The position numbers and the translations under genes are program-made. A DNA stretch of 64,000 bases from Gimesia chilikensis (GTDB lineage Bacteria > Planctomycetota > Planctomycetia > Planctomycetales > Planctomycetaceae), in contig NZ_CP036266.1 in assembly GCF_007744075.1 (NCBI RefSeq), positions 3,891,748 through 3,955,747 on the forward strand, in the 5' to 3' direction. How positions within the stretch are numbered: the first letter of the stretch is position 1; every line of letters starts with the position of its first letter. The notes beneath the pieces were generated by a model. It saw only the letters and a program-made list of their open reading frames with translations, was not told the origin of the DNA and did no database searches. Of this stretch, positions 1 through 64,000 are shown piece after piece.

Positions 1-510
1 CAATGCTTCAAACGGGAACGACATGCGGGGCGGCAGTTCGACAGCCGAATTTCTTCCGAAAACAACGAGACCGGCTTCATCCTTGGGCGGTTTTTCAGTG
101 ACCGTTTTCGTAACGAATTCCAGTGCCTCATCGACGGATCGTTCACCGATGGAATCGGATAGATCCACGGCATAGACTACCGAGATCACATCGCGTACTC
201 GAACGGACCGTGGCTCTGCAATCAGGATCACAAACAGCCCCAGCATCACCAGTCGCGTCAGCAGCGCAGCCAGGGCTCTGCCCCTGCTCAGCCCGCCATA
301 ACCGGCGACAGAGAGCCACCAGACCCAGACTGCGAAGAGAATCAGCACGAATGCCCAGGGCCGGGCAAAGAGCAGAACTCCTGAAAGTTCGAGGCCCACA
401 CAGAGGCCAGCGTAGAGCAACAGGAAGAAAATCAAAGGGAGTGCCCGCCGCCACGTCACCTGCGTGCGTGCTCTGGGAACTAACTGTTGGTAGAGTTCTT
501 TGATTTTCAT
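1..510 (-). CDS. VWA-domain membrane protein, N-terminal part (runs off the window)
   Basis: Only the first 170 residues are present; the gene continues beyond position 1. Three hydrophobic segments (about residues 23-48, 51-68 and 82-98) are followed by the start of a von Willebrand A domain whose metal-binding MIDAS motif, D-L-S-D-S, is at residues 115-119. This layout fits the large planctomycete VWA membrane proteins (BatA-like, often with a C-terminal glutamine-amidotransferase-like fold). The C-terminal part cannot be judged here. The ATG lies inside the stop of the upstream ATPase/NHL gene (ATGA overlap), so translation is probably coupled and the protein probably belongs to the same operon. 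Such proteins are often encoded beside MoxR/DUF58 genes, but none is visible in the window. The exact role is unknown. Confidence 0.85.
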   Translation of the reverse strand, partial: MKIKELYQQLVPRARTQVTWRRALPLIFFLLLYAGLCVGLELSGVLLFARPWAFVLILFAVWVWWLSVAGYGGLSRGRALAALLTRLVMLGLFVILIAEPRSVRVRDVISVVYAVDLSDSIGERSVDEALEFVTKTVTEKPPKDEAGLVVFGRNSAVELPPRMSFPFEAL

Positions 511-2348
511 GGTGTCAATTTTACGATTAAACGATTTCCGGTGTCAGCCACGAATACCTGATCTTTTGAATTTACTGTCAGTCCCCAGGGAGTCAGAAAT
601 TCTCCCTGTTGCATCCCCGTTTTCCCAAACCACCCCAGGATGTTTCCCTGCAGGTCTGTTTTGGTAATGCGTCCCGATCCGTATTCCACGATATACAATT
701 CGCTGGTATTGCGGTCGATGGCGATGTCATAGGGGTAATAGAGGGGAATTCCCCCGGTTTTTGCTCCCAGAATTTCCAGAAACTCTCCTTCATCTGAGAA
801 AATCTGGATCCGATTATTGATTGCATCCGAGACATAAATTTTGTGATCATGCCAGACCATTCCCGCCGGCCGCTGAAACTCCCCCGGTCCGGTCCCCACC
901 TTACCGAATTCGAGCAGATACTCGCCCGTTTCCGAGAACTTCTGAACGCGGTCGTGATTACCATATTCACAGACGTAAATATCGCCCTCCGGATCCTGCA
1001 CCACAGACACCGGGTAGATAAACTGGGAAGGACCTTCGCCATACTCGCCCAGCATGCGGAGCACCTTTCCTTCTTTGTCAAAGAAGACGACGCGATGATA
1101 GTGGGTATCCGCAACCGCGATCTCGCCATTTCTGAGCAGACAGACCCCTTCCGGCTTGCCGATTTCAAAATCAGGCATCTCCCACTGTTTGATTAATTCA
1201 TCATTTGCATCGTAAACCAAAACCCTTCCTGCGTTATCCAGCACGTAGAGTTCATCGTCAGGCCCCACATTCAGACTGCGCGGCGCCGGAACCTTGATGC
1301 CTTCCGCGGGAACAGTCCACTGAGAAATGTCAGAGAAGGATAACTCAGGCGCATCACCGGGAATACAGCCTCCGCACAGGAGCAGACAGCAGAACAGAAT
1401 CAGCAGTCGAATGGAAATCCGCTGTCCCACTTCCAGTACTGCTCGCGCAGGTCGATGATAAAAAGTATGTGCTGCACCGGTTTCCCGGTTGACGGTACGA
1501 ACTTCTTCCATAGTTCCGAGAAAGTGAGTCTGTTTGATTTCGAACGGACCGGCAGGATCGGTGATCAGTTCCACCTGTTCGGGGCGTGCCAACATGGGTA
1601 AAACGGAGGTATCCCCGGACGAATCGATTTCATTCACGGGCCCCAGAAATGACGCCACCTTCACCGAGGGAGGCGAACGATAAAGTTCTTCGACTGGACC
1701 ATGATAGATAACCTGCCCCTGATCCAGGCAGATGACCTGTTGTGCTTCGCGGAGTACCAGCTCGGGAGAATGAGTCGAAAAGATAAGTGAAATACTGTGA
1801 GAGTCACAATACGCGCGAATGAAATCCCAGTACTGGGGCCAGTGTGCCTGATCGACGTGGACCAGTGGCTCATCCATCACCAGAACTTTCGCCTGACTGG
1901 CCAGGGCCCGGACAACCGATAACCGGGACGCTTCCCCCTGCGATAACTGTCCAGGGTATTTATCACTCACTTCGGTTAACCCGAAGGCGGCAAGCAGTTC
2001 ATCGGCTCGTGCCTGTTGTTGATCTGTATCCGGACTGACCAGCAGACAATGCTCGCGGACCGTGTACTGAGGCCAGAGGCCCATACTGTGCGGAACCCAA
2101 AAGAGGTCGAGGGTTGGGGATTTCAAGTGCGTATGATTGCGCTGAAGATCACCCCGATCGGGGCGTTCAAAGCCAACCAACAGGTTTAACAGAGATGTCT
2201 TTCCCGCACCGGAATACCCCATGATGGCGGTCACCCCGGCTGGAATTTCCAGGTCGATGCCCTCCAGACGTACGCCCCCCTGCCAGGACAGGCTGACTTC
2301 GGTCAGTCGCCAGAGAAGAGTTTCAGATTGGGGAGCCGTTACGACCAT
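507..2348 (-). CDS. ABC transporter ATPase fused to an NHL-repeat lipoprotein-like domain
   Basis: The 613-residue frame has two parts. Residues 1-310 form an ABC ATPase: Walker A GYSGAGKTS at 44-52, signature LSQGE at 135-139, Walker B VLVMDEP at 155-161, H-loop His at 193, then a TOBE-like end. From about 315 a hydrophobic stretch ends in CGGC (325-328), like a lipoprotein signal. It is followed by six-bladed-type NHL repeats with the recurring pattern of a GEF/G-x-F turn and a DTGN or D-x-x-NHR motif. An in-frame GTG at residue 307 would give a perfect lipoprotein N-terminus, so the second half could also be made separately. No stop codon divides the halves. The ATPase should energise the permease encoded just upstream (18-base gap). 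Whether one fused protein or two proteins are made is open. Confidence 0.85.
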   Translation of the reverse strand: MVVTAPQSETLLWRLTEVSLSWQGGVRLEGIDLEIPAGVTAIMGYSGAGKTSLLNLLVGFERPDRGDLQRNHTHLKSPTLDLFWVPHSMGLWPQYTVREHCLLVSPDTDQQQARADELLAAFGLTEVSDKYPGQLSQGEASRLSVVRALASQAKVLVMDEPLVHVDQAHWPQYWDFIRAYCDSHSISLIFSTHSPELVLREAQQVICLDQGQVIYHGPVEELYRSPPSVKVASFLGPVNEIDSSGDTSVLPMLARPEQVELITDPAGPFEIKQTHFLGTMEEVRTVNRETGAAHTFYHRPARAVLEVGQRISIRLLILFCCLLLCGGCIPGDAPELSFSDISQWTVPAEGIKVPAPRSLNVGPDDELYVLDNAGRVLVYDANDELIKQWEMPDFEIGKPEGVCLLRNGEIAVADTHYHRVVFFDKEGKVLRMLGEYGEGPSQFIYPVSVVQDPEGDIYVCEYGNHDRVQKFSETGEYLLEFGKVGTGPGEFQRPAGMVWHDHKIYVSDAINNRIQIFSDEGEFLEILGAKTGGIPLYYPYDIAIDRNTSELYIVEYGSGRITKTDLQGNILGWFGKTGMQQGEFLTPWGLTVNSKDQVFVADTGNRLIVKLTP

Positions 2349-2366
2349 CGTTGATCTTTTTTACTT

Positions 2367-3821
2367 TCAGACAGACACGCGATAGCTGGCGATCCAGAAT
2401 CGTTTCACAAGGGGAACAAGTGCCAGACAGAGACAAACCGGCACCAGAAAACAGAAAAAGGTGATCGCGGACAACATTGCGTTCTGTCCGTAATGCATCA
2501 GTCCGTATAAACGAACAGATGAAGTCATCGTGCTGCCGGGGGCAAGGATCGAGCTGATCGTGACATCCCAGTAAGCCCAGAATGCCAGCAGCACCACGGC
2601 CCAGAATTGCATTCTTCCCGAGACAGCCCAAAGCAATTCGCCCCCCTGTCCGGCTTGAGAGGGCCGCGGGGACTGACGAAGTATCTGTGCCAGAAACAGG
2701 CCGGCATACTGTTCTCGTTTGAGGAGCATCAGCCGCAGGAACAGGGCGCGGGGAAACAGAAACAGCACAAATCCCAGCAGAACTGGAATCGGCGTCCCAT
2801 ACATCACAGAACCGGCCCGGGTGAGAAACAGGGATGCCAGTCCGAGAGCGAGGATCAGTGCGCCACACAAACCAGGCAGACAGCACAAGAGGCCCGTCAG
2901 GCGGGTGAATACGGTGGAACCCTGTTTTAAAAAGAATGAGGCCAGTCCCCAGGCGGCAATACCGGTTGTCGCTGCGTAGGCCAGCGCCCAGGCGCACTCC
3001 TGTAAAATGCTGATGAGTTGATACTGATTCTGGAGCAGATTCAGCAGTGATTTTAAACTCCCACCACTGATTAAGAGAAAGGGAACCAGCACGACCAGGG
3101 CAAAAGCGGCACCCAGGTAACACCAGTCCCAGAGCTTTACATTCTGAAGTGCGGGAGTAGGAGTTTCAGTCGCTTCCACTTTTCTGGTCTCTCTCTGAAA
3201 CCGCTGCAACAGGCTGAAGACCCCCAGCAGGATGACGACTTCAATCGCGAGAGGCCCCAGTAGAAAGGAGAGTGTTTCCTGCACGGGAACGCCGCCCGCC
3301 TGCGCATCAAAGATCCAGACGGTCCAGGAATCGCGATACATCAGCGAGGCGATTTCAAATTCCTGAAAGCTCAACAGAAATAACAGCGTCCAGACGGGGA
3401 TCCACAGTCGCAGGGAATTCCAGAGCAAAAAACTGGCTCGAGTTTTCAGGCTGGCCAGTCGCGAACCCGGCGCGCGAAAAACGCGTCGGATGAAATCCGC
3501 TTCGGGAGAGATTAATGCTCCCCCTGCCATACTGAAACAGAGTATTCCCACAGGGACCACTTTCATTAAAACGAGAGCTGAGTATGTCAGCTCGACCAGA
3601 GCAGGATACTGCACGAATCTGACAGAAATCAGAGACCAGGCATATCCCACCAGGAGTTCAGGAACAAATAACGGTGATAAAATCAGAATTAACAGGAACC
3701 AGGAACGAGATTCAAACGCTTTCCGTGTCGGCGGGGTCAACCGCCGGGCTAAAAAGACTCCGATGAATGAAATACATAAACTGCGCAACACGGTCACGCC
3801 ACAGGCAGTGGCCAGGCTCAT
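2367..3821 (-). CDS. ABC transporter permease, two-domain FbpB/ThiP type
   Basis: A 484-residue, very hydrophobic protein with about twelve predicted membrane segments arranged as two homologous permease halves. This is the size and layout of the iron(III)/thiamine-type permeases, in which one chain supplies both transmembrane domains. The start overlaps the stop of the binding-protein gene by four bases (ATGA), and the ATPase gene begins 18 bases after its stop. The order binding protein, permease, ATPase is the standard arrangement for an importer. The substrate cannot be read from the sequence; Fe(III) is the commonest in this family. I saw no truncation. Confidence 0.85.
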   Translation of the reverse strand: MSLATACGVTVLRSLCISFIGVFLARRLTPPTRKAFESRSWFLLILILSPLFVPELLVGYAWSLISVRFVQYPALVELTYSALVLMKVVPVGILCFSMAGGALISPEADFIRRVFRAPGSRLASLKTRASFLLWNSLRLWIPVWTLLFLLSFQEFEIASLMYRDSWTVWIFDAQAGGVPVQETLSFLLGPLAIEVVILLGVFSLLQRFQRETRKVEATETPTPALQNVKLWDWCYLGAAFALVVLVPFLLISGGSLKSLLNLLQNQYQLISILQECAWALAYAATTGIAAWGLASFFLKQGSTVFTRLTGLLCCLPGLCGALILALGLASLFLTRAGSVMYGTPIPVLLGFVLFLFPRALFLRLMLLKREQYAGLFLAQILRQSPRPSQAGQGGELLWAVSGRMQFWAVVLLAFWAYWDVTISSILAPGSTMTSSVRLYGLMHYGQNAMLSAITFFCFLVPVCLCLALVPLVKRFWIASYRVSV

Positions 3822-4861
3822 TTCAAATACTCCGTTTTGAGCCAGTCCAGCGTCTGCTCTCTTTGTTTGACCAGATTCGTCAATGGATATGCTTTTTCGA
3901 TCTCAGACCGATACTGTTTTACTTCTTCCGGAACCTGCTCCCAGTCAACCGGCCCCAGGGGGATCTGGCGTGACTGCGAGTGGGCCAGTTCCAGTTCAAC
4001 CCGCTCCGAGAGCAGAAAATCGACCAGTTTCTCTGCCTGCTCCCGTTTTTGAGTTCCTTTGATGATCGCCACGCTGTTGGGAATCAGAATCACTTTATCC
4101 TCGATCGTCACGGGGACGGCAGCCACCGGCTGTTGTTCATCGACGGCGACAAAATAGTCATCCGTGTCTGTATAGCCCAGTACGCAGGCACCGCCGGCGA
4201 CGAGGTTCTTGACTTGAGAATTTCCGGTCGTGACCTGAATCCCCCGTTTGAGTTGTTCCGCATACCAGGCTTTGAGTTGATCCAGTCCCCAGACATCACA
4301 GAGGATGGTGAAATGAGTGAGCGTCGTCCCGTACAGGGGTTTGGCAATCGCGACCTGATCCAACGGCCCGGCCAGAACCTTTTCGATGGCGGCGGAATCC
4401 GCCTGCAGCTGATTCGTATTGGTAATAAAAACCCGCAAACGGGCTGCGAAACCGGTCCAGCAGCCTTCCGGATCTTTGAATGATTCAGGGATTCGTTCGT
4501 AGCCGGAACCTTTGTAGCTTTCCAGCAGTCCCCGGGATTTGAGATCCGCGGTACCCAGCGTCTGATTATTCCAGAAAACATCGCACTGGGGATGCTCCTG
4601 TTCCCGTATGATCAGATTCGTCAGGCCGAGAGATTTAGTGGCTTCGGTATCAAACCGGGGTTCGACGGCGATTCCCGTCTCTGCCATGAATTCGTTGAGT
4701 ATTTTTTCCGAAAAGATAGAGTCATGTGCGCAGTACACAACCAATGGATCTGCCTGCTTCTGAACATAGAAGACGACTCCAATTCCCAACAGGGCAAGCA
4801 GCAGGATGATAATTAAGGTAAGCCAGCCGGGAGCACCCTGGGGCCTGATTTGTTCATTCAT
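3818..4861 (-). CDS. ABC transporter extracellular substrate-binding protein (FbpA-like)
   Basis: A 347-residue protein with an uncleaved-looking membrane anchor at residues 13-33 and no lipobox cysteine, followed by a periplasmic-binding fold. It begins with the family pattern VVYCAHDSIFSEKILNEF and has the later FWNNQTLGTADLKSRG and SVAIIKGT segments of the iron-type (FbpA/AfuA) solute-binding proteins. It should capture a ligand outside the cytoplasmic membrane and deliver it to the permease encoded next. The ATG overlaps the preceding stop by four bases. The ligand is unknown: Fe(III), thiamine-type and phosphonate-type ligands all occur among relatives. Confidence 0.85.
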   Translation of the reverse strand: MNEQIRPQGAPGWLTLIIILLLALLGIGVVFYVQKQADPLVVYCAHDSIFSEKILNEFMAETGIAVEPRFDTEATKSLGLTNLIIREQEHPQCDVFWNNQTLGTADLKSRGLLESYKGSGYERIPESFKDPEGCWTGFAARLRVFITNTNQLQADSAAIEKVLAGPLDQVAIAKPLYGTTLTHFTILCDVWGLDQLKAWYAEQLKRGIQVTTGNSQVKNLVAGGACVLGYTDTDDYFVAVDEQQPVAAVPVTIEDKVILIPNSVAIIKGTQKREQAEKLVDFLLSERVELELAHSQSRQIPLGPVDWEQVPEEVKQYRSEIEKAYPLTNLVKQREQTLDWLKTEYLK

Positions 4862-6483
4862 TTCTGAGGTGTATTCTCGTCAGTTTTTTTCTCGAGTGAG
4901 TTGAAATACTTCTTGATTCCGTCGTGATACCCGGGCGGGATCTGCTCCTGCATGATGGCTTCGCTCATGCCCTGCTTGAGATCCGTGACCAGCTTGTTGT
5001 AGTTCTTCTTAGCTTCGCCACTGACGCTGAGCCCCTTGGATTTGAAGGAAAGCAGGACCTTACCAGCGGTGATGGCCGACTTGGACTTTTCGGTTTTAAA
5101 ACCTTTATCACCCGTGTCGTCTTCATCGACTTTGCCTCCTCCGCCCTGTCCCTCATTGCCGGTCCCTTCACCGGGCATTTCTCCCCCCATCATTTCTGCA
5201 TAGAGTTCTTCGTAGTCTTCGAGAGTCATGCAGTTTTCGCAGGCTTCTCCATCCAGGCCCGATTTGTCGTTCGCCTTTTTGGCCATCTGGAGAACTTTCA
5301 ACGCTTCTTCCAGCTTTTTCATATCCTTGGCCGACTGGGCAACCTCTTTGAGTTCCATTTTTGCCAGATCCATGGACTCCATGGCTTCTTTGAAAGCCTC
5401 TTCGGGAGAAAGCCCCTTGGACTGCGCCATCTGCATCTGTTTCATGGCTCGCTTCAGCGCTGCTGCCATCGGTTTGGAAGAAGTCTGTTCCCGGGCGAAT
5501 GACTCCATCTCTTTGAGTTTCTTCTGGATTTCATTCTGCAGTTTTTCCCGTTTGACCGGGTCTTTTTCTTTCATCAGCCGTTGCAGCTGATCTTTCAATT
5601 CATCCATCTCTTTGGTGAGTGACTGAGTCGAACCTTCCTGCAGCTCTTTAGACCACTTCTTCATGCCGTCATCTTTCGACATACCACCAAATTTCTGGGC
5701 CTGGTCTGCCTTCATCATCATGCTTTTCATATTCTCTTCGGCGCGCTGCCGCCACTTGCCTCCCAGGGACTTCTGGTGACCAGCCAGTGTCTTGGCATTT
5801 TCCTGTTTTTTGCCGGGAGTCATCTTGCGGAAGTCCGATTTCAGATTCTCTACCGCCAGTTTGACATCTTTAGACTCTTCGTCGCCTGCACCGTTATCTT
5901 TGTTCTTCAACTCAGCCATGCGGGCCTTTGTTGCTTTTTTCTCTTTCTGGAACTCCTTGACCTTTTCCTGTTCAGTTTCCGCAGCCTGGACTTCACCGAA
6001 GGGGTCGAGTTGCGGTGCGTATTGCAGTGTCAGAAACAGAACCAGCGTGGAGGCACAGACCCAACCCACCCGTTTCGCCCAGGCAAATTCCACAACCTGG
6101 GATGGTTTGATTTTCTGTGCCTGCTTTTCTGCGTCTTGCGCGACCAGGGGCTTATAATTGCCGACGGCCTGTTCCAGCATCGTCACCGTCAGAAACAGAT
6201 CCTTGGTTCCCTGTCGCTGATCGATCAGGCGGGCTGCCTGTTCGCGATCGGGCCGGCGAAACAGAATCGCTGACAGCACCAGCGTACCAATGGCGACACT
6301 GCTGATGGACTCCAGTGGGAACCAGCCGGTCCAGTAGCCGGTCAACCGGCTGAAGAGCATGAGCGCCAGGTACAAGGATGCAGAGATTACAAATGACACA
6401 AAGAGTGCACGCCCCCAGACCGCTAGAGCCAGGCGGCGTTGTACGCGTTCGATCAGTCGATTTGATTTTGTCATTTGTTCCAT
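4858..6483 (-). CDS. Membrane-anchored coiled-coil protein (DUF4175-like)
   Basis: A 541-residue protein with two hydrophobic segments near the N-terminus (about 26-48 and 58-74) and another at about 135-155. A long Lys/Glu/Met-rich region (about 170-410) is predicted to form extended coiled coil. A CENC pair lies near 420, followed by a Gly-rich linker and a compact C-terminal region. The layout resembles DUF4175-type proteins, which in planctomycetes and other bacteria lie near VWA and MoxR genes. The function is unknown; a scaffold spanning the periplasm is a plausible inference. The start is well supported by GGAG eight bases upstream. The gene sits 52 bases after the EF-hand gene and overlaps the binding-protein gene by four bases. 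Confidence 0.75.
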   Translation of the reverse strand: MEQMTKSNRLIERVQRRLALAVWGRALFVSFVISASLYLALMLFSRLTGYWTGWFPLESISSVAIGTLVLSAILFRRPDREQAARLIDQRQGTKDLFLTVTMLEQAVGNYKPLVAQDAEKQAQKIKPSQVVEFAWAKRVGWVCASTLVLFLTLQYAPQLDPFGEVQAAETEQEKVKEFQKEKKATKARMAELKNKDNGAGDEESKDVKLAVENLKSDFRKMTPGKKQENAKTLAGHQKSLGGKWRQRAEENMKSMMMKADQAQKFGGMSKDDGMKKWSKELQEGSTQSLTKEMDELKDQLQRLMKEKDPVKREKLQNEIQKKLKEMESFAREQTSSKPMAAALKRAMKQMQMAQSKGLSPEEAFKEAMESMDLAKMELKEVAQSAKDMKKLEEALKVLQMAKKANDKSGLDGEACENCMTLEDYEELYAEMMGGEMPGEGTGNEGQGGGGKVDEDDTGDKGFKTEKSKSAITAGKVLLSFKSKGLSVSGEAKKNYNKLVTDLKQGMSEAIMQEQIPPGYHDGIKKYFNSLEKKTDENTPQK

Positions 6484-6535
6484 GAGATTTCTCCTTGTTA
6501 ACAGGAGTTGTTAGTCCATTGATTTATCTGCGATA

Positions 6536-8215
6536 CTAATCCGATTTCGGGGAGAGGGCCTCCGCCTCAGCGGCGCTGATTAGGTGGTCCTGATTCTGGT
6601 CCAGTCGTTTAAATGTGGCTGCATCGAACAGAAATTCCCGTTCCGAAATGTCACCATCCCGGTTACGATCCATGCGTTGAAACCAGCGCGGTCCAGAAAT
6701 GGTACGTGGGATTGTACTGTTCTGGTTCATTGCCATGGAATCCATCCGTGGATCAAACTGAAACAATTGCGGTTTCCCGAGTTCAAATGTCAGTTTGAAA
6801 TGTCCTCGCAATTCTGCAGGATCCAGTGACTGGTCCCGGTTTTTGTCATACTCCCGCACTCGCTGGAGACTGTTTTTGAGTTCGCGAGGGCTCAAGCGTC
6901 GATCCAGATCGGCGTCGAGAATTTCAAACAGGGATTTGCCATCGTTGCTGATGGTCATCACGACTTGGTTCTGTACGGAAGACGTTTTCTGAATCAGGTA
7001 GTCGGTCAGCTCTTCTTTGTGCAGCATTTCATCCTGATCCTTATCCGCTTTCTGATAGTCGGCACCGGGGATATTCAACTGCATGAATTCGTTTGGAGAC
7101 AGATAACCATTTTTATCACTGTCGACGACTCGAAAACGTGTCTGGTAGAAACGGACATTGTCAGCCAGCATGTGCCGCGAACTCTTGACGCGAAATTCGA
7201 GTTGCAGACTGTCGAGCCGCAACTGCAGTCGCGAACGGGACGGGGACTCAACCTCGGTGACGCGAGGCGTCTGCTTACTGACGAACTTAAGCGTGGGGCG
7301 GAATGCTTTCTGTCGCGGGAGCGCCATTTCCAGTTGCAGATCACTTACGGGATGATGCAACCAGGCGGACATCTCCTCTCGATTCAAATAACCATCCGCG
7401 TCCTGATCGAAATCCTGAATCAGGGATGTCCCACTGCTGGTGGAACTGAAACAGGCCAGAGCCAGGGCATCCTGCTTGGGATTGGCGTGTTCAACATATT
7501 TTTTCAACAGTTCATCAACCGCCTGGCGAATCGAGCGATCGTTGTCCAACTGCCGGAAGGGCGTCTCGGTTTCTCCCTGACCTCCTCCAACCACGGTTTG
7601 AGTCTGATTCGCATTAAAAGGTCGAAGTTCCGCCAGATTCAGCACTTCATCTTCATCACGATCGAACTGCGTCAACGCGCGGGAGCTGGCTTCGAATTCC
7701 GCATCGCTCACGGAACCATCACCGTTGTAATCCAGTTTGCGAAATAGTTCGATTACCTGGGAAGTTCGTGTGGGAGCCCCCGCGATGCGAAACGCGGAAC
7801 CCTGGGCACGGTGAATATAGGTCGCAAATTCTCCGATGCTCAACTTCTGGTCCCGGGGCGCTACATCCAGCAATTTTAGCCGCTCTGCCGGGCTCCCCTG
7901 ATCAAACAGGCGGATACCGAATGCCGGGACGTTTTCCATCTCGGTCTGATCAATGAACTGATCCTCGTTACGGTCCAGCGAGGTAAAGAGGCGTTCGATG
8001 TAATCGGTCGTTGTCGCGCAGAAATCAGCTTCATCTACGTGAATGTTAACGGCAATCACAACGGGGGCTGAGGGGGCCAGAAGCAAAATTCGCTGTGCCG
8101 TTGTTGATTGCGGCGCGGAACCCTGAACTTCTCCTGCTAAGCTGATGCGCAATGGGACCAGTCCCAGCAGAGCTGCGGTCAGGTAGCAACAGATTGTCCT
8201 GGCGGCTGCGGTCAT
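6536..8215 (-). CDS. Secreted protein with about ten EF-hand loops
   Basis: A 559-residue protein with a signal peptide (residues 1-28). EF-hand-type 12-residue loops start near residues 81, 162, 185, 270, 365, 391, 434, 457, 516 and 539, for example DYNGDGSVSDAE and DRNRDGDISERE. One more degenerate loop lies near 117. Several loops have Asp, Asn or Gln at the coordinating positions and Glu at position 12, so calcium binding is likely for many of them. A loop-free stretch (about 290-360) separates two groups. Planctomycetes carry many such extracellular calmodulin-like proteins, but this is a high loop count. The ATG begins three bases after the stop of the DUF1549 gene, so the two are co-transcribed. 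The role is unknown; a calcium-dependent structural or sensor role outside the cytoplasm is an inference. Confidence 0.85.
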   Translation of the reverse strand: MTAAARTICCYLTAALLGLVPLRISLAGEVQGSAPQSTTAQRILLLAPSAPVVIAVNIHVDEADFCATTTDYIERLFTSLDRNEDQFIDQTEMENVPAFGIRLFDQGSPAERLKLLDVAPRDQKLSIGEFATYIHRAQGSAFRIAGAPTRTSQVIELFRKLDYNGDGSVSDAEFEASSRALTQFDRDEDEVLNLAELRPFNANQTQTVVGGGQGETETPFRQLDNDRSIRQAVDELLKKYVEHANPKQDALALACFSSTSSGTSLIQDFDQDADGYLNREEMSAWLHHPVSDLQLEMALPRQKAFRPTLKFVSKQTPRVTEVESPSRSRLQLRLDSLQLEFRVKSSRHMLADNVRFYQTRFRVVDSDKNGYLSPNEFMQLNIPGADYQKADKDQDEMLHKEELTDYLIQKTSSVQNQVVMTISNDGKSLFEILDADLDRRLSPRELKNSLQRVREYDKNRDQSLDPAELRGHFKLTFELGKPQLFQFDPRMDSMAMNQNSTIPRTISGPRWFQRMDRNRDGDISEREFLFDAATFKRLDQNQDHLISAAEAEALSPKSD

Positions 8216-8218
8216 GTG

Positions 8219-9850
8219 TTAATGATTCAATAAAAACTCACTACTGTTTAACAGGGCCCAGAACAGATTCGCATAGGCGTCCGTCTGGTCTTCACTGGCT
8301 GTGATATACGATTTCAGTCTGTTTTGTTCGGCCGATGTGGGAGGCCGGGAAAGCGTGGACAGATAAAAGGCTTCGATTTTCTGTTCGACCGATTGACCGG
8401 GGAAATCCACAATCGCGGTAAACACATCGGACTCTTCCAGACTGGTCGCGTTGGTGATAAAGGTACCGTTCATCAGCGCCAGAGCCTGCAATATTGTAGC
8501 CCGGGGCTCCAGCTGGTTTTCGGCCTCCGATTGAAACAGTTCGTAAATTTCCGTCTGGGGAGAATTTGTGCCTCCTGCGACCAATCGCGGATCCGTTTCT
8601 GTCGTCTGGCGGAAGAATCCCGTGGACTGGACCAGATTGGCAAAGATCTGTTCTGAGGTCAGCCCCCGTGTCGGCATTTTTCCATACCATTCTGCACGAG
8701 ACTGACTGGGATCGGTCTGATGGCTGGTGAGCTGATAGGTCTCGGAATTAGTGATTTCGCGAATCAGATATTTCAGATCGTAATCGTGCTGCTGAAAGGC
8801 TCGCGCCATGGCATCCAGCAGTTCCGGATGCGAGGCGGGGTTGGTCGCAGAAAAATCATCGACCGGGTCCACGATGCCTCGACCAAAGAACAGACTCCAG
8901 ATTCGATTCACCGACGCTTTGGCAAAATAGGGGTTCTGTGAAGATGTGATCCATTCCGATAGCCGTTCCCGGGGCCCACGCTGATTCTGCTCCCAGTCGA
9001 TCTCCTTTCCGTTCAGAAAGCTGGCTTCGACCAGTCGATTTGTATCGGGAATTTTGATCGCGGGTTTGCCGGTAACTTCTCTCAAGCTGAATCCGGTAAT
9101 CAGATTATTCTGTTGGGACTGATCGAAATTGGCAAAGAAAGCCGCGAACTTCCAGAACTGCTCCTGCTTCCAGGTATCAAAAGGATGATCATGACACTGG
9201 GCACATTCAATCCGGACTCCCAGAAAGGCACGGGAAGTACTGGCGGCCAGACTCTCTGGTTTGAGCTGCTTGGACACATAGAAAGCCCGCGGAGTGGGCT
9301 CCATTGTCTCTGCCTGTGCTGCGTCCTGATCAAAGGGCGCACCTATGATGGCTTGAGCCAAGGCAGCGTAGGAAGTGTCGTTTCGCAGTTGAGTTCGCAG
9401 CCAGGCTTCGAATTCGGGCACCTGTTGTCGGGCAAATGGATCTGTGCCGGCTTCGGGGATCAGGATCTCCCGCCAGAGACTGGTGAAGTGGACCACGAAC
9501 CCCGGACTGGCCAATAAGCGTTCAATCAACTGAGACCGCTTATCGGGAGTAGTATCTGCCAGAAACTGGCGTACTTCAGCTACCGGTGGAATTTTGCCGG
9601 ACAGATCCAGGTAGACCCGCCTCATGAATTCCGCATCCGAAGCACGGGGAGCGATCTGAACCTGTTCGCGCTGGTGGGCTTCTCGGATGAACTGATCGAT
9701 CTGGCCGGCCAGCCGCTGTGGTTCTCTGTCGGCTGCAGACTTTTCCGCAGCGACTAAGATCGACTGCTGGCAGATCAGAAATAGTCCAGCCAGTAGCAGA
9801 CTGCCCGCCTTGTTACCTCGGTTGTGCTGATTTTCGCTGGCACTTAACAC
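8219..9850 (-). CDS. DUF1549/DUF1553 protein with CxxCH motif
   Basis: A 543-residue secreted protein with a hydrophobic signal segment (about 15-35). The DUF1549 (PSCyt2) region follows, with FMRRVYLDLSGKIPP near residue 75. A CAQCH motif at 216-220 is followed by DHPFDTW, and a DUF1553 (PSD1) region fills the C-terminal half. CxxCH suggests covalent haem binding in the periplasm, but the motif is also conserved in relatives without proven haem. The start is a GTG with AAGGA eight bases upstream. It appears to be the first gene of the minus-strand cluster. The biochemical role of the family is not established; links to polysaccharide degradation have been proposed. Confidence 0.85.
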   Translation of the reverse strand: MLSASENQHNRGNKAGSLLLAGLFLICQQSILVAAEKSAADREPQRLAGQIDQFIREAHQREQVQIAPRASDAEFMRRVYLDLSGKIPPVAEVRQFLADTTPDKRSQLIERLLASPGFVVHFTSLWREILIPEAGTDPFARQQVPEFEAWLRTQLRNDTSYAALAQAIIGAPFDQDAAQAETMEPTPRAFYVSKQLKPESLAASTSRAFLGVRIECAQCHDHPFDTWKQEQFWKFAAFFANFDQSQQNNLITGFSLREVTGKPAIKIPDTNRLVEASFLNGKEIDWEQNQRGPRERLSEWITSSQNPYFAKASVNRIWSLFFGRGIVDPVDDFSATNPASHPELLDAMARAFQQHDYDLKYLIREITNSETYQLTSHQTDPSQSRAEWYGKMPTRGLTSEQIFANLVQSTGFFRQTTETDPRLVAGGTNSPQTEIYELFQSEAENQLEPRATILQALALMNGTFITNATSLEESDVFTAIVDFPGQSVEQKIEAFYLSTLSRPPTSAEQNRLKSYITASEDQTDAYANLFWALLNSSEFLLNH

Positions 9851-10147
9851 GGGTGCAGTCCTTAAAGAGAAACGGACAACGGATTCACTCAGTCTAAAAG
9901 AAATGATTGCCAGACATGGCCTGATTACATATAGTCAATTGTACAATGAGCTTGCAGCAATACAAGGGCGTTCCCGGTCTCGAGTCTAGAACCGGTCAGA
10001 TCAGAATTCGTTCCAGAAGCACTGATCTTGAAATATTTTATGAAAGTTCATGAAATACTGATTCACCCTTAGTAAGTTAGAGGCGACAGTAAGTCCGTTT
10101 TGCTCAACTTTTTCTCCAGATTCACGATTTTCTTACTGAAAGATGAC

Positions 10148-10348
10148 ATGTTGCTCCTGTCGGGTCTGCGTCAGCAGATGAAAAAACATAAAGATGACCT
10201 GCTGGTGATTGTCGGTGGTGCCGGATTGTTTATGTTCGGTTTCCTGGATGAGGGTCTGGCCTGGTTTTTCAAGTCGTCGGGTGTGCTCATGTTTCTCTGG
10301 GGCTGTGCGACCCTGTATGTGAATCTCAAATCGAGCGAACAGCAATAA
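10148..10348 (+). CDS. Small two-helix membrane protein
   Basis: A 66-residue protein using the ATG at 10148. An in-frame TTG at 10100 would add 16 residues and cannot be excluded. The N-terminus is basic (RQQMKKHK), followed by two hydrophobic segments (VIVGGAGLFMFGF and SSGVLMFLWGCATLYV) and a short polar tail. I do not recognise the family. It lies alone between the divergent DUF1549 gene and the large PQQ-propeller gene, whose start is 48 bases downstream, so the two could share a transcript. Coding status rests on the clean membrane-protein pattern, not on homology. Confidence 0.5.
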   Translation: MLLLSGLRQQMKKHKDDLLVIVGGAGLFMFGFLDEGLAWFFKSSGVLMFLWGCATLYVNLKSSEQQ

Positions 10349-10396
10349 CAACGTCTCAGTTCAAAGACTGATTGGGCGTTTTTGAGTGTGTTAACC

Positions 10397-13300
10397 ATGA
10401 AAATCATTTCTATGACTCGTTCTATATCTTGCGTGCCGCTCCTGATCTGTCTGACGGTCTGTCTCTACAGTGTCTCAGTTCTGCAAGCAGGCGACTGGCC
10501 CATGTGGCGCTACGACGCCGGACATACGGCTTCTTCGCCTGATGCCCTGCCCGACCAGTTGACGCCTGTCTGGACCCGGAAATTCAGCCCCCGGAAACAG
10601 GTCTGGGATGATCCGTTAAACAATGACCTGATGACGTACGACAAAGTCTTTGAACCGGTCGTGTCTGGCCGACGGATGTTTGTCGGGTTTAACGACGCCG
10701 ATAAACTCGTCGCTCTGGATACCCGGACCGGGGAGACGCTCTGGACGTTCTTCACCGATGGTCCCGTTCGTTTTTCGCCGGTTGCGACGGAAGACAGGGT
10801 CTACCTGGTCAGTGATGACGGACACCTCTATTGCCTCAACAGTAGCGACGGAACTTTGATCTGGAAGTTTCGTGGCGCGCCAGCGGCACAGAAGACATTG
10901 GGAAATCAGCGGGTGATTTCTGCCTGGCCTGCCCGCGGCGGTCCTGTTTTATACGACGATCAGATATATTTTGCAGCCAGTATCTGGCCGTTTATGGGGA
11001 CGTTCATATATGCTCTGGATGCAGAGACCGGAACGGTCACCTGGGTAAATGATTCGACCAGTGCCAGCTACATCAAACAACCGCATAGCGCCCCTTCTTT
11101 TGCGGGTGTGGCGCCACAGGGCACGCTCGTGGCAACTGAAGAACTGCTGCTGGTGCCCGGCGGTCGTTCTGTTCCCGCAGCCCTGGATCGCAAGACAGGC
11201 GAATTGAAGTACTTTCATCTGGGAGGCAAAGGGAACGGCGGTTCGTTCGTCATCTCAGGCGAGAAAGAATTCTTTGTGCATACCCGCTATCGGGGAGTTC
11301 GCGCTTACAATCTGGAAACCGGATTGCCCAACCTGTACGTGCACAATGAACCGGTGCTCCACGACGAACAGATCTATTCCGCCAGTGTGAAAGATAAACA
11401 GCCGGTGCTGGAAGCCTTTAATCGCCAGCATAAGGCACTCTGGTCTCTCCCCGTCGATGGACAGGGAGATCTGATCCGAGCCGGAAATCGTCTCTACGCA
11501 GTTGGTGAGCAGACGCTTTCCGCTGTCGAACTGCCAGCCAGTACAGATGCCAAACCGCAGGTTGCCTGGCAACAACCTATTTCCGGAACCGTCGCTCGTT
11601 TACTGGCTGCAGATAACAGGCTCTACGCGGTCACTCAGGAGGGCGCGATCATGGCGTTCGCCGCACCAGGAGAGCAAACTGAATCCATAATCACGGAGTC
11701 CACACCTGAAACGAAACTAGCGGTCGATCGTGCTGCCATGGAACTAGCTGCCCGGATTCTGAAACAGACTGAAGCCCGTACCGGGTATGCAGTCTGCGTG
11801 GGCGGGGATAATCCTGATTTACTGGACGCTTTCCTGCGACTCTCTCCGTTGCAACTGGTGGTGCTGGAGACTGATCCGCATAGTGTCACTGCTCTTCGCA
11901 AACGTTTCGATGCTCGCGGGGAATATGGCACGCGTATCTCGGTTCACCAGGGAACTCCGACCCGTTTCCAGGCGCCACAGCACATTGCCCGGGTGACGAT
12001 CGTCAGCCCTTCGCAGGTGGAATCGTTGACCAGTGCCTCTTTGCAGCAAATTTATCGCTCGGTTCGCCCGTATGGCGGTGTCATCTGGATTCCTGCAGCA
12101 GACGAGCGACTTGAGTCTCTCAAAAACATGATCCGTCAGGCGCAGCTTCCTAAAGCTGAGGTGACGGAACTGGCTGATGGTCTCCTGATTCGCCGAGTGG
12201 GGGCACTGCCTGACTCGGCTGACTGGACTCACCAGTATGGGGATATCGCGAACAGTGTGAAATCGAATGACAAGCGAGTCAAGCTCCCGTTGGGAGTTCT
12301 GTGGTTTGGCGGAAATTCGCACGACGATGTACTCCCGCGACACGGGCATGGCCCACCTGAGCAGGTGATCGGCGGTCGCACATTTCTGGAAGGCATGAAC
12401 AGCCTGAGTGCCCGCGATGTTTACACGGGGGAAGTGCTCTGGAGACGTGAATTTGACGACCTGGGCACGTTTGGCATCTATTTTAATTCGACTTATGAAG
12501 ACACGCCGCTCAGTACGCAGTACAACCAGAAACACATTCCCGGCGCGAACGCCCGTGGCACAAACTATATCGCCACAACTGAAGAGGTCTATCTGGCCAT
12601 TGGTCCGGAGTGCCATGTGCTGAGTGCCGTTGATGGGCAGACGCAACGAATCATCAAACTGCCGGATCCTAAAAAAGACTGGGCCTTTATCGCTGTGGAC
12701 CAGGATATCCTGCTGGCCGGAAATGGATTTGCTCATTATGGCAAACGGGCTCAGGAGAAAGCAGGCAAAGACGGCCCCGCGGCGACTGACTTGTCTGCCA
12801 GTCGGGGGTTGATTGCCTTTGATCGTCGGTCAGGAGAAAAGCTCTGGCAGGTCGATGCCGTGCATTCATTCTTACACAACGGAATCGTTGCGGGACGGAA
12901 TCGGTTGTACTGCCTCGACAAACTCCCAGCGAGTGCCGAGAAAAAACTGTCGCGGCGCGGTATGGCTGATCCATCACAGTATCGCATTCTCTGCCTGGAT
13001 CTGCAGACCGGGAAGGAACTCTGGTCGACCAAGGAAAGTATCTTTGGTTCCTGGCTGGGCTACTCTGAAAAACATGATCTGCTGTTGCAGGCCGGAGCCC
13101 GGGCCAGCGATCGCCTCAGTGATGAGGTGGGCCAGGGAATGATTGCCTACCAGGCCGATGACGGCTCCATCCTCTGGCAGAAGAAGGATCAGAAATATAC
13201 CGGTCCGCTGGTGCTGCACAACGATCTGATTATCACTTCCGCCAATTCGTACCAGGTCTCAGGAGGCGCCTTTCACATCAGGGATGGCAGCCCTTATACG

Positions 13301-14752
13301 ATTACGAATCCAATTACCCGCGAAAAAGAACCCCTGAAGTTTTCCCGCACCTATGGCTGCAATTATGTGATCGCCAGTGAGAATCTGCTGACGTTCCGAT
13401 CCGGTGCTGCAGGTTTTTATGATCTGGCCAATCAGAGTGGGACCGGTAATTTCGGCGGGTTCAAATCGAGTTGTACTTCGAATCTGGTTGTGGCGAATGG
13501 TGTATTGAATGCCCCCGATTACACTCGCACCTGCAGTTGCTCCTATCAGAACCAGACCTCCCTGGCCTTAATCCATATGCCTGAAATCGAAATCTGGACC
13601 AACAGCCAGTTACAGGACGCTGCAGAGTCGACGGGAGTCGTGAAACAGGCGGGGATCAATTTCGGTGCCCCCGGGGATCGCAGGGCAGACACCGGTACTC
13701 TCTGGCTGGATTATCCCAGCGTGGGTGGGGAGTCTCCTGACTTAGCAGTCACCATCGCAAACAAAAACTATCGCACCTTCCGCCACCATGCACTTAAAAT
13801 CAACGATTCACCGTCGAAACCGGGTTTGAACTGGGGCGCTGCCTCCGGCATTGAAGACCCACAGAAGATTACGATCGCCATCCGCCAGGAGGATTCAGCT
13901 AAACAAGGAGAAGGCATTCCGGTGGTGAGTGTCGACGATGACGCCGAAGAGAACTCCAAGGGGAACGTCAGCATGAACAGCAGCGATCTGGAACTGACGA
14001 TGGATGGCGGTGATCCCCAGGTCGTGGCGATTCGTTTTACCGATATTCCCCTGTCACGCACCGAGGAACTGGATGCAGCCTATATTCAATTCACTGTCGA
14101 TGAGACGGGTAAGAAAGAGTGCCAGCTGAAAATCCAGGGCGAGCTGACAGTTAATTCGAAACCGCTGATGGAAGCAAAACACAACCTCTCCAGCCGCAAA
14201 CGGACGCGGGCTGTCGTTGCCTGGTCGCCCCCTGCCTGGACCAAAGTGGATGCTGCTGGAGAAGCACAACGGACACCCGATCTGAAACCGATTCTCGATG
14301 AAATTCGCCAGCAGCCTGGCTGGAAACCGGGTAACCCGATTTCATTTATCATCACCGGTACGGGCACACGCACGGCCCGCTCTTATCGGGGGCCGACTTC
14401 CGGATCGGCGCGACTGGTACTGAAAAAGAAAGAGTCAGCGACGGAGAACCGTGCTGAAGATGTCGCTGCGAAAACGAATGAAAATGCCCGACGCTATTCA
14501 GTTCGCCTGACCTTCAATGAACCGAACATGAAACTAAAAGTCGGGGAACGAAAGTTTGATGTGTTCCTGCAGGGAGAACGGGTGCTGCAGGACTTCGATA
14601 TTCTGGCCGAGACTGGTCAACCCATGCGGAGCCTGGTTAAGGAAATCCCCGGAGTGGTTGTAGCCGATCAGCTGGTGCTGGAATTCAAGTCCGTCAGCAG
14701 TTCTCAAGCCGTCCCCCTGATCTCGGGAATCGAGCTGATCAGTGAGGACTGA
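10397..14752 (+). CDS. Very large secreted PQQ-propeller protein with methyltransferase-like and malectin-like regions
   Basis: The ATG at 10397 gives 1451 residues with a signal peptide (about 1-32, ending VLQAGDWP). The first propeller (about 35-440) has PQQ-type repeats such as LVALDTRTGETLW and YCLNSSDGTLIWKF. Residues about 455-610 look like a Rossmann methyltransferase: VCVGGDNPDLLDAF, an acidic LETD after a beta strand, and GGVIWIP. A second propeller block (about 620-1050) follows. Residues about 1170-1340 resemble an adhesion or carbohydrate-binding module with the pattern SSRKRTRAVVAWSPPAW. The last 90 residues are malectin-like (YSVRLTFNEP, FDVFLQGERVLQDFDI). Relatives occur in planctomycetes. 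It is probably periplasmic or surface exposed. Whether the methyltransferase-like part binds SAM outside the cytoplasm is doubtful; its GxGxG is degenerate. Confidence 0.85.
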   Translation: MKIISMTRSISCVPLLICLTVCLYSVSVLQAGDWPMWRYDAGHTASSPDALPDQLTPVWTRKFSPRKQVWDDPLNNDLMTYDKVFEPVVSGRRMFVGFNDADKLVALDTRTGETLWTFFTDGPVRFSPVATEDRVYLVSDDGHLYCLNSSDGTLIWKFRGAPAAQKTLGNQRVISAWPARGGPVLYDDQIYFAASIWPFMGTFIYALDAETGTVTWVNDSTSASYIKQPHSAPSFAGVAPQGTLVATEELLLVPGGRSVPAALDRKTGELKYFHLGGKGNGGSFVISGEKEFFVHTRYRGVRAYNLETGLPNLYVHNEPVLHDEQIYSASVKDKQPVLEAFNRQHKALWSLPVDGQGDLIRAGNRLYAVGEQTLSAVELPASTDAKPQVAWQQPISGTVARLLAADNRLYAVTQEGAIMAFAAPGEQTESIITESTPETKLAVDRAAMELAARILKQTEARTGYAVCVGGDNPDLLDAFLRLSPLQLVVLETDPHSVTALRKRFDARGEYGTRISVHQGTPTRFQAPQHIARVTIVSPSQVESLTSASLQQIYRSVRPYGGVIWIPAADERLESLKNMIRQAQLPKAEVTELADGLLIRRVGALPDSADWTHQYGDIANSVKSNDKRVKLPLGVLWFGGNSHDDVLPRHGHGPPEQVIGGRTFLEGMNSLSARDVYTGEVLWRREFDDLGTFGIYFNSTYEDTPLSTQYNQKHIPGANARGTNYIATTEEVYLAIGPECHVLSAVDGQTQRIIKLPDPKKDWAFIAVDQDILLAGNGFAHYGKRAQEKAGKDGPAATDLSASRGLIAFDRRSGEKLWQVDAVHSFLHNGIVAGRNRLYCLDKLPASAEKKLSRRGMADPSQYRILCLDLQTGKELWSTKESIFGSWLGYSEKHDLLLQAGARASDRLSDEVGQGMIAYQADDGSILWQKKDQKYTGPLVLHNDLIITSANSYQVSGGAFHIRDGSPYTITNPITREKEPLKFSRTYGCNYVIASENLLTFRSGAAGFYDLANQSGTGNFGGFKSSCTSNLVVANGVLNAPDYTRTCSCSYQNQTSLALIHMPEIEIWTNSQLQDAAESTGVVKQAGINFGAPGDRRADTGTLWLDYPSVGGESPDLAVTIANKNYRTFRHHALKINDSPSKPGLNWGAASGIEDPQKITIAIRQEDSAKQGEGIPVVSVDDDAEENSKGNVSMNSSDLELTMDGGDPQVVAIRFTDIPLSRTEELDAAYIQFTVDETGKKECQLKIQGELTVNSKPLMEAKHNLSSRKRTRAVVAWSPPAWTKVDAAGEAQRTPDLKPILDEIRQQPGWKPGNPISFIITGTGTRTARSYRGPTSGSARLVLKKKESATENRAEDVAAKTNENARRYSVRLTFNEPNMKLKVGERKFDVFLQGERVLQDFDILAETGQPMRSLVKEIPGVVVADQLVLEFKSVSSSQAVPLISGIELISED

Positions 14753-14767
14753 CCAGCGTCCGTCTGC

Positions 14768-16531
14768 TCAGGAAGTAACGGTGGTATCAGCTGTCTCGGA
14801 GATCCAGTCTTTCAGTTGGAGCTGTACGCTTTCAAAACCACGAAAGCGGTTGATATTCGGAGCGAAGCTGATCGAAAAAGGACCGCCGGCTTCTTCCATC
14901 TGGCTGGCCCACTCTCCTTTGCCGAAGGCGATGGCACGAATACGGGTTTTGTGCTGCTGAAAGACCAGCGACAGGTGCCGTCCCCCTTCTCCCATCGTTT
15001 TAGGAGGCTCGGCCAGTTCGACCCGGGTGGCGACAAACTGAGGCCGTGGATTCTCCTGCCCGAACGGGCCCAGGCAATCCAGTTCCAACACCGCCTGTTT
15101 GGTGATTTCGTTCAGACAGACTTCCGCATCGATCTTCACCAGTAGATCGTCGTCTGATGGCGGGGGCGCCGTAGCCGCATAGGCGGCGAACGCCTGGCGA
15201 AAGTCTTCAATTTTGTCCTCTTCGATGCGCAAGCCTGCGGCAGCCTGGTGACCGCCGAAGCGCATCAGGTGCTCAGCACAGGATGAGAAACCGGCATGCA
15301 GATCGAAGCCGGCGAAGGACCGCGCCGATCCCTGACCGGTACGGGTCGCGGCTTCAAGGGCGATCAATACCGTTGGTTTTTCAAAATGCTCGGCGACTCG
15401 GTTTGCAACGATGCCGATCACACCGGGGTGCCAGTCCGGATGGGCAAGGACCAGGGTCTGGTGCTCTTCCCACTCGGCGTTCTCTTCGACCATCTCGCGT
15501 GCCTGTTTGAGAATCCGGCGTTCGACCGTGCGACGGTTTTTATTGAGTTCATCCAGGTAGAGTGCCAGCTGCACGGCCCGCTCCCGATTACTGGTAGTGA
15601 GCAGTTCCACCGCCAGGCGGGCCTGTCCCAGTCGACCGGCGGCATTCAGTCGGGGCGCGATGGCAAAGCCGATGTCTTCGGTATCAAGCGGTTGACCGGT
15701 TTTGATCTCCGCGACCTTCATCAGCTCCTGCAGTCCCAGGGGAGCCAGTTCTGCGAGTGCCCCGAGTCCGTAGCGGACAATAATCCGATTTTCACCAACG
15801 AGGGGAACCACATCGGCAATAGTTCCAATTGCAGCCAATCCGACGGCACATTTGAGAAACTCGCGCATCTGGGGAGAGGCTTTCTGGCCATCCCCCAGTT
15901 TCTGACAAACGGCCCAGGCCAGTTTCAAAGCGACCCCGGCACCACAGAGGTGAGGAAATTCATAGTCGCCTCCGGGGAGGCGGGGATGCACGAGACAGGC
16001 CGCAGCCGGCAGCTCTTCATCCATCTGATGGTGATCGGTAATAATCAGTTCCAGGCCGAGTTCTTTTGCGAGAGCGGCCTCTGTGACACTGGTGATCCCA
16101 CAGTCGACCGTAATCAACAGCCGCTCTGGATCTTCTTCGTGTAATTCGAGAATGGCATCACAGTTCAGTCCGTAGCCATCATCCAGGCGGTTGGGAATGA
16201 AATAGTCACATTGTCCATTGGCCAGGGTGATGCACTGCAGCAGAATACTGGTGGCGGTCATGCCATCGACGTCGTAGTCGCCGTAGATAGTGATCCGACG
16301 TTTTGAATTCAGGGCAGCGATCACACGGTCGGTAGCTTCTTCGATGCCGGGCATACTGCAGGGATCGAGTAGCTCATTCATGCGAGCGTTGATAAAACTG
16401 CGGGCGGTGCCCACATCCTGGAGCCCGCGGGCGATCAAAACCTGGGCCAGCAGGGGAGAAATCCGCATTTCAGAACTGAGGCGGCGTACCTGAGATTCAT
16501 CGTGGGGGGCAAATCGCCAGTTTTGAGTCAT
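14768..16531 (-). CDS. recJ: Single-stranded-DNA-specific exonuclease RecJ
   Basis: A 587-residue protein with the RecJ/DHH phosphoesterase motifs: GDYDVDG at 84-90, ITVDCGI, the metal-binding ITDHHQ, and the DHHA1 motif FGGHQAAAG in the second half, then an OB-fold-like C-terminus. RecJ degrades single-stranded DNA 5' to 3' in recombination and mismatch or base-excision repair. The length is close to that of E. coli RecJ (577). It is convergent with the PQQ-propeller gene, with only 15 bases between the stops. All key Asp and His residues are present. Confidence 0.95.
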
Positions 16532-16871
16532 CCGTGCTCTCGCTCTTCTTCATCAGAGGGCCATATTCCGCTTGTATCGAGTATTTATTAAAACAGAGTC
16601 CAGGCTGGCTGTCAAAACCCCTGCTCCGGGAACTGGCGAAAATGCCCGAGTCACGGAGTTTTCTTCGCAAATGAACCCGTTCGGGGGTAAACCTGTCTGT
16701 TCGGGAAGTAAGGTAGAGGCATAACCGGTCTAATCGTCCTGATCATAAGCCGAGTCTGAGAGTTATCGACTGCGGGACTTGCCGCGACTCACCGCCGCGA
16801 CTAGACTGTATGCTTCAATCACTTGTCACGTATTTTTGAGTTTCTGATTGTACACGGATTAAGGTTTTGGG
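16532..16871. other. Intergenic region between recJ and ilvN
   Basis: 340 bases separate the divergent recJ and ilvN starts and presumably hold both promoters. I found no open frame with coding character, no T-box or leader-peptide attenuator with runs of branched-chain codons, and no tRNA. A GC-rich segment near 16765-16805 repeats GCGACT and could fold weakly. Nothing more can be supported. Confidence 0.6.
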
Positions 16872-17390
16872 ATGAAACACGTTCTTTCTGCTCTGGTCAT
16901 GAATCAACCGGGTGTCCTGGCCCAGATTTCAGGCATGCTGGCCTCACGCTCTTTTAACATTGAGAGTCTGGCGGTCGGTGAAACCGAAGAACCCCAGTTT
17001 TCCCGAATTACTTTTGTCGTCGGCGATTACAACAAGCTGGATCAGGTCAGAAAACAGCTGGAAAAGCTGGTTACCGTAGTGAAAGTGGTCGATTTTTCCG
17101 GACAGGACTTTGTCGAACGCGACCTGATGCTGATGAAAGTGGCGACTCCCGGAAAAACCCGCTCAGAAATTCGCGAATTAGTCGAAATTTTCCGTGCGAA
17201 AATCGTTGACGTGAGCACCGAAAACGTAATGATCGAGATTTCCGGTCAGGAATCGAAGATCAATGCATTTATTGACGTGATGCGACCGTTTGGGATTCTT
17301 GAAATGGTTCGTACAGGTCGGATTGCCCTGTTACGCTCTGAAGTCGTGAAAGCAGAAGCTCCCTCTGAGGAACCTGTGGAAACAGCTTAA
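16872..17390 (+). CDS. ilvN: Acetolactate synthase small (regulatory) subunit
   Basis: A 172-residue protein with an N-terminal ACT domain (about 2-75; HVLSALVMNQPGVLAQISGM and the following SFNIESLAVG are diagnostic) and the C-terminal ALS-regulator domain. It is of the usual length (about 160-175) and often named IlvH/IlvN. It binds valine and gives feedback control to the catalytic subunit, which makes acetolactate or acetohydroxybutyrate in branched-chain amino acid synthesis. The catalytic ilvB/ilvI gene is not in this window. ilvC follows 173 bases downstream on the same strand, so pathway genes are clustered but not tightly packed. Confidence 0.95.
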   Translation: MKHVLSALVMNQPGVLAQISGMLASRSFNIESLAVGETEEPQFSRITFVVGDYNKLDQVRKQLEKLVTVVKVVDFSGQDFVERDLMLMKVATPGKTRSEIRELVEIFRAKIVDVSTENVMIEISGQESKINAFIDVMRPFGILEMVRTGRIALLRSEVVKAEAPSEEPVETA

Positions 17391-17563
17391 GAATCCGCCG
17401 CGAACAAACAAAAATGTGAATCACGGTTGTTTTGTTCTCTCTGGACGGCCTGTTGTGTTCCGAACTTCATTCGAATCAACGTGTGGCTGTTCAAGTTCCC
17501 TTTTGTAGAAGCGGATCCGGTTCTGCTTCTAACCGCCTTACAACAATACAAGAGATCAGGATT

Positions 17564-18568
17564 ATGGCAGTAACAATTTATTACGATGACGATGCAGACT
17601 TGTCGCTGTTGAAAGACAAAACCATTGCCATCCTCGGCTACGGAAGCCAGGGACACGCTCAAGCTCAAAACCTTCGCGACAGTGGCTGTAACGTCATTAT
17701 CGGTCAGCGTAAAGGCAGTGAAAACTACGATCTGGCCGTCAGCCATGGATTCGAACCGGTCTCTATCGCAGAAGCCACCAAACAGGGCGATCTGATCAAT
17801 ATTCTGCTTCCCGACGAAGTTCAGGGAGATCTCTACAAGAGCGACATCCTGCCGAACCTGAGCAAAGGCAACCTGCTGCTCTGCTCACACGGTTTCAACA
17901 TTCACTTCAACCAGGTTGTTCCGCCCGCTGGCGTTGACGCAGCCCTGGTTGCTCCCAAAGGCCCCGGCCACCTGGTTCGCAGCGAATACGTTAAAGGGGG
18001 CGGTGTTCCTTCGCTGATCGCTCTGGTTGAAGGGGCTTCTGAAAGCACCCGTCAACTGGCTCTGGCCTATGCAAAAGGCATCGGCGGTACTCGCGGTGGT
18101 GTGATCGAAACATCTTTCGCTGAAGAAACCGAAACCGACCTGTTCGGCGAGCAGGTTGTGCTCTGCGGTGGTGTCAGTGAACTGGTTAAAGCCGGTTTTG
18201 ATACTCTGGTTGAAGCCGGATATCAGCCCGAAATGGCCTACTTCGAATGTATGCACGAACTCAAACTGATCGTCGACCTGTTCTACCAGGGTGGTCTGAA
18301 CTACATGCGGTACAGTGTCTCCAACACTGCTGAATACGGCGATTACTCCAGCGGTCCGCGGATCATCACCGACGAAACCCGCAAGGAAATGAAGAAGATC
18401 CTGGAAGAAATCCAGACCGGTGAATTTGCGAAGAACTGGTTGCTCGAAAACAAAGCCAACCAGGCTTCCTTCAAGGCGATCCGTCGTCTGAACCGGCAGC
18501 ATCCCATCGAAGCCGTTGGTAAAGAACTGCGGCGGATGATGAGCTGGATTGATTCCAAAGAGGTCTAA
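17564..18568 (+). CDS. ilvC: Ketol-acid reductoisomerase
   Basis: A 334-residue class I enzyme. The N-terminal NADPH-binding fold begins [19 protein letters not shown]. The metal-binding knotted domain contains [16 protein letters not shown] and the [18 protein letters not shown] segment. It converts acetolactate and acetohydroxybutyrate to dihydroxy acids in valine, leucine and isoleucine synthesis. The frame is open further upstream (from 17432), but the ATG at 17564 has an AGGA-type ribosome site and starts exactly where the family does ([13 protein letters not shown]). An intrinsic terminator follows 30 bases after the stop. Confidence 0.97.
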
Positions 18569-18597
18569 TCCAGGTCAATTCCATCGAATGACATCAC

Positions 18598-18640
18598 AAC
18601 GCGTCGGGAACGGATCTCTGTTCCTGACGCGTTTTTTATT
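18598..18640 (+). terminator. Intrinsic terminator after ilvC
   Basis: AACGCGTCGGGAAC (18598-18611) pairs with GTTCCTGACGCGTT (18620-18633) around an 8-base loop, with one mismatch in the stem, followed by a T-rich run. It is a strong Rho-independent terminator placed 30 bases after the ilvC stop. Confidence 0.9.
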
Positions 18641-18761
18641 TAACGGAACTTCACGATTCCACTCACTGCCGGGCGATAACTTACCAGCGGCCTCTTGTCT
18701 TTCCGGGTGACGACTCATATAAAACAGGTAGAACCGCTGTTTTTTCACGGGAAATCGAATC

Positions 18762-19631
18762 ATGACCTCTTCACTCCCCCTGCACTCCCAACACCAGCGC
18801 ACTTATCACGAGAATAAGTTCGTCTACCCGGTTTTATCCCGGCGGAGTAAGGGAATTTCTATCGGCGTGAACCTGAATCCGGACAAGATCTGCAACTTTG
18901 ACTGTATCTACTGTCAGGTGGATCGCCGTGAGGAGTCAGAAACACGATTCGTGGGCTTCGATCAGCTGCTGCAGGAGCTCGATCATATGCTCAAGTTCGT
19001 GCTGAGTGGTGAGATCTACCAGGACGAAAAGTTCCAATCAGTCCCCCAGGAATTACGCCGCCTGAATGACATCGCCTTTTCCGGTGATGGTGAACCAACA
19101 ACTTACAAGAACTTTGACCAGATTGTGGCTGCCGTTGCTGATCTTAAGCGCAAGCATGGCGCAAATGACGTCAAGTTGGTCCTGATCAGCAATGCAAGCA
19201 TGTTTCACCGACCGGGCACACAGGCTGCCTTGAAGATTTTCGATGAGAATCAGGGAGAGGTCTGGGCAAAGCTGGATGCGGGAACGGAAGAGTACTTTAA
19301 ACTCATCGATCGCACGAAAATCCGATTTTCACAGATCTTGGAGAACATCACCGCAGCTGCAAAACAGCGGCCAATTGTGATTCAGAGCCTGTTCATGCTC
19401 GTGAATGAGGAGCCGCCGAGTGATGCGGAAATCGACGCTTATTGCGCGCGTCTGAATGAATTCGTCGCAGCGGGAGGGCAGATCAAGCTGGTGCAGGTCT
19501 ATACGATTGCCCGCAGTACAGCGGAAGCTTATGTGACTTCCCTCAAGTCAGGACAGGTCGATGAGATTGCCCGTAAAGTGCGCGAAGCGACCGGTTTGAC
19601 GACCGAAGTCTATTACGGCAACGCCGACTGA
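18762..19631 (+). CDS. Radical SAM protein (COG0731 type)
   Basis: A 289-residue radical SAM enzyme. The cluster motif CNFDCIYC (CxxxCxxC) lies near residues 47-54, followed by a GEPTTYKNF segment (SAM-binding GGE-like position: SGDGEPT). The order fits the COG0731 group, whose archaeal members (Taw1/TYW1) make wyosine tRNA bases. Bacterial members are of unknown function. It stands alone after the ilvC terminator and ends convergently with the DUF4912 gene. A 9-base-pair hairpin overlaps its stop codon. The substrate is unknown; I see no extra iron-sulphur cluster motif. Confidence 0.85.
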   Translation: MTSSLPLHSQHQRTYHENKFVYPVLSRRSKGISIGVNLNPDKICNFDCIYCQVDRREESETRFVGFDQLLQELDHMLKFVLSGEIYQDEKFQSVPQELRRLNDIAFSGDGEPTTYKNFDQIVAAVADLKRKHGANDVKLVLISNASMFHRPGTQAALKIFDENQGEVWAKLDAGTEEYFKLIDRTKIRFSQILENITAAAKQRPIVIQSLFMLVNEEPPSDAEIDAYCARLNEFVAAGGQIKLVQVYTIARSTAEAYVTSLKSGQVDEIARKVREATGLTTEVYYGNAD

Positions 19632-19652
19632 CAGAGAAGCGCACTCTGTCAG
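19628..19652. terminator. Hairpin between convergent genes
   Basis: CTGACAGAG (19628-19636) and CTCTGTCAG (19644-19652) form a perfect 9-base-pair stem with a 7-base loop across the stop of the radical SAM gene. It sits in the 50 bases between two converging genes, the usual place for a bidirectional terminator. There is no T-run, so its efficiency is uncertain. Confidence 0.45.
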
Positions 19653-19681
19653 TCATCTGGCGAGGCGAGCGCAAATTCCAG

Positions 19682-20809
19682 TTATTCGTCGAGTTGAACG
19701 GGTTCCAGATCTTTGGTATTCCGTTCGATAGCCAGAACGATCGTCTGCTGACGTCGCTTGTTGGATGATGTGTTGACTGCAGGAATCACCTGACGCCCGT
19801 TGGGCAGGCTCAACCGCAGGGCAAAACGCCCTTCCTTGCTGACCGGGATCTTTTCGCCGAGCAGTGTCACTTCTGCCTGGGGATCGGAGGTGCCGTGAAT
19901 CAACAGTTCCGTTTCAACATGGAATTCCTTTTTCGCCTGCTTGGCACGGGAACCGTTTGATTCGCCGCTGGGATCCAGACTTAAAGGTAAAGCGAGTCGT
20001 GAGGGAACGCCATTTCCGTTTTCCGCACGGGATGTATAACGCCGCGAACGGGTTGCGGAATAGTTGTTGTCCAGTCGACGCTTGATGCGTCCGCCTTTAT
20101 CACAGACTTCCGGCATCGGAGGTGTGAGTTTGTGCGAGTAGACCAGTCCGAAAAACTTGTTTTGCGGAGTCACAAAACCCAGTTGCAGTTTGTAAGAGCG
20201 GGCCGGTTGATCGATCTGGACAAACCACAGACCGGAATCAATTTTGACTTCGACATCTTTCACATAGGCTTTGCTGGTGCGGCTGTTCTCGTTGGTTGTG
20301 ATGTCGTAGACACGAATCACCGGAACGGCCTGATACCAGTAGGCCCCCAGGGCTGCTTTTGCCCGATCCAGACTGGATTGAGTAATTGTCCAGTTCGCCA
20401 TTAACCAGTGAGAGTCTTTGACCTGTGCGGTGAGTTTTGTCTCAACTGATTCTGAAGTGGGGAGCATTCGATCACTCTGAGGCTTCTGACTATTCGATTT
20501 GAGAAGCTTCTGGATCCGAGCTGGTTGTTCGGAAGGAGTTTGAGTGGTCGAATTCTGAGAGGGATAAGCAGGGACAGCTGCCGGGTTCGGAGTAGAAGAA
20601 GGGATTGGAGAAGAGCTGGTAGATTTTTTATTGCTGGATGTGGTGGTTTTGCGTTTGGGCTTGGACTTCGCCATCTTGATTTTCGCGATGGCATTGACCA
20701 GTTCTTGCTTACGCATACCGTGCCAGCCTGCAATTCCGTGAGATTTGGCTGTGGCCGCTAAATCGCGACGTGTTTGGCTCTCAAGGGACTTTAGAATCGC
20801 TGGGGACAT
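19682..20809 (-). CDS. Rho_N/SAP-like plus DUF4912 protein
   Basis: A 375-residue protein. Residues 1-45 resemble the Rho N-terminal/SAP helix-extension-helix that binds nucleic acid (SPAILKSLESQTRRDLAATAK and KQELVNAI). A Lys/Ser/Pro-rich low-complexity linker (about 46-115) follows. DUF4912 starts near 125 (HWLMANWTITQSSLDRAK) with its conserved VRVYDIT-like and GLWFVQIDQPARSYKLQLGF segments. The C-terminus is beta-rich (LLIHGTSDPQAEVTLLGEKIPV). There is no signal peptide, so it is cytoplasmic. The domain pair is known from cyanobacteria and planctomycetes, but its function is not established. It lies alone, transcribed away from the ATP synthase operon. Confidence 0.8.
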   Translation of the reverse strand: MSPAILKSLESQTRRDLAATAKSHGIAGWHGMRKQELVNAIAKIKMAKSKPKRKTTTSSNKKSTSSSPIPSSTPNPAAVPAYPSQNSTTQTPSEQPARIQKLLKSNSQKPQSDRMLPTSESVETKLTAQVKDSHWLMANWTITQSSLDRAKAALGAYWYQAVPVIRVYDITTNENSRTSKAYVKDVEVKIDSGLWFVQIDQPARSYKLQLGFVTPQNKFFGLVYSHKLTPPMPEVCDKGGRIKRRLDNNYSATRSRRYTSRAENGNGVPSRLALPLSLDPSGESNGSRAKQAKKEFHVETELLIHGTSDPQAEVTLLGEKIPVSKEGRFALRLSLPNGRQVIPAVNTSSNKRRQQTIVLAIERNTKDLEPVQLDE

Positions 20810-21730
20810 TTGGAATGACTCCCAAAATCAACCAAGACACTGGTCGGCGTCTTGATCATGCTCTTAGTCTTCCATGACACTCAGGATCAATGTAAAGCAT
20901 ATCTGCCCCGTTCCACACACTCTTATGGCCGCAGACCACATAAATCCTTTGATGCTAACGGCCCGAATGGTATGAACACCTTGTAAACGTCAAATCAATA
21001 TTTCGACCAGGACGCTACTCTCCCAGAACAGAAAGCCACTAGTAGTAATTCTCACTTTCAGGAACCAGAACTGAACCCAAGAGTTCGTCCTGAGATTCCC
21101 TACCCTTCAAGTCTGCACGTCTAAACAGTCACAAATCGTCGTATACAGTCTGGTAAAGCGATGATTACCGGGTCTGGAAACGCGTTTGAACGGTGTTTGA
21201 GATGTCGGCTGACACATGAAACATGTTTGAAGCGTTAGGACACTTTTTAACACGGGCGTTGATAAAAAGCAACTAATGCGGCATTTCCAATTATACAAAA
21301 ACTTATCAGAACGTTCACCATCCCGTTATATAACAGTCACTTAAGAATTTAGTCTCATCAAAAATTCATAGTGTTGTCCAAGAGCCTGCTCAACGAAACC
21401 TCACGTGATCATACGCTTCACATTTCCCGTCCTGCCCAAAGTCTAAGTGGTTGTACTGATTTCAGATCAGCAGACTCCCCTGATAACCGTCGCCTGAAAA
21501 CTACAGAAAGATCTCTGCAGCTCAGATCTATTCTTATGACTAATAGAACCACCGTGTCCAGAATGCCAATAATGAGAAAACCGGTAATCACATATTTCAG
21601 GTTACAGATACTTTGACTCCTGGGAGACATCTCTTTACAGTCTGAACAAGTCAGTTCGGATTGGTTCTTTAATTACGTGCTGACTGCGACACGATCTTCT
21701 GTTTTTGATACATCATCGAAAGCAACCTCC
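20810..21730. other. Long gene-poor region upstream of the ATP synthase operon
   Basis: About 920 bases lie between the divergent DUF4912 and atpZ/I starts. Short open frames here (for example 21371-21616) lack ribosome sites and protein-like composition, and I do not accept them. The region is more AT-rich than its surroundings. I found no tRNA, riboswitch or strong intrinsic hairpin. A modest sigma-70-like match occurs near the 3' end and is listed separately. A small RNA or a long regulated leader could be hidden here, but nothing in the sequence proves it. Confidence 0.55.
21613..21641 (+). promoter_or_regulatory. Possible promoter of the ATP synthase operon
   Basis: TTGACT (21613-21618, 5 of 6 to the -35 consensus), a 17-base spacer, then TACAGT (21636-21641, 4 of 6 to the -10 consensus), about 90 bases before the first atp start codon. 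The match is moderate and could be chance. Confidence 0.3.
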
Positions 21731-22036
21731 ATGCCTCAACCGGACCGGCGCGGTCGTTCTGCCCTGGTAGAAGCCCATCAATGGGTCAGCCGCCTGACAA
21801 CAGTCAGTCTGGAAATGGTGCTACCTGCTTTTCTGGGTTATTGGCTCGACAAGCAGTGGGGGACACTGCCCTGGCTGACCGCAGTTGGTGCCGTGTTTGG
21901 TTTTATAGCCGGGATGATGCATTTGCTGCAAATGGCTAAAGAAGCCGAGCAGAAGGAACGAAAAAGGAAAGATCGGTCAACCGACAAAAAGAATTCAAAT
22001 CAGAGAGATGACCAATCGTCTGCAACAGACTCCTGA
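21731..22036 (+). CDS. AtpZ/AtpI-family ATP synthase accessory protein
   Basis: Using the ATG at 21731 gives 101 residues; an in-frame GTG at 21677 would add 18. Two membrane helices (about 21-38 and 44-65) flank the family motif GYWLDKQWGT, followed by a highly charged Lys/Glu/Ser tail. AtpZ/AtpI proteins sit at the head of F-type ATP synthase operons; they assist c-ring assembly and may transport magnesium or calcium. Being first in the operon and directly before a second four-helix I-type protein fits that role. Confidence 0.8.
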   Translation: MPQPDRRGRSALVEAHQWVSRLTTVSLEMVLPAFLGYWLDKQWGTLPWLTAVGAVFGFIAGMMHLLQMAKEAEQKERKRKDRSTDKKNSNQRDDQSSATDS

Positions 22037-22086
22037 ATCTCTCGAATGATAACCGCCAGTAATACCATCAACACTACCCGCTGACC

Positions 22087-22488
22087 ATGCAATCAACGCC
22101 AAAGACATCAGACTCAGCTTTCAAACAGTGCGGCATTCTGACCGCTACACTGTTGGGTCTGTTTGCAGTGCTTTATCTGCCGGCTCAGCGACTGGTTGGC
22201 CCCCTTGCAGTGGAAGGCTTAACCTATGCCACCCTGCTCTGTCTGATTCCGGGACTGATTCTCTTTCCTGTGGTCGGATTTCTGAATCGTGAAATCGCTC
22301 CTGTTGCCATCGTGGGTATCTCCACCTTACTGCGGCTGATGACCGTCGGGCTCGGGGCATTGATCATTTTGAAAGTCAAACCTGATTTTGGTTTACCCGA
22401 ATTTTTGATTTGGTTATTGATTTGTTACTTTGCGTCTCTATTGGTTGAAACCTTACTGCTCGTTCGGTACTCTGCCGAAGCCGTTTAG
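22087..22488 (+). CDS. ATP synthase subunit I-like membrane protein
   Basis: A 133-residue protein with four predicted membrane helices and almost no soluble part. Its size, hydrophobicity and position between atpZ/I and atpB match AtpI-type accessory proteins, although the sequence itself is weakly diagnostic. It starts 50 bases after the previous stop and ends 49 bases before atpB. It probably assists assembly of the membrane rotor. Confidence 0.65.
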   Translation: MQSTPKTSDSAFKQCGILTATLLGLFAVLYLPAQRLVGPLAVEGLTYATLLCLIPGLILFPVVGFLNREIAPVAIVGISTLLRLMTVGLGALIILKVKPDFGLPEFLIWLLICYFASLLVETLLLVRYSAEAV

Positions 22489-22537
22489 AGTAAACAGAGT
22501 TTTGATCAGAAACATTTTTTAATATCGAGCTGAAGCA

Positions 22538-23404
22538 ATGGCCGCGGGTCACTCTGATACCTTCCATCATGTTCGCGATTTCGCTCATTTCGACCTTCCC
22601 ACTGGTTTGCAGGTTGAGCTGCCACGTATTTTGGGATTTCAGGTTACGAAATTCATGCTGCTTCAGCTGATCGCAGTCGCATTCCTGTTCTTTGTTTTCC
22701 GGGGACTGGCGAAACGGGCCGCAGGCGGTCAGGTCGTCACCGGACGCTGGTGGAACTTCTGGGAATCCATCGTGATCTACATGCGGGACGAAGTCGTCCG
22801 GCCGACCATCGGTGAAGGACATCACCACGATGATGACGATCACGATCATGGTCACCACCACGAACAACAGGTGGGACACCCTGCCGATAAATATCTGCCG
22901 TTCGTGCTCTCCTGCTTCTTCTACGTTCTGATCTGCAACCTGCTGGGTGCGATTCCCTGGCTGGGTTCGGCAACAGGCGAGTTGAACGTGACGATCGCAC
23001 TGGCCTTCACCACATTCTGTGCCGTCATCATGTACGGCGTCAGAGAACTGGGTTTCTTCCGCTTCTGGATGTCGCTGGCACCGTCGATGGAACTGCCTTT
23101 TCTGCTCAAGATTATTCTGGTCCCCATGATCTGGGTGATCGAGCTGGTCGGCTTTCTGATTAAGCATGCCGTACTGGCCATTCGATTGTTTGCCAATATC
23201 ATGGCAGGTCATACCGTGATTGCCGTTTTCCTCGGCTTCATCGCTTTGACTGCTGATTCAAGTATGTGGGCCGTAGTGATGCCTTCCAGCATCATTGCCC
23301 AGGTCCTCGTTGGTCTGTTGGAACTGTTCGTTGCATTCCTCCAGGCATATGTGTTTGCGTTTCTTGCAACTCTGTTTATCGGAACCGCAGTACATCCTCA
23401 CTGA
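22538..23404 (+). CDS. atpB: ATP synthase Fo subunit a
   Basis: A 288-residue subunit a. The essential stator arginine is R216 in AIRLFANIMAGH, which faces the c-ring and lets protons pass. An amphipathic Trp-rich segment (about 70-82) and the membrane helices downstream follow the family. Between the first helix and the next (about residues 93-114) lies an unusual His/Asp-rich loop with runs of HHH, DDDD and HHH, reminiscent of metal-binding loops. In the known fold this loop would be on the cytoplasmic side. The protein is slightly longer than the E. coli subunit (271), mainly because of this loop. Confidence 0.95.
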   Translation: MAAGHSDTFHHVRDFAHFDLPTGLQVELPRILGFQVTKFMLLQLIAVAFLFFVFRGLAKRAAGGQVVTGRWWNFWESIVIYMRDEVVRPTIGEGHHHDDDDHDHGHHHEQQVGHPADKYLPFVLSCFFYVLICNLLGAIPWLGSATGELNVTIALAFTTFCAVIMYGVRELGFFRFWMSLAPSMELPFLLKIILVPMIWVIELVGFLIKHAVLAIRLFANIMAGHTVIAVFLGFIALTADSSMWAVVMPSSIIAQVLVGLLELFVAFLQAYVFAFLATLFIGTAVHPH

Positions 23405-23486
23405 GATGTCCGTCGGTATCTGACTCAGACTTGCTGTGTATATTTCTAGAGTGTTCCTCGTTGAGAAAGGTCAGGGGATAATTACA

Positions 23487-23804
23487 ATGATCCAGGCTTT
23501 ACGGATTATGTGCGTGACATGTGTTGTTGTATTGGCCACAGCTGTTCCAGCATTGGCTCAAGAAGGTGGCGCAGCTGAAGAAGGTGCTGCCGCAGCACAG
23601 GCAGCTGGTATCTCTCTGGGTGCCATTGGTGCCGGTATCACCATTATTGGTGCTGCTCTGGGGATTGGTAAAATCGGTGCATCTGCTGTTGAAGCAATCG
23701 CCCGTCAGCCAGAAGCCGGTGGTAAGATTCAGACTGCAATGATTATTGCTGCAGCGTTGATCGAAGGTGCTACCTTCTTCGCGCTCATCATCTGTCTGAT
23801 CTGA
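23487..23804 (+). CDS. atpE: ATP synthase Fo subunit c with signal-peptide-like extension
   Basis: The ATG at 23487 gives 105 residues; an upstream frame extension to 23436 lacks support, and AGGGG lies about 10 bases before this ATG. Residues 1-24 look like a cleavable signal peptide ending ALA-QEGG, followed by an Ala/Glu-rich spacer. Then comes the standard two-helix hairpin: a Gly-rich first helix (about 43-70), the polar loop RQPE at 73-76, and the ion-binding carboxylate E93 in ALIEGATFF. The first helix lacks the Gln of sodium-type rings, so proton coupling is expected. The mature part is about 80 residues, the usual length. Confidence 0.95.
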   Translation: MIQALRIMCVTCVVVLATAVPALAQEGGAAEEGAAAAQAAGISLGAIGAGITIIGAALGIGKIGASAVEAIARQPEAGGKIQTAMIIAAALIEGATFFALIICLI

Positions 23805-23912
23805 TTCTGCTCAGGCAGAGAACAGACGGTCGAATCGTCAGACATGAACCGCTGACGTTATTTCGGGCAATATCTTTAACCTCCTTCAGACAACAATGTG
23901 AGATTTTTGATC

Positions 23913-24539
23913 ATGTTTAAAAGTCTTTTTTCAAGCCGATGCATGATCATGCTGCTCGTATTCGGTGGCATGATTCTGGGTACTGCCCTGCTGGGCTCAG
24001 ATGCATCCTTGTATGCAGCAGAAGACGCAGGTCACCATGCAGGCCCGCCCCTGCACTGGAAAACCGACCTGGCATTATGGTCATTCGTTGTGTTCGTGGC
24101 ATTCATCGTTGTACTCAAGTCATTTGCCTGGGGACCACTTATCCAGGCTCTGGACGAACGGGAACAGCGGGTTGTCACGGCTATCAGCGATGCAGAATCA
24201 AAACAACGAGAGTCTGAAGAACTGGTTAAAGAGCATACCCGAAAGATCGAAGCAGCTCAGGACGAAATCCAGGCAATGATGGTCGAGGCCCGCTCCGATG
24301 CAGATCGCATCAAGCAGGATGTACTCGAACAGGCACGCCAGGAAGCAGAGTCAATCAAAGCTCATGCTGTCGATGAAATTGAACGTGCCCGGGAACTGGC
24401 ATTGAAAGATCTGTTCGACCAGATGAACTCCCGCGTAATCGATGCTACCGAGCATGTACTGGGGCGTGCCCTCAACGAGTCCGATCGTGATCGGCTCGTT
24501 GAAGAAGCTCTGGCACAGATTTCCGGAAGTTCGAACTGA
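23913..24539 (+). CDS. atpF: ATP synthase Fo subunit b
   Basis: The ATG at 23913 gives 208 residues; a GTG at 23898 would add five. Residues 1-35 form a signal-peptide-like hydrophobic segment ending SLYA-AEDA. A short His-containing spacer, one membrane helix (about 53-72), and a long Glu/Lys/Ala-rich helix follow. The long helix is the peripheral stalk that holds F1 to Fo, ending in the delta-binding region. Classical b subunits are about 156-170 residues; the excess is the N-terminal extension. Only one b-type gene is present, so the stalk is probably a homodimer. Confidence 0.93.
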   Translation: MFKSLFSSRCMIMLLVFGGMILGTALLGSDASLYAAEDAGHHAGPPLHWKTDLALWSFVVFVAFIVVLKSFAWGPLIQALDEREQRVVTAISDAESKQRESEELVKEHTRKIEAAQDEIQAMMVEARSDADRIKQDVLEQARQEAESIKAHAVDEIERARELALKDLFDQMNSRVIDATEHVLGRALNESDRDRLVEEALAQISGSSN

Positions 24540-24606
24540 ACTAACGACAAAACTTTTTCAAACCTGTTGTATCAAGTTTGAAGTATTCATCCTTTAGCAG
24601 TGAGTT

Positions 24607-26728
<2,122 letters not shown>

Positions 26729-26786
26729 TCGACTCGTTACCGTATTCATTGCTTGCACAGTTAATCGAAAACAGGTTTAGAATCTA

Positions 26787-27659
26787 ATGGCCAAAGCACG
26801 TGCCATCGTCAAACGATTAAAGGCAGTTAAAAACATCCGTAAGATCACACGGACCATGGAATTGATCGCCACCGCGCGATTCAAGAAAGCCATGGACCGT
26901 GCTGCGGAAGCTGCTGCCTATACCCGCAAGATTTCCGAGCTCGTCGCCGATCTGTCCCAGGCAAATCTGGAATTCCACCATCCCCTGCTGGAAAAACACG
27001 AAACCGAAAAGAACTCGGTACTGCTCGTCCTGACATCCAACCGGGGATTGTGTGGCGGTTACAACACCGGCGTTTTGAAACTGGCACTCAAGCGTTACCA
27101 GGAACTGCAGAGCGAAGGACAGAATGTCCGTCTGGAAGTATCCGGTAAGCGTGGTATCAGCTTTTTGAAATTCCAGGGAGTTACGGCCGACAACAGCTAC
27201 ACGCACTTCGAAGATCGTCCGACCTTTGAAGAAGTAGACGATCTGGCCAGCCGTTATATTACGGAATACATCGAAGGCAAAATCGATCGACTCGACGTCG
27301 CCTACACCGAATTCATCTCGTCTTCCCGCCAGGCAGCGGTCGTGCACTCACTGCTGCCGATTGGTGCTCTGGAGACATCAGAGACTGATTCGGATGAACA
27401 ATACGACTATGAATTCCTGCCTTCTGCTCAGGAAATCCTTGAGGAAATCGTTCCGACTGCATTTAAGGCCCGCCTGTTTAAATGCTTCCTTGATGCGGCG
27501 GTGAGTGAGCAGATTGCCCGCATGGTCGCCATGAAAGGCGCCACAGAAAATGCGAATGAAATGGTGGGAACCCTGTCGGCTCAGTACAATCGTGCTCGAC
27601 AGACCCAGATTACATCGGAAATCCTGGAAATCATCGGTGGGGCAGCAGCTCTCGAGTAA
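26787..27659 (+). CDS. atpG: ATP synthase F1 subunit gamma
   Basis: A 290-residue central-stalk subunit. The N-terminal helix starts MAKARAIVKRLKAVKNIRKITRTME, the family signature. The Rossmann-like middle contains LTSNRGLCGGYN, and the C-terminal helix ends with RQTQITSEILEIIGGAAAL. It rotates within the alpha3beta3 head and connects to the c-ring. Length and motifs are standard. Confidence 0.97.
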   Translation: MAKARAIVKRLKAVKNIRKITRTMELIATARFKKAMDRAAEAAAYTRKISELVADLSQANLEFHHPLLEKHETEKNSVLLVLTSNRGLCGGYNTGVLKLALKRYQELQSEGQNVRLEVSGKRGISFLKFQGVTADNSYTHFEDRPTFEEVDDLASRYITEYIEGKIDRLDVAYTEFISSSRQAAVVHSLLPIGALETSETDSDEQYDYEFLPSAQEILEEIVPTAFKARLFKCFLDAAVSEQIARMVAMKGATENANEMVGTLSAQYNRARQTQITSEILEIIGGAAALE

Positions 27660-27705
27660 TTTCCGGCCATCCCGGCATGGCACATTATGGTTTTTTACAG
27701 ATTGA

Positions 27706-29187
<1,482 letters not shown>

Positions 29188-29281
29188 GACGTTTTGAACG
29201 TCGTGATCAGATTGTGGCCGAAACTGGTTTCGGTCACAATTTCCATCTGAATATCCTGTTTTGAATGTGGTTAGAGCACCC

Positions 29282-29683
29282 ATGGCTCAAGAATTTCGCC
29301 TGTTATTAGTCACACCGGAAACGACTCTGCTGGATCAGCCCATCCAGAGCCTGCGTTGTACTCTGTATGACGGTCAAATCGGAATTCTCCCCGGTCGTAT
29401 GCCCATGGTGGGACGCCTGGGTTATGGCGAACTGGTGTTTGAAGCCACTGACGGTAAAGAAGAACGCTACTTTGTCGATGGCGGCTTCCTGCAGGTCAAA
29501 GGCTCCGTGATCTCCGTTCTGACCGAACAGGCGATTCCGGCCGGCAAGTTGAATGCTGCCGATGCGGAAAAGATGCTCGAAGAAGCCCTCGACCGTACCG
29601 CAGTCGGCGATGAGCAATGCCAGGCCCGTCAGCGGGATCAGGATCGAGCCCGGGCGATGCTCGCACTGGCCCATCAGAAATAA
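29282..29683 (+). CDS. atpC: ATP synthase F1 subunit epsilon
   Basis: The ATG at 29282 gives 133 residues; a TTG at 29261 would add seven without better support. The N-terminal beta-sandwich (FRLLLVTPETTLLDQPIQSL, GQIGILPGRMPMVGRLGYGEL) and the C-terminal two-helix region are those of epsilon, which binds gamma and can inhibit ATP hydrolysis. It is the last gene of the operon and is followed about 50 bases later by an intrinsic terminator. Confidence 0.95.
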   Translation: MAQEFRLLLVTPETTLLDQPIQSLRCTLYDGQIGILPGRMPMVGRLGYGELVFEATDGKEERYFVDGGFLQVKGSVISVLTEQAIPAGKLNAADAEKMLEEALDRTAVGDEQCQARQRDQDRARAMLALAHQK

Positions 29684-29733
29684 CCTGAACTTCAGGTTCC
29701 AGATACATCTTGATCTACAGCTCTGAATCTCAT

Positions 29734-29774
29734 AAATAAGCTGAAATGCCTCGCGCGTTTCAGCTTATTTTTTT
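29734..29774 (+). terminator. Intrinsic terminator of the ATP synthase operon
   Basis: AAATAAGCTGAAA (29734-29746) pairs perfectly with TTTCAGCTTATTT (29758-29770), an 11-base loop between, and the right arm runs into a stretch of T residues. The A-rich left side makes it potentially bidirectional. It lies 50 bases after atpC. Confidence 0.92.
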
Positions 29775-29787
29775 ACTGGAGCCGTAC

Positions 29788-29988
29788 ATGACCGACGCGG
29801 AATCCCGCCAACCCGCCCCGCGCCCCTCGGTTGGAGTTCTATTCAAATGCTGTAATGTCTACAGCAGAATCTACGCAAACCACAACCAGAGTGCCTACGC
29901 CGGGCATTGTCCCCGCTGTGCAGCCCGAATTGAGGTCCCGATTTCGAAATCAGGGGGCTCTAACAGTCGATTCCTCTCTGGATCCTAA
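29788..29988 (+). CDS. Small conserved planctomycete protein with CC/CxxC cysteines
   Basis: A 66-residue protein starting at the ATG with GGAG eight bases upstream, just past the atp terminator. The core VGVLFKCCNVYSRIYANHNQ followed by AYAGHCPRCAARIEV resembles a short zinc-ribbon-like protein that I recall as conserved in planctomycetes. Four cysteines (CC and CPRC) could bind one zinc. There is no signal peptide or membrane helix, so it is cytoplasmic. The function is unknown. An upstream open extension to 29746 passes through the terminator hairpin and is not used. Confidence 0.7.
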   Translation: MTDAESRQPAPRPSVGVLFKCCNVYSRIYANHNQSAYAGHCPRCAARIEVPISKSGGSNSRFLSGS

Positions 29989-30174
29989 CCTATTACTGGA
30001 AAATGCCTTATCACAAATGAAAATCTGACATTCTCAGGAAGAAAAATGCCTCTCCCAGCCAGAAACGTCTTGAGCTAAATCCTGAATTGCTCTAGGATTC
30101 GCCGCATTGATCAAATCAACACACCAGAAACAACTTCCATTCTGTCCTGCCTCTTCCTGATTTGAGCCTGTTCC

Positions 30175-30663
30175 ATGGATTATCATCTCAAACCATTAGG
30201 TAAAACCTGTTCTTCGACGGGCAAGGAATTTGCGCCAGGTGAAACGGTGCATTCTGTGATCGTCGATCAGAACGGCCATCTGATTCGGATGGATTTTGCC
30301 GAAGATGCCTGGACAGGTCCTCCAGAAGGGGCTGTGGGAGACTGGACATTACAAGTACCGGAACCGGCTGCTCAGGGGGCTCGCAAAATCGATCCCGATG
30401 CGTTGATGCAGTACTTTGAACAGCTCTACGAGAATCCCAACCAGGTTCAGGAGAAATTCCTGTATGTCCTGGCACTGTTCCTGGTACAGAAACGTCGCCT
30501 GAAGCTGGATGGCTCGCGGAATGAGGATCAGAACTCCTATTTGCAACTGTCGGGAACACACGGTGAAGGCAGTTTCGAAATCCGTGATCAAAACCTGGAA
30601 GAGTCAGAAATCGAAGCCCTGCAGCAACAGTTAAACACACAGTTTTTAGAAGAGTGGGAATAA
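30175..30663 (+). CDS. Conserved hypothetical protein with N-terminal zinc-ribbon-like start
   Basis: A 162-residue protein, not recognised beyond its general planctomycete look. The start YHLKPLGKTCSSTGKEFAPG and the following HSVIVDQNGHLIRMDF suggest a small beta-rich domain that reads like a degenerate treble-clef or zinc ribbon (one Cys visible). The middle is helical (DALMQYFEQLYENPNQVQEK and then FLYVLALFLVQKRRLKL), followed by an acidic tail. There are no signal peptide or membrane helices. It is followed 56 bases later by a lipoprotein gene on the same strand, so the two are probably co-transcribed. Confidence 0.7.
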   Translation: MDYHLKPLGKTCSSTGKEFAPGETVHSVIVDQNGHLIRMDFAEDAWTGPPEGAVGDWTLQVPEPAAQGARKIDPDALMQYFEQLYENPNQVQEKFLYVLALFLVQKRRLKLDGSRNEDQNSYLQLSGTHGEGSFEIRDQNLEESEIEALQQQLNTQFLEEWE

Positions 30664-30719
30664 GGGACGTCCCCACTTTCGGACCATTCAACATGTCGCA
30701 TGTTCAAGGAAGAACAGAA

Positions 30720-31862
30720 ATGAAGAGATCCAGGCTGATCTTTCGACGGCTACGTGCCGTGACGCAAGTTTGTGCCTTGATCTGCTGTCTTCTGCTGCTC
30801 TCAGCGTGTTCTTCGGTCCGCACTTTTCTACCTCAGGAAGCTCCTGTCTGCGTTCTGCCTCCCAATGCCAGCTACACACAAATTGTGAATCACCTGAATT
30901 CACAGACTGACGGCGTCTTTGGCTGGCAGTCATCTTCTGTCAAAATCCGGGCACGACAGAAAGGGGGCATCCCTGTCAGTCTGAGTGCGATGCTGGCTGT
31001 AGAACAGCCCCAGCGTTTTCGCCTGGTGGCCAGTTCTCCCCTGGGACCCGAGGTTGATTTCGGTTCGAATGACGAACGATTCTGGTTCTGGGTTAAACGC
31101 AGCGATCAGAAAAACATTTTTACCGTCCGGCATGACCAGTACGAGGCCATGGGGTCTCAGCTGAATATCCCCTTCGAACCGGGCTGGCTGCTGGAAGCCC
31201 TGCGGGTCGTGCCGCTGAACGACAAAGAACTTGCGATTCAAAAAGAAGGTCAGAATTCACCGAACGTGAAACTGATCTCCGATCGCCTGCTGCCAAACGG
31301 CAAACTGGTACAGAAGATTATTGTCGTCAATCTCTGTACCGGGCATATCATCGAACAGTCCCTATATGACAGCCAGGGACAACGAATCGCGACCGCAACA
31401 CTGGGTGAATATCGCACCTGCGGTGCCACGAATGCGGTTCTGCCCCACGTCATCAAGCTCGACTGGCCACAGGCGGGAATCGTGATGACGATGACCATGT
31501 CGCAGATCAGCGTCAATCCAGGCGTTCCTTCCGATGTCTGGGGACTGCCACAGATTCCGGGCTACCCCGTGCTGGACCTTGCTGCAGGACTGCCCCAGGT
31601 CAGGCATCAGGAAGCCTCCATAAGACATCGCCCGACACCGATTGAGTCACGGGTTGCCGAGCGGGTCGAACCCGCCTGGGCCGATTCACCGGGTCCGGAG
31701 CCTCAATGGAGAGCGACACAGGAAGAACCTCAGTTCGGTTTCGAAGAACCGGATACCTTCCCTGCCAGCGATACGATGCCTGCCCCCGAGGAAAATCCCT
31801 TCCGGGCGCCAGGCTCGTTTGAAGGGGCTGCAGAAGAACCACCGGGGCGCGTGAAGCTCTAA
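30720..31862 (+). CDS. Outer- or inner-membrane lipoprotein, LolA/DUF4292-like
   Basis: The ATG at 30720, with AAGGA about ten bases upstream, gives 380 residues starting MKRSRLIFRR. The lipoprotein signal ends LLLLSAC (Cys near residue 31). The following 200 residues are beta-strand rich with alternating hydrophobic positions (VKIRARQKGGIPVSLSAML, FRLVASSPLGPEVDFGSN) and look like the lipid-carrier half-barrel seen in LolA/DUF4292 proteins. The last 100 residues are Pro/Glu-rich and probably disordered. A role in moving lipids or lipoproteins is an inference. Confidence 0.7.
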   Translation: MKRSRLIFRRLRAVTQVCALICCLLLLSACSSVRTFLPQEAPVCVLPPNASYTQIVNHLNSQTDGVFGWQSSSVKIRARQKGGIPVSLSAMLAVEQPQRFRLVASSPLGPEVDFGSNDERFWFWVKRSDQKNIFTVRHDQYEAMGSQLNIPFEPGWLLEALRVVPLNDKELAIQKEGQNSPNVKLISDRLLPNGKLVQKIIVVNLCTGHIIEQSLYDSQGQRIATATLGEYRTCGATNAVLPHVIKLDWPQAGIVMTMTMSQISVNPGVPSDVWGLPQIPGYPVLDLAAGLPQVRHQEASIRHRPTPIESRVAERVEPAWADSPGPEPQWRATQEEPQFGFEEPDTFPASDTMPAPEENPFRAPGSFEGAAEEPPGRVKL

Positions 31863-31992
31863 CTTCGGCTGACTAAAGCCTGGATCAGCCAGGCACGCAT
31901 TTCCTGCAGAATCCCCGTCGTAATTTCGCCCCGATTCGGTTATACCTTGATTCCAGTGGTTTTCGAATTACTTATCTGGGGAGAGCTCATCC

Positions 31993-32430
31993 ATGGATGA
32001 ATTCATGCAGGCGGCGATTGAGGAAGCGGAACAAGGCTTAAGAGAGGGAGGCGTTCCCATTGGTTCGGTGATCATGCATGAAGGCGAGATCATTGGCCGG
32101 GGGCATAACATGCGTCAGCAGCAGGGAAGTGCCATCCTGCACGGCGAAATGTCAGCTTTGGAAAATGCAGGACGGCAGCCAGCGTCCGTCTATCGCAACT
32201 CGGTCCTTTATACCACGCTCTCCCCCTGCCCCATGTGCAGTGGTGCCATTCGCCTGTATCAGATCCCCCGCGTGATCATCGGCGAAAATCAGACCTTTCT
32301 GGGCGATGAAGAACTGCTGAAAGCAAGCGGCGTTGAACTGGAAGTGCTGCAGGACCAGCGGTGTATCGATCTGATGAACCAGTTTATCGCAGCGCATCCG
32401 GATGTGTGGAACGAAGATATCGGCGAGTGA
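31993..32430 (+). CDS. Cytosine deaminase, fungal Fcy1-like
   Basis: A 145-residue zinc-dependent deaminase. The ligands are H50 and E52 in LHGEMSALEN (His ligand and catalytic Glu), and C79 and C82 in SPCPMC. Against my memory of yeast Fcy1 the match runs the whole length: GVPIG, GRGHNMR, LHGE..LEN.GR, LYTTLSPC.MC.GAI, IPR.I.GEN, and even the C-terminal end W-N-E-D-I-G-E against W-F-E-D-I-G-E. This points to conversion of cytosine to uracil in pyrimidine salvage rather than tRNA adenosine deamination (TadA), which lacks these features. It is cytoplasmic and is followed by another gene one base after its stop. Confidence 0.85.
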   Translation: MDEFMQAAIEEAEQGLREGGVPIGSVIMHEGEIIGRGHNMRQQQGSAILHGEMSALENAGRQPASVYRNSVLYTTLSPCPMCSGAIRLYQIPRVIIGENQTFLGDEELLKASGVELEVLQDQRCIDLMNQFIAAHPDVWNEDIGE

Positions 32431-32431
32431 T

Positions 32432-33409
32432 ATGACTATGAGTATGTCTATTTTAACAAAACCTGCAGATGACCTTTTCAGGCGCCACAGAAATTTTAAC
32501 CTGCTGTCGTTCCTGCTCATTGTCGGTTCTGTACTGCCAATACCCCGCCTGCAGGCGCAGCCTTATCTTATTAAACTTGACCGCCCTCTCGTTGAAAACG
32601 CGCACTACCAGGTAATCTATTCCGTTACCATAGAAGGGGGAGCTGAGTTTCAGGATCCCGACCGGGTTATTGTGCCCTATTCCGATTCCAAATATGTTTC
32701 AACTCATACCATTGAACTTCAAGGAGAGTTGAAACTGATGCGAACACCACAAGGACTGCAGAAAAACATCCAGGTCCACTCGTTTAAATTGAATGAAGAA
32801 CTGCAGAGTGATGATTTCTACTTAGAGCTGAGCGGAAAAGAGTTAGTGATCATCGAACAGGGAAACAGAAAGCAGTTTTTCGTTTACGAAAAAAAGGTGA
32901 CTGGATATGACCAGGAAGTTTTAACCAAGCTGTTTTTTATAGACCGGATTGGTGCAGTCGGGACAGATATACTTCTAGGGACTGAATCTGAACAGCAGAT
33001 TGGCGGTACCTGGAAGTTCTCACAAAATACGATCGATTGGAGTGAATATCTTGCGTCCTTCTCGGCTGTGGATGACTTGGACCTGAAGATGGACCGTTCA
33101 GGGACGGTCAAACTGTTATCGACAGGGAAAGTTCACGGCATCGACTGTCTGCAATTGCATTGCTCGGAAGAATATTCTGATTACATGACAGGCTATATTC
33201 TCGACAATCTGAAAATTCTGGATTCCAGTCTGAAACAGACTGTTACCGGCTCGATCCCCAAAGATCCTGCTTTGCCCTGGAGAAAAGTGGAACTCGTCAG
33301 TCAGGCCGAATGCACGACCCATCAACGGAATGAGCCATTCCACGATGTTTTTCACACACAATGGATCGCCATTAAGGCATCCAGGGAAATCTTGCTTCCC
33401 TCAAAATAA
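32432..33409 (+). CDS. Secreted protein of unknown function
   Basis: About 325 residues from the ATG at 32432; two more ATGs follow within five codons, so the exact start is uncertain. A signal-type hydrophobic segment (about 24-43, FNLLSFLLIVGSVLPI) ends near RLQAQPYLI. The mature part is beta-rich with no recognised domain. It contains regularly spaced strands (YQVIYSVTIEGG, HTIELQGELKLM, TVKLLSTGKVHGIDCLQL) and could be a lipid- or sugar-binding sandwich. It begins one base after the cytosine deaminase stop, so the genes are co-transcribed, although a functional link is not obvious. Confidence 0.65.
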   Translation: MTMSMSILTKPADDLFRRHRNFNLLSFLLIVGSVLPIPRLQAQPYLIKLDRPLVENAHYQVIYSVTIEGGAEFQDPDRVIVPYSDSKYVSTHTIELQGELKLMRTPQGLQKNIQVHSFKLNEELQSDDFYLELSGKELVIIEQGNRKQFFVYEKKVTGYDQEVLTKLFFIDRIGAVGTDILLGTESEQQIGGTWKFSQNTIDWSEYLASFSAVDDLDLKMDRSGTVKLLSTGKVHGIDCLQLHCSEEYSDYMTGYILDNLKILDSSLKQTVTGSIPKDPALPWRKVELVSQAECTTHQRNEPFHDVFHTQWIAIKASREILLPSK

Positions 33410-33426
33410 ATCCGTCACGAACAGAA

Positions 33427-34857
33427 TCACGGCAGATCAAAGATGAACGAGGTCTGCAGGCGGTGTGCATCGCCTGTCCCGCCGCCGACATCTTCCTTGG
33501 TTCCATACAGATACTCAACACCGATCTTGACGTTCTCGATCGGATTCCAGATCAGGTTTGCCGCCAGGTAAGTGGTCTGTTTGACATCTGTGGCCGTTTG
33601 AAAGGTTGAGGTATCAAGGGTATTTTCGGCATAGGTGAAGTTGGAGCTGAGTTCGTCATTCCAGTCATGGGTCAGACCGATCATCCAGCCGAACATGGGT
33701 AACAGATCACCCTTGTTGGCGGCTGTCGGCGCGGCATCAGGCAGGGACCGATAACTGCCGATCCCTTCACCGAATACGATCTGTGAATAGACCTTTGTGC
33801 GTTCAGTAATCAGCCGCACGCCAGTGAAGTTGAAGCCATAGGCGAAACTGGTGACAACATCCTGCCCTGTCGGCTGGAACCCGACGACACGATACAGGCC
33901 CGCGACCTGGTACTGACCACAGTCATTCTCATAACGCAGTCGGGTGACAAAATCGGGGGACGGACTGCGGGGTTCGCCCGTAATTCCCTGGGGAGGCTCG
34001 ATAATAAAATTCGAATCTTCGACAGAGACCGCGAACGTTGTATTTTCATTGAAGACGTGCTCCGTCCAGCGGACCTGCGCCTGCCTGCGGTTCACAGCAG
34101 AGACGGAGCCTTCGAAGTCGAGTGTTGCAGGAGCAGCTGCCACGTCGGTGAATGTCGTCCAGGTCTGCCCCACCAGCAGTGACCCCGACTGTCCGAAAGC
34201 ATGCCTTAATCGAAAGCGGTTTCCGTCACTGAAGAAGTCACCTTCCACGTAGACGCGAACCAGGCGGCCATTCGTCAGCCAGCGGGTATCAAAACTCAAG
34301 CGAGACTGCCGCGCATGAAACCGGGCATTCGTCCGGGGAGGAGCGCCGATGGGAATGTCAGTCGTCACAAATGAGTCTGTCGAATCGATGGGATTGAAAT
34401 CATAGATGAAATCGGCTTTGACAAAACCGCCGATTTTCATCGCGGCTTCTTTACCAAAGATGATTAATCCATCGGAGAACGAGGGGGCAGCGTAGAGATC
34501 CAGGCCGACGTTAAACTGACGGGCATCTGTGATATAGGGGTCTGCCAGGAGCTCGGGATTGACTTCCCCGCTCCCCACGCCCATGGTCAGCGAAGGCACA
34601 ATCGCCTGACTGGAATCGGGCTCATCCGGAAGCGGACTGCTGTCTAAATTGTTCGACTCATCCAGCGAGATATTCACCCGGCCGGGCTCATCCGTCATCA
34701 CTCCCGGTGCAAAGGGCTGATCGACAGACAGAAACGGATCGTAAGCGGATCGCGCAGCAGGCTCCGGTGGCAAAGACCGACTTTGTGCCCCGACTGTGGC
34801 GGGAACAACGGTCAGTGCCAGCAGCAAGGTACAGGCAAGCTTCGTATTCCAGTGCAT
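33427..34857 (-). CDS. DcaP-type outer-membrane porin
   Basis: A 476-residue protein with a signal peptide (1-25, ending GAQS). An N-terminal proline/acidic region is followed from about 140 by beta-barrel strands. The family start KIGGFVKADFIYDFNPIDS, then ARFHARQSRLSFDTRW, matches the DcaP/OprP-like trimeric porins, which take up anionic small molecules or phosphate across the outer membrane. The C-terminus ends in an aromatic, membrane-signal-like strand (FIFDLP). It is convergent with the preceding secreted-protein gene (17-base gap) and divergent from the SGNH hydrolase. Its presence implies a true outer membrane. Confidence 0.85.
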   Translation of the reverse strand: MHWNTKLACTLLLALTVVPATVGAQSRSLPPEPAARSAYDPFLSVDQPFAPGVMTDEPGRVNISLDESNNLDSSPLPDEPDSSQAIVPSLTMGVGSGEVNPELLADPYITDARQFNVGLDLYAAPSFSDGLIIFGKEAAMKIGGFVKADFIYDFNPIDSTDSFVTTDIPIGAPPRTNARFHARQSRLSFDTRWLTNGRLVRVYVEGDFFSDGNRFRLRHAFGQSGSLLVGQTWTTFTDVAAAPATLDFEGSVSAVNRRQAQVRWTEHVFNENTTFAVSVEDSNFIIEPPQGITGEPRSPSPDFVTRLRYENDCGQYQVAGLYRVVGFQPTGQDVVTSFAYGFNFTGVRLITERTKVYSQIVFGEGIGSYRSLPDAAPTAANKGDLLPMFGWMIGLTHDWNDELSSNFTYAENTLDTSTFQTATDVKQTTYLAANLIWNPIENVKIGVEYLYGTKEDVGGGTGDAHRLQTSFIFDLP

Positions 34858-35114
34858 GGGATGTGAAGTGGGAGAATTGGATTTTGAGCTGAGAGAGTTG
34901 AGGAGAGGCAGATTTATAGCAGAAACCGTAAAATGTGAAAACCTCGGTTTTCAGCGGGAGCACTACATTCAATTACTCATATCTGACTACATGACATACA
35001 CTTACGGCTCGCCGCCAATTGTGGTCATGGCTTGCGTTCTGTTAATTTGTATGACTATGATGAACGTCAATACTCGCGTCTGTTTCAAATCAACCTGCTG
35101 GAAAGACCGCCATT

Positions 35115-35807
35115 ATGCTCAAAATGATCTACCTGCTGTTGCTGGTAACTCCCCTGCTCTGTACGGCAACCTCTTCTGCTGCAGAGGTCATCAATGCCGG
35201 CGTCGGCGGTAATCGCAGTTCACAACTGCTAAAGCGACTGGAGCGGGATGTGCTCTCGAAGCAGCCGACCGTGGTCGTGCTGATGGTGGGCACGAATGAC
35301 CGGCTTAACTCGGGAGGCTTTATTGACATCAAGGCGTACCGCAAGAATGTGGTATCGCTGATCGATCAGATTCAGGCAGGCGGTGCGAAGGTCGTCCTGA
35401 TGACGCCCCCTACGTGTATTCCGGAGTTGCTGTTTACACGACATGACTCCACAAAATACGCCGACCAGGCGCCGCAAGCGCGCATGCAGGAAGTACGAAC
35501 CGTCCTGCTGGACCTTTCGCGTCAAAAGCAGATTCCGGTAATCGACTTTCATGACTATCTGATCGACCACAAAATTGCAGACGCTTCAAAAACCAGTGTC
35601 ATCCGTAATCCGGCAAACAGCGGCGTCAAAGATGGCGTGCATCTGACGCCGGCCGGTTATCAGCTGCTGGCCAGACTCGTCGCTGAGAAACTGAAAGCAG
35701 AGCAACTGGATGTCACGAAGGTGATCTGTTTCGGTGACAGCCTGACGAAAGGATCCAGACAGGCGAACTACCCGGCCTCTCTACAGCAGCTGCTTTCAGA
35801 CAAGTAA
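35115..35807 (+). CDS. Secreted SGNH/GDSL-family hydrolase with permuted catalytic blocks
   Basis: A 230-residue protein with a signal peptide (about 1-22, TSSA-AEV). All four SGNH blocks are present but in a rotated order: block II N-A-G (G29), block III G-T-N-D (N61), block V D-G-V-H (D173, H176), and finally block I G-D-S-L with nucleophile S209 near the C-terminus. Normal family members carry GDS within the first 20 residues of the mature protein. The mature N-terminus EVINAGVGGNRS is exactly what usually follows the GDS block. The chemistry should be ester hydrolysis or transfer outside the cytoplasm; the substrate is unknown. It is convergent with the MFS gene, 11 bases between stops. 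Confidence 0.8.
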   Translation: MLKMIYLLLLVTPLLCTATSSAAEVINAGVGGNRSSQLLKRLERDVLSKQPTVVVLMVGTNDRLNSGGFIDIKAYRKNVVSLIDQIQAGGAKVVLMTPPTCIPELLFTRHDSTKYADQAPQARMQEVRTVLLDLSRQKQIPVIDFHDYLIDHKIADASKTSVIRNPANSGVKDGVHLTPAGYQLLARLVAEKLKAEQLDVTKVICFGDSLTKGSRQANYPASLQQLLSDK

Positions 35808-35818
35808 AGCCACCACGA

Positions 35819-37147
<1,329 letters not shown>

Positions 37148-37483
37148 ACGGAAGGCTCTCTTTCTGATCAGGGAGGGATTGGGCAGTAACAGGTACTGGC
37201 GAGATGGCAGTCAGGTCACTCAGCTGGTGACAGGAGAGAGCTTCCCTTTACCGGGAACAGCAAAGGAAACTACCGGAGAGCCCACGAACTCAGACCGCAG
37301 ATTAATCCCCGCGGCTGGCAATTCGTTTCGATCGCGGCGAGATTATTTTCAGGAAATCAGAAAACGTCAACTCACGCGAGGGTGGGAAACTCAAATATTT
37401 ATTTCAGAGGGGCTCACGCAGAGCGCAATAAAAAACGGCAGACTCCCAGGAAACGAAAGACTGCCGTTGGGTTTCTTGTTTTC
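37148..37483. other. Region between the MFS gene and the DUF1501 gene
   Basis: 336 bases that hold the intrinsic terminator of the DUF1501 gene (listed separately) and presumably the promoter of the MFS gene. A short frame in the forward direction (37077-37499) has no coding character and is rejected. Nothing else is visible. Confidence 0.6.
37428..37468 (-). terminator. Intrinsic terminator of the DUF1501 gene
   Basis: On the minus strand AACGGCAG (37468-37461) pairs with CTGCCGTT (37441-37434), followed by a run of T residues. It begins 16 bases after the DUF1501 stop. Confidence 0.85.
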
Positions 37484-38857
37484 TCAGATCAGCTCGTGAA
37501 TCGGTTCGATTCCCTGATCGACCAGGTATTGAGGTGTGCCCGCCGTGTCGAAGATACGGGTTCCGTTGAGGTCGAGGCCGACGTTCTGGTACAGCGTGGC
37601 AAAGACTTCCTGGAATTTCACAGGCCGATCTTCGGCGTATTCCCCTTTGCGGTTGGTACGGCCAATGACCTGGCCGGCCCGCATGCCACCGCCGGCCAGC
37701 ATGGCGCAAGAGACGCGGGGCCAGTGATCGCGGCTGTTGTTTTTATTGATCTTGGGCGTACGTCCGAATTCGCCCCAGACGACGACCGAGACGTCTTTGT
37801 CGAGCCCCCGCTCATGCAGGTCGGTCACCAGGGCAGCTAAACCCTGGTCGAGACGTGGGAACTCTTCACGCGACTTGGGGAAGTTCATCCCGTCCGGACC
37901 GTGCCAGTCCCAGCGACTGTAATTCAGCGATACGAATCGCGCCCCTGCTTCGACCAGCCGGCGTGCCATGCAGAAGTTTTCGATCATGGGGGGAGCACCG
38001 TCCCGCTGGAATTTCTCGCTGCTTTCCCCGTAGCGGGCGAGAATCTGGGGATCTTCCTTGGACAGGTCCAGGGCATCCGCAAGCTTCGAAGTCGTGAGAA
38101 TATTCATCGCCTGTTGCGAGTAGACATCCATGCTTTCCATGAGACCACTGGTGTCGGCATCGCGACGGAAGGAGTCGAAGGCTTTCTGCAGTTTGACCCG
38201 GTCGCGTAATCGCTCGAGCGTGATTCCCTGCAGGATCATATTGTCTGGCGAACTACGCGCCTTGCGGCCCACCAAGTTGAAGGGAGCGTAGGGTACGCCC
38301 AGAAACCCACCTGTTCCCGGTTCACCCCAGGTACCATTACCCGTCTTGTACATCAGGGCGACATGCGCGGGGACCGCTGAATTGACGGGGCCCTGCAGTT
38401 TGGAGACAAAGGCGCCTGCAGCGGGCCAGCCTCCGGGGGGCTGACGACTGCCAAAGGTACGGCCCGTCATACACTGATATGCATCGTGTCGGCCGTCAGC
38501 ATCAGAGATCGTACGGACGGGGATGAACTTATCCATCATGCTGGCCATGCGCGGGAACAGTTCGCAGATTTCCACGCCGGGCACGTTGGTCTTGATGGGA
38601 GCAAATTCGCCGCGGATTTCTTTGGGCGCGTCCGGCTTGGGATCCCAGAGATCGATGTGCGATGGCCCGCCGGGCAGATAGATGTTGATGATCGCTTTGT
38701 GATTACTGCCGGTCTGGCTTTCGGCTTCGGCACGCAGGGCACCGGGTAGAGAAATCCCCCCGAGGGCCATGCCACCAATTTTCAGAAAGCTGCGGCGCGA
38801 GACACCGTCACAAAAGGTTCCATTTTTCGCGGTCGGTTTACCCAGAATTGTCAGCAT
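37484..38857 (-). CDS. DUF1501 protein with Tat signal
   Basis: A 457-residue planctomycete sulfatase-like protein of the DUF1501 family. The N-terminus has a twin-arginine motif SRRSFLKIGG (about residues 20-29), so it is probably exported folded. Conserved segments include YLPGGPSHIDLWDPKPDAP, RTISDADGRHDAYQCMTGR and VVVWGEFGRTPKI. The family shares the alkaline phosphatase/sulfatase fold, but its catalytic activity is not proven. DUF1501 genes usually pair with DUF1549/DUF1553 genes; the one in this window is 28 kb away and no partner is adjacent. An intrinsic terminator follows. Confidence 0.9.
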   Translation of the reverse strand: MLTILGKPTAKNGTFCDGVSRRSFLKIGGMALGGISLPGALRAEAESQTGSNHKAIINIYLPGGPSHIDLWDPKPDAPKEIRGEFAPIKTNVPGVEICELFPRMASMMDKFIPVRTISDADGRHDAYQCMTGRTFGSRQPPGGWPAAGAFVSKLQGPVNSAVPAHVALMYKTGNGTWGEPGTGGFLGVPYAPFNLVGRKARSSPDNMILQGITLERLRDRVKLQKAFDSFRRDADTSGLMESMDVYSQQAMNILTTSKLADALDLSKEDPQILARYGESSEKFQRDGAPPMIENFCMARRLVEAGARFVSLNYSRWDWHGPDGMNFPKSREEFPRLDQGLAALVTDLHERGLDKDVSVVVWGEFGRTPKINKNNSRDHWPRVSCAMLAGGGMRAGQVIGRTNRKGEYAEDRPVKFQEVFATLYQNVGLDLNGTRIFDTAGTPQYLVDQGIEPIHELI

Positions 38858-38994
38858 CGGATCACTTCCCTGGAGGCGATGATTTGCGGCACAATCAAAT
38901 CAACATAAATACACATTGATATGATAGCACGCCCAAATCAGGGACGCAAACCGAATCTGACTGCGAAAAGCCGATTTTATAACCACGATACAAC

Positions 38995-39020
38995 ACGCCA
39001 TTCACAAAAGTGAATGGCGT
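38995..39020. terminator. Strong hairpin after the M56-DUF1559 gene
   Basis: ACGCCATTCAC (38995-39005) and GTGAATGGCGT (39010-39020) form a perfect 11-base-pair stem around the loop AAAA. It lies 30 bases beyond the stop of the minus-strand protease gene and probably ends that transcript. There is no T-run, so it could instead protect the RNA 3' end. Confidence 0.55.
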
Positions 39021-39049
39021 CTGAAAACGTAAAGTTTCACTCAGCAGAA

Positions 39050-41872
39050 TCAAGGCCAGTCGATCACATGCCTGTCGTTGATCAGCAGCAGATATTTGAG
39101 TGTTTCCGACTTGAGCGCATCCGGAAGATAGCGGGCTGTACCGTCACACAGGGCGACACAGAATCCCCCCGAATAAAAACCACCGAGCTCGGGAACACTA
39201 TTTTCGTCGAAGGGGATGTCCTCTGGTTTGGTCCAGGGAATCTCACGCCTGGCTTCAACAATCGCGATGGTGTTGGAAGTTCCGTCGGTGATCTCACGCA
39301 TGCGGACCCCGGCTACCGGTTCTGCCTTTGATTCGACACCACCGCCTCCTGCCAGGCCGCTAGTGGCAAACGGCTCTGTGCTCATTTCTATCCCTGCCCC
39401 ACCAGCGGGGCGCGTTGATTTGCCGAACACGGTATTGGGACCTGTCACAGCCAGATAGGAAGTCAGATGGCCGGGACGATTATCAACGGGATTTTTAAAG
39501 ACCGCAGGCATTTTTGCCAGGACTTGTTTGTTATGCTCGCTGTCCCAGGGTTCGTTCAGGCGATATTCCTTGTAGAGTTTTTCCTGATCCAGGAAGGGCA
39601 ACAGTGCAACTCTCCAGCTGTGAGGCGTTTTCCCATCTGGCCCGATCACAACCGCGGGAGGAAAATGCTTGTATTTGCTATGATAGAGATGCATGGCCAG
39701 CACCAGGCGTTTGAGATTGTTAAAGGACTCCATCCGCAGGGCCGCTTTACGTGCTTCAATCATCGCGGGAACGAAAGATGACAGCGTATTGTTGAGAACA
39801 GTCATGTCGGTCATTGAAGCTGTCAAACTGACATTTTCCCCGGCTTGATCAAAGTGGAGCGACTTGACGAGATCCAGAGATGACTCTACAAGCGGCACCA
39901 TTGTATGCTGTTCCCGGTTTTGATTTTGAACTATCTGTTGCAGATACTGTTGCAGGAGATTGGTCCCGAGCACCTGTGCCGCCTCCAGGGTCTTACGGAT
40001 CTCCCCGCCGTTCTGCTGTTGATAGAGCGTAGACTGCAACGAGAACTTGTGTTCCAGATTCACTCCCAGGGATATTAGATCCGTGTGTTCCCAGACCGGT
40101 GCCAGAGATCCTTTCCAGACCGAGTCGTTTATTTCCGGTTTCCACTGATTCTTCCAGACCAGTTCGCGAAACTGACGCAGGTTGAACAGTGCGGCGATGG
40201 AATCTTGTGACACAGGTTTCCAAGGCTCTATCCAGCGGCTCGACTTGCGGTTACTGCGGGCTGTAATAACCTGTTCCAGAACTTTTGTCGTTTTCGAGAC
40301 GATCAATTCATGGTCGTTGACGATCGACAGACAATATCCAGGGTAAATATCTGATCGCAAGTAGTGAACTCCCCCATCAGTGACGCCGCTGAATATTTTA
40401 CCTCCTCCACCAAATGATTTGGTGACTTGCTTCAAATCATGAGTCGTCTGAATGACGGCCACATGATTGAGTGGCTGGCTTTGGGGCTGGCCTGCTTCGT
40501 GTGCTAACAGAATCAGGGTGACCGACTGGATTTCGGAAAACGGTAGATCCAGTGGATACAAATGAGAGTTCTCTCTTGCCGCTTTCAACAACTGCAACCG
40601 GGCCATCAGCATTGCCTGCTGCGAAAGTAACTCGGCTGGTCGCAGGGCTAAAACACCCAGGGCATCATTGGGAACCATGTCGATCGCAAAAGGAACATGC
40701 TTTCCACGTACTATTTTATCGCGATCAACCGCACCTGCTGCGGGTTGTGGGTCGCTTTCTGCCGAAGGCTGTTGGGCCAGGCTGATCTGATTCCCCCGGA
40801 AGCCAGACGCGCAGAGGCCAATTAGCAGCATCACACCAAACACCAGTATTCGCTGGGGACGCGAAACGATATTTCCTGGAGAGCGCTTCTGTTTCAACAT
40901 CTCAATCCTCCTTAAAAAAGTGGAATGTGTGGGGAGAAAGGCCCGGGCCGGCCCTGTAAGTCGATGACTCGTCTGCGAAACAGCCATTTCTGCCAGGACG
41001 ACCAGATAAGGAGTGGTACCGCCACTGATCGTCGCCGCGGTGGCATCTGCCGACAACTCCTGTTCCAGGCGCAATCGTGCGACAAGCCAGTGAATCAGCG
41101 GGTGATAAAAATAGAGGGAGCGGCTGAGTTCAGCCCCCAGAATCGCCAGGTAATCGCGATGCCTGATATGAGCCAGTTCATGGGCGAGTACAGCCCGTAG
41201 TTGTTCGGAATTCCATTCGCGCCAGGCAGTCGGCAGGAGGATCACTGGTCGCCACCACCCAATCACTGCCGCTGTTGTGAGTGAAGCATGCTCGCTGATT
41301 TTCAACGGGCAGGATATCTGTTGTTGAGCTACCAGGATATCCAGCGTCTGCTCTGCAACTGATCCGCTAAGCGAAGTTGCCTGACGCAGTAATCGATTGA
41401 GTGAATAGAATGCGAACACCAGTCGGATTGCCGCCAGCAGGAAGCCCACCACGAACATCCAACCAACGATCCCTGCCGGTGTGGAAATACTGGCGGACTG
41501 ATTGGCTACCGGTTTCTGTTGCAAGCCTTTTAGAAACCCTTCCCAGACGGTTGACCATTCCGTTTCCTGCTGAGATTGCTTCAAAATCGGCGTCTGTAAT
41601 TCATTCTCGGGAGCTTCAGTTACGGTTGTATTCTGGATGTCTGAAGCGTCATTGATAGCGGGAGTTGTTTGCTTCCCGGTTGTCTGCCAGCGGGGCCAGG
41701 GGCTGAGGGCGAACATTGCCAGCAGCAAAGTCATTCCGATCGAACAGGAGAGGAGAAACGAGCGCGTTCGGGGACCTAGTTGTTTCGTCGTACTGTAGAT
41801 GAGTAATCCAGCGGCGGAGACCAGCGTTACCTGCAGTCCCAGCCAGAACAGGCTGATTCCAAGTTGATGCAT
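39050..41872 (-). CDS. M56 (BlaR1-like) membrane peptidase fused to a DUF1559 domain
   Basis: A 940-residue protein. The N-terminal part has several membrane helices (about 5-27, 35-57, 131-155) around an M56 metalloprotease motif, HELAH at 231-235, as in BlaR1/MecR1 sensors. A further hydrophobic segment near 360 is followed by a large extracytoplasmic region. The C-terminal 230 residues are a DUF1559 domain: NNLKRLVLAMHLYHSKYKHFPPA, WRVALLPFLDQEKLYKEY, and the closing DGTSNTIAIVEA and CDGTARYLPD motifs. DUF1559 normally follows a type IV pilin-like N-terminus in planctomycetes. Its start overlaps the BlaI stop by one base (TGATG), so the pair is co-translated. It probably senses a signal and cleaves the repressor; the signal is unknown. 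Confidence 0.9.
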   Translation of the reverse strand: MHQLGISLFWLGLQVTLVSAAGLLIYSTTKQLGPRTRSFLLSCSIGMTLLLAMFALSPWPRWQTTGKQTTPAINDASDIQNTTVTEAPENELQTPILKQSQQETEWSTVWEGFLKGLQQKPVANQSASISTPAGIVGWMFVVGFLLAAIRLVFAFYSLNRLLRQATSLSGSVAEQTLDILVAQQQISCPLKISEHASLTTAAVIGWWRPVILLPTAWREWNSEQLRAVLAHELAHIRHRDYLAILGAELSRSLYFYHPLIHWLVARLRLEQELSADATAATISGGTTPYLVVLAEMAVSQTSHRLTGPARAFLPTHSTFLRRIEMLKQKRSPGNIVSRPQRILVFGVMLLIGLCASGFRGNQISLAQQPSAESDPQPAAGAVDRDKIVRGKHVPFAIDMVPNDALGVLALRPAELLSQQAMLMARLQLLKAARENSHLYPLDLPFSEIQSVTLILLAHEAGQPQSQPLNHVAVIQTTHDLKQVTKSFGGGGKIFSGVTDGGVHYLRSDIYPGYCLSIVNDHELIVSKTTKVLEQVITARSNRKSSRWIEPWKPVSQDSIAALFNLRQFRELVWKNQWKPEINDSVWKGSLAPVWEHTDLISLGVNLEHKFSLQSTLYQQQNGGEIRKTLEAAQVLGTNLLQQYLQQIVQNQNREQHTMVPLVESSLDLVKSLHFDQAGENVSLTASMTDMTVLNNTLSSFVPAMIEARKAALRMESFNNLKRLVLAMHLYHSKYKHFPPAVVIGPDGKTPHSWRVALLPFLDQEKLYKEYRLNEPWDSEHNKQVLAKMPAVFKNPVDNRPGHLTSYLAVTGPNTVFGKSTRPAGGAGIEMSTEPFATSGLAGGGGVESKAEPVAGVRMREITDGTSNTIAIVEARREIPWTKPEDIPFDENSVPELGGFYSGGFCVALCDGTARYLPDALKSETLKYLLLINDRHVIDWP

Positions 41873-42276
41873 CAGGACTTCTCCTTCAGAATTTCCTGGA
41901 TTGCTTTGAGTTCCCGGGGGCTCAGCTGCCGCTCATCAAGCAAACGCAGTAACAGTTTTTCTCGCGAGCCTCCAAACACCTTTTGGATCATGTCTCCCAG
42001 CATGCTGCCGGACACATCATCAAAAGAACGTACAGACCGAAAGAAATACGGGCGGACCTCATTCGTCTGCTCCAGAAAATCTTTTTCGACAAGGATTCGA
42101 ATCAGTGTGGCAACTGTGGTATAGGCCAGGTCGCGCCCCGCAGCTTCCAGGGCATCGCGGACCTGAGTGACAGTCAGTTCGACCGGGGACTCAGCTGACT
42201 GCTGATCCCAGAATACATGCATGATTTCCAGCTCACGCGTCGTTAATTCTTTGGCTTTTGGTCTGGCCATGTACAC
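41872..42276 (-). CDS. BlaI/MecI-type transcriptional repressor
   Basis: A 134-residue winged-helix repressor. The DNA-binding core (about 8-75: LTTRELEIMHVFWDQ, TVTQVRDALEA, YTTVATLIRILVEKDFLEQ) and the C-terminal dimerisation helices match BlaI/MecI/CopY. It normally represses its own operon until the partner M56 sensor protease cleaves it. A strong ribosome site AGGAG lies seven bases before the ATG. A promoter-like element and a pair of direct repeats lie upstream. Planctomycete BlaI/BlaR pairs often have no beta-lactamase nearby, as here. Confidence 0.92.
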   Translation of the reverse strand: MYMARPKAKELTTRELEIMHVFWDQQSAESPVELTVTQVRDALEAAGRDLAYTTVATLIRILVEKDFLEQTNEVRPYFFRSVRSFDDVSGSMLGDMIQKVFGGSREKLLLRLLDERQLSPRELKAIQEILKEKS

Positions 42277-42311
42277 TCCTGCTTAATGAGAGAACAATCA
42301 GTCTGCCTTAG

Positions 42312-42334
42312 TTTGGTTTTTTAGATTTGGTTTT
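42312..42334 (-). promoter_or_regulatory. Direct-repeat candidate operator of the blaI-like operon
   Basis: TTTGGTTTT occurs twice (42312-42320 and 42326-42334), 14 bases apart, at or just past the -10 of the promoter listed next. Binding of a dimeric repressor here could block initiation. The typical BlaI dyad (TACA-x-x-TGTA) is not obvious, so this is only a candidate. Confidence 0.35.
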
Positions 42335-42362
42335 ATAGTAATCAATAATACGAAGAAGTCAA
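42332..42362 (-). promoter_or_regulatory. Promoter candidate of the blaI-M56 operon
   Basis: On the minus strand TTGACT (42362-42357) precedes TATAAA (42337-42332) by 19 bases, or CTATAA by 18. It lies about 60 bases upstream of the BlaI start and matches five of six positions in both boxes. Confidence 0.45.
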
Positions 42363-42401
42363 ACGCGTTTCTGAAAAAATAAAGAGCACCGCTGAAGCAT
42401 G

Positions 42402-42441
42402 AAAAAAGGTGTCTCCCCAAACTTATGAGAGAGGACACCTT
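42402..42441 (-). terminator. Intrinsic terminator of hpnH
   Basis: On the minus strand AAGGTGTC (42441-42434) pairs with GACACCTT (42413-42406) and is followed by T residues. It begins 41 bases after the hpnH stop, between hpnH and the promoter of the BlaI operon. Confidence 0.75.
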
Positions 42442-42481
42442 CTGTCGAAAGATCTGTCTGATTTTTTTGCGGTTGTGGAAC

Positions 42482-43648
42482 TCAGCGTTCCACGAGTGCT
42501 TCGGTTTCTGACTCGCAGGACTCGTCTTCAGCCGGGAGTTCCAGCTGATACAGGTCGCTGTCGCTGACGGTATAGTGAGGAGCCGGGATCGGTTCCGGTG
42601 TGGGGAGTGGCTGCTGGTTATCCTTCGACCCGAACAGGGTCAGCGAGACGACTTTCAGGAAGCCTTTCCAGGAGGAGAAGGTCTGGTCGACTGCCGTTGG
42701 TTCGTGTCCGCAGTGCACCATACAGTCACGGCATTTTTCGTTGCCGCTCTTTCGGCCATATGCTTCCCAGCTGGTGGATGACATCAGCTCTTCGAACGTT
42801 TCAGCGTAGCCCTCTTCCAGCAGATAGCAGGGTTTCTGCCAGCCGAAGATGTTATAGGTCGGGTTGCCCCAGGGCGTGCATTCCAGTTCCCAGTTCCCTT
42901 TGAGGAACTCGAGAAATAATGGCGAATGATTGAAAGTCCAGGCCTTTTTCGGGGAGGACAGAATCCGGCGGAACATCGAAACCGTCTGATTGCGTTTGAG
43001 AAAATGCTCCTGGTCGGGGGCTTTTTCGTACTGGTATCCCGGGGAGAGCATCATGCTTTCGATGCCCAGCTCGGCCAGTTGATCAAACATCTGCCGCACG
43101 CGTTCCGGATCGGCATTGTTGAACAGGGTAGAATTGGTTGTGACCCGGTGCCCTGCTTTCACAGCTGCTTTAATCGCGCTGATCGCTTTATCGTAGATCC
43201 CATCACGGCAGACGGCGGCATCGTGATCTTCCTTGATGCCATCCAGGTGAATGGAAAATGTGAGATATTTTGAGGGAGGATAGTTTTCCAGGTGTTTTTC
43301 AAGCAGAATCGCGTTGGTGCAGAGATAGACAAATTTCTTACGGGCAACCAGGCCCGCAACGATTTCCGGCATCTGGGGGTGCAACAGTGGTTCACCGCCG
43401 GGGATTGAAACAATGGGAGCACCGCACTCTTCGACCGCCTGGAAGCACTTTTCAGGGCTCAAATTCTGCTTGAGAATATTTGCGGGGAACTGAATCTTCC
43501 CACAGCCGGCACAGGCCAGATTGCAGCGGAACAAGGGTTCCAGCATCAGCACCAGGGGATAGCGTTTGACGCCTTTGAGTCGTTGCGTTACGACATATTT
43601 TGCTACAGTCCACATCTGGGAAAGGGGAACACCCACAGTCGCCTCCAT
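42482..43648 (-). CDS. hpnH: Adenosyl-hopene transferase HpnH (radical SAM)
   Basis: Starting at the ATG at 43648 gives 388 residues, the usual HpnH size; the frame stays open to 43837 but those 63 extra residues do not resemble the family. The radical SAM cluster motif is CNLACAGC (C42, C46, C49), followed by SIPGGEPLLHPQ, and later Cys-rich pieces KPCYLLEEGY and CRDCMVHCGHEPTA. HpnH joins the 5'-deoxyadenosyl group to hopene, the first committed step toward extended hopanoids. No squalene-hopene cyclase or other hpn gene is in the window. The last 60 residues are Pro/Glu-rich and variable. It is divergent from the enolase-superfamily gene. Confidence 0.93.
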   Translation of the reverse strand: MEATVGVPLSQMWTVAKYVVTQRLKGVKRYPLVLMLEPLFRCNLACAGCGKIQFPANILKQNLSPEKCFQAVEECGAPIVSIPGGEPLLHPQMPEIVAGLVARKKFVYLCTNAILLEKHLENYPPSKYLTFSIHLDGIKEDHDAAVCRDGIYDKAISAIKAAVKAGHRVTTNSTLFNNADPERVRQMFDQLAELGIESMMLSPGYQYEKAPDQEHFLKRNQTVSMFRRILSSPKKAWTFNHSPLFLEFLKGNWELECTPWGNPTYNIFGWQKPCYLLEEGYAETFEELMSSTSWEAYGRKSGNEKCRDCMVHCGHEPTAVDQTFSSWKGFLKVVSLTLFGSKDNQQPLPTPEPIPAPHYTVSDSDLYQLELPAEDESCESETEALVER

Positions 43649-43774
43649 GTTGCGAAAAATTCTAAATCCGTTCAGAATAGAGGTTTCATAGCAGTTTTCA
43701 GAAACGCTGTCACCCCCAAATCGCGCGTATCTCGCAATCCAGCAAAGAGTTATTGAAGGTTTAACCCGGTCCAC

Positions 43775-44965
43775 ATGAAAATCGCCAGCCTGAAGGCTTA
43801 TCGCATCCATGTTTCGCTGAAGCGTAAGGTGACGCACGCTTCATACAGCAGGACGGAATCGGAGTCGATCCTGGTCCGCTGTGAGCTGGAGGATGGCACC
43901 GTGGGCTGGGGGGAATCTGTGCCCCGCCCCTACGTGACCGGGGATACCGCCGATTCGGTGCTATCACAATACCAGGCGACCGATTTTCGGCCGCTGACGG
44001 ACTGGCGGTGGGACAGTGCCGCGGAAATGGTGTCACTTTGTCTTTCTTTGAAGCTCGCAGCGCCCCCTGATGGACCAGCCGCATATCAGTCACGGGGCTG
44101 CCTGGGAAATGCCGCCCGCTGTGCGATGGAATTGAGCCTGCTGGATGCGGCAACCCGCTCTCTCAATGTTCCCATCTCGGAAGCGCTGACGTGTCTGGAT
44201 GAGGGGCAGACACTGACTCAGCAGCTTCCCGAAGTGCGTTACAGTGCCGTCTTGACCTCGATGAAACCGGTCAAACAGACTTTATTATCGTTACTCTATC
44301 GTCTGACGGGCTTTCGTCAGTGCAAAATCAAAGTTGGCATGCCTGGCTGCGATGATCTGGCACTGCTCCGGAAAGTCCGCCGTCTGACAGGCCGCCGCAT
44401 GGGGCTGCGGATTGACGCTAATGAAGCCTGGACCCGCTCCGAACTGGAAGCATACGATGCTGCTTCGAGTACGCTGGAGATCCAGTCGATCGAACAACCA
44501 GTGGCCCATGCTTCTCTCACAGACTTGAAGGGCATTCACGGACAATTGAAAGCCTGGGTGATGCTCGATGAGTCATTGTGCAGCTATCAGGATGCAGAAC
44601 GGGCGATCGCCGAGGGGTACTGTGACGCCTTCAATTTACGGATTTCCAAGCTGGGTGGGTTGATTCCCACGTTTCAAATTGCCCGTCTCGCACAGCAGGC
44701 AGGGATCTACTGTCAACTGGGTTGCCAGGTGGGAGAGACAGGCGTTCTCTCGGCAGCAGGCAGGCAATTTGCCAGCCATATCAGGGGAATCGAGTTTCTG
44801 GAGGGGAGCTTTGATCGCTATCTGCTGAGACAGAACATCATCAATGAGGAGATCTCGTTTCAATGGGGGGGCAGAGCGCCCGCGCTGAAAGGACCAGGGT
44901 TGGGTGTTACTGTGAGTGCAGAGCGTCTGTCACAGTTCATGCAGCAGGAAATGCAACTGATCTGA
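43775..44965 (+). CDS. Enolase-superfamily enzyme (dipeptide epimerase / muconate cycloisomerase type)
   Basis: A 396-residue protein of the muconate-lactonizing subgroup. It has the N-terminal cap domain (about 1-130; ESILVRCELEDGTVGWGES), then a barrel with the K-x-K catalytic motif in CKIKVG. The metal ligands are Asp in RIDANEAW, Glu in SIEQP and Asp in MLDES, followed by the second catalytic Lys in LRISKLGG. Both acid-base lysines are kept, consistent with a racemase/epimerase or cycloisomerase. Close relatives include L-Ala-D/L-Glu epimerases of peptidoglycan recycling and o-succinylbenzoate synthases; the substrate is not certain. It is convergent with the proline-rich lipoprotein (5-base gap). 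Confidence 0.85.
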   Translation: MKIASLKAYRIHVSLKRKVTHASYSRTESESILVRCELEDGTVGWGESVPRPYVTGDTADSVLSQYQATDFRPLTDWRWDSAAEMVSLCLSLKLAAPPDGPAAYQSRGCLGNAARCAMELSLLDAATRSLNVPISEALTCLDEGQTLTQQLPEVRYSAVLTSMKPVKQTLLSLLYRLTGFRQCKIKVGMPGCDDLALLRKVRRLTGRRMGLRIDANEAWTRSELEAYDAASSTLEIQSIEQPVAHASLTDLKGIHGQLKAWVMLDESLCSYQDAERAIAEGYCDAFNLRISKLGGLIPTFQIARLAQQAGIYCQLGCQVGETGVLSAAGRQFASHIRGIEFLEGSFDRYLLRQNIINEEISFQWGGRAPALKGPGLGVTVSAERLSQFMQQEMQLI

Positions 44966-44970
44966 TACGA

Positions 44971-45984
44971 TCAGGGAATCAGGAAGACAAGGCCGGTAAC
45001 GGTTAAGCTCTCAAACAGAGTACCGCGAGCACTGAGCGGAAGCCGTTCAACCTGATAAGGGGGGCAGTTCCCTGGTTTTTCATACCCCAGAGTATACTGG
45101 CACTCATACAGCGGGTAAGCACCGATCATGTAAGGCAGTGCGGGAATGCGACCGAAGAAACGACCTGCGGAAATGAATGGTTGAATCGCAGGACCGTAGT
45201 TATAGCCATACCGTTCGAGATAAGGTTCTTCGAAGTAGAGCGGATTGTGGGGAACCGCTGCTGCAACCCAGTCTTTATTCATGAGCTGCCAGTCACGGGT
45301 GGTGCCCATCGTCACTTTTTCCGCAGGAATGTCAGCCAGGTGCTCGGCTGCCGTGTTGGTGGGCAGGTCACCTGTGGGTGGTTTGGTATTCAGAGTCAGC
45401 GACGTTAAAGGCTTCAGCCCCAGTTCCACCAGTCGGGGTGCTTTCTTTGCGGCTGGCGGATTCGCGGGTGCTGGCGTCATTGGTGTATCGGGTGCAGGCG
45501 GTACAGGAGCCGGTTGTGTCTGCTGCTGAATAAAGTGAAATTCTGGTTCTTCCGCCGTCGTGATCACTGGCTTCTGAGCAACAACGGGAGTTTCTGGCTC
45601 TGGATCGACAGCTGGTGCTGGCTGAGGGAAGCGGATCCCTGTCAGCTCGATCGGCTGAAAATCCTTTGTTTCATCGAATTCGATGGTGAGTTCGCGTGAT
45701 TCCGGCAGCGGAGGAAGTTCAACGGGTTTCGGACTGGTTTTCTCTGAAACCTGGAATTTATTGAAGCCGGTAATCGTGATCTGGTCAGATTTTACGTCGT
45801 CATGCGTCTTATCTGGTGATGACTGTCTGCGGGAGGCTGCGGCTTGCGCGAGTGCAGACATTTTCACTTTGTCGTATTCGGGAGCGACTGAGAAATGCGC
45901 GCCGTGATTGACTGCACAACCGCTGAAAATCAGACAGCTGAGACAAAGCAGTAATCGAGACGATTTGACGGGCAACCGAACCAA
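44971..45984 (-). CDS. Proline-rich lipoprotein
   Basis: A 337-residue protein with a lipoprotein signal (LIFSGC, Cys near residue 23). A long Pro/Glu/Ala-rich segment (about 80-180) is probably disordered and spans the periplasm or cell wall. The C-terminal 100 residues are aromatic-rich (NPLYFEEPYLERYGYNYGPA, GAYPLYECQYTLGY) and end in a hydrophobic stretch. I recall similar C-terminal domains in other planctomycetes but know no function for them. It is transcribed away from the giant surface-protein gene. Confidence 0.75.
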   Translation of the reverse strand: MVRLPVKSSRLLLCLSCLIFSGCAVNHGAHFSVAPEYDKVKMSALAQAAASRRQSSPDKTHDDVKSDQITITGFNKFQVSEKTSPKPVELPPLPESRELTIEFDETKDFQPIELTGIRFPQPAPAVDPEPETPVVAQKPVITTAEEPEFHFIQQQTQPAPVPPAPDTPMTPAPANPPAAKKAPRLVELGLKPLTSLTLNTKPPTGDLPTNTAAEHLADIPAEKVTMGTTRDWQLMNKDWVAAAVPHNPLYFEEPYLERYGYNYGPAIQPFISAGRFFGRIPALPYMIGAYPLYECQYTLGYEKPGNCPPYQVERLPLSARGTLFESLTVTGLVFLIP

Positions 45985-46672
45985 AACAGGCGCTCCAGTG
46001 AATAAACAGTTGATATCACAGAACTTAAGAACTGAATATCAGATACGAATTCGTAGAAACAGGAGTACTCATTCTCAGTTATCGGCTCTGGGAGTGGACC
46101 GGGGACATCAGTGTCTGTCTGAGTCGTAAGGTCATTGCAAACCCCCCAGTCATTCAGAGAATCCAGTATTCAACCCAAAACAAATGAACATACAGTTACC
46201 ACACGAAGGTGATTAACGTTATTCACCTCACTTTCATGCTGATTCTTCGATTTGTGCTCGAACTACGTTCGTATTTTATCAGTTCCTGTACGTAGGAAGA
46301 TTAGTCCGGTTAAGGCACGCTGAGCAATCATGACTGGAGTCGCGGTTCAGATAACATGATTAAAACGGCTGTATTACTTATGAAGACAGCAGCTTTCCAT
46401 TTTTGACAGATGTTTCTGCTCCGTTAAAAATGATTGACATACCTTTTAGTGAGCAAAGATAATGTGGGGAGTTTTTCTGCAATACCACAGACCTGATCGC
46501 AGGTGCACATGTCGGCCAGGGGTAACGTGGTTTTCGCAGAAATGCAGGGTCGGTGTGCGTAAAACGCTCCCTGTTTGTGTTCCCCTCTACTGTATTGCCT
46601 CTTGAATGGTATTCGCGAACTCATGCCATTAATTTTCTGTGCATTACAAGGAACTCGAAGGAGCATCTCAAC
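45985..46672. other. Promoter region between the lipoprotein and giant-protein genes
   Basis: 688 bases without an accepted gene. The right half holds a near-consensus promoter (listed next) that leaves a leader of about 200 bases before the giant gene. A short hairpin (AGGTGA to TCACCT, around 46207-46228) was noted but is weak. I found no tRNA, terminator or riboswitch. Confidence 0.6.
46434..46463 (+). promoter_or_regulatory. Sigma-70-like promoter of the giant surface-protein gene
   Basis: TTGACA (46434-46439, perfect -35), an 18-base spacer, then GATAAT (46458-46463, 5 of 6 for the -10). It is the best promoter match seen in the window and gives a transcript start near 46470, about 200 bases before the GTG start codon. 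Confidence 0.65.
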
Positions 46673-49600
46673 GTGCGATTTTTAGAATGGCTGAATCGAT
46701 GCCTCGGCAAGACTCCCCCTGCCCCCAATCTCGAGTTCAATTCACTCCGCGCCGACAGTCACGCAGGACTGGAACTGGTACGTCTGGAAGAACGTATCGT
46801 TTTGAACGTGGATGCTGGCCTCTCAGGTGCTGCCAGCGATGTTCTACAGATTAACCTCGATGCTGCCAACGATGAAGCGACCGTCTCTGTCGTTGATGGC
46901 GGCGCTACGATTCAAGTCGACGATGGTCTGGGCCTGCCTGACAGCATCATGCAGTTTGATGCCACCCAAATTAACTCCATTCTCGTTACGGGCGTCGATA
47001 CATCACAGTCGATTCAATTCCTGGGTCAGAATGACCTGATTATCCCCGACTCCCTGGATCTGACCGGTTTTACCGGTGATGTGCAGATCGGCATCGAAAT
47101 CCAGGTGGGAACCGCTGGTGCTCCTGACTTCAGCACCCAGTCGACGGTCACCTACCTGGGACAGTACGACCGGGTCGGAGACCAGTTGAATGTCGTATTG
47201 CAGAATGAAATCGGCGCTGATGATTCGTTTGCCGTGCAAATCAATGGCAATGACGTCGAGATCCTCAATCGAAACAACGCGAATGCCCTGCTCTTTTCTA
47301 CTTCTTTGACCGGATTGAATTCGATTCAGATTCAGGGAGCCGATGGTGAGACCGATCTGCTTTCACTCAATTACGGCGATGCCCAGCTGACTCAGCTTTC
47401 AATCTCTTTTGACGGTGGGCCAGGAGGTAACGACGCTCTTGAATTCTTCGGGGGTACCTTTGATACCGTTACTCACAATCTGACTGGACCGGGTGCTGGT
47501 GCCGTCGATTTCAGCGGAAATGCGATCACGGAAATCAGCTATACCGGTCTGGAACCGGTGTTCGGCGGAAGTAACACAGCTAACAACGTCGTCATCAACC
47601 TGCCCACTGCCACGACCGATGCGATCCTGGAAAATGCCGCTCTGCCCGGAGAAATGCAAATTCGCAGCCTGAGCAGCAGCTTCGAGCTGACAACCTTCGC
47701 TTCTCCTGCAGACTCCCTGCAGATTACAACAGCCGGTGGTGCGTCGATTCTCGAACTCAATTCCTATGACGCCAGCTTTGCCCCCACCGATCTGATTCTG
47801 TCTGGTCAGGCTGGTGACACCTATCAACTCGCCGGCAGTGACCTGCTCGACGACAGTGTCGCGCTGACTCTTTCCGGTGGCGCCACACTCGATCTGGGCA
47901 GCTTCGATGAAACCGTCACACAGTTCACGCTGGAAGATGGTACTGTCATCGCGACCGGGGGTATCTTGACGTCCCAGTCCGATCTGGATCTCCGCTCCGG
48001 CAGTGTCAAAGCCCAGTTGAACGGGAACAACCTCATCAAGAACGGTTCGGGAACTGTCATCCTGGATGCGTTAAATGGCTACACCGGGTCGACCACTGTC
48101 AATGACGGTACCCTGCAACTGGCCCAGTCAGATGCAATTCCCAATACATCCAGCGTCGATCTGACGTCTGCAACCAGTGTGCTGGATCTGAACGGGTTCT
48201 CTGTCTCACTCACGTCCCTGACCGGAACGGGGAGTGTGCTGCTGGGAGGTCCTGCCGGTTCGCTGACTCTGAATCAGGCGATTTCGACCTCAGCCACGTT
48301 TGCTGGAGATATCTCCGGTGACGGAAGCTTGACGATCGCTGGTGCGGGGGAAGTCATTCTTTCCGGAAACAGCTCCTTTACGGGTGCCACCAACGTGCAG
48401 GACGGCGTCCTGAAAGTTGAGGGAACCCTGGCGACTTCGGAAGTGATTGTCGCGACCGGTGCCACCCTGGGTGGTTCCGGCAGCATCTCAGCGCCCGTGA
48501 CCATCAATGCCGATGCAGCCCTGGTGCCTGGATCGAGTCCGGGAATCCTTAGCACGGGTGACCTGACACTCGATGCAGATGCGGATCTCAATATTGAAAT
48601 CAATGGTACGACAGCGGGCTCAGAGTACGACCAGATCCAGGTGGCAGGCGAACTCGATCTGACCGGAGCGACGCTGAATATCAGCAGTTCTTTTACGGCT
48701 GCTGCGGGTGACCAGTTTCTGCTGATTGACAATGATGATGTCGACGCCGTCACAGGTAATTTTGTCGGACTGGCCGAAGGGACCTTGTTCAGTTTCAACG
48801 GCAACCAGGTCTATATTACCTATCAGGGAGGCGATGGCAACGATGTTGTGTTGACGGTCAATTCACCGCCGTCCGCAGGCGACCAGAGCTTTTCCGTCGA
48901 TGAAAACACAGTAAATACGACTTCGGTGGGAACAATCGTCGCTGCAGATCCGAATGTTCCGCCGGGGAGCCTGAGCTTCAGCCTGACCGGCGGTTCCGGG
49001 GACACGGCCTTTGCTGTCAGCAGTACGGGCGAGATTACGGTCGCTGATTTTACCCAACTGGATTACGAGACGGCTACCGCATTTGATCTCGAAATTCTGG
49101 TCACCGATGACGCCGGGGCCACCGATACCGCGACGATTACGATTAACCTCAATCCGCTGAATGACAATGTTCCTGTCATCGCCAACCAGACGCGCGAAGT
49201 CGATGAGAACGCTGCCAACGGCACACTGGTCGGCGCAGTGATCGTTGCCAGCGATGCTGATCAACCGGGAGATACCCTGACCTTCACCGAAGCGGGAGGC
49301 ACAGGTTCTGCCGCGTTTGATATCACCTCTACGGGGCAGATCGTTGTTGCGAACCAGAGTCTGCTCAACTTCGAAACCAATCCCAGCTACACACTGGACG
49401 TGATTGTCGATGACAACAAGGGTTCGACCGCCACCGCGACGGTGACGATCAACCTGAATGACCTCGTGGAAAGCATGGTTGTGACTGCCGGCGACTGGTC
49501 CAGCAATGACATTACGATCATCCGGGACGGCAGTCAGCTACGCATCCTGGAAACGGGCACGTCCAACGAAATCGTCCCTTCACATGAGTTCGATAAAGTC

Positions 49601-52600
49601 TCCAGTATTATCATCACCGGAAATGGTTCTGATAATACCGTGCGGCTGGACATGAGCGTCGACACCATTCTGCCACCGAGTGGCATCAGCTTTAATGGAG
49701 CGGGGGGATCGAACACCCTGGTCAGTGCCGACCAGACGACCGACTGGCTCATCAATGGCTTGAATTCCGGCAGCCTGCTCTCTGGCGCAGTCAGTTTCAG
49801 CAACGTGGAGAATCTGACCGGTAATGCGGGAGCCGACACCTTCACCTTCCAGGATGGTGGACAGCTTACCGGTACCCTCAGCGGGGGTGACGGAACGGAC
49901 CACATTGACTTCTCAGCTGTGACCAGTGCTGTGACTGTCGATCTGCAAACCAGCAGTGCCTCGGGCGTGAATCTGTTTAACACGATCGAAAGTCTCAGTG
50001 GAGACGACACACAGGATGCCATCAGCGGACTGAGTGCAGGCACCACTTACCTGATCAATGGTGTCAACCAGGGATCGGTCTCCGGGATTGATTTTGACGG
50101 CTTCAATCACCTGGCTGGATCGACAGGCAGCGACACATTCCAGTTCAGCGGTAGTGGCCAGATCACAGGCAGCATCGATGGCCTGGGTGGCGGTGACATT
50201 CTGGATTATTCAGCGTCCACATTCAGTCTCGATCTCGCTCTGTCAGCAACAGGGGCAACAGATGGCTTCACAGGGGCGGAAGCTTCCACGGTAGCTGATT
50301 TTGATAATATCGACACAATTCAGGGGAGCAGCAATACTGATGCCCTGGCAGGGATCAATGCGGCTGCAGTCTGGTCGCTGGATGGCACGAATCAGTACAC
50401 AGCATCAAACACACTGAACTTCAGTGATTTTGAGAATCTGACCGGGGGAACCGACGTTGATGAGTTCAATATCAGCGGCAGTCAGTCTTTGAATCTCTCA
50501 GGTAATTCCGGTAACGATGTCTTCGCTTTTGCGGATGGCGCAACCCTCTCGGGGACAATTGACGGTCAGGCGGGTGCCGACCAGATCGATTTCAGTGCCC
50601 TGACCTCTTCGATTGACGTGGTTCTGACGGCCAACGGAACCTTTGACGGATTTCAGGGAACCGAGGCGTCGATCAGTGGCGGGTTTGACAATATCAACAA
50701 CATCGCAGCAGGATCGGGTGCTGCCGACAAACTGACCGGACAGAACGCGGCCGCTACATGGTCGATTCAGCCGGCGAGCGTCTACGGCAGCGGAACTTCC
50801 CTGTCCTTCTCCAGTTTTGAAACACTCCAGGGGGGCAATGATGTTGACCAGTTCAACATCAACGGTTCGCATACGCTCGACCTGCTGGGTGGCCAGGGCG
50901 CGGATGTCTTCCGCTTCAGCAATGCTGGATCCGCTCTGAACGGGACCATCGATGGTGAAGCTGGCGAAGATCATCTGAACCTCGACAACTATTCTTCCAA
51001 TTTAAACGTCACGCTCAGTGCACTCGGGGGAATTGACGGCTTCGATGGCAGTGAATCTGCCAAGTCCGTCAGCTTTGCGAATATCGACGTGCTCACCGGG
51101 GGCAGTGGCAGTAACACGCTGACAGGGATTGACAGCGCCGCCACCTGGACACTGAACGGCGTTAACACTTACAACAGCACCAACACACTGACCTTCAGTA
51201 ACTTTGTGAACCTGACCGGAGGCAGTGCCGCCGACAGTTTCCAGGTCACTCCGAATGCGGAAGCCTTTAACATTGTCGGCGGTGACCCAACCAGTAACCC
51301 GCTGGGTGATGAACTGCACGTGGATACTTCCGCAGCCGGAACGGCGGTCGTCTCAAATAATGGGGACGGCTCAGGATCGGTTACCGGCGGCTTCCCCACC
51401 GTGACTTACAGTGAGATTGAAAACTTTACGATTACGGGTACCGTCGACATTGAACTGCAGGGAACTGCAAACGCTGATGACATTGAAATTGTGGTCAACG
51501 GTTCGGACATCGAATACCGTCTGGGCGGAACATTGATCGGTACCAGTGCTCTCTCAGGCACGACTTCAATCTCAGTGAAAGGCGGGGATGGCGATGACAG
51601 TCTGACCATCGATGCTGCTCTCGCTGCGGCCGGGATCACTGTCGATTACGATGGCGAAGGCCAGGACTCGACCAGTCCGGGGGATGTGCTGAACCTGCTG
51701 GGGACGACGACCTCAGTTGAGTATTTCTTCGTTGACAGCAACTCTGGTTCGATCCGCATTGATGGTGCAGGCACTGATTTCATCACCTACAGCGGCCTGG
51801 AACCGATCACCTCAACGATCAACACGACCAACGTGACTCTGAATTACAGTGCTGTCGCGGAGATCATTACGATCAGCGATGCCGGCGGTGGGCAGACCAC
51901 CGTCACTTCGACAGCCGGCGAACTGCTGACGTTTACCAACCCCGATGGTCTGCTGACGATCAATACAGGCGATGGCGCCGACCAGATCGAACTGAATTCA
52001 CTGGCTAGCGATTTTACTGCTTCACTGACCATCAACGGGGAAGGTGCAGCAGACACCCTGAACGTTAATGGCAGTCTGACTTTCGACTCCGGGAAAAACG
52101 TGGAACTGAATGTCGAGTCGATTACCGTTGCCAACGGTACGGTGCTGACCGCAGCCAGTATCGCCTTCAACGCCGACACTGTCGACCTGGATGGTGACCT
52201 CCTCGCAGCGACCGTCTCCGGTGATGCTGCGACCGTGAATGTACTGGGATCAGCTGGAGGAGCCGATATCCAGGATGCCGTCGATGTTGCAGGTACCGGG
52301 GGTATCATCAACATTGCTGCCGGCATCTATCATACAACGGGCACCCTGGAAATTGATGAATCAGTCTCACTGATCGGAGCCGGTAAAGACGTTGTCGAAA
52401 TCCGCAAGGCGGGAGCTCCTACGAATACTTTTGACATCGCCGTGAATATCAGTGCGAACAACGTTTCTATCTCAGGAGCCCAGCTGGGATGGGAGACACA
52501 CACCTCCGCGACCGATTATCGAGGCTACGTCGTTTACACAAATGCAGACAACACCACGCTGAATAATCTGCTCTTCGGAGACAATTACCGTAGTGCGGTC

Positions 52601-55600
52601 GTCTTTGAGGGAGCGAACAACCTGGAGGTCTCCGACTCTATCTTCGAAGGAAATTACGGCCGCGCCGCGATCCGCGACGGAGACGGAGGTAGTGGTGAGA
52701 ACTTCCTGATTACGCGGAATGAATTCCGTGAAAACCATTTCCGCTGGGGGCCTATCGCAATTGGACCGCAGGGGACCTTCGGTGATCCCAACAATCATGC
52801 CTTCAGTGGTGAGATCTCCTTCAACTACTTCGGCAACGGTCTTGAAGCGGGGGCTTTTCAGGAAGCCGGTGACCAGAACTATACGGTCACGATCACCAAC
52901 CGGGGTATGACGGCCGACGGAATCGACATCAATCACAATACATTCGACTGGCAGGATTCCTCCACGACAAACTCGAACGGAATCTATGCACAGCCCGGGG
53001 GAATCTATTTTGATCCTTCCCTCGCGGTGCCTGCGAATTCGGTGAATATCACCAATAATATTTTCAATGGTTTCAGCTACGAAGGACCGCAGCCTTCCGC
53101 TACAACTCCCGCCTGGGATCCGACGGGGGGCGTCTTCGGCGGTGCCCTGGAATTTGACGGGGTCGATGATTTCGGCCTCTTCCAGTCGGCGAACTTCGAT
53201 GTAGGAGAATCCGGTACTCTCAGTTTCTGGGTGAACATGGATGACCAGGGACGCCGCAACCAGTTCTTTGAAGGTCCGAACAACGGGGGTATGGAGTTCC
53301 AGTACCGCACGAACAGCGGTGGTCAGTTCTTCGGCAGCCCTAATCGTAATGACGGAAACGGCAATACCTACATCATTCAGAATGGTGGTGCGGGCGGGAC
53401 GACCGGGGTCTGGCAGAACATCCAGTACACCTGGGACTTCAATGGTGGCGTCAATCCCGAAATGCACCTTTACATTGACGGTGTCGAAGTCGGTTACCTG
53501 AATGGAACGTATGATTCCGATCTTGCACAGTGGACGGCGACCGTCAGTACCATCAATGAAATGATGAACGTCGGACGTGACCCGGGCGACAGCAGTCGCT
53601 TCTTTGACGGTAAGATGGACGACGTCGGCTGGTTTGATCAGGCACTCGGACAGACCGATCTGGATACAATCCGTACGACCGGCGTCAGCACCCTGTCGGG
53701 AGATGCACGGCTGGTCGCTCACTGGGACTTCGATCAGAGTTCAGGAGACATCGCGGTTGACAATGTGAGCGGCATTCAGATGTACCTGGTCACCGATGGG
53801 ATTGTGCCTTTTGGCCCTGAATTCCAGGAAACGGCAGGTGTCTTTGGTGGTGCCCTCGAATTCGACGGCATCGACGATTTCGCCACCTTCCAGGATGCCT
53901 CATTCGATGTAGGCCGAAAAGGAACATTGAACTTCTGGGTCAAGATGGATGAGACGGGCCGTCGAAACCAGTTCTTCGAAGGTCCTGACAATGGTGGTTT
54001 CGAATTCCAGTATCGTGAAAACAGTGGCGGCCAGTTCTATGGACGCACACAGGGGAGCGGTGACTACACGATTCAAGCGGGAGGCCAGGCGGTCAACGGC
54101 GGCGTCTGGACCAACATCCAATATACATGGGATGCTGACTCGGGCGAGATGCATATCTACATCAATGGTGCAGAACAACCTTATCTCTCCTCGTTCGATC
54201 AGAATCTGTCCGGCTTTGACAGCACACACTTCACTGACACCGTCAATGGTTTGATGAATGTCGGTCAGGACCCGGGGAGCGGTCGCTTCTTTGACGGTCT
54301 GATGGATGATATCGGCTGGTTCAATGATGTGCTGGACTCTACCGATCGTGCCACGATCATGAACACGGGCGTTTCCAGTATGACTGGCGACTCGCGTCTG
54401 GTCGCGCACTGGAACCTGGACGATCCATCGGGAACCGAAATCGTTTCCGGCGACAGTGGAACCAATATCACACTCTACCTGCAGGCGAATCCTCCCCTGC
54501 CCCCGATCGAAGGCTTCGGAGTCATTGCACCGCTGAATGCGAATGTGACCTACAACGCCTTTAATGGGAATGACCTCGATTCGAACGTAACCCTCGATTC
54601 GACCAACACATTTGGCGACCCGCTGTTTGCGTATGCCAACGATCCCAATTATATCCCGACCGATTCTCTGGCTACACAATACGTGATTGGCTTTGGTTCC
54701 TCCGCTGCCTACGGTTCCTCGGAATTCGCTGCAGATACAGATACCACCATACCTCACATTGGAGCTTTCCAGAACCTGCCCACCGTATATCCGGGAATCT
54801 ACGGGTCTGGTGATATTGTCGTCTACGGAACGGGTGAAGATGATCAGCTGGTATTGACGCTGACCGGCGAAAACACGGCCACCTTCGTGTTAACACGCGA
54901 CTTCGGCGGACCGAATGAACTGGTACTGGCCAGTGTGTCAATCACTGACATTACCTCGATCACCTTCAACGGCCTGGGCGGTGACGATGTCTTGATTGTC
55001 AATCAGCCCGACAACCTGTTCTTCAACCCCACCGACGGCATTACCTTCAATGGGGGCACCCAGAACAACGACGGTAACTCGCTCGGAATCGCAGGTATTC
55101 TGGGGGACACGCTGGTTCTCAATCACAGTACGCCTCTAGAAGCGGATTCGGTTGGTTATGTCTTTACGCCGGACAGTAAGCCTGCGGAAGGGGAAGATGG
55201 CATCATCACTATTTCCGACAGCAGCATAGCGGATGGTTCGACAACGATTGCCTTCACCGGACTGGAGCCCATTCTGGATAATCTGCTGGTGGCGAATCGT
55301 GAGTTTGACTTCACCGATGCAGATGAAACCATTTCGCTGTCCGATGATGGCGTTATTGGTGATAATTATTCGTTTATTGATTCGACGCTCAGTGAATCGG
55401 TACTGTTCCTGAATCCGACGAACTCGATCACAATCCGCACTGATAGTGTAGGGACACCAGCTGGCGTTGATACCGTTCTGGTAAATTCGCTGGACAGTCT
55501 GTTTAGTGCCAGTCTGTCAATCTTCGCAGGTGCTGACGACCCGGTCACCTTCCAGAGTACGGTCAACCTGGGAGCCGGCGACCTGTTTGTCACCGCAGAA

Positions 55601-58600
55601 AGTGTGAATATCCTGGCGGACATCGACGCCGCTTCAGTGGAAATCAGTTCGTCCGGGGTGACCAGTACGACCTTCAACGGCGGAACGGTTACCACGACGG
55701 GTTCTCAGCTTTACCATAATGCGGTCAATTTTGTGACCAATACCACACTCACCAGCAGCGGCGGAAGCAATATTCAATTCAATGACACCGTTGATGGTGC
55801 GATTGATCTGCAGATTGATACGGCTGGGACAACGATTTTCAACGGTGCGATCGGCGATAACTCCCCACTCAGCAGTTTGACAACCAACGCAGGGGGCACC
55901 ACGCAGATTAATGGTGGCAGCATTCAGACCAGCGGCAACCAGATCTTCAACGACGATGTCGAACTGGATGCTAACACTGTCCTCACCAGTACAGGTAGTG
56001 GCGCCATCACCTTCAACCAGCGGTTGAATGGTACGCATACGCTGGAACTGAATACGGATGGCGATACGACTTTCAATGGTACCGTGGGTGACACCAACGA
56101 ACTGGCCAGCCTGACTACGGACGCCAACGGTACAACGTTTATCAACGGGGGCAGCATCGCCACCGAAGGCGGTCAGCTATTCAACGATGCGGTGCTGTTG
56201 GGGGCCAATACGGTTCTCTCCAGCTCAGCCTCGGGATCGATTAACTTCAAATCGACGTTGAACGGTGCCCACACACTCAACATTAACACTGCCGGATCCA
56301 CGATCTTTGATGACCAGGTCGGTAATTCTACTCCCCTGACAAGTCTGACGACCGATGTGGCTGGGACGACGGAAGTCAACGGTGGCTCAATTACCACGAC
56401 CGGCGGACAGACCTTCCACGACATTGTCTCGCTGGGAGCATCTGTGGTCTTCACCTCAACTTCCGTGGACGACATCACCTTCGACCAGACACTGACCGGT
56501 GGAAACGGGATTACAATTCAGATCAATTCGACTGACGATATCATCTTCAAAGATGCGGTGAGCACCGATGGGGCTGTTACGGTCACAGCAGATTCCGACA
56601 TCTCCGGTACCGGCAATATTTCAATGGAGACCGGGTCCAGCCTGGATGCTGGTACGGGGACAATCGACATCGATGGTGCGAATGTATTAACGCGTTCGCT
56701 GACCACCACTAACGGAACCGCGAGTGCAATTACCATTGATGCCCATAATGGGAATGTGGTTACCCGCGATAATGGCGTGAACGCCCTGGGAGATATCACT
56801 GTTAACGCCACCGGCAGTATCACCCTGGAAGACAATGGAGTGAATACGGGTGAAGGTGGCAGCGTGAATGTACAGGCTGACGGGGATGTCATCTCGACAG
56901 GCAGCGGAATCGACACCACCAATGGTGCTGCTGCGGGAGGGAACATTGCTGTCACTTCTAACGCAGGCCAGGTTGACCTTTCCAATGGCTCTCTGCTCAC
57001 CGGAGACGGAGGCAGTATTACCGTCAATGCGGTTACCGGATTCACCACGCTGAACACCAGCCTCGATACAACGGCTGGTACCGGTGGAGGCTCTGTTGAA
57101 GCGAATGTTTCGAACGGAACGATGTCGATTACCGGTGGTAATGCGACAGTCAATGGTGCCGGTTCTATCCTGCTGACGGCCAAAGGTACAACCTCCGATA
57201 TTCAGCTGGACACAAACCTGACCAGCGCTGACGGCAGTATCACGCTGCTGGCGGACAATGATATCACCCTGTCGGCGACGACCAATATTCTCAGTCAGGC
57301 AAGTGGAAGTATTACCCTGACCGCTGACAATGACGGTTCGAACGTCGGCAGTATCACCATGGATTCCGGCAGCCGGGTCGAATCACAGGGGGGAGAGATT
57401 CAAATCTCCGCAGCGGGGAACATTGCTCTCTCAGGTATTACCACGACTGGTGGCCGCGTCGATATCACTTCGACCCTGGGGGGAATCACAGACAACGACA
57501 GCACAGGCGTCAACAACGTGACCGCCAGCCAGTTGGTTCTGAATTCGAATCTGAGCATTGGCCAACTCGCGGATGCCATCGACACCGCGATTGCCTTCCT
57601 CGAAGCAGATGCGGGAACGGGGGGCCTCTTCCTGGACAACACGGGAGCCCTGACGATTGGAGGCATCACTGCCCAGGATGGTCTGGACGCGGATCTGGAC
57701 ATTGTAATTCACAATACAGGTACGCTGCATGTCACCGAAACCGTACAGTCAGCCACCGGCTCAATCACACTGGATGCGACAGACACTCTGACTGTTGACC
57801 TCGCGACGACCATCAGCACACTGGGAACCGGTGCAATTCTGCTGACATCGAACCGGAATATCAAACTGAACAGTGGCAGCAACCTGAAAACAGTCAACGG
57901 CGGCATTACACTGCTGGCCAATGATCTTGGCTTAGCTGCGGGCGATTTCATCGGTGTAGAGGCAGACAATGCGACGATCTCGACTACCGGAACAGGCAAC
58001 ATCCTGATTACCGGCTTCGGCGGAGCGGATGTCGTGACCAGTGATCATCATGGCGTCTTCCTGCATTCCGGAACGACAGTCTCGTCCACAGCCAGCGGAA
58101 TCGATGCAGGCACGATCACTATCAATGGGACCGCGGGAGAGGGAATCAACGACAATCATGGTGTCATGATTGATGGTGCAGGCACGAATATCACGTCTAC
58201 CGATGGCGAAATTGGAATCACTGGAACCACGGATTACGGCACCGGTTTTGCGATCTCCGACCAGTCAAAGATTGTCTCGAATGGTGCGGGTGTCAATGCA
58301 GCGGACATCACCATTCTGGGAACAACGACTGCAGATCGGGACGGGGTTCAGATCACCAGCCTGATTCAATCGACGGCAGGAGCCATTTCCATCACCGGTG
58401 AATCAACGGGCGGTGGAACAACTTCACAGGGAACACTGATCGAGACGACCAACGGAATCGTGATCAACGAAAACGGCCAGATCACGATCAACGGCACCTC
58501 GAACGGTGACGACGGAATTGAGATTTCGAATGACGCAGTGGTTTCGGCCTCGGGCACTGGTAATATCGAACTGCTGGGCGAATCGACGGGATCCGGCAGC

Positions 58601-61600
58601 GGGATTCACCTGGATGCCACAGTGAAAAGTAATACAGGATCCGTCACCCTGACTGCAGAAGATGATCTGCTGCTCGGCAGTGTCGCTCTGATTGACTCGA
58701 CCTCCGGCACCGTGACCCTCACTGCAGACAATACAGCGGGCAGTAACGGCAATCCGATTACGATGACAGACGGATCACTGATTGATGCGGGAACAGGTAC
58801 CATTAACCTGACTGCAGACGGGGATGTGCTTCTGGCTGGTCTGCTGACCACGGGCACGGTTAATGTTGATTCCCTGTCGGCTGCGATCAGCGATAATGGC
58901 GACAGTCATACAGATATCGTCGCTTCCACTGCCGTTCTGAACGCCGTGACTGGGATTGGTGATGGAAATCCGCTGGAAACAGAGATCAGCACGCTTTCCG
59001 CGACCGTCTCAGGAGTCGGCAATCTGCTGATTGACAACGGGATCGCCGTCGAGTTACTGGACCTGTCGACATTTGACGGTGCGATCACCGTGAATAATAC
59101 GGCGAGTCTTACAGCAACTTCGGTCGTTTCACAGAACAACTCGAACAGCGACGATAACGATATCACTCTCAATGCCACCGGAACCAACAGCGACATCCTG
59201 GTCACCACCATTACAGCGACCGGCCTCGCGGACGTCATGCTGACTGCTGATGACGGCATTCTGGATACCAACGGGGCCGACTCGAACCGGATCACCGCCG
59301 ATGACTTGAACATGTCATCCAGCAGTGCCGGTGGTACGCAGGACGGGATTGACGTGGATACGGACGTCAACAGCGTGACGGCTGACGTGAACACCAACGC
59401 CGGAGGCCTTCGCATCGATGAAGTGGACGGCATTACGCTGACGCAACTGACAACGTTCGATGGTTTCATCATCGTCAACGCTGCCGGAACCATTGAAGTG
59501 CTGGATGTCACATCCACGAACAACTCATCTTCCGACTTGAACAATGGCATCACTCTGACGGCAACCGGAGTCGACAGCGATATTCTGGTGACATCTCTGA
59601 CCGCTGAAAATACGGCTGATATCACATTGAACGCCGACCGGGACGTACTCGACTCAGACAGCACCGACAGTCAACTGACCAGTGGCGACCTGCTGACGAT
59701 TGTCGCTGGCCGCAATATTGGTGGCATTACGAATGTCTTCACTGCAGATGGCTTTGATCCCCTGCAGACCAGTGTGGCTCACCTGGACTTGACCAGCGGT
59801 AACCAGATCGTGATTGACAACACGGGCACTACGCCGGAACTGATCAACCTGGATGCAGGCACAGGCACCGCGGGCACGACCTATGTCAGAGCGACCGGCG
59901 GGGCTCTGGATGCTTCCACGACCATCGGTATCAGCAACACCCAGGATACCATCAGCTTTATTTCCGATGTTTCCATCACTGTTCCCACCGGTCTGCAGAC
60001 TGCAAATCTGCGACTGGACGCACCGGATATTATCGACGCTGGTGGGGGAGCAATCGACGTCAATGCGGTAAACTCGATCCTGTTCAAATCAGGTTCCGCA
60101 GAGACCGTGAATATCACCGCACAGCAGTTCGACGGTACTGTGCTCGGATCTGATTTCGTCATCAACAACGACTCCCCTGCCCTGGAACTGGTTGACCTCA
60201 ATGAAGACATCCTGAGCCTGACCGGGGGGACGGACACCAATATTTCGTTGAGTTCTGCCGGCAGTATCACTGTCAGCGACCTGGTACAGACACTGGGAAC
60301 AGGTACTCTGTCCCTGGAAACGACTAATACTGACGCCGATCTGATTCTGAATCATAGTCTGCTGAGTGATACCGGCTCGGTCACGATTTCGACAGCCAAC
60401 GATATCCTCTTCAACGGGACGACAAATCTGACCAGCACGTCGGGGGCCGTGAGCCTGACCGCCGATGCAGACAATGGAGCGGGAGGCCTGTTGGGTGGCA
60501 TCACCATGGCCGATGGAACATTCATCAATGCAGGTGACGGAGCAGTCAGCCTGATCGCCAGCGATGACATCGTCCTCAGCCAGATCATCACGGCCAACAA
60601 CACCAGTTCCGCGATACTGATTGATACCGACTCCAGCCTGGTAGATGCCGGCGACAGTACGGGAGAAGACCTGATTGCCAACGAGTCGGGAGCCCGGGTC
60701 ACGATTATCGCGTCCCTCGGAGCCGGTAAAGTGGCCGATCTGAACGGCCATCTGGAAACTCACATCGATCAGATCAATGTCACCAACCAGACTGCGGGCG
60801 AAATCCGGATTATCGAGACGGATGATCTGATTGTGCACGACCTGATCCAGTCTACAGCGGGAGACATAGAAGTCTTCACGACGGGAAACATCCTGCTCAA
60901 CGGCTTGATCGAAACGGTTTCTGACAATGTGCTGCTCGATTCCAAGGCAGCAATCATCGACCAGAACGATGGAGTACCGGGCGAACTCAACATTCATGCC
61001 ACCAGCCTGGATATGAATGCGGTTACGGGAATCGGCACAGGTGATACACTTGAGATGAGTGTTGATACCTTCTCGGCAGATACCACCGATGGTGACGTCC
61101 TGCTGCACAACACCGCGACAACGGGCGTGACTGCAACCAGCATTACTACCGGCACCGGCAACATCAATCTGGAACAGGTCGGCAATGAGTCCCTGGTCAT
61201 CGATCTGGCGACAACCGTCGACGGTTCGATTACGGTCGCTAATACGGGAGACGCCCAGAGTGACACGTTGACGCTGACCTCATTGTCAGCCGGAGGCGCT
61301 ACACCGGCCATCGATGTTTCCACACTGAACTTCGGTAACATTCTGCTGGGTGATCTTGTCGCCCTGGAAGGATCGATCGCCGTCACCTCTGCAGGTGAAA
61401 TCAATGACGCGGTTGACGATCAGGGTGCTCCGGAAGTCGATCTGAATGCGGCATCGGGTTCAATCACACTCGAAGCGATCAACGGGATTGGTAATTTAGA
61501 TCCGATCGAGGTCTCTGCTGGGACCTTAGCGGTCAACAGTAACACCGGCGATTTGAACCTGCACCACGTGTCTTCGGCCGCGACCGGATCAGTGAGGGTC

Positions 61601-63802
61601 ACGAAACTGACAACGGGGACCGGCGACATCAACTATGAGCAGACGGGACAAGAGTCTGCGTCCTTTGAAGAGATCTCAACCACGGATTCTGACATTACCG
61701 TGAATGCGGATGGTTCTCTTATCTTTGAAAATCCCGGAGTTCTACTGAATGTTGTCGAAACGGACGGCAGCGGTACCATTGAGGTCACAGCAACAGGCGT
61801 CAATTCCTCGATAGAAATCAACGATGGCTTCAGCACGGCTGGTGGAACGATTGACCTGACCGCACAGCACAGTCTGAATTTTGGCAGTGAGGGCGATTTG
61901 AGTTCCTCAGATGGGAAAATCACACTGCTGGCCGATTCCGCTTCTGTCGGGGTCGGGGGTGGTGGCATTACCATGTCAGATGGAACCGTCTTTGACGCCG
62001 GGGTCGGAATTGTCGACCTCCAGGCCGGGGATTCGATCACCGTTGGCCAATTGATGACGACCACCCTGACCCGCTTGACTACCACAGACGGCGGGATTGT
62101 GGACGCCGGTGATGCCGGTGGCCGCGACATCATCGCGGATGAACTGGTGATCCGCAGCGCAACCGGTGCTGGCTCTGCGAATGCTCTGGAAACTGCGGTC
62201 TCCCTGCTGGCTGCACACAATACCGCTTCCGGGAATGTTCAGATTCATAACGATCTGGGAGGCGCACTTCTGACGATTGGAACTGTCGATGGACTGGCGG
62301 GGATCACTCATTCGGGAAGCGTTGCCGGAGACATTTTCGTCTCGAACGCCAGCCCCCTGACAGTCGAATCCCCGGTCACCAACGGTTCGGGCGGTAACAT
62401 CGGCTTGGAATCGACGGGACCCGGAGATTTAACCCTGAATGCCTCTGTGCGTGCCTTTGGTGGAAACGGGAATATCGATCTGCAGGCAGGCTTTGGATTC
62501 CTGGCCATCAACGATACCGGAGCCGCCTCGGATCACAGCGTCGCAGGAACCGGAGTTCTCTCCGGACACGGTGACAGCGGTGTCTTGATCGATGCAAATA
62601 CCACAATGAATTCTGAAACGGGGGCGATAGCCGGTCTGCCGCCTGATCTACGTAATATTCTGACACCTCAGATTCAACCCACCGGTCTGGCGACAGTCAC
62701 CGGTGATTTCGGACGGTTTACCGAACAGAATTTCTTTATCACTATCGACTGGGGTGATGGGACAGTGGAGACATTCAACTTCTCCGATCCCGGTTCGTTC
62801 GTCTTCGAGCATACTTATACCGCTAACCCGGATGCAGGAAACCCTGCCGCTGATATTCCGATCCTGGTGACCATGCAGGGAGATAAGCAGTTTACCTTCT
62901 CTGATGGGAATGGTACTCTCGATTTCACCAGCGAGGCCGACGTTCTGGAAACACCTGGTGAAGGTCTAGCGACAGTCGCCATCGATACGACTCCACAGGT
63001 ACCGCAGCTGATCTTCCCCCAACAGGAAGTGATCCTGGATGCTTCTTCGCTCCAGCAGACCGTATTCAGCATGCGGGAAACTCAACTGCTGGAAACGGCC
63101 ATCAATGAAGCCAATCGGAATGCAGAACGTCTGGTCTTCCTGCGGATCCTGGCTCCTAACGGCGATGTGATTGAGGATGTGCCGCTACAGGAATCTGACC
63201 TGGATAACCTGCCAAAGCTGTTCAGCACACTGCCTGACGGCCGCTACCAGATTTATCTGAAGGAAGCGGGTGAAGAGCGGGTACGTCTGCTGATGGATGT
63301 CGATATCCGCAACGGGAAAGCCAGCGATGTCACCGAGGAACAGTCCAATCCTCCCACCAGTTCCGAACAGCAGCCCTCGACGAATAACACAATCAATTCC
63401 CAACTTGAAGACCAGGAGCAGCGGACGTTGTCCTTCAGCGACCTGGAACAATTGACTACGATCGTCATGGCGGACGCGGGTGAAGCAGACCTTTCCGACC
63501 GGATTGACCTGCTCCTGCAGATCCTGATTGACGAAACCTCAGACTGGCAACCTCTCCTGACGCCTGGATCTGACGTAGAATATGTACAGGAACAGCCGAC
63601 CCTCCCCTCACCTGCTGAAGCGACGGCACAACTCGAAACCAGTGAAAAAGCCTGGGGCAGTGCCGCTTTACTTTCCGGTTATTTCCACGGTCGTTCATTA
63701 TTCCGCAAGCCGGTTACGCAGAACGAATGCGAATCCGCGATGGAAAAATATGGCAGCCGTCTGCTGAATCGGCGATATAAACTGAATCGCAGGCAGAAAT
63801 AA
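46673..63802 (+). CDS. Giant cell-surface repeat protein with LEPR-like motif
   Basis: The GTG at 46673 with AAGGAG nine bases upstream gives 5709 residues; the 40 codons open upstream are not used. RLEERIVL at 37-44 is the LEPRxLL-type motif found near the start of giant planctomycete surface proteins. Domains in order: autotransporter-type beta-strand repeats (about 460-630, NGYTGSTTVNDGTLQL); two cadherin-like domains (about 731-930, SVDENT, EVDENAANGT); about five degenerate hemolysin-like repeats (1046-1540); a right-handed beta-helix (1860-2140, NTTLNNLLFGDNYRS); two LamG-like domains (2150-2600); four repeats of about 78 residues (2998-3270); a very long beta-solenoid (to about 5310); a PKD-like segment (IDWGDGTVETF); and an acidic then basic C-terminal tail. 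The composition is acidic and Cys-poor. It is probably exported and adhesive or structural; the ligand is unknown. Confidence 0.88.
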   Translation: MRFLEWLNRCLGKTPPAPNLEFNSLRADSHAGLELVRLEERIVLNVDAGLSGAASDVLQINLDAANDEATVSVVDGGATIQVDDGLGLPDSIMQFDATQINSILVTGVDTSQSIQFLGQNDLIIPDSLDLTGFTGDVQIGIEIQVGTAGAPDFSTQSTVTYLGQYDRVGDQLNVVLQNEIGADDSFAVQINGNDVEILNRNNANALLFSTSLTGLNSIQIQGADGETDLLSLNYGDAQLTQLSISFDGGPGGNDALEFFGGTFDTVTHNLTGPGAGAVDFSGNAITEISYTGLEPVFGGSNTANNVVINLPTATTDAILENAALPGEMQIRSLSSSFELTTFASPADSLQITTAGGASILELNSYDASFAPTDLILSGQAGDTYQLAGSDLLDDSVALTLSGGATLDLGSFDETVTQFTLEDGTVIATGGILTSQSDLDLRSGSVKAQLNGNNLIKNGSGTVILDALNGYTGSTTVNDGTLQLAQSDAIPNTSSVDLTSATSVLDLNGFSVSLTSLTGTGSVLLGGPAGSLTLNQAISTSATFAGDISGDGSLTIAGAGEVILSGNSSFTGATNVQDGVLKVEGTLATSEVIVATGATLGGSGSISAPVTINADAALVPGSSPGILSTGDLTLDADADLNIEINGTTAGSEYDQIQVAGELDLTGATLNISSSFTAAAGDQFLLIDNDDVDAVTGNFVGLAEGTLFSFNGNQVYITYQGGDGNDVVLTVNSPPSAGDQSFSVDENTVNTTSVGTIVAADPNVPPGSLSFSLTGGSGDTAFAVSSTGEITVADFTQLDYETATAFDLEILVTDDAGATDTATITINLNPLNDNVPVIANQTREVDENAANGTLVGAVIVASDADQPGDTLTFTEAGGTGSAAFDITSTGQIVVANQSLLNFETNPSYTLDVIVDDNKGSTATATVTINLNDLVESMVVTAGDWSSNDITIIRDGSQLRILETGTSNEIVPSHEFDKVSSIIITGNGSDNTVRLDMSVDTILPPSGISFNGAGGSNTLVSADQTTDWLINGLNSGSLLSGAVSFSNVENLTGNAGADTFTFQDGGQLTGTLSGGDGTDHIDFSAVTSAVTVDLQTSSASGVNLFNTIESLSGDDTQDAISGLSAGTTYLINGVNQGSVSGIDFDGFNHLAGSTGSDTFQFSGSGQITGSIDGLGGGDILDYSASTFSLDLALSATGATDGFTGAEASTVADFDNIDTIQGSSNTDALAGINAAAVWSLDGTNQYTASNTLNFSDFENLTGGTDVDEFNISGSQSLNLSGNSGNDVFAFADGATLSGTIDGQAGADQIDFSALTSSIDVVLTANGTFDGFQGTEASISGGFDNINNIAAGSGAADKLTGQNAAATWSIQPASVYGSGTSLSFSSFETLQGGNDVDQFNINGSHTLDLLGGQGADVFRFSNAGSALNGTIDGEAGEDHLNLDNYSSNLNVTLSALGGIDGFDGSESAKSVSFANIDVLTGGSGSNTLTGIDSAATWTLNGVNTYNSTNTLTFSNFVNLTGGSAADSFQVTPNAEAFNIVGGDPTSNPLGDELHVDTSAAGTAVVSNNGDGSGSVTGGFPTVTYSEIENFTITGTVDIELQGTANADDIEIVVNGSDIEYRLGGTLIGTSALSGTTSISVKGGDGDDSLTIDAALAAAGITVDYDGEGQDSTSPGDVLNLLGTTTSVEYFFVDSNSGSIRIDGAGTDFITYSGLEPITSTINTTNVTLNYSAVAEIITISDAGGGQTTVTSTAGELLTFTNPDGLLTINTGDGADQIELNSLASDFTASLTINGEGAADTLNVNGSLTFDSGKNVELNVESITVANGTVLTAASIAFNADTVDLDGDLLAATVSGDAATVNVLGSAGGADIQDAVDVAGTGGIINIAAGIYHTTGTLEIDESVSLIGAGKDVVEIRKAGAPTNTFDIAVNISANNVSISGAQLGWETHTSATDYRGYVVYTNADNTTLNNLLFGDNYRSAVVFEGANNLEVSDSIFEGNYGRAAIRDGDGGSGENFLITRNEFRENHFRWGPIAIGPQGTFGDPNNHAFSGEISFNYFGNGLEAGAFQEAGDQNYTVTITNRGMTADGIDINHNTFDWQDSSTTNSNGIYAQPGGIYFDPSLAVPANSVNITNNIFNGFSYEGPQPSATTPAWDPTGGVFGGALEFDGVDDFGLFQSANFDVGESGTLSFWVNMDDQGRRNQFFEGPNNGGMEFQYRTNSGGQFFGSPNRNDGNGNTYIIQNGGAGGTTGVWQNIQYTWDFNGGVNPEMHLYIDGVEVGYLNGTYDSDLAQWTATVSTINEMMNVGRDPGDSSRFFDGKMDDVGWFDQALGQTDLDTIRTTGVSTLSGDARLVAHWDFDQSSGDIAVDNVSGIQMYLVTDGIVPFGPEFQETAGVFGGALEFDGIDDFATFQDASFDVGRKGTLNFWVKMDETGRRNQFFEGPDNGGFEFQYRENSGGQFYGRTQGSGDYTIQAGGQAVNGGVWTNIQYTWDADSGEMHIYINGAEQPYLSSFDQNLSGFDSTHFTDTVNGLMNVGQDPGSGRFFDGLMDDIGWFNDVLDSTDRATIMNTGVSSMTGDSRLVAHWNLDDPSGTEIVSGDSGTNITLYLQANPPLPPIEGFGVIAPLNANVTYNAFNGNDLDSNVTLDSTNTFGDPLFAYANDPNYIPTDSLATQYVIGFGSSAAYGSSEFAADTDTTIPHIGAFQNLPTVYPGIYGSGDIVVYGTGEDDQLVLTLTGENTATFVLTRDFGGPNELVLASVSITDITSITFNGLGGDDVLIVNQPDNLFFNPTDGITFNGGTQNNDGNSLGIAGILGDTLVLNHSTPLEADSVGYVFTPDSKPAEGEDGIITISDSSIADGSTTIAFTGLEPILDNLLVANREFDFTDADETISLSDDGVIGDNYSFIDSTLSESVLFLNPTNSITIRTDSVGTPAGVDTVLVNSLDSLFSASLSIFAGADDPVTFQSTVNLGAGDLFVTAESVNILADIDAASVEISSSGVTSTTFNGGTVTTTGSQLYHNAVNFVTNTTLTSSGGSNIQFNDTVDGAIDLQIDTAGTTIFNGAIGDNSPLSSLTTNAGGTTQINGGSIQTSGNQIFNDDVELDANTVLTSTGSGAITFNQRLNGTHTLELNTDGDTTFNGTVGDTNELASLTTDANGTTFINGGSIATEGGQLFNDAVLLGANTVLSSSASGSINFKSTLNGAHTLNINTAGSTIFDDQVGNSTPLTSLTTDVAGTTEVNGGSITTTGGQTFHDIVSLGASVVFTSTSVDDITFDQTLTGGNGITIQINSTDDIIFKDAVSTDGAVTVTADSDISGTGNISMETGSSLDAGTGTIDIDGANVLTRSLTTTNGTASAITIDAHNGNVVTRDNGVNALGDITVNATGSITLEDNGVNTGEGGSVNVQADGDVISTGSGIDTTNGAAAGGNIAVTSNAGQVDLSNGSLLTGDGGSITVNAVTGFTTLNTSLDTTAGTGGGSVEANVSNGTMSITGGNATVNGAGSILLTAKGTTSDIQLDTNLTSADGSITLLADNDITLSATTNILSQASGSITLTADNDGSNVGSITMDSGSRVESQGGEIQISAAGNIALSGITTTGGRVDITSTLGGITDNDSTGVNNVTASQLVLNSNLSIGQLADAIDTAIAFLEADAGTGGLFLDNTGALTIGGITAQDGLDADLDIVIHNTGTLHVTETVQSATGSITLDATDTLTVDLATTISTLGTGAILLTSNRNIKLNSGSNLKTVNGGITLLANDLGLAAGDFIGVEADNATISTTGTGNILITGFGGADVVTSDHHGVFLHSGTTVSSTASGIDAGTITINGTAGEGINDNHGVMIDGAGTNITSTDGEIGITGTTDYGTGFAISDQSKIVSNGAGVNAADITILGTTTADRDGVQITSLIQSTAGAISITGESTGGGTTSQGTLIETTNGIVINENGQITINGTSNGDDGIEISNDAVVSASGTGNIELLGESTGSGSGIHLDATVKSNTGSVTLTAEDDLLLGSVALIDSTSGTVTLTADNTAGSNGNPITMTDGSLIDAGTGTINLTADGDVLLAGLLTTGTVNVDSLSAAISDNGDSHTDIVASTAVLNAVTGIGDGNPLETEISTLSATVSGVGNLLIDNGIAVELLDLSTFDGAITVNNTASLTATSVVSQNNSNSDDNDITLNATGTNSDILVTTITATGLADVMLTADDGILDTNGADSNRITADDLNMSSSSAGGTQDGIDVDTDVNSVTADVNTNAGGLRIDEVDGITLTQLTTFDGFIIVNAAGTIEVLDVTSTNNSSSDLNNGITLTATGVDSDILVTSLTAENTADITLNADRDVLDSDSTDSQLTSGDLLTIVAGRNIGGITNVFTADGFDPLQTSVAHLDLTSGNQIVIDNTGTTPELINLDAGTGTAGTTYVRATGGALDASTTIGISNTQDTISFISDVSITVPTGLQTANLRLDAPDIIDAGGGAIDVNAVNSILFKSGSAETVNITAQQFDGTVLGSDFVINNDSPALELVDLNEDILSLTGGTDTNISLSSAGSITVSDLVQTLGTGTLSLETTNTDADLILNHSLLSDTGSVTISTANDILFNGTTNLTSTSGAVSLTADADNGAGGLLGGITMADGTFINAGDGAVSLIASDDIVLSQIITANNTSSAILIDTDSSLVDAGDSTGEDLIANESGARVTIIASLGAGKVADLNGHLETHIDQINVTNQTAGEIRIIETDDLIVHDLIQSTAGDIEVFTTGNILLNGLIETVSDNVLLDSKAAIIDQNDGVPGELNIHATSLDMNAVTGIGTGDTLEMSVDTFSADTTDGDVLLHNTATTGVTATSITTGTGNINLEQVGNESLVIDLATTVDGSITVANTGDAQSDTLTLTSLSAGGATPAIDVSTLNFGNILLGDLVALEGSIAVTSAGEINDAVDDQGAPEVDLNAASGSITLEAINGIGNLDPIEVSAGTLAVNSNTGDLNLHHVSSAATGSVRVTKLTTGTGDINYEQTGQESASFEEISTTDSDITVNADGSLIFENPGVLLNVVETDGSGTIEVTATGVNSSIEINDGFSTAGGTIDLTAQHSLNFGSEGDLSSSDGKITLLADSASVGVGGGGITMSDGTVFDAGVGIVDLQAGDSITVGQLMTTTLTRLTTTDGGIVDAGDAGGRDIIADELVIRSATGAGSANALETAVSLLAAHNTASGNVQIHNDLGGALLTIGTVDGLAGITHSGSVAGDIFVSNASPLTVESPVTNGSGGNIGLESTGPGDLTLNASVRAFGGNGNIDLQAGFGFLAINDTGAASDHSVAGTGVLSGHGDSGVLIDANTTMNSETGAIAGLPPDLRNILTPQIQPTGLATVTGDFGRFTEQNFFITIDWGDGTVETFNFSDPGSFVFEHTYTANPDAGNPAADIPILVTMQGDKQFTFSDGNGTLDFTSEADVLETPGEGLATVAIDTTPQVPQLIFPQQEVILDASSLQQTVFSMRETQLLETAINEANRNAERLVFLRILAPNGDVIEDVPLQESDLDNLPKLFSTLPDGRYQIYLKEAGEERVRLLMDVDIRNGKASDVTEEQSNPPTSSEQQPSTNNTINSQLEDQEQRTLSFSDLEQLTTIVMADAGEADLSDRIDLLLQILIDETSDWQPLLTPGSDVEYVQEQPTLPSPAEATAQLETSEKAWGSAALLSGYFHGRSLFRKPVTQNECESAMEKYGSRLLNRRYKLNRRQK
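49814..51280 (+). repeat. Five tandem hemolysin-like coding repeats in the giant gene
   Basis: Units begin with L-T-G-G-x-x-x-D-x-F-type motifs at about 49814, 50111, 50438, 50825 and 51212, spaced 99, 109, 129 and 129 codons. Each carries a later G-x-D-G-x-x-G-x-D-x-I/L-D-F/Y block resembling degraded RTX-type calcium motifs, then a D-G-F-x-G-x-E segment. Growth of unit length along the array suggests stepwise duplication. Confidence 0.75.
53132..54480 (+). repeat. Tandem duplicate of a LamG-like domain in the giant gene
   Basis: VFGGALEFDGVDDF (53132) and VFGGALEFDGIDDF (53840) open two domains 236 codons apart. Both share the later pieces RRNQFFEGP-x-NGG-x-EFQYR, MNVG-x-DPG and RFFDG-x-MDD. 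The fold is concanavalin/LamG-like and typically binds glycans. Confidence 0.85.
55665..56480 (+). repeat. Four tandem repeats of about 78 residues in the giant gene
   Basis: The pattern L-x-S-L-T-T-x-A-x-G-T-T-x-x-N-G-G-S-I recurs near 55870, 56107 and 56341, with a diverged copy before them, a period of 234-237 bases. Each unit continues TSGNQIFNDDVELDANT-like and ends TIFNG-x-VGD-like. It is probably one turn group of a beta-solenoid. Confidence 0.8.
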
Positions 63803-63913
63803 CTGATATAATCGAGCCACCGAACTCGTGCAAATAACCGTAAGAATAGAAATAGACCAACGCTCAAACAGAACTGAGATCGTCGCCCTGAGCGACAACA
63901 TGCGGGTATCATT

Positions 63914-64000
63914 ATGAATGAATTTCCGGACAAAGAAGAACAGAACGAAGCATCGGCTGACGACGATCAGAGCCTGCGCAATGATCAGACGCTGCCCGAT
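63914..64000 (+). CDS. Start of an acidic protein (runs off the window)
   Basis: An ATG at 63914 opens 29 residues to the window edge without a stop. The visible part is very acidic and polar (NEFPDKEEQNEASADDDQS), like the cytoplasmic N-terminus of a membrane or secretion protein. It follows the giant gene by 111 bases on the same strand. A secretion or anchoring partner is possible but cannot be read from 29 residues. Confidence 0.55.
   Translation, partial: MNEFPDKEEQNEASADDDQSLRNDQTLPD

Follow-up and report, generated by a model that had tools for sequence, protein, structure and literature searches.

The 64,000-nucleotide window from Gimesia chilikensis, meaning the whole stretch of DNA that was analysed, carries at 35115..35807 (+) a gene with an ATG start and a stop at 35805-35807, the 230-aa product of which, P0001, is very probably an exported, circularly permuted serine ester hydrolase of the SGNH fold with its catalytic residues in the order G-N-H-S. 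The permutation is real and conserved, and adds to a familiar fold a permuted form that appears new in the literature searched. This reading is based on the block order, its conservation, the excess of dS over dN in block I, the presence of distant homologues of the same order, and a confident fold model.

The features of the SGNH superfamily are present in P0001 (Ser in GDS(L), block II Gly, block III Asn and DxxH; Table 1), and the four catalytic blocks are intact in the order II-III-V-I, as claimed in the preliminary description, instead of the linear order I-II-III-V that is canonical for PF13472 hydrolases. Canonical SGNH/GDSL hydrolases (PF13472/PF00657) carry GDS first, whereas GDS comes last in P0001: block I is G207-D-S209-L, 21 residues separate GDSL from the C-terminus, and G[DNAE]S occurs only once in the ORF, at 207. 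The V-to-I joint lies where normal SGNH proteins have their two termini. The stop-to-stop frame extends P0001 upstream by only 17 residues, and the search for an upstream G[DNE]S, which had been proposed as a check, gave none in the three forward frames of 34501-35114.

Table 1 Features of P0001 and their positions in the window
Feature	Residues	Window position	Strand	Remarks
Putative signal peptide	1-23	35115..35183	+	Probable cleavage near SAA/E24, judged from the sequence
Block II, NAGVGGN	27-33	35193..35213	+	Gly29 oxyanion residue by family rule; strand in model, 24-27
Block III, GTND	59-62	35289..35300	+	Asn61 oxyanion residue by family rule
R109-H110	109-110	35439..35444	+	Invariant in 16/16 permuted proteins of alignment A4; lacking in viral L126
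Block V, DGVH	173-176	35631..35642	+	Triad Asp/His by family rule
V-to-I joint	177-201	35643..35717	+	Connects block V, with its helix, to the strand that bears the nucleophile
Nucleophile strand and block I, KVICFGDSLTKG	202-213	35718..35753	+	Ser209 codon at 35739-35741
C-terminal helix	219-228	35769..35798	+	From the structure model; corresponds to the helix after GDS in normal SGNH proteins

The native sequence matched PF13472 with 87.8 bits over profile positions 32-178 of 178, i.e., after block I, and transfer of residues 199-230 ahead of residues 24-198 gave a match of 98.6 bits over profile positions 1-178. Since the rotated sequence fills the profile from its first to its last position, the order II-III-V-I is what a textbook GDSL protein would show after one clean rotation. 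The same rotation extended the main alignment to PDB 1yzf from chain residues 39-188 to 2-188 and raised the whole-sequence score from 55.3 to 58.0 bits, and these longer matches support the clean circular permutation that had been suggested initially. P0001 has the alpha/beta/alpha fold of SGNH proteins. The proposed check by structure prediction yielded a confident model, resting on 13 alignment rows of which four cover block I, in which the GDS strand (202-207) is predicted to be a strand of the sheet, with a mean pLDDT of 93 for residues 201-210; the stretch near block V is among the weakest of the model (mean pLDDT 58 for 161-170 and 78 for 171-180). An earlier two-sequence model was poor (pLDDT 59) and was set aside. 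The nearest solved fold was 1yzf, and the other matches included acetyl xylan esterase 7ddy and the sialate O-acetylesterases 7pzg and 6njc. The best rows from a viral fold library included phage proteins named as normal SGNH proteins. AlgX structures were absent among the fold matches listed, which is uninformative either way.

An orthologue spanning both ends of the protein was found in 15 of the 17 Gimesia genomes searched, the remaining two having a completeness of 74% and 76%, and in five of the six genomes of the sister genus g34. The C-terminal GDS is not a chance occurrence, because GDSLT is invariant in all 15 aligned genus proteins; S209, D173, H176, G29 and N61 are invariant in these proteins as well, and G29, N61, D173 and H176 also across the wider permuted alignment. 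For block I, pairwise dN was 0.11-0.31 in the 13 pairs compared; six of these pairs allowed dS to be computed, and dN was lower than dS in all six. For the core, dS was the larger of the two in 9 of 13 pairs. PF13472 matched at 23 places in the genome that contains the window, and the window gene was the sole permuted one; the late GDS of L190 and the GAS of L189 each lie behind a normal upstream GDSL. Separately, in one locus (L014, genome G002) an in-frame TAA at 2119-2121 directly follows GDSLT, so that the last helix would be lost, due to either natural truncation or a sequencing error.

The search for permuted homologues, as proposed with the preliminary description, was successful in the genus, in g34 and more widely among planctomycetes, and also on two viral contigs. 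Profile searches revealed additional members with this order (identity to P0001 30-37% in those compared): L052 in a different genus of the same bacterial family (genome G064), L083 and L096 (both in G304), L084 (G446), L085 (G371) and L124 (G551), together with L086 and L113, two halves of one permuted protein at contig ends of G439. The block I of L096 reads GAS rather than GDS. In 15 of 16 permuted proteins GDS follows DxxH at a distance of 34 residues, and in the remaining one at 33; the distance was 34, 34 and 30 in L124, L125 and L126, respectively. The two viral members, L125 and L126, were found by IMG/VR scans and are 35% and 29% identical to P0001. L125 is a 231-aa gene flanked by an Fn3-containing gene on one side and, beyond a 66-aa ORF, by an Amidase_3 endolysin gene on the other, and L126 forms the C-terminal part of a 432-aa protein encoded approximately 2 kb from a tape-measure gene. 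In the loci L146 (696-4440) and L155 (623-6629), the two viral contigs thus place the permuted esterase in fibre/lysis and tape-measure neighbourhoods. The other viral matches with a readable GDS position had normal order (L141 aside, where the position was unusable). Phage tail SGNH esterases deacetylate surface polysaccharide, according to reports such as PMC8471582, and the two viral permuted proteins may have the same role.

Profile sampling covered one phylum and viral contigs, and phage and plasmid records were searched with single proteins. In the family sample, at least 21 of 170 genomes were permuted by range of the match (15 of the genus, five of g34, and G064). At least 27 of 397 genomes matched in the class sample, of which at least 17 reached block I (15 of the genus and two of g34), the remaining 10 being of normal order by range. 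The junction profile matched at least 12 of 391 genomes in the phylum sample (eight of the genus, and G304, G371, G439 and G446), and profile A7 at least six of 226, five of which reached block I. The corresponding counts were at least 1 of 29 in the class of G304, at least 2 of 23 in the order of G446 and at least 2 of 151 in the order of G371. Among contigs of 84,980 species, P0001 alone as the query, which recovers close relatives only, gave one locus (L031). A tblastn search of plasmids with the L083 core gave nine records, none extending beyond residue 189 of 218, among which no permuted protein was recognised; phage records, three for L126 (up to residue 173 of 210) and two for L125 (up to 172 of 217), were of normal order by range. 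Absences in these samples are soft, because the samples overlap and in many genomes only some candidates were scored. The distribution is patchy: among the matches listed, permuted proteins in the class are restricted to the genus and g34, and outside the genus at least four of the 391 phylum genomes carry one. A one-off event in the window genome was ruled out by the orthologues and the distant relatives of the same order, and the presence of the order in planctomycetes beyond the genus, as well as on two viral contigs, shows an established enzyme form, not an accident.

The Pfam and NCBIfam matches begin after block I, just as they would in a normal GDSL gene that had been truncated at the 5' end or frameshifted, with loss of its N-terminal block I and an incidental GDS at the C-terminus. 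Such an artefact is extremely improbable and was discarded: P0001 has its own start and a signal-like N-terminus, the three forward frames of 34501-35114 upstream are free of GDS, and the C-terminal block is common to the orthologues, conserved with dN < dS, and found in the same order in distant relatives. It is also rather improbable, though less so, that the protein functions as a domain-swapped dimer, each chain lending its C-terminal strand-helix (block I) to the active site of its neighbour. An element at the chain end could swap, and modelling was restricted to the monomer; against this, the monomer model integrates strand 202-207 into its own sheet with the high pLDDT given above, the short and nearly fixed V-to-I joint fits closure within a single chain, and the permuted module is found inside larger proteins too.

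Permuted SGNH proteins are known from the literature as the O-acetyltransferases AlgX/AlgJ/WssI and PatB1 (DHHW), in which the order is H-S-G-N, H-S-G-Y or H-S-G-D with the cut between blocks III and V (PMC9487903, PMC4148444, PMC10302187; also PMC5697884 for the group as such). P0001 resembles these proteins in having a permuted core with Ser after Asp/His, and the rotated sequence weakly matches ALGX over blocks I-II (24.8 bits against a cut-off of 26.5). Membership in this group is nevertheless very unlikely and was rejected, in line with the distinction from AlgX/AlgJ drawn initially. The cut differs, P0001 being G-N-H-S with the cut between blocks I and II (II-III-V-I) as opposed to V-I-II-III in the AlgX/AlgJ group, and with the native sequence the matches listed up to E = 1 include no ALGX. 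AlgX/AlgJ have GTSYS in block I, Tyr in place of the block III Asn and DxH in block V, and DHHW/PatB1 have KDS, DXRY in block II and TDHHW, whereas P0001 has the textbook motifs GDSL, NAGVGG, GTND and DGVH; AlgX/AlgJ/WssI/PatB1 also carry extra parts. In other papers the term "permuted" refers to other things (PMC3779223, PMC5408684, PMC2848206, PMC12419801, PMC4411048, PMC4817252, PMC10485009, PMC7720462, PMC4176579), CE4 deacetylases being another permuted esterase family. No description of a G-N-H-S permutation of SGNH proteins was found in the open-access literature searched. Permuted SGNH proteins are known as such; what appears new in this literature is the place of the cut, together with the retention of all textbook motifs and the spread to viral contigs.

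The permutation probably had one origin. Trees were built on the II-V core alone, and hence without the permutation trait itself. The permuted proteins lay on one side of a branch with support of 98/97 in a 55-row tree, 93/95 in a 47-row tree from which L179 was removed, and 91/94 in a 43-row tree from which L179 and four more long rows were removed, although most normal-order rows had been found by the permuted profile and the separation may look better than it is. The 55-row tree left out weak and duplicate matches and ten profile matches without a detected block V, namely the contig-cut L086 and nine expected to be of normal order. Two changes were needed in the tree that included L179, an extreme long branch; that tree contained 16 of the 25 permuted and 21 of the 30 other rows of the 55-row set, plus three permuted and eight normal ones, and a single permuted clade was not rejected in this test (p-AU 0.44).

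The permuted form most likely arose once, through tandem duplication/fusion of an ordinary SGNH gene that later lost its first block I together with all sequence after the second. Spacing was read in four of seven normal-order proteins (L022, L095 and L092 were left out): in these compact proteins of the phylum (L171, L101, L077 and L102), there are 32 residues from GDS to block II, and another 27-30 follow DxxH up to the C-terminus. A head-to-tail junction of these old ends, including a few residues ahead of GDS, would give a V-to-I step of approximately 34 residues, and the new chain ends would fall in the loop ahead of strand 2. L021 (427-3123, -), from the same bacterial family, is an 899-aa frame with an SASA-SGNH-SGNH tandem, and match patterns in G022, G070, G071 and G177 suggest similar tandem proteins. 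Like the permuted proteins, L021 contains a II-III-V-I stretch, which spans its domain junction; unlike them, it consists of two complete normal-order domains. Its V-to-I linker is 46 residues against 34, and it is not grouped next to the permuted set in the trees; L021 is a proof of principle for SGNH fusions, not an ancestor. The +183 offset common to L021 and the permuted proteins was dismissed as a coincidence, the linker being 46 and not 34 and the core shorter.

The suggestion that acquisition of the signal peptide accompanied or enabled the permutation was not borne out, as permuted relatives appear to occur without one, and occur behind another domain and on viral contigs. The module of L084 and L086 appears to begin at block II without a signal peptide (start codons assigned by eye). 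In L047, L050 and L051 from three g34 genomes, the permuted domain sits behind a domain that resembles alpha/beta-hydrolases and contains the motif GFSRGA; PF00756 stayed below its cut-off in L047, the one scanned. In L083 and L096 the permuted module opens long proteins. The description as a small stand-alone enzyme holds for the P0001 gene and fails for the family as a whole. As a separate observation, L024 (G017) is a 744-aa frame with an N-terminal normal-order SGNH domain; the C-terminal region of this frame looks, by eye, like the hydrolase domain that precedes the permuted domain in g34.

In the window, the P0001 gene is flanked by a DcaP outer-membrane porin gene (33427-34857, -; PF19577) and an MFS transporter gene (35819-37147, -), kept beside the orthologue in the closest relatives only (porin in L001-L005, MFS in L001-L004); these neighbours name no substrate. 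Further along, a 940-aa ORF (39050-41872, -) has the metallopeptidase-like motif HELAHIRHRDYL and is, as we take it by eye, BlaR1/M56-like. The L096 protein carries CBM_4_9 and a below-cut-off CBM9-like match; the L083 protein carries DUF6259, with GH130 and GntR genes close by. SASA and sulfatase genes lie near the orthologue in L156, and sulfatase genes in L169. Neighbourhoods were listed for 15 loci, the permuted ORF having been filtered out of the list in L159, L168, L169 and L170. Planctomycetes are rich in sulfatases. The carbohydrate neighbourhood is weak evidence, because the neighbours were chosen by eye (ten proteins for the Pfam run, including two beta-helix proteins that show no clear connection to sugars) and sulfatases are common in these bacteria.

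The best guess for P0001 is an exported O-acyl esterase that most likely removes O-acetyl groups, or O-acyl groups of another kind; polysaccharide is somewhat favoured as their carrier. A permuted hydrolase of small esters or lipids instead of polysaccharide is a less probable though plausible reading, as the porin and MFS neighbours need not concern polysaccharide and thioesterases and lipases also use SGNH folds, while the fusion of some relatives to carbohydrate modules or their position beside them, and the fibre/lysis and tape-measure neighbourhoods of the two viral relatives, speak against it. For P0001 itself we infer triad closure within one chain, activity, export and substrate. The chain would start at strand 2 (block II), and strand 1, the nucleophile elbow with GDS and helix 1 would come at its end; insertion of this last strand into the sheet would let Ser209 meet Asp173/His176. 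With Ser209 so placed and Gly29 and Asn61 as putative oxyanion-hole residues, catalysis would be expected to follow the usual SGNH acyl-enzyme route, its steps being those of the SGNH family.

Since the matching Pfam and NCBIfam models miss the nucleophile block, permuted proteins of this type are easily taken for ordinary or truncated GDSL proteins. The surprise to specialists should be moderate, as permuted SGNH proteins are already known. A tentative and rather unlikely proposition is that the family represents a second independent SGNH permutation (G-N-H-S) of one origin, lasting in planctomycetes and tailed phages, and that it acts as a built-in latch: with the central nucleophile strand made last, active enzyme could form only after completion and release of the chain, or after its export. 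The latch, if true, would suit enzymes harmful to the producer's own esters. Natural permutations in which all catalytic motifs are intact provide clean tests of chain order in folding and evolution, and P0001 can be compared with close orthologues and more remote homologues, with ordinary paralogues encoded in its own genome and with a tandem protein that occurs in nature. A candidate esterase type is added to the planctomycetes and to phages.
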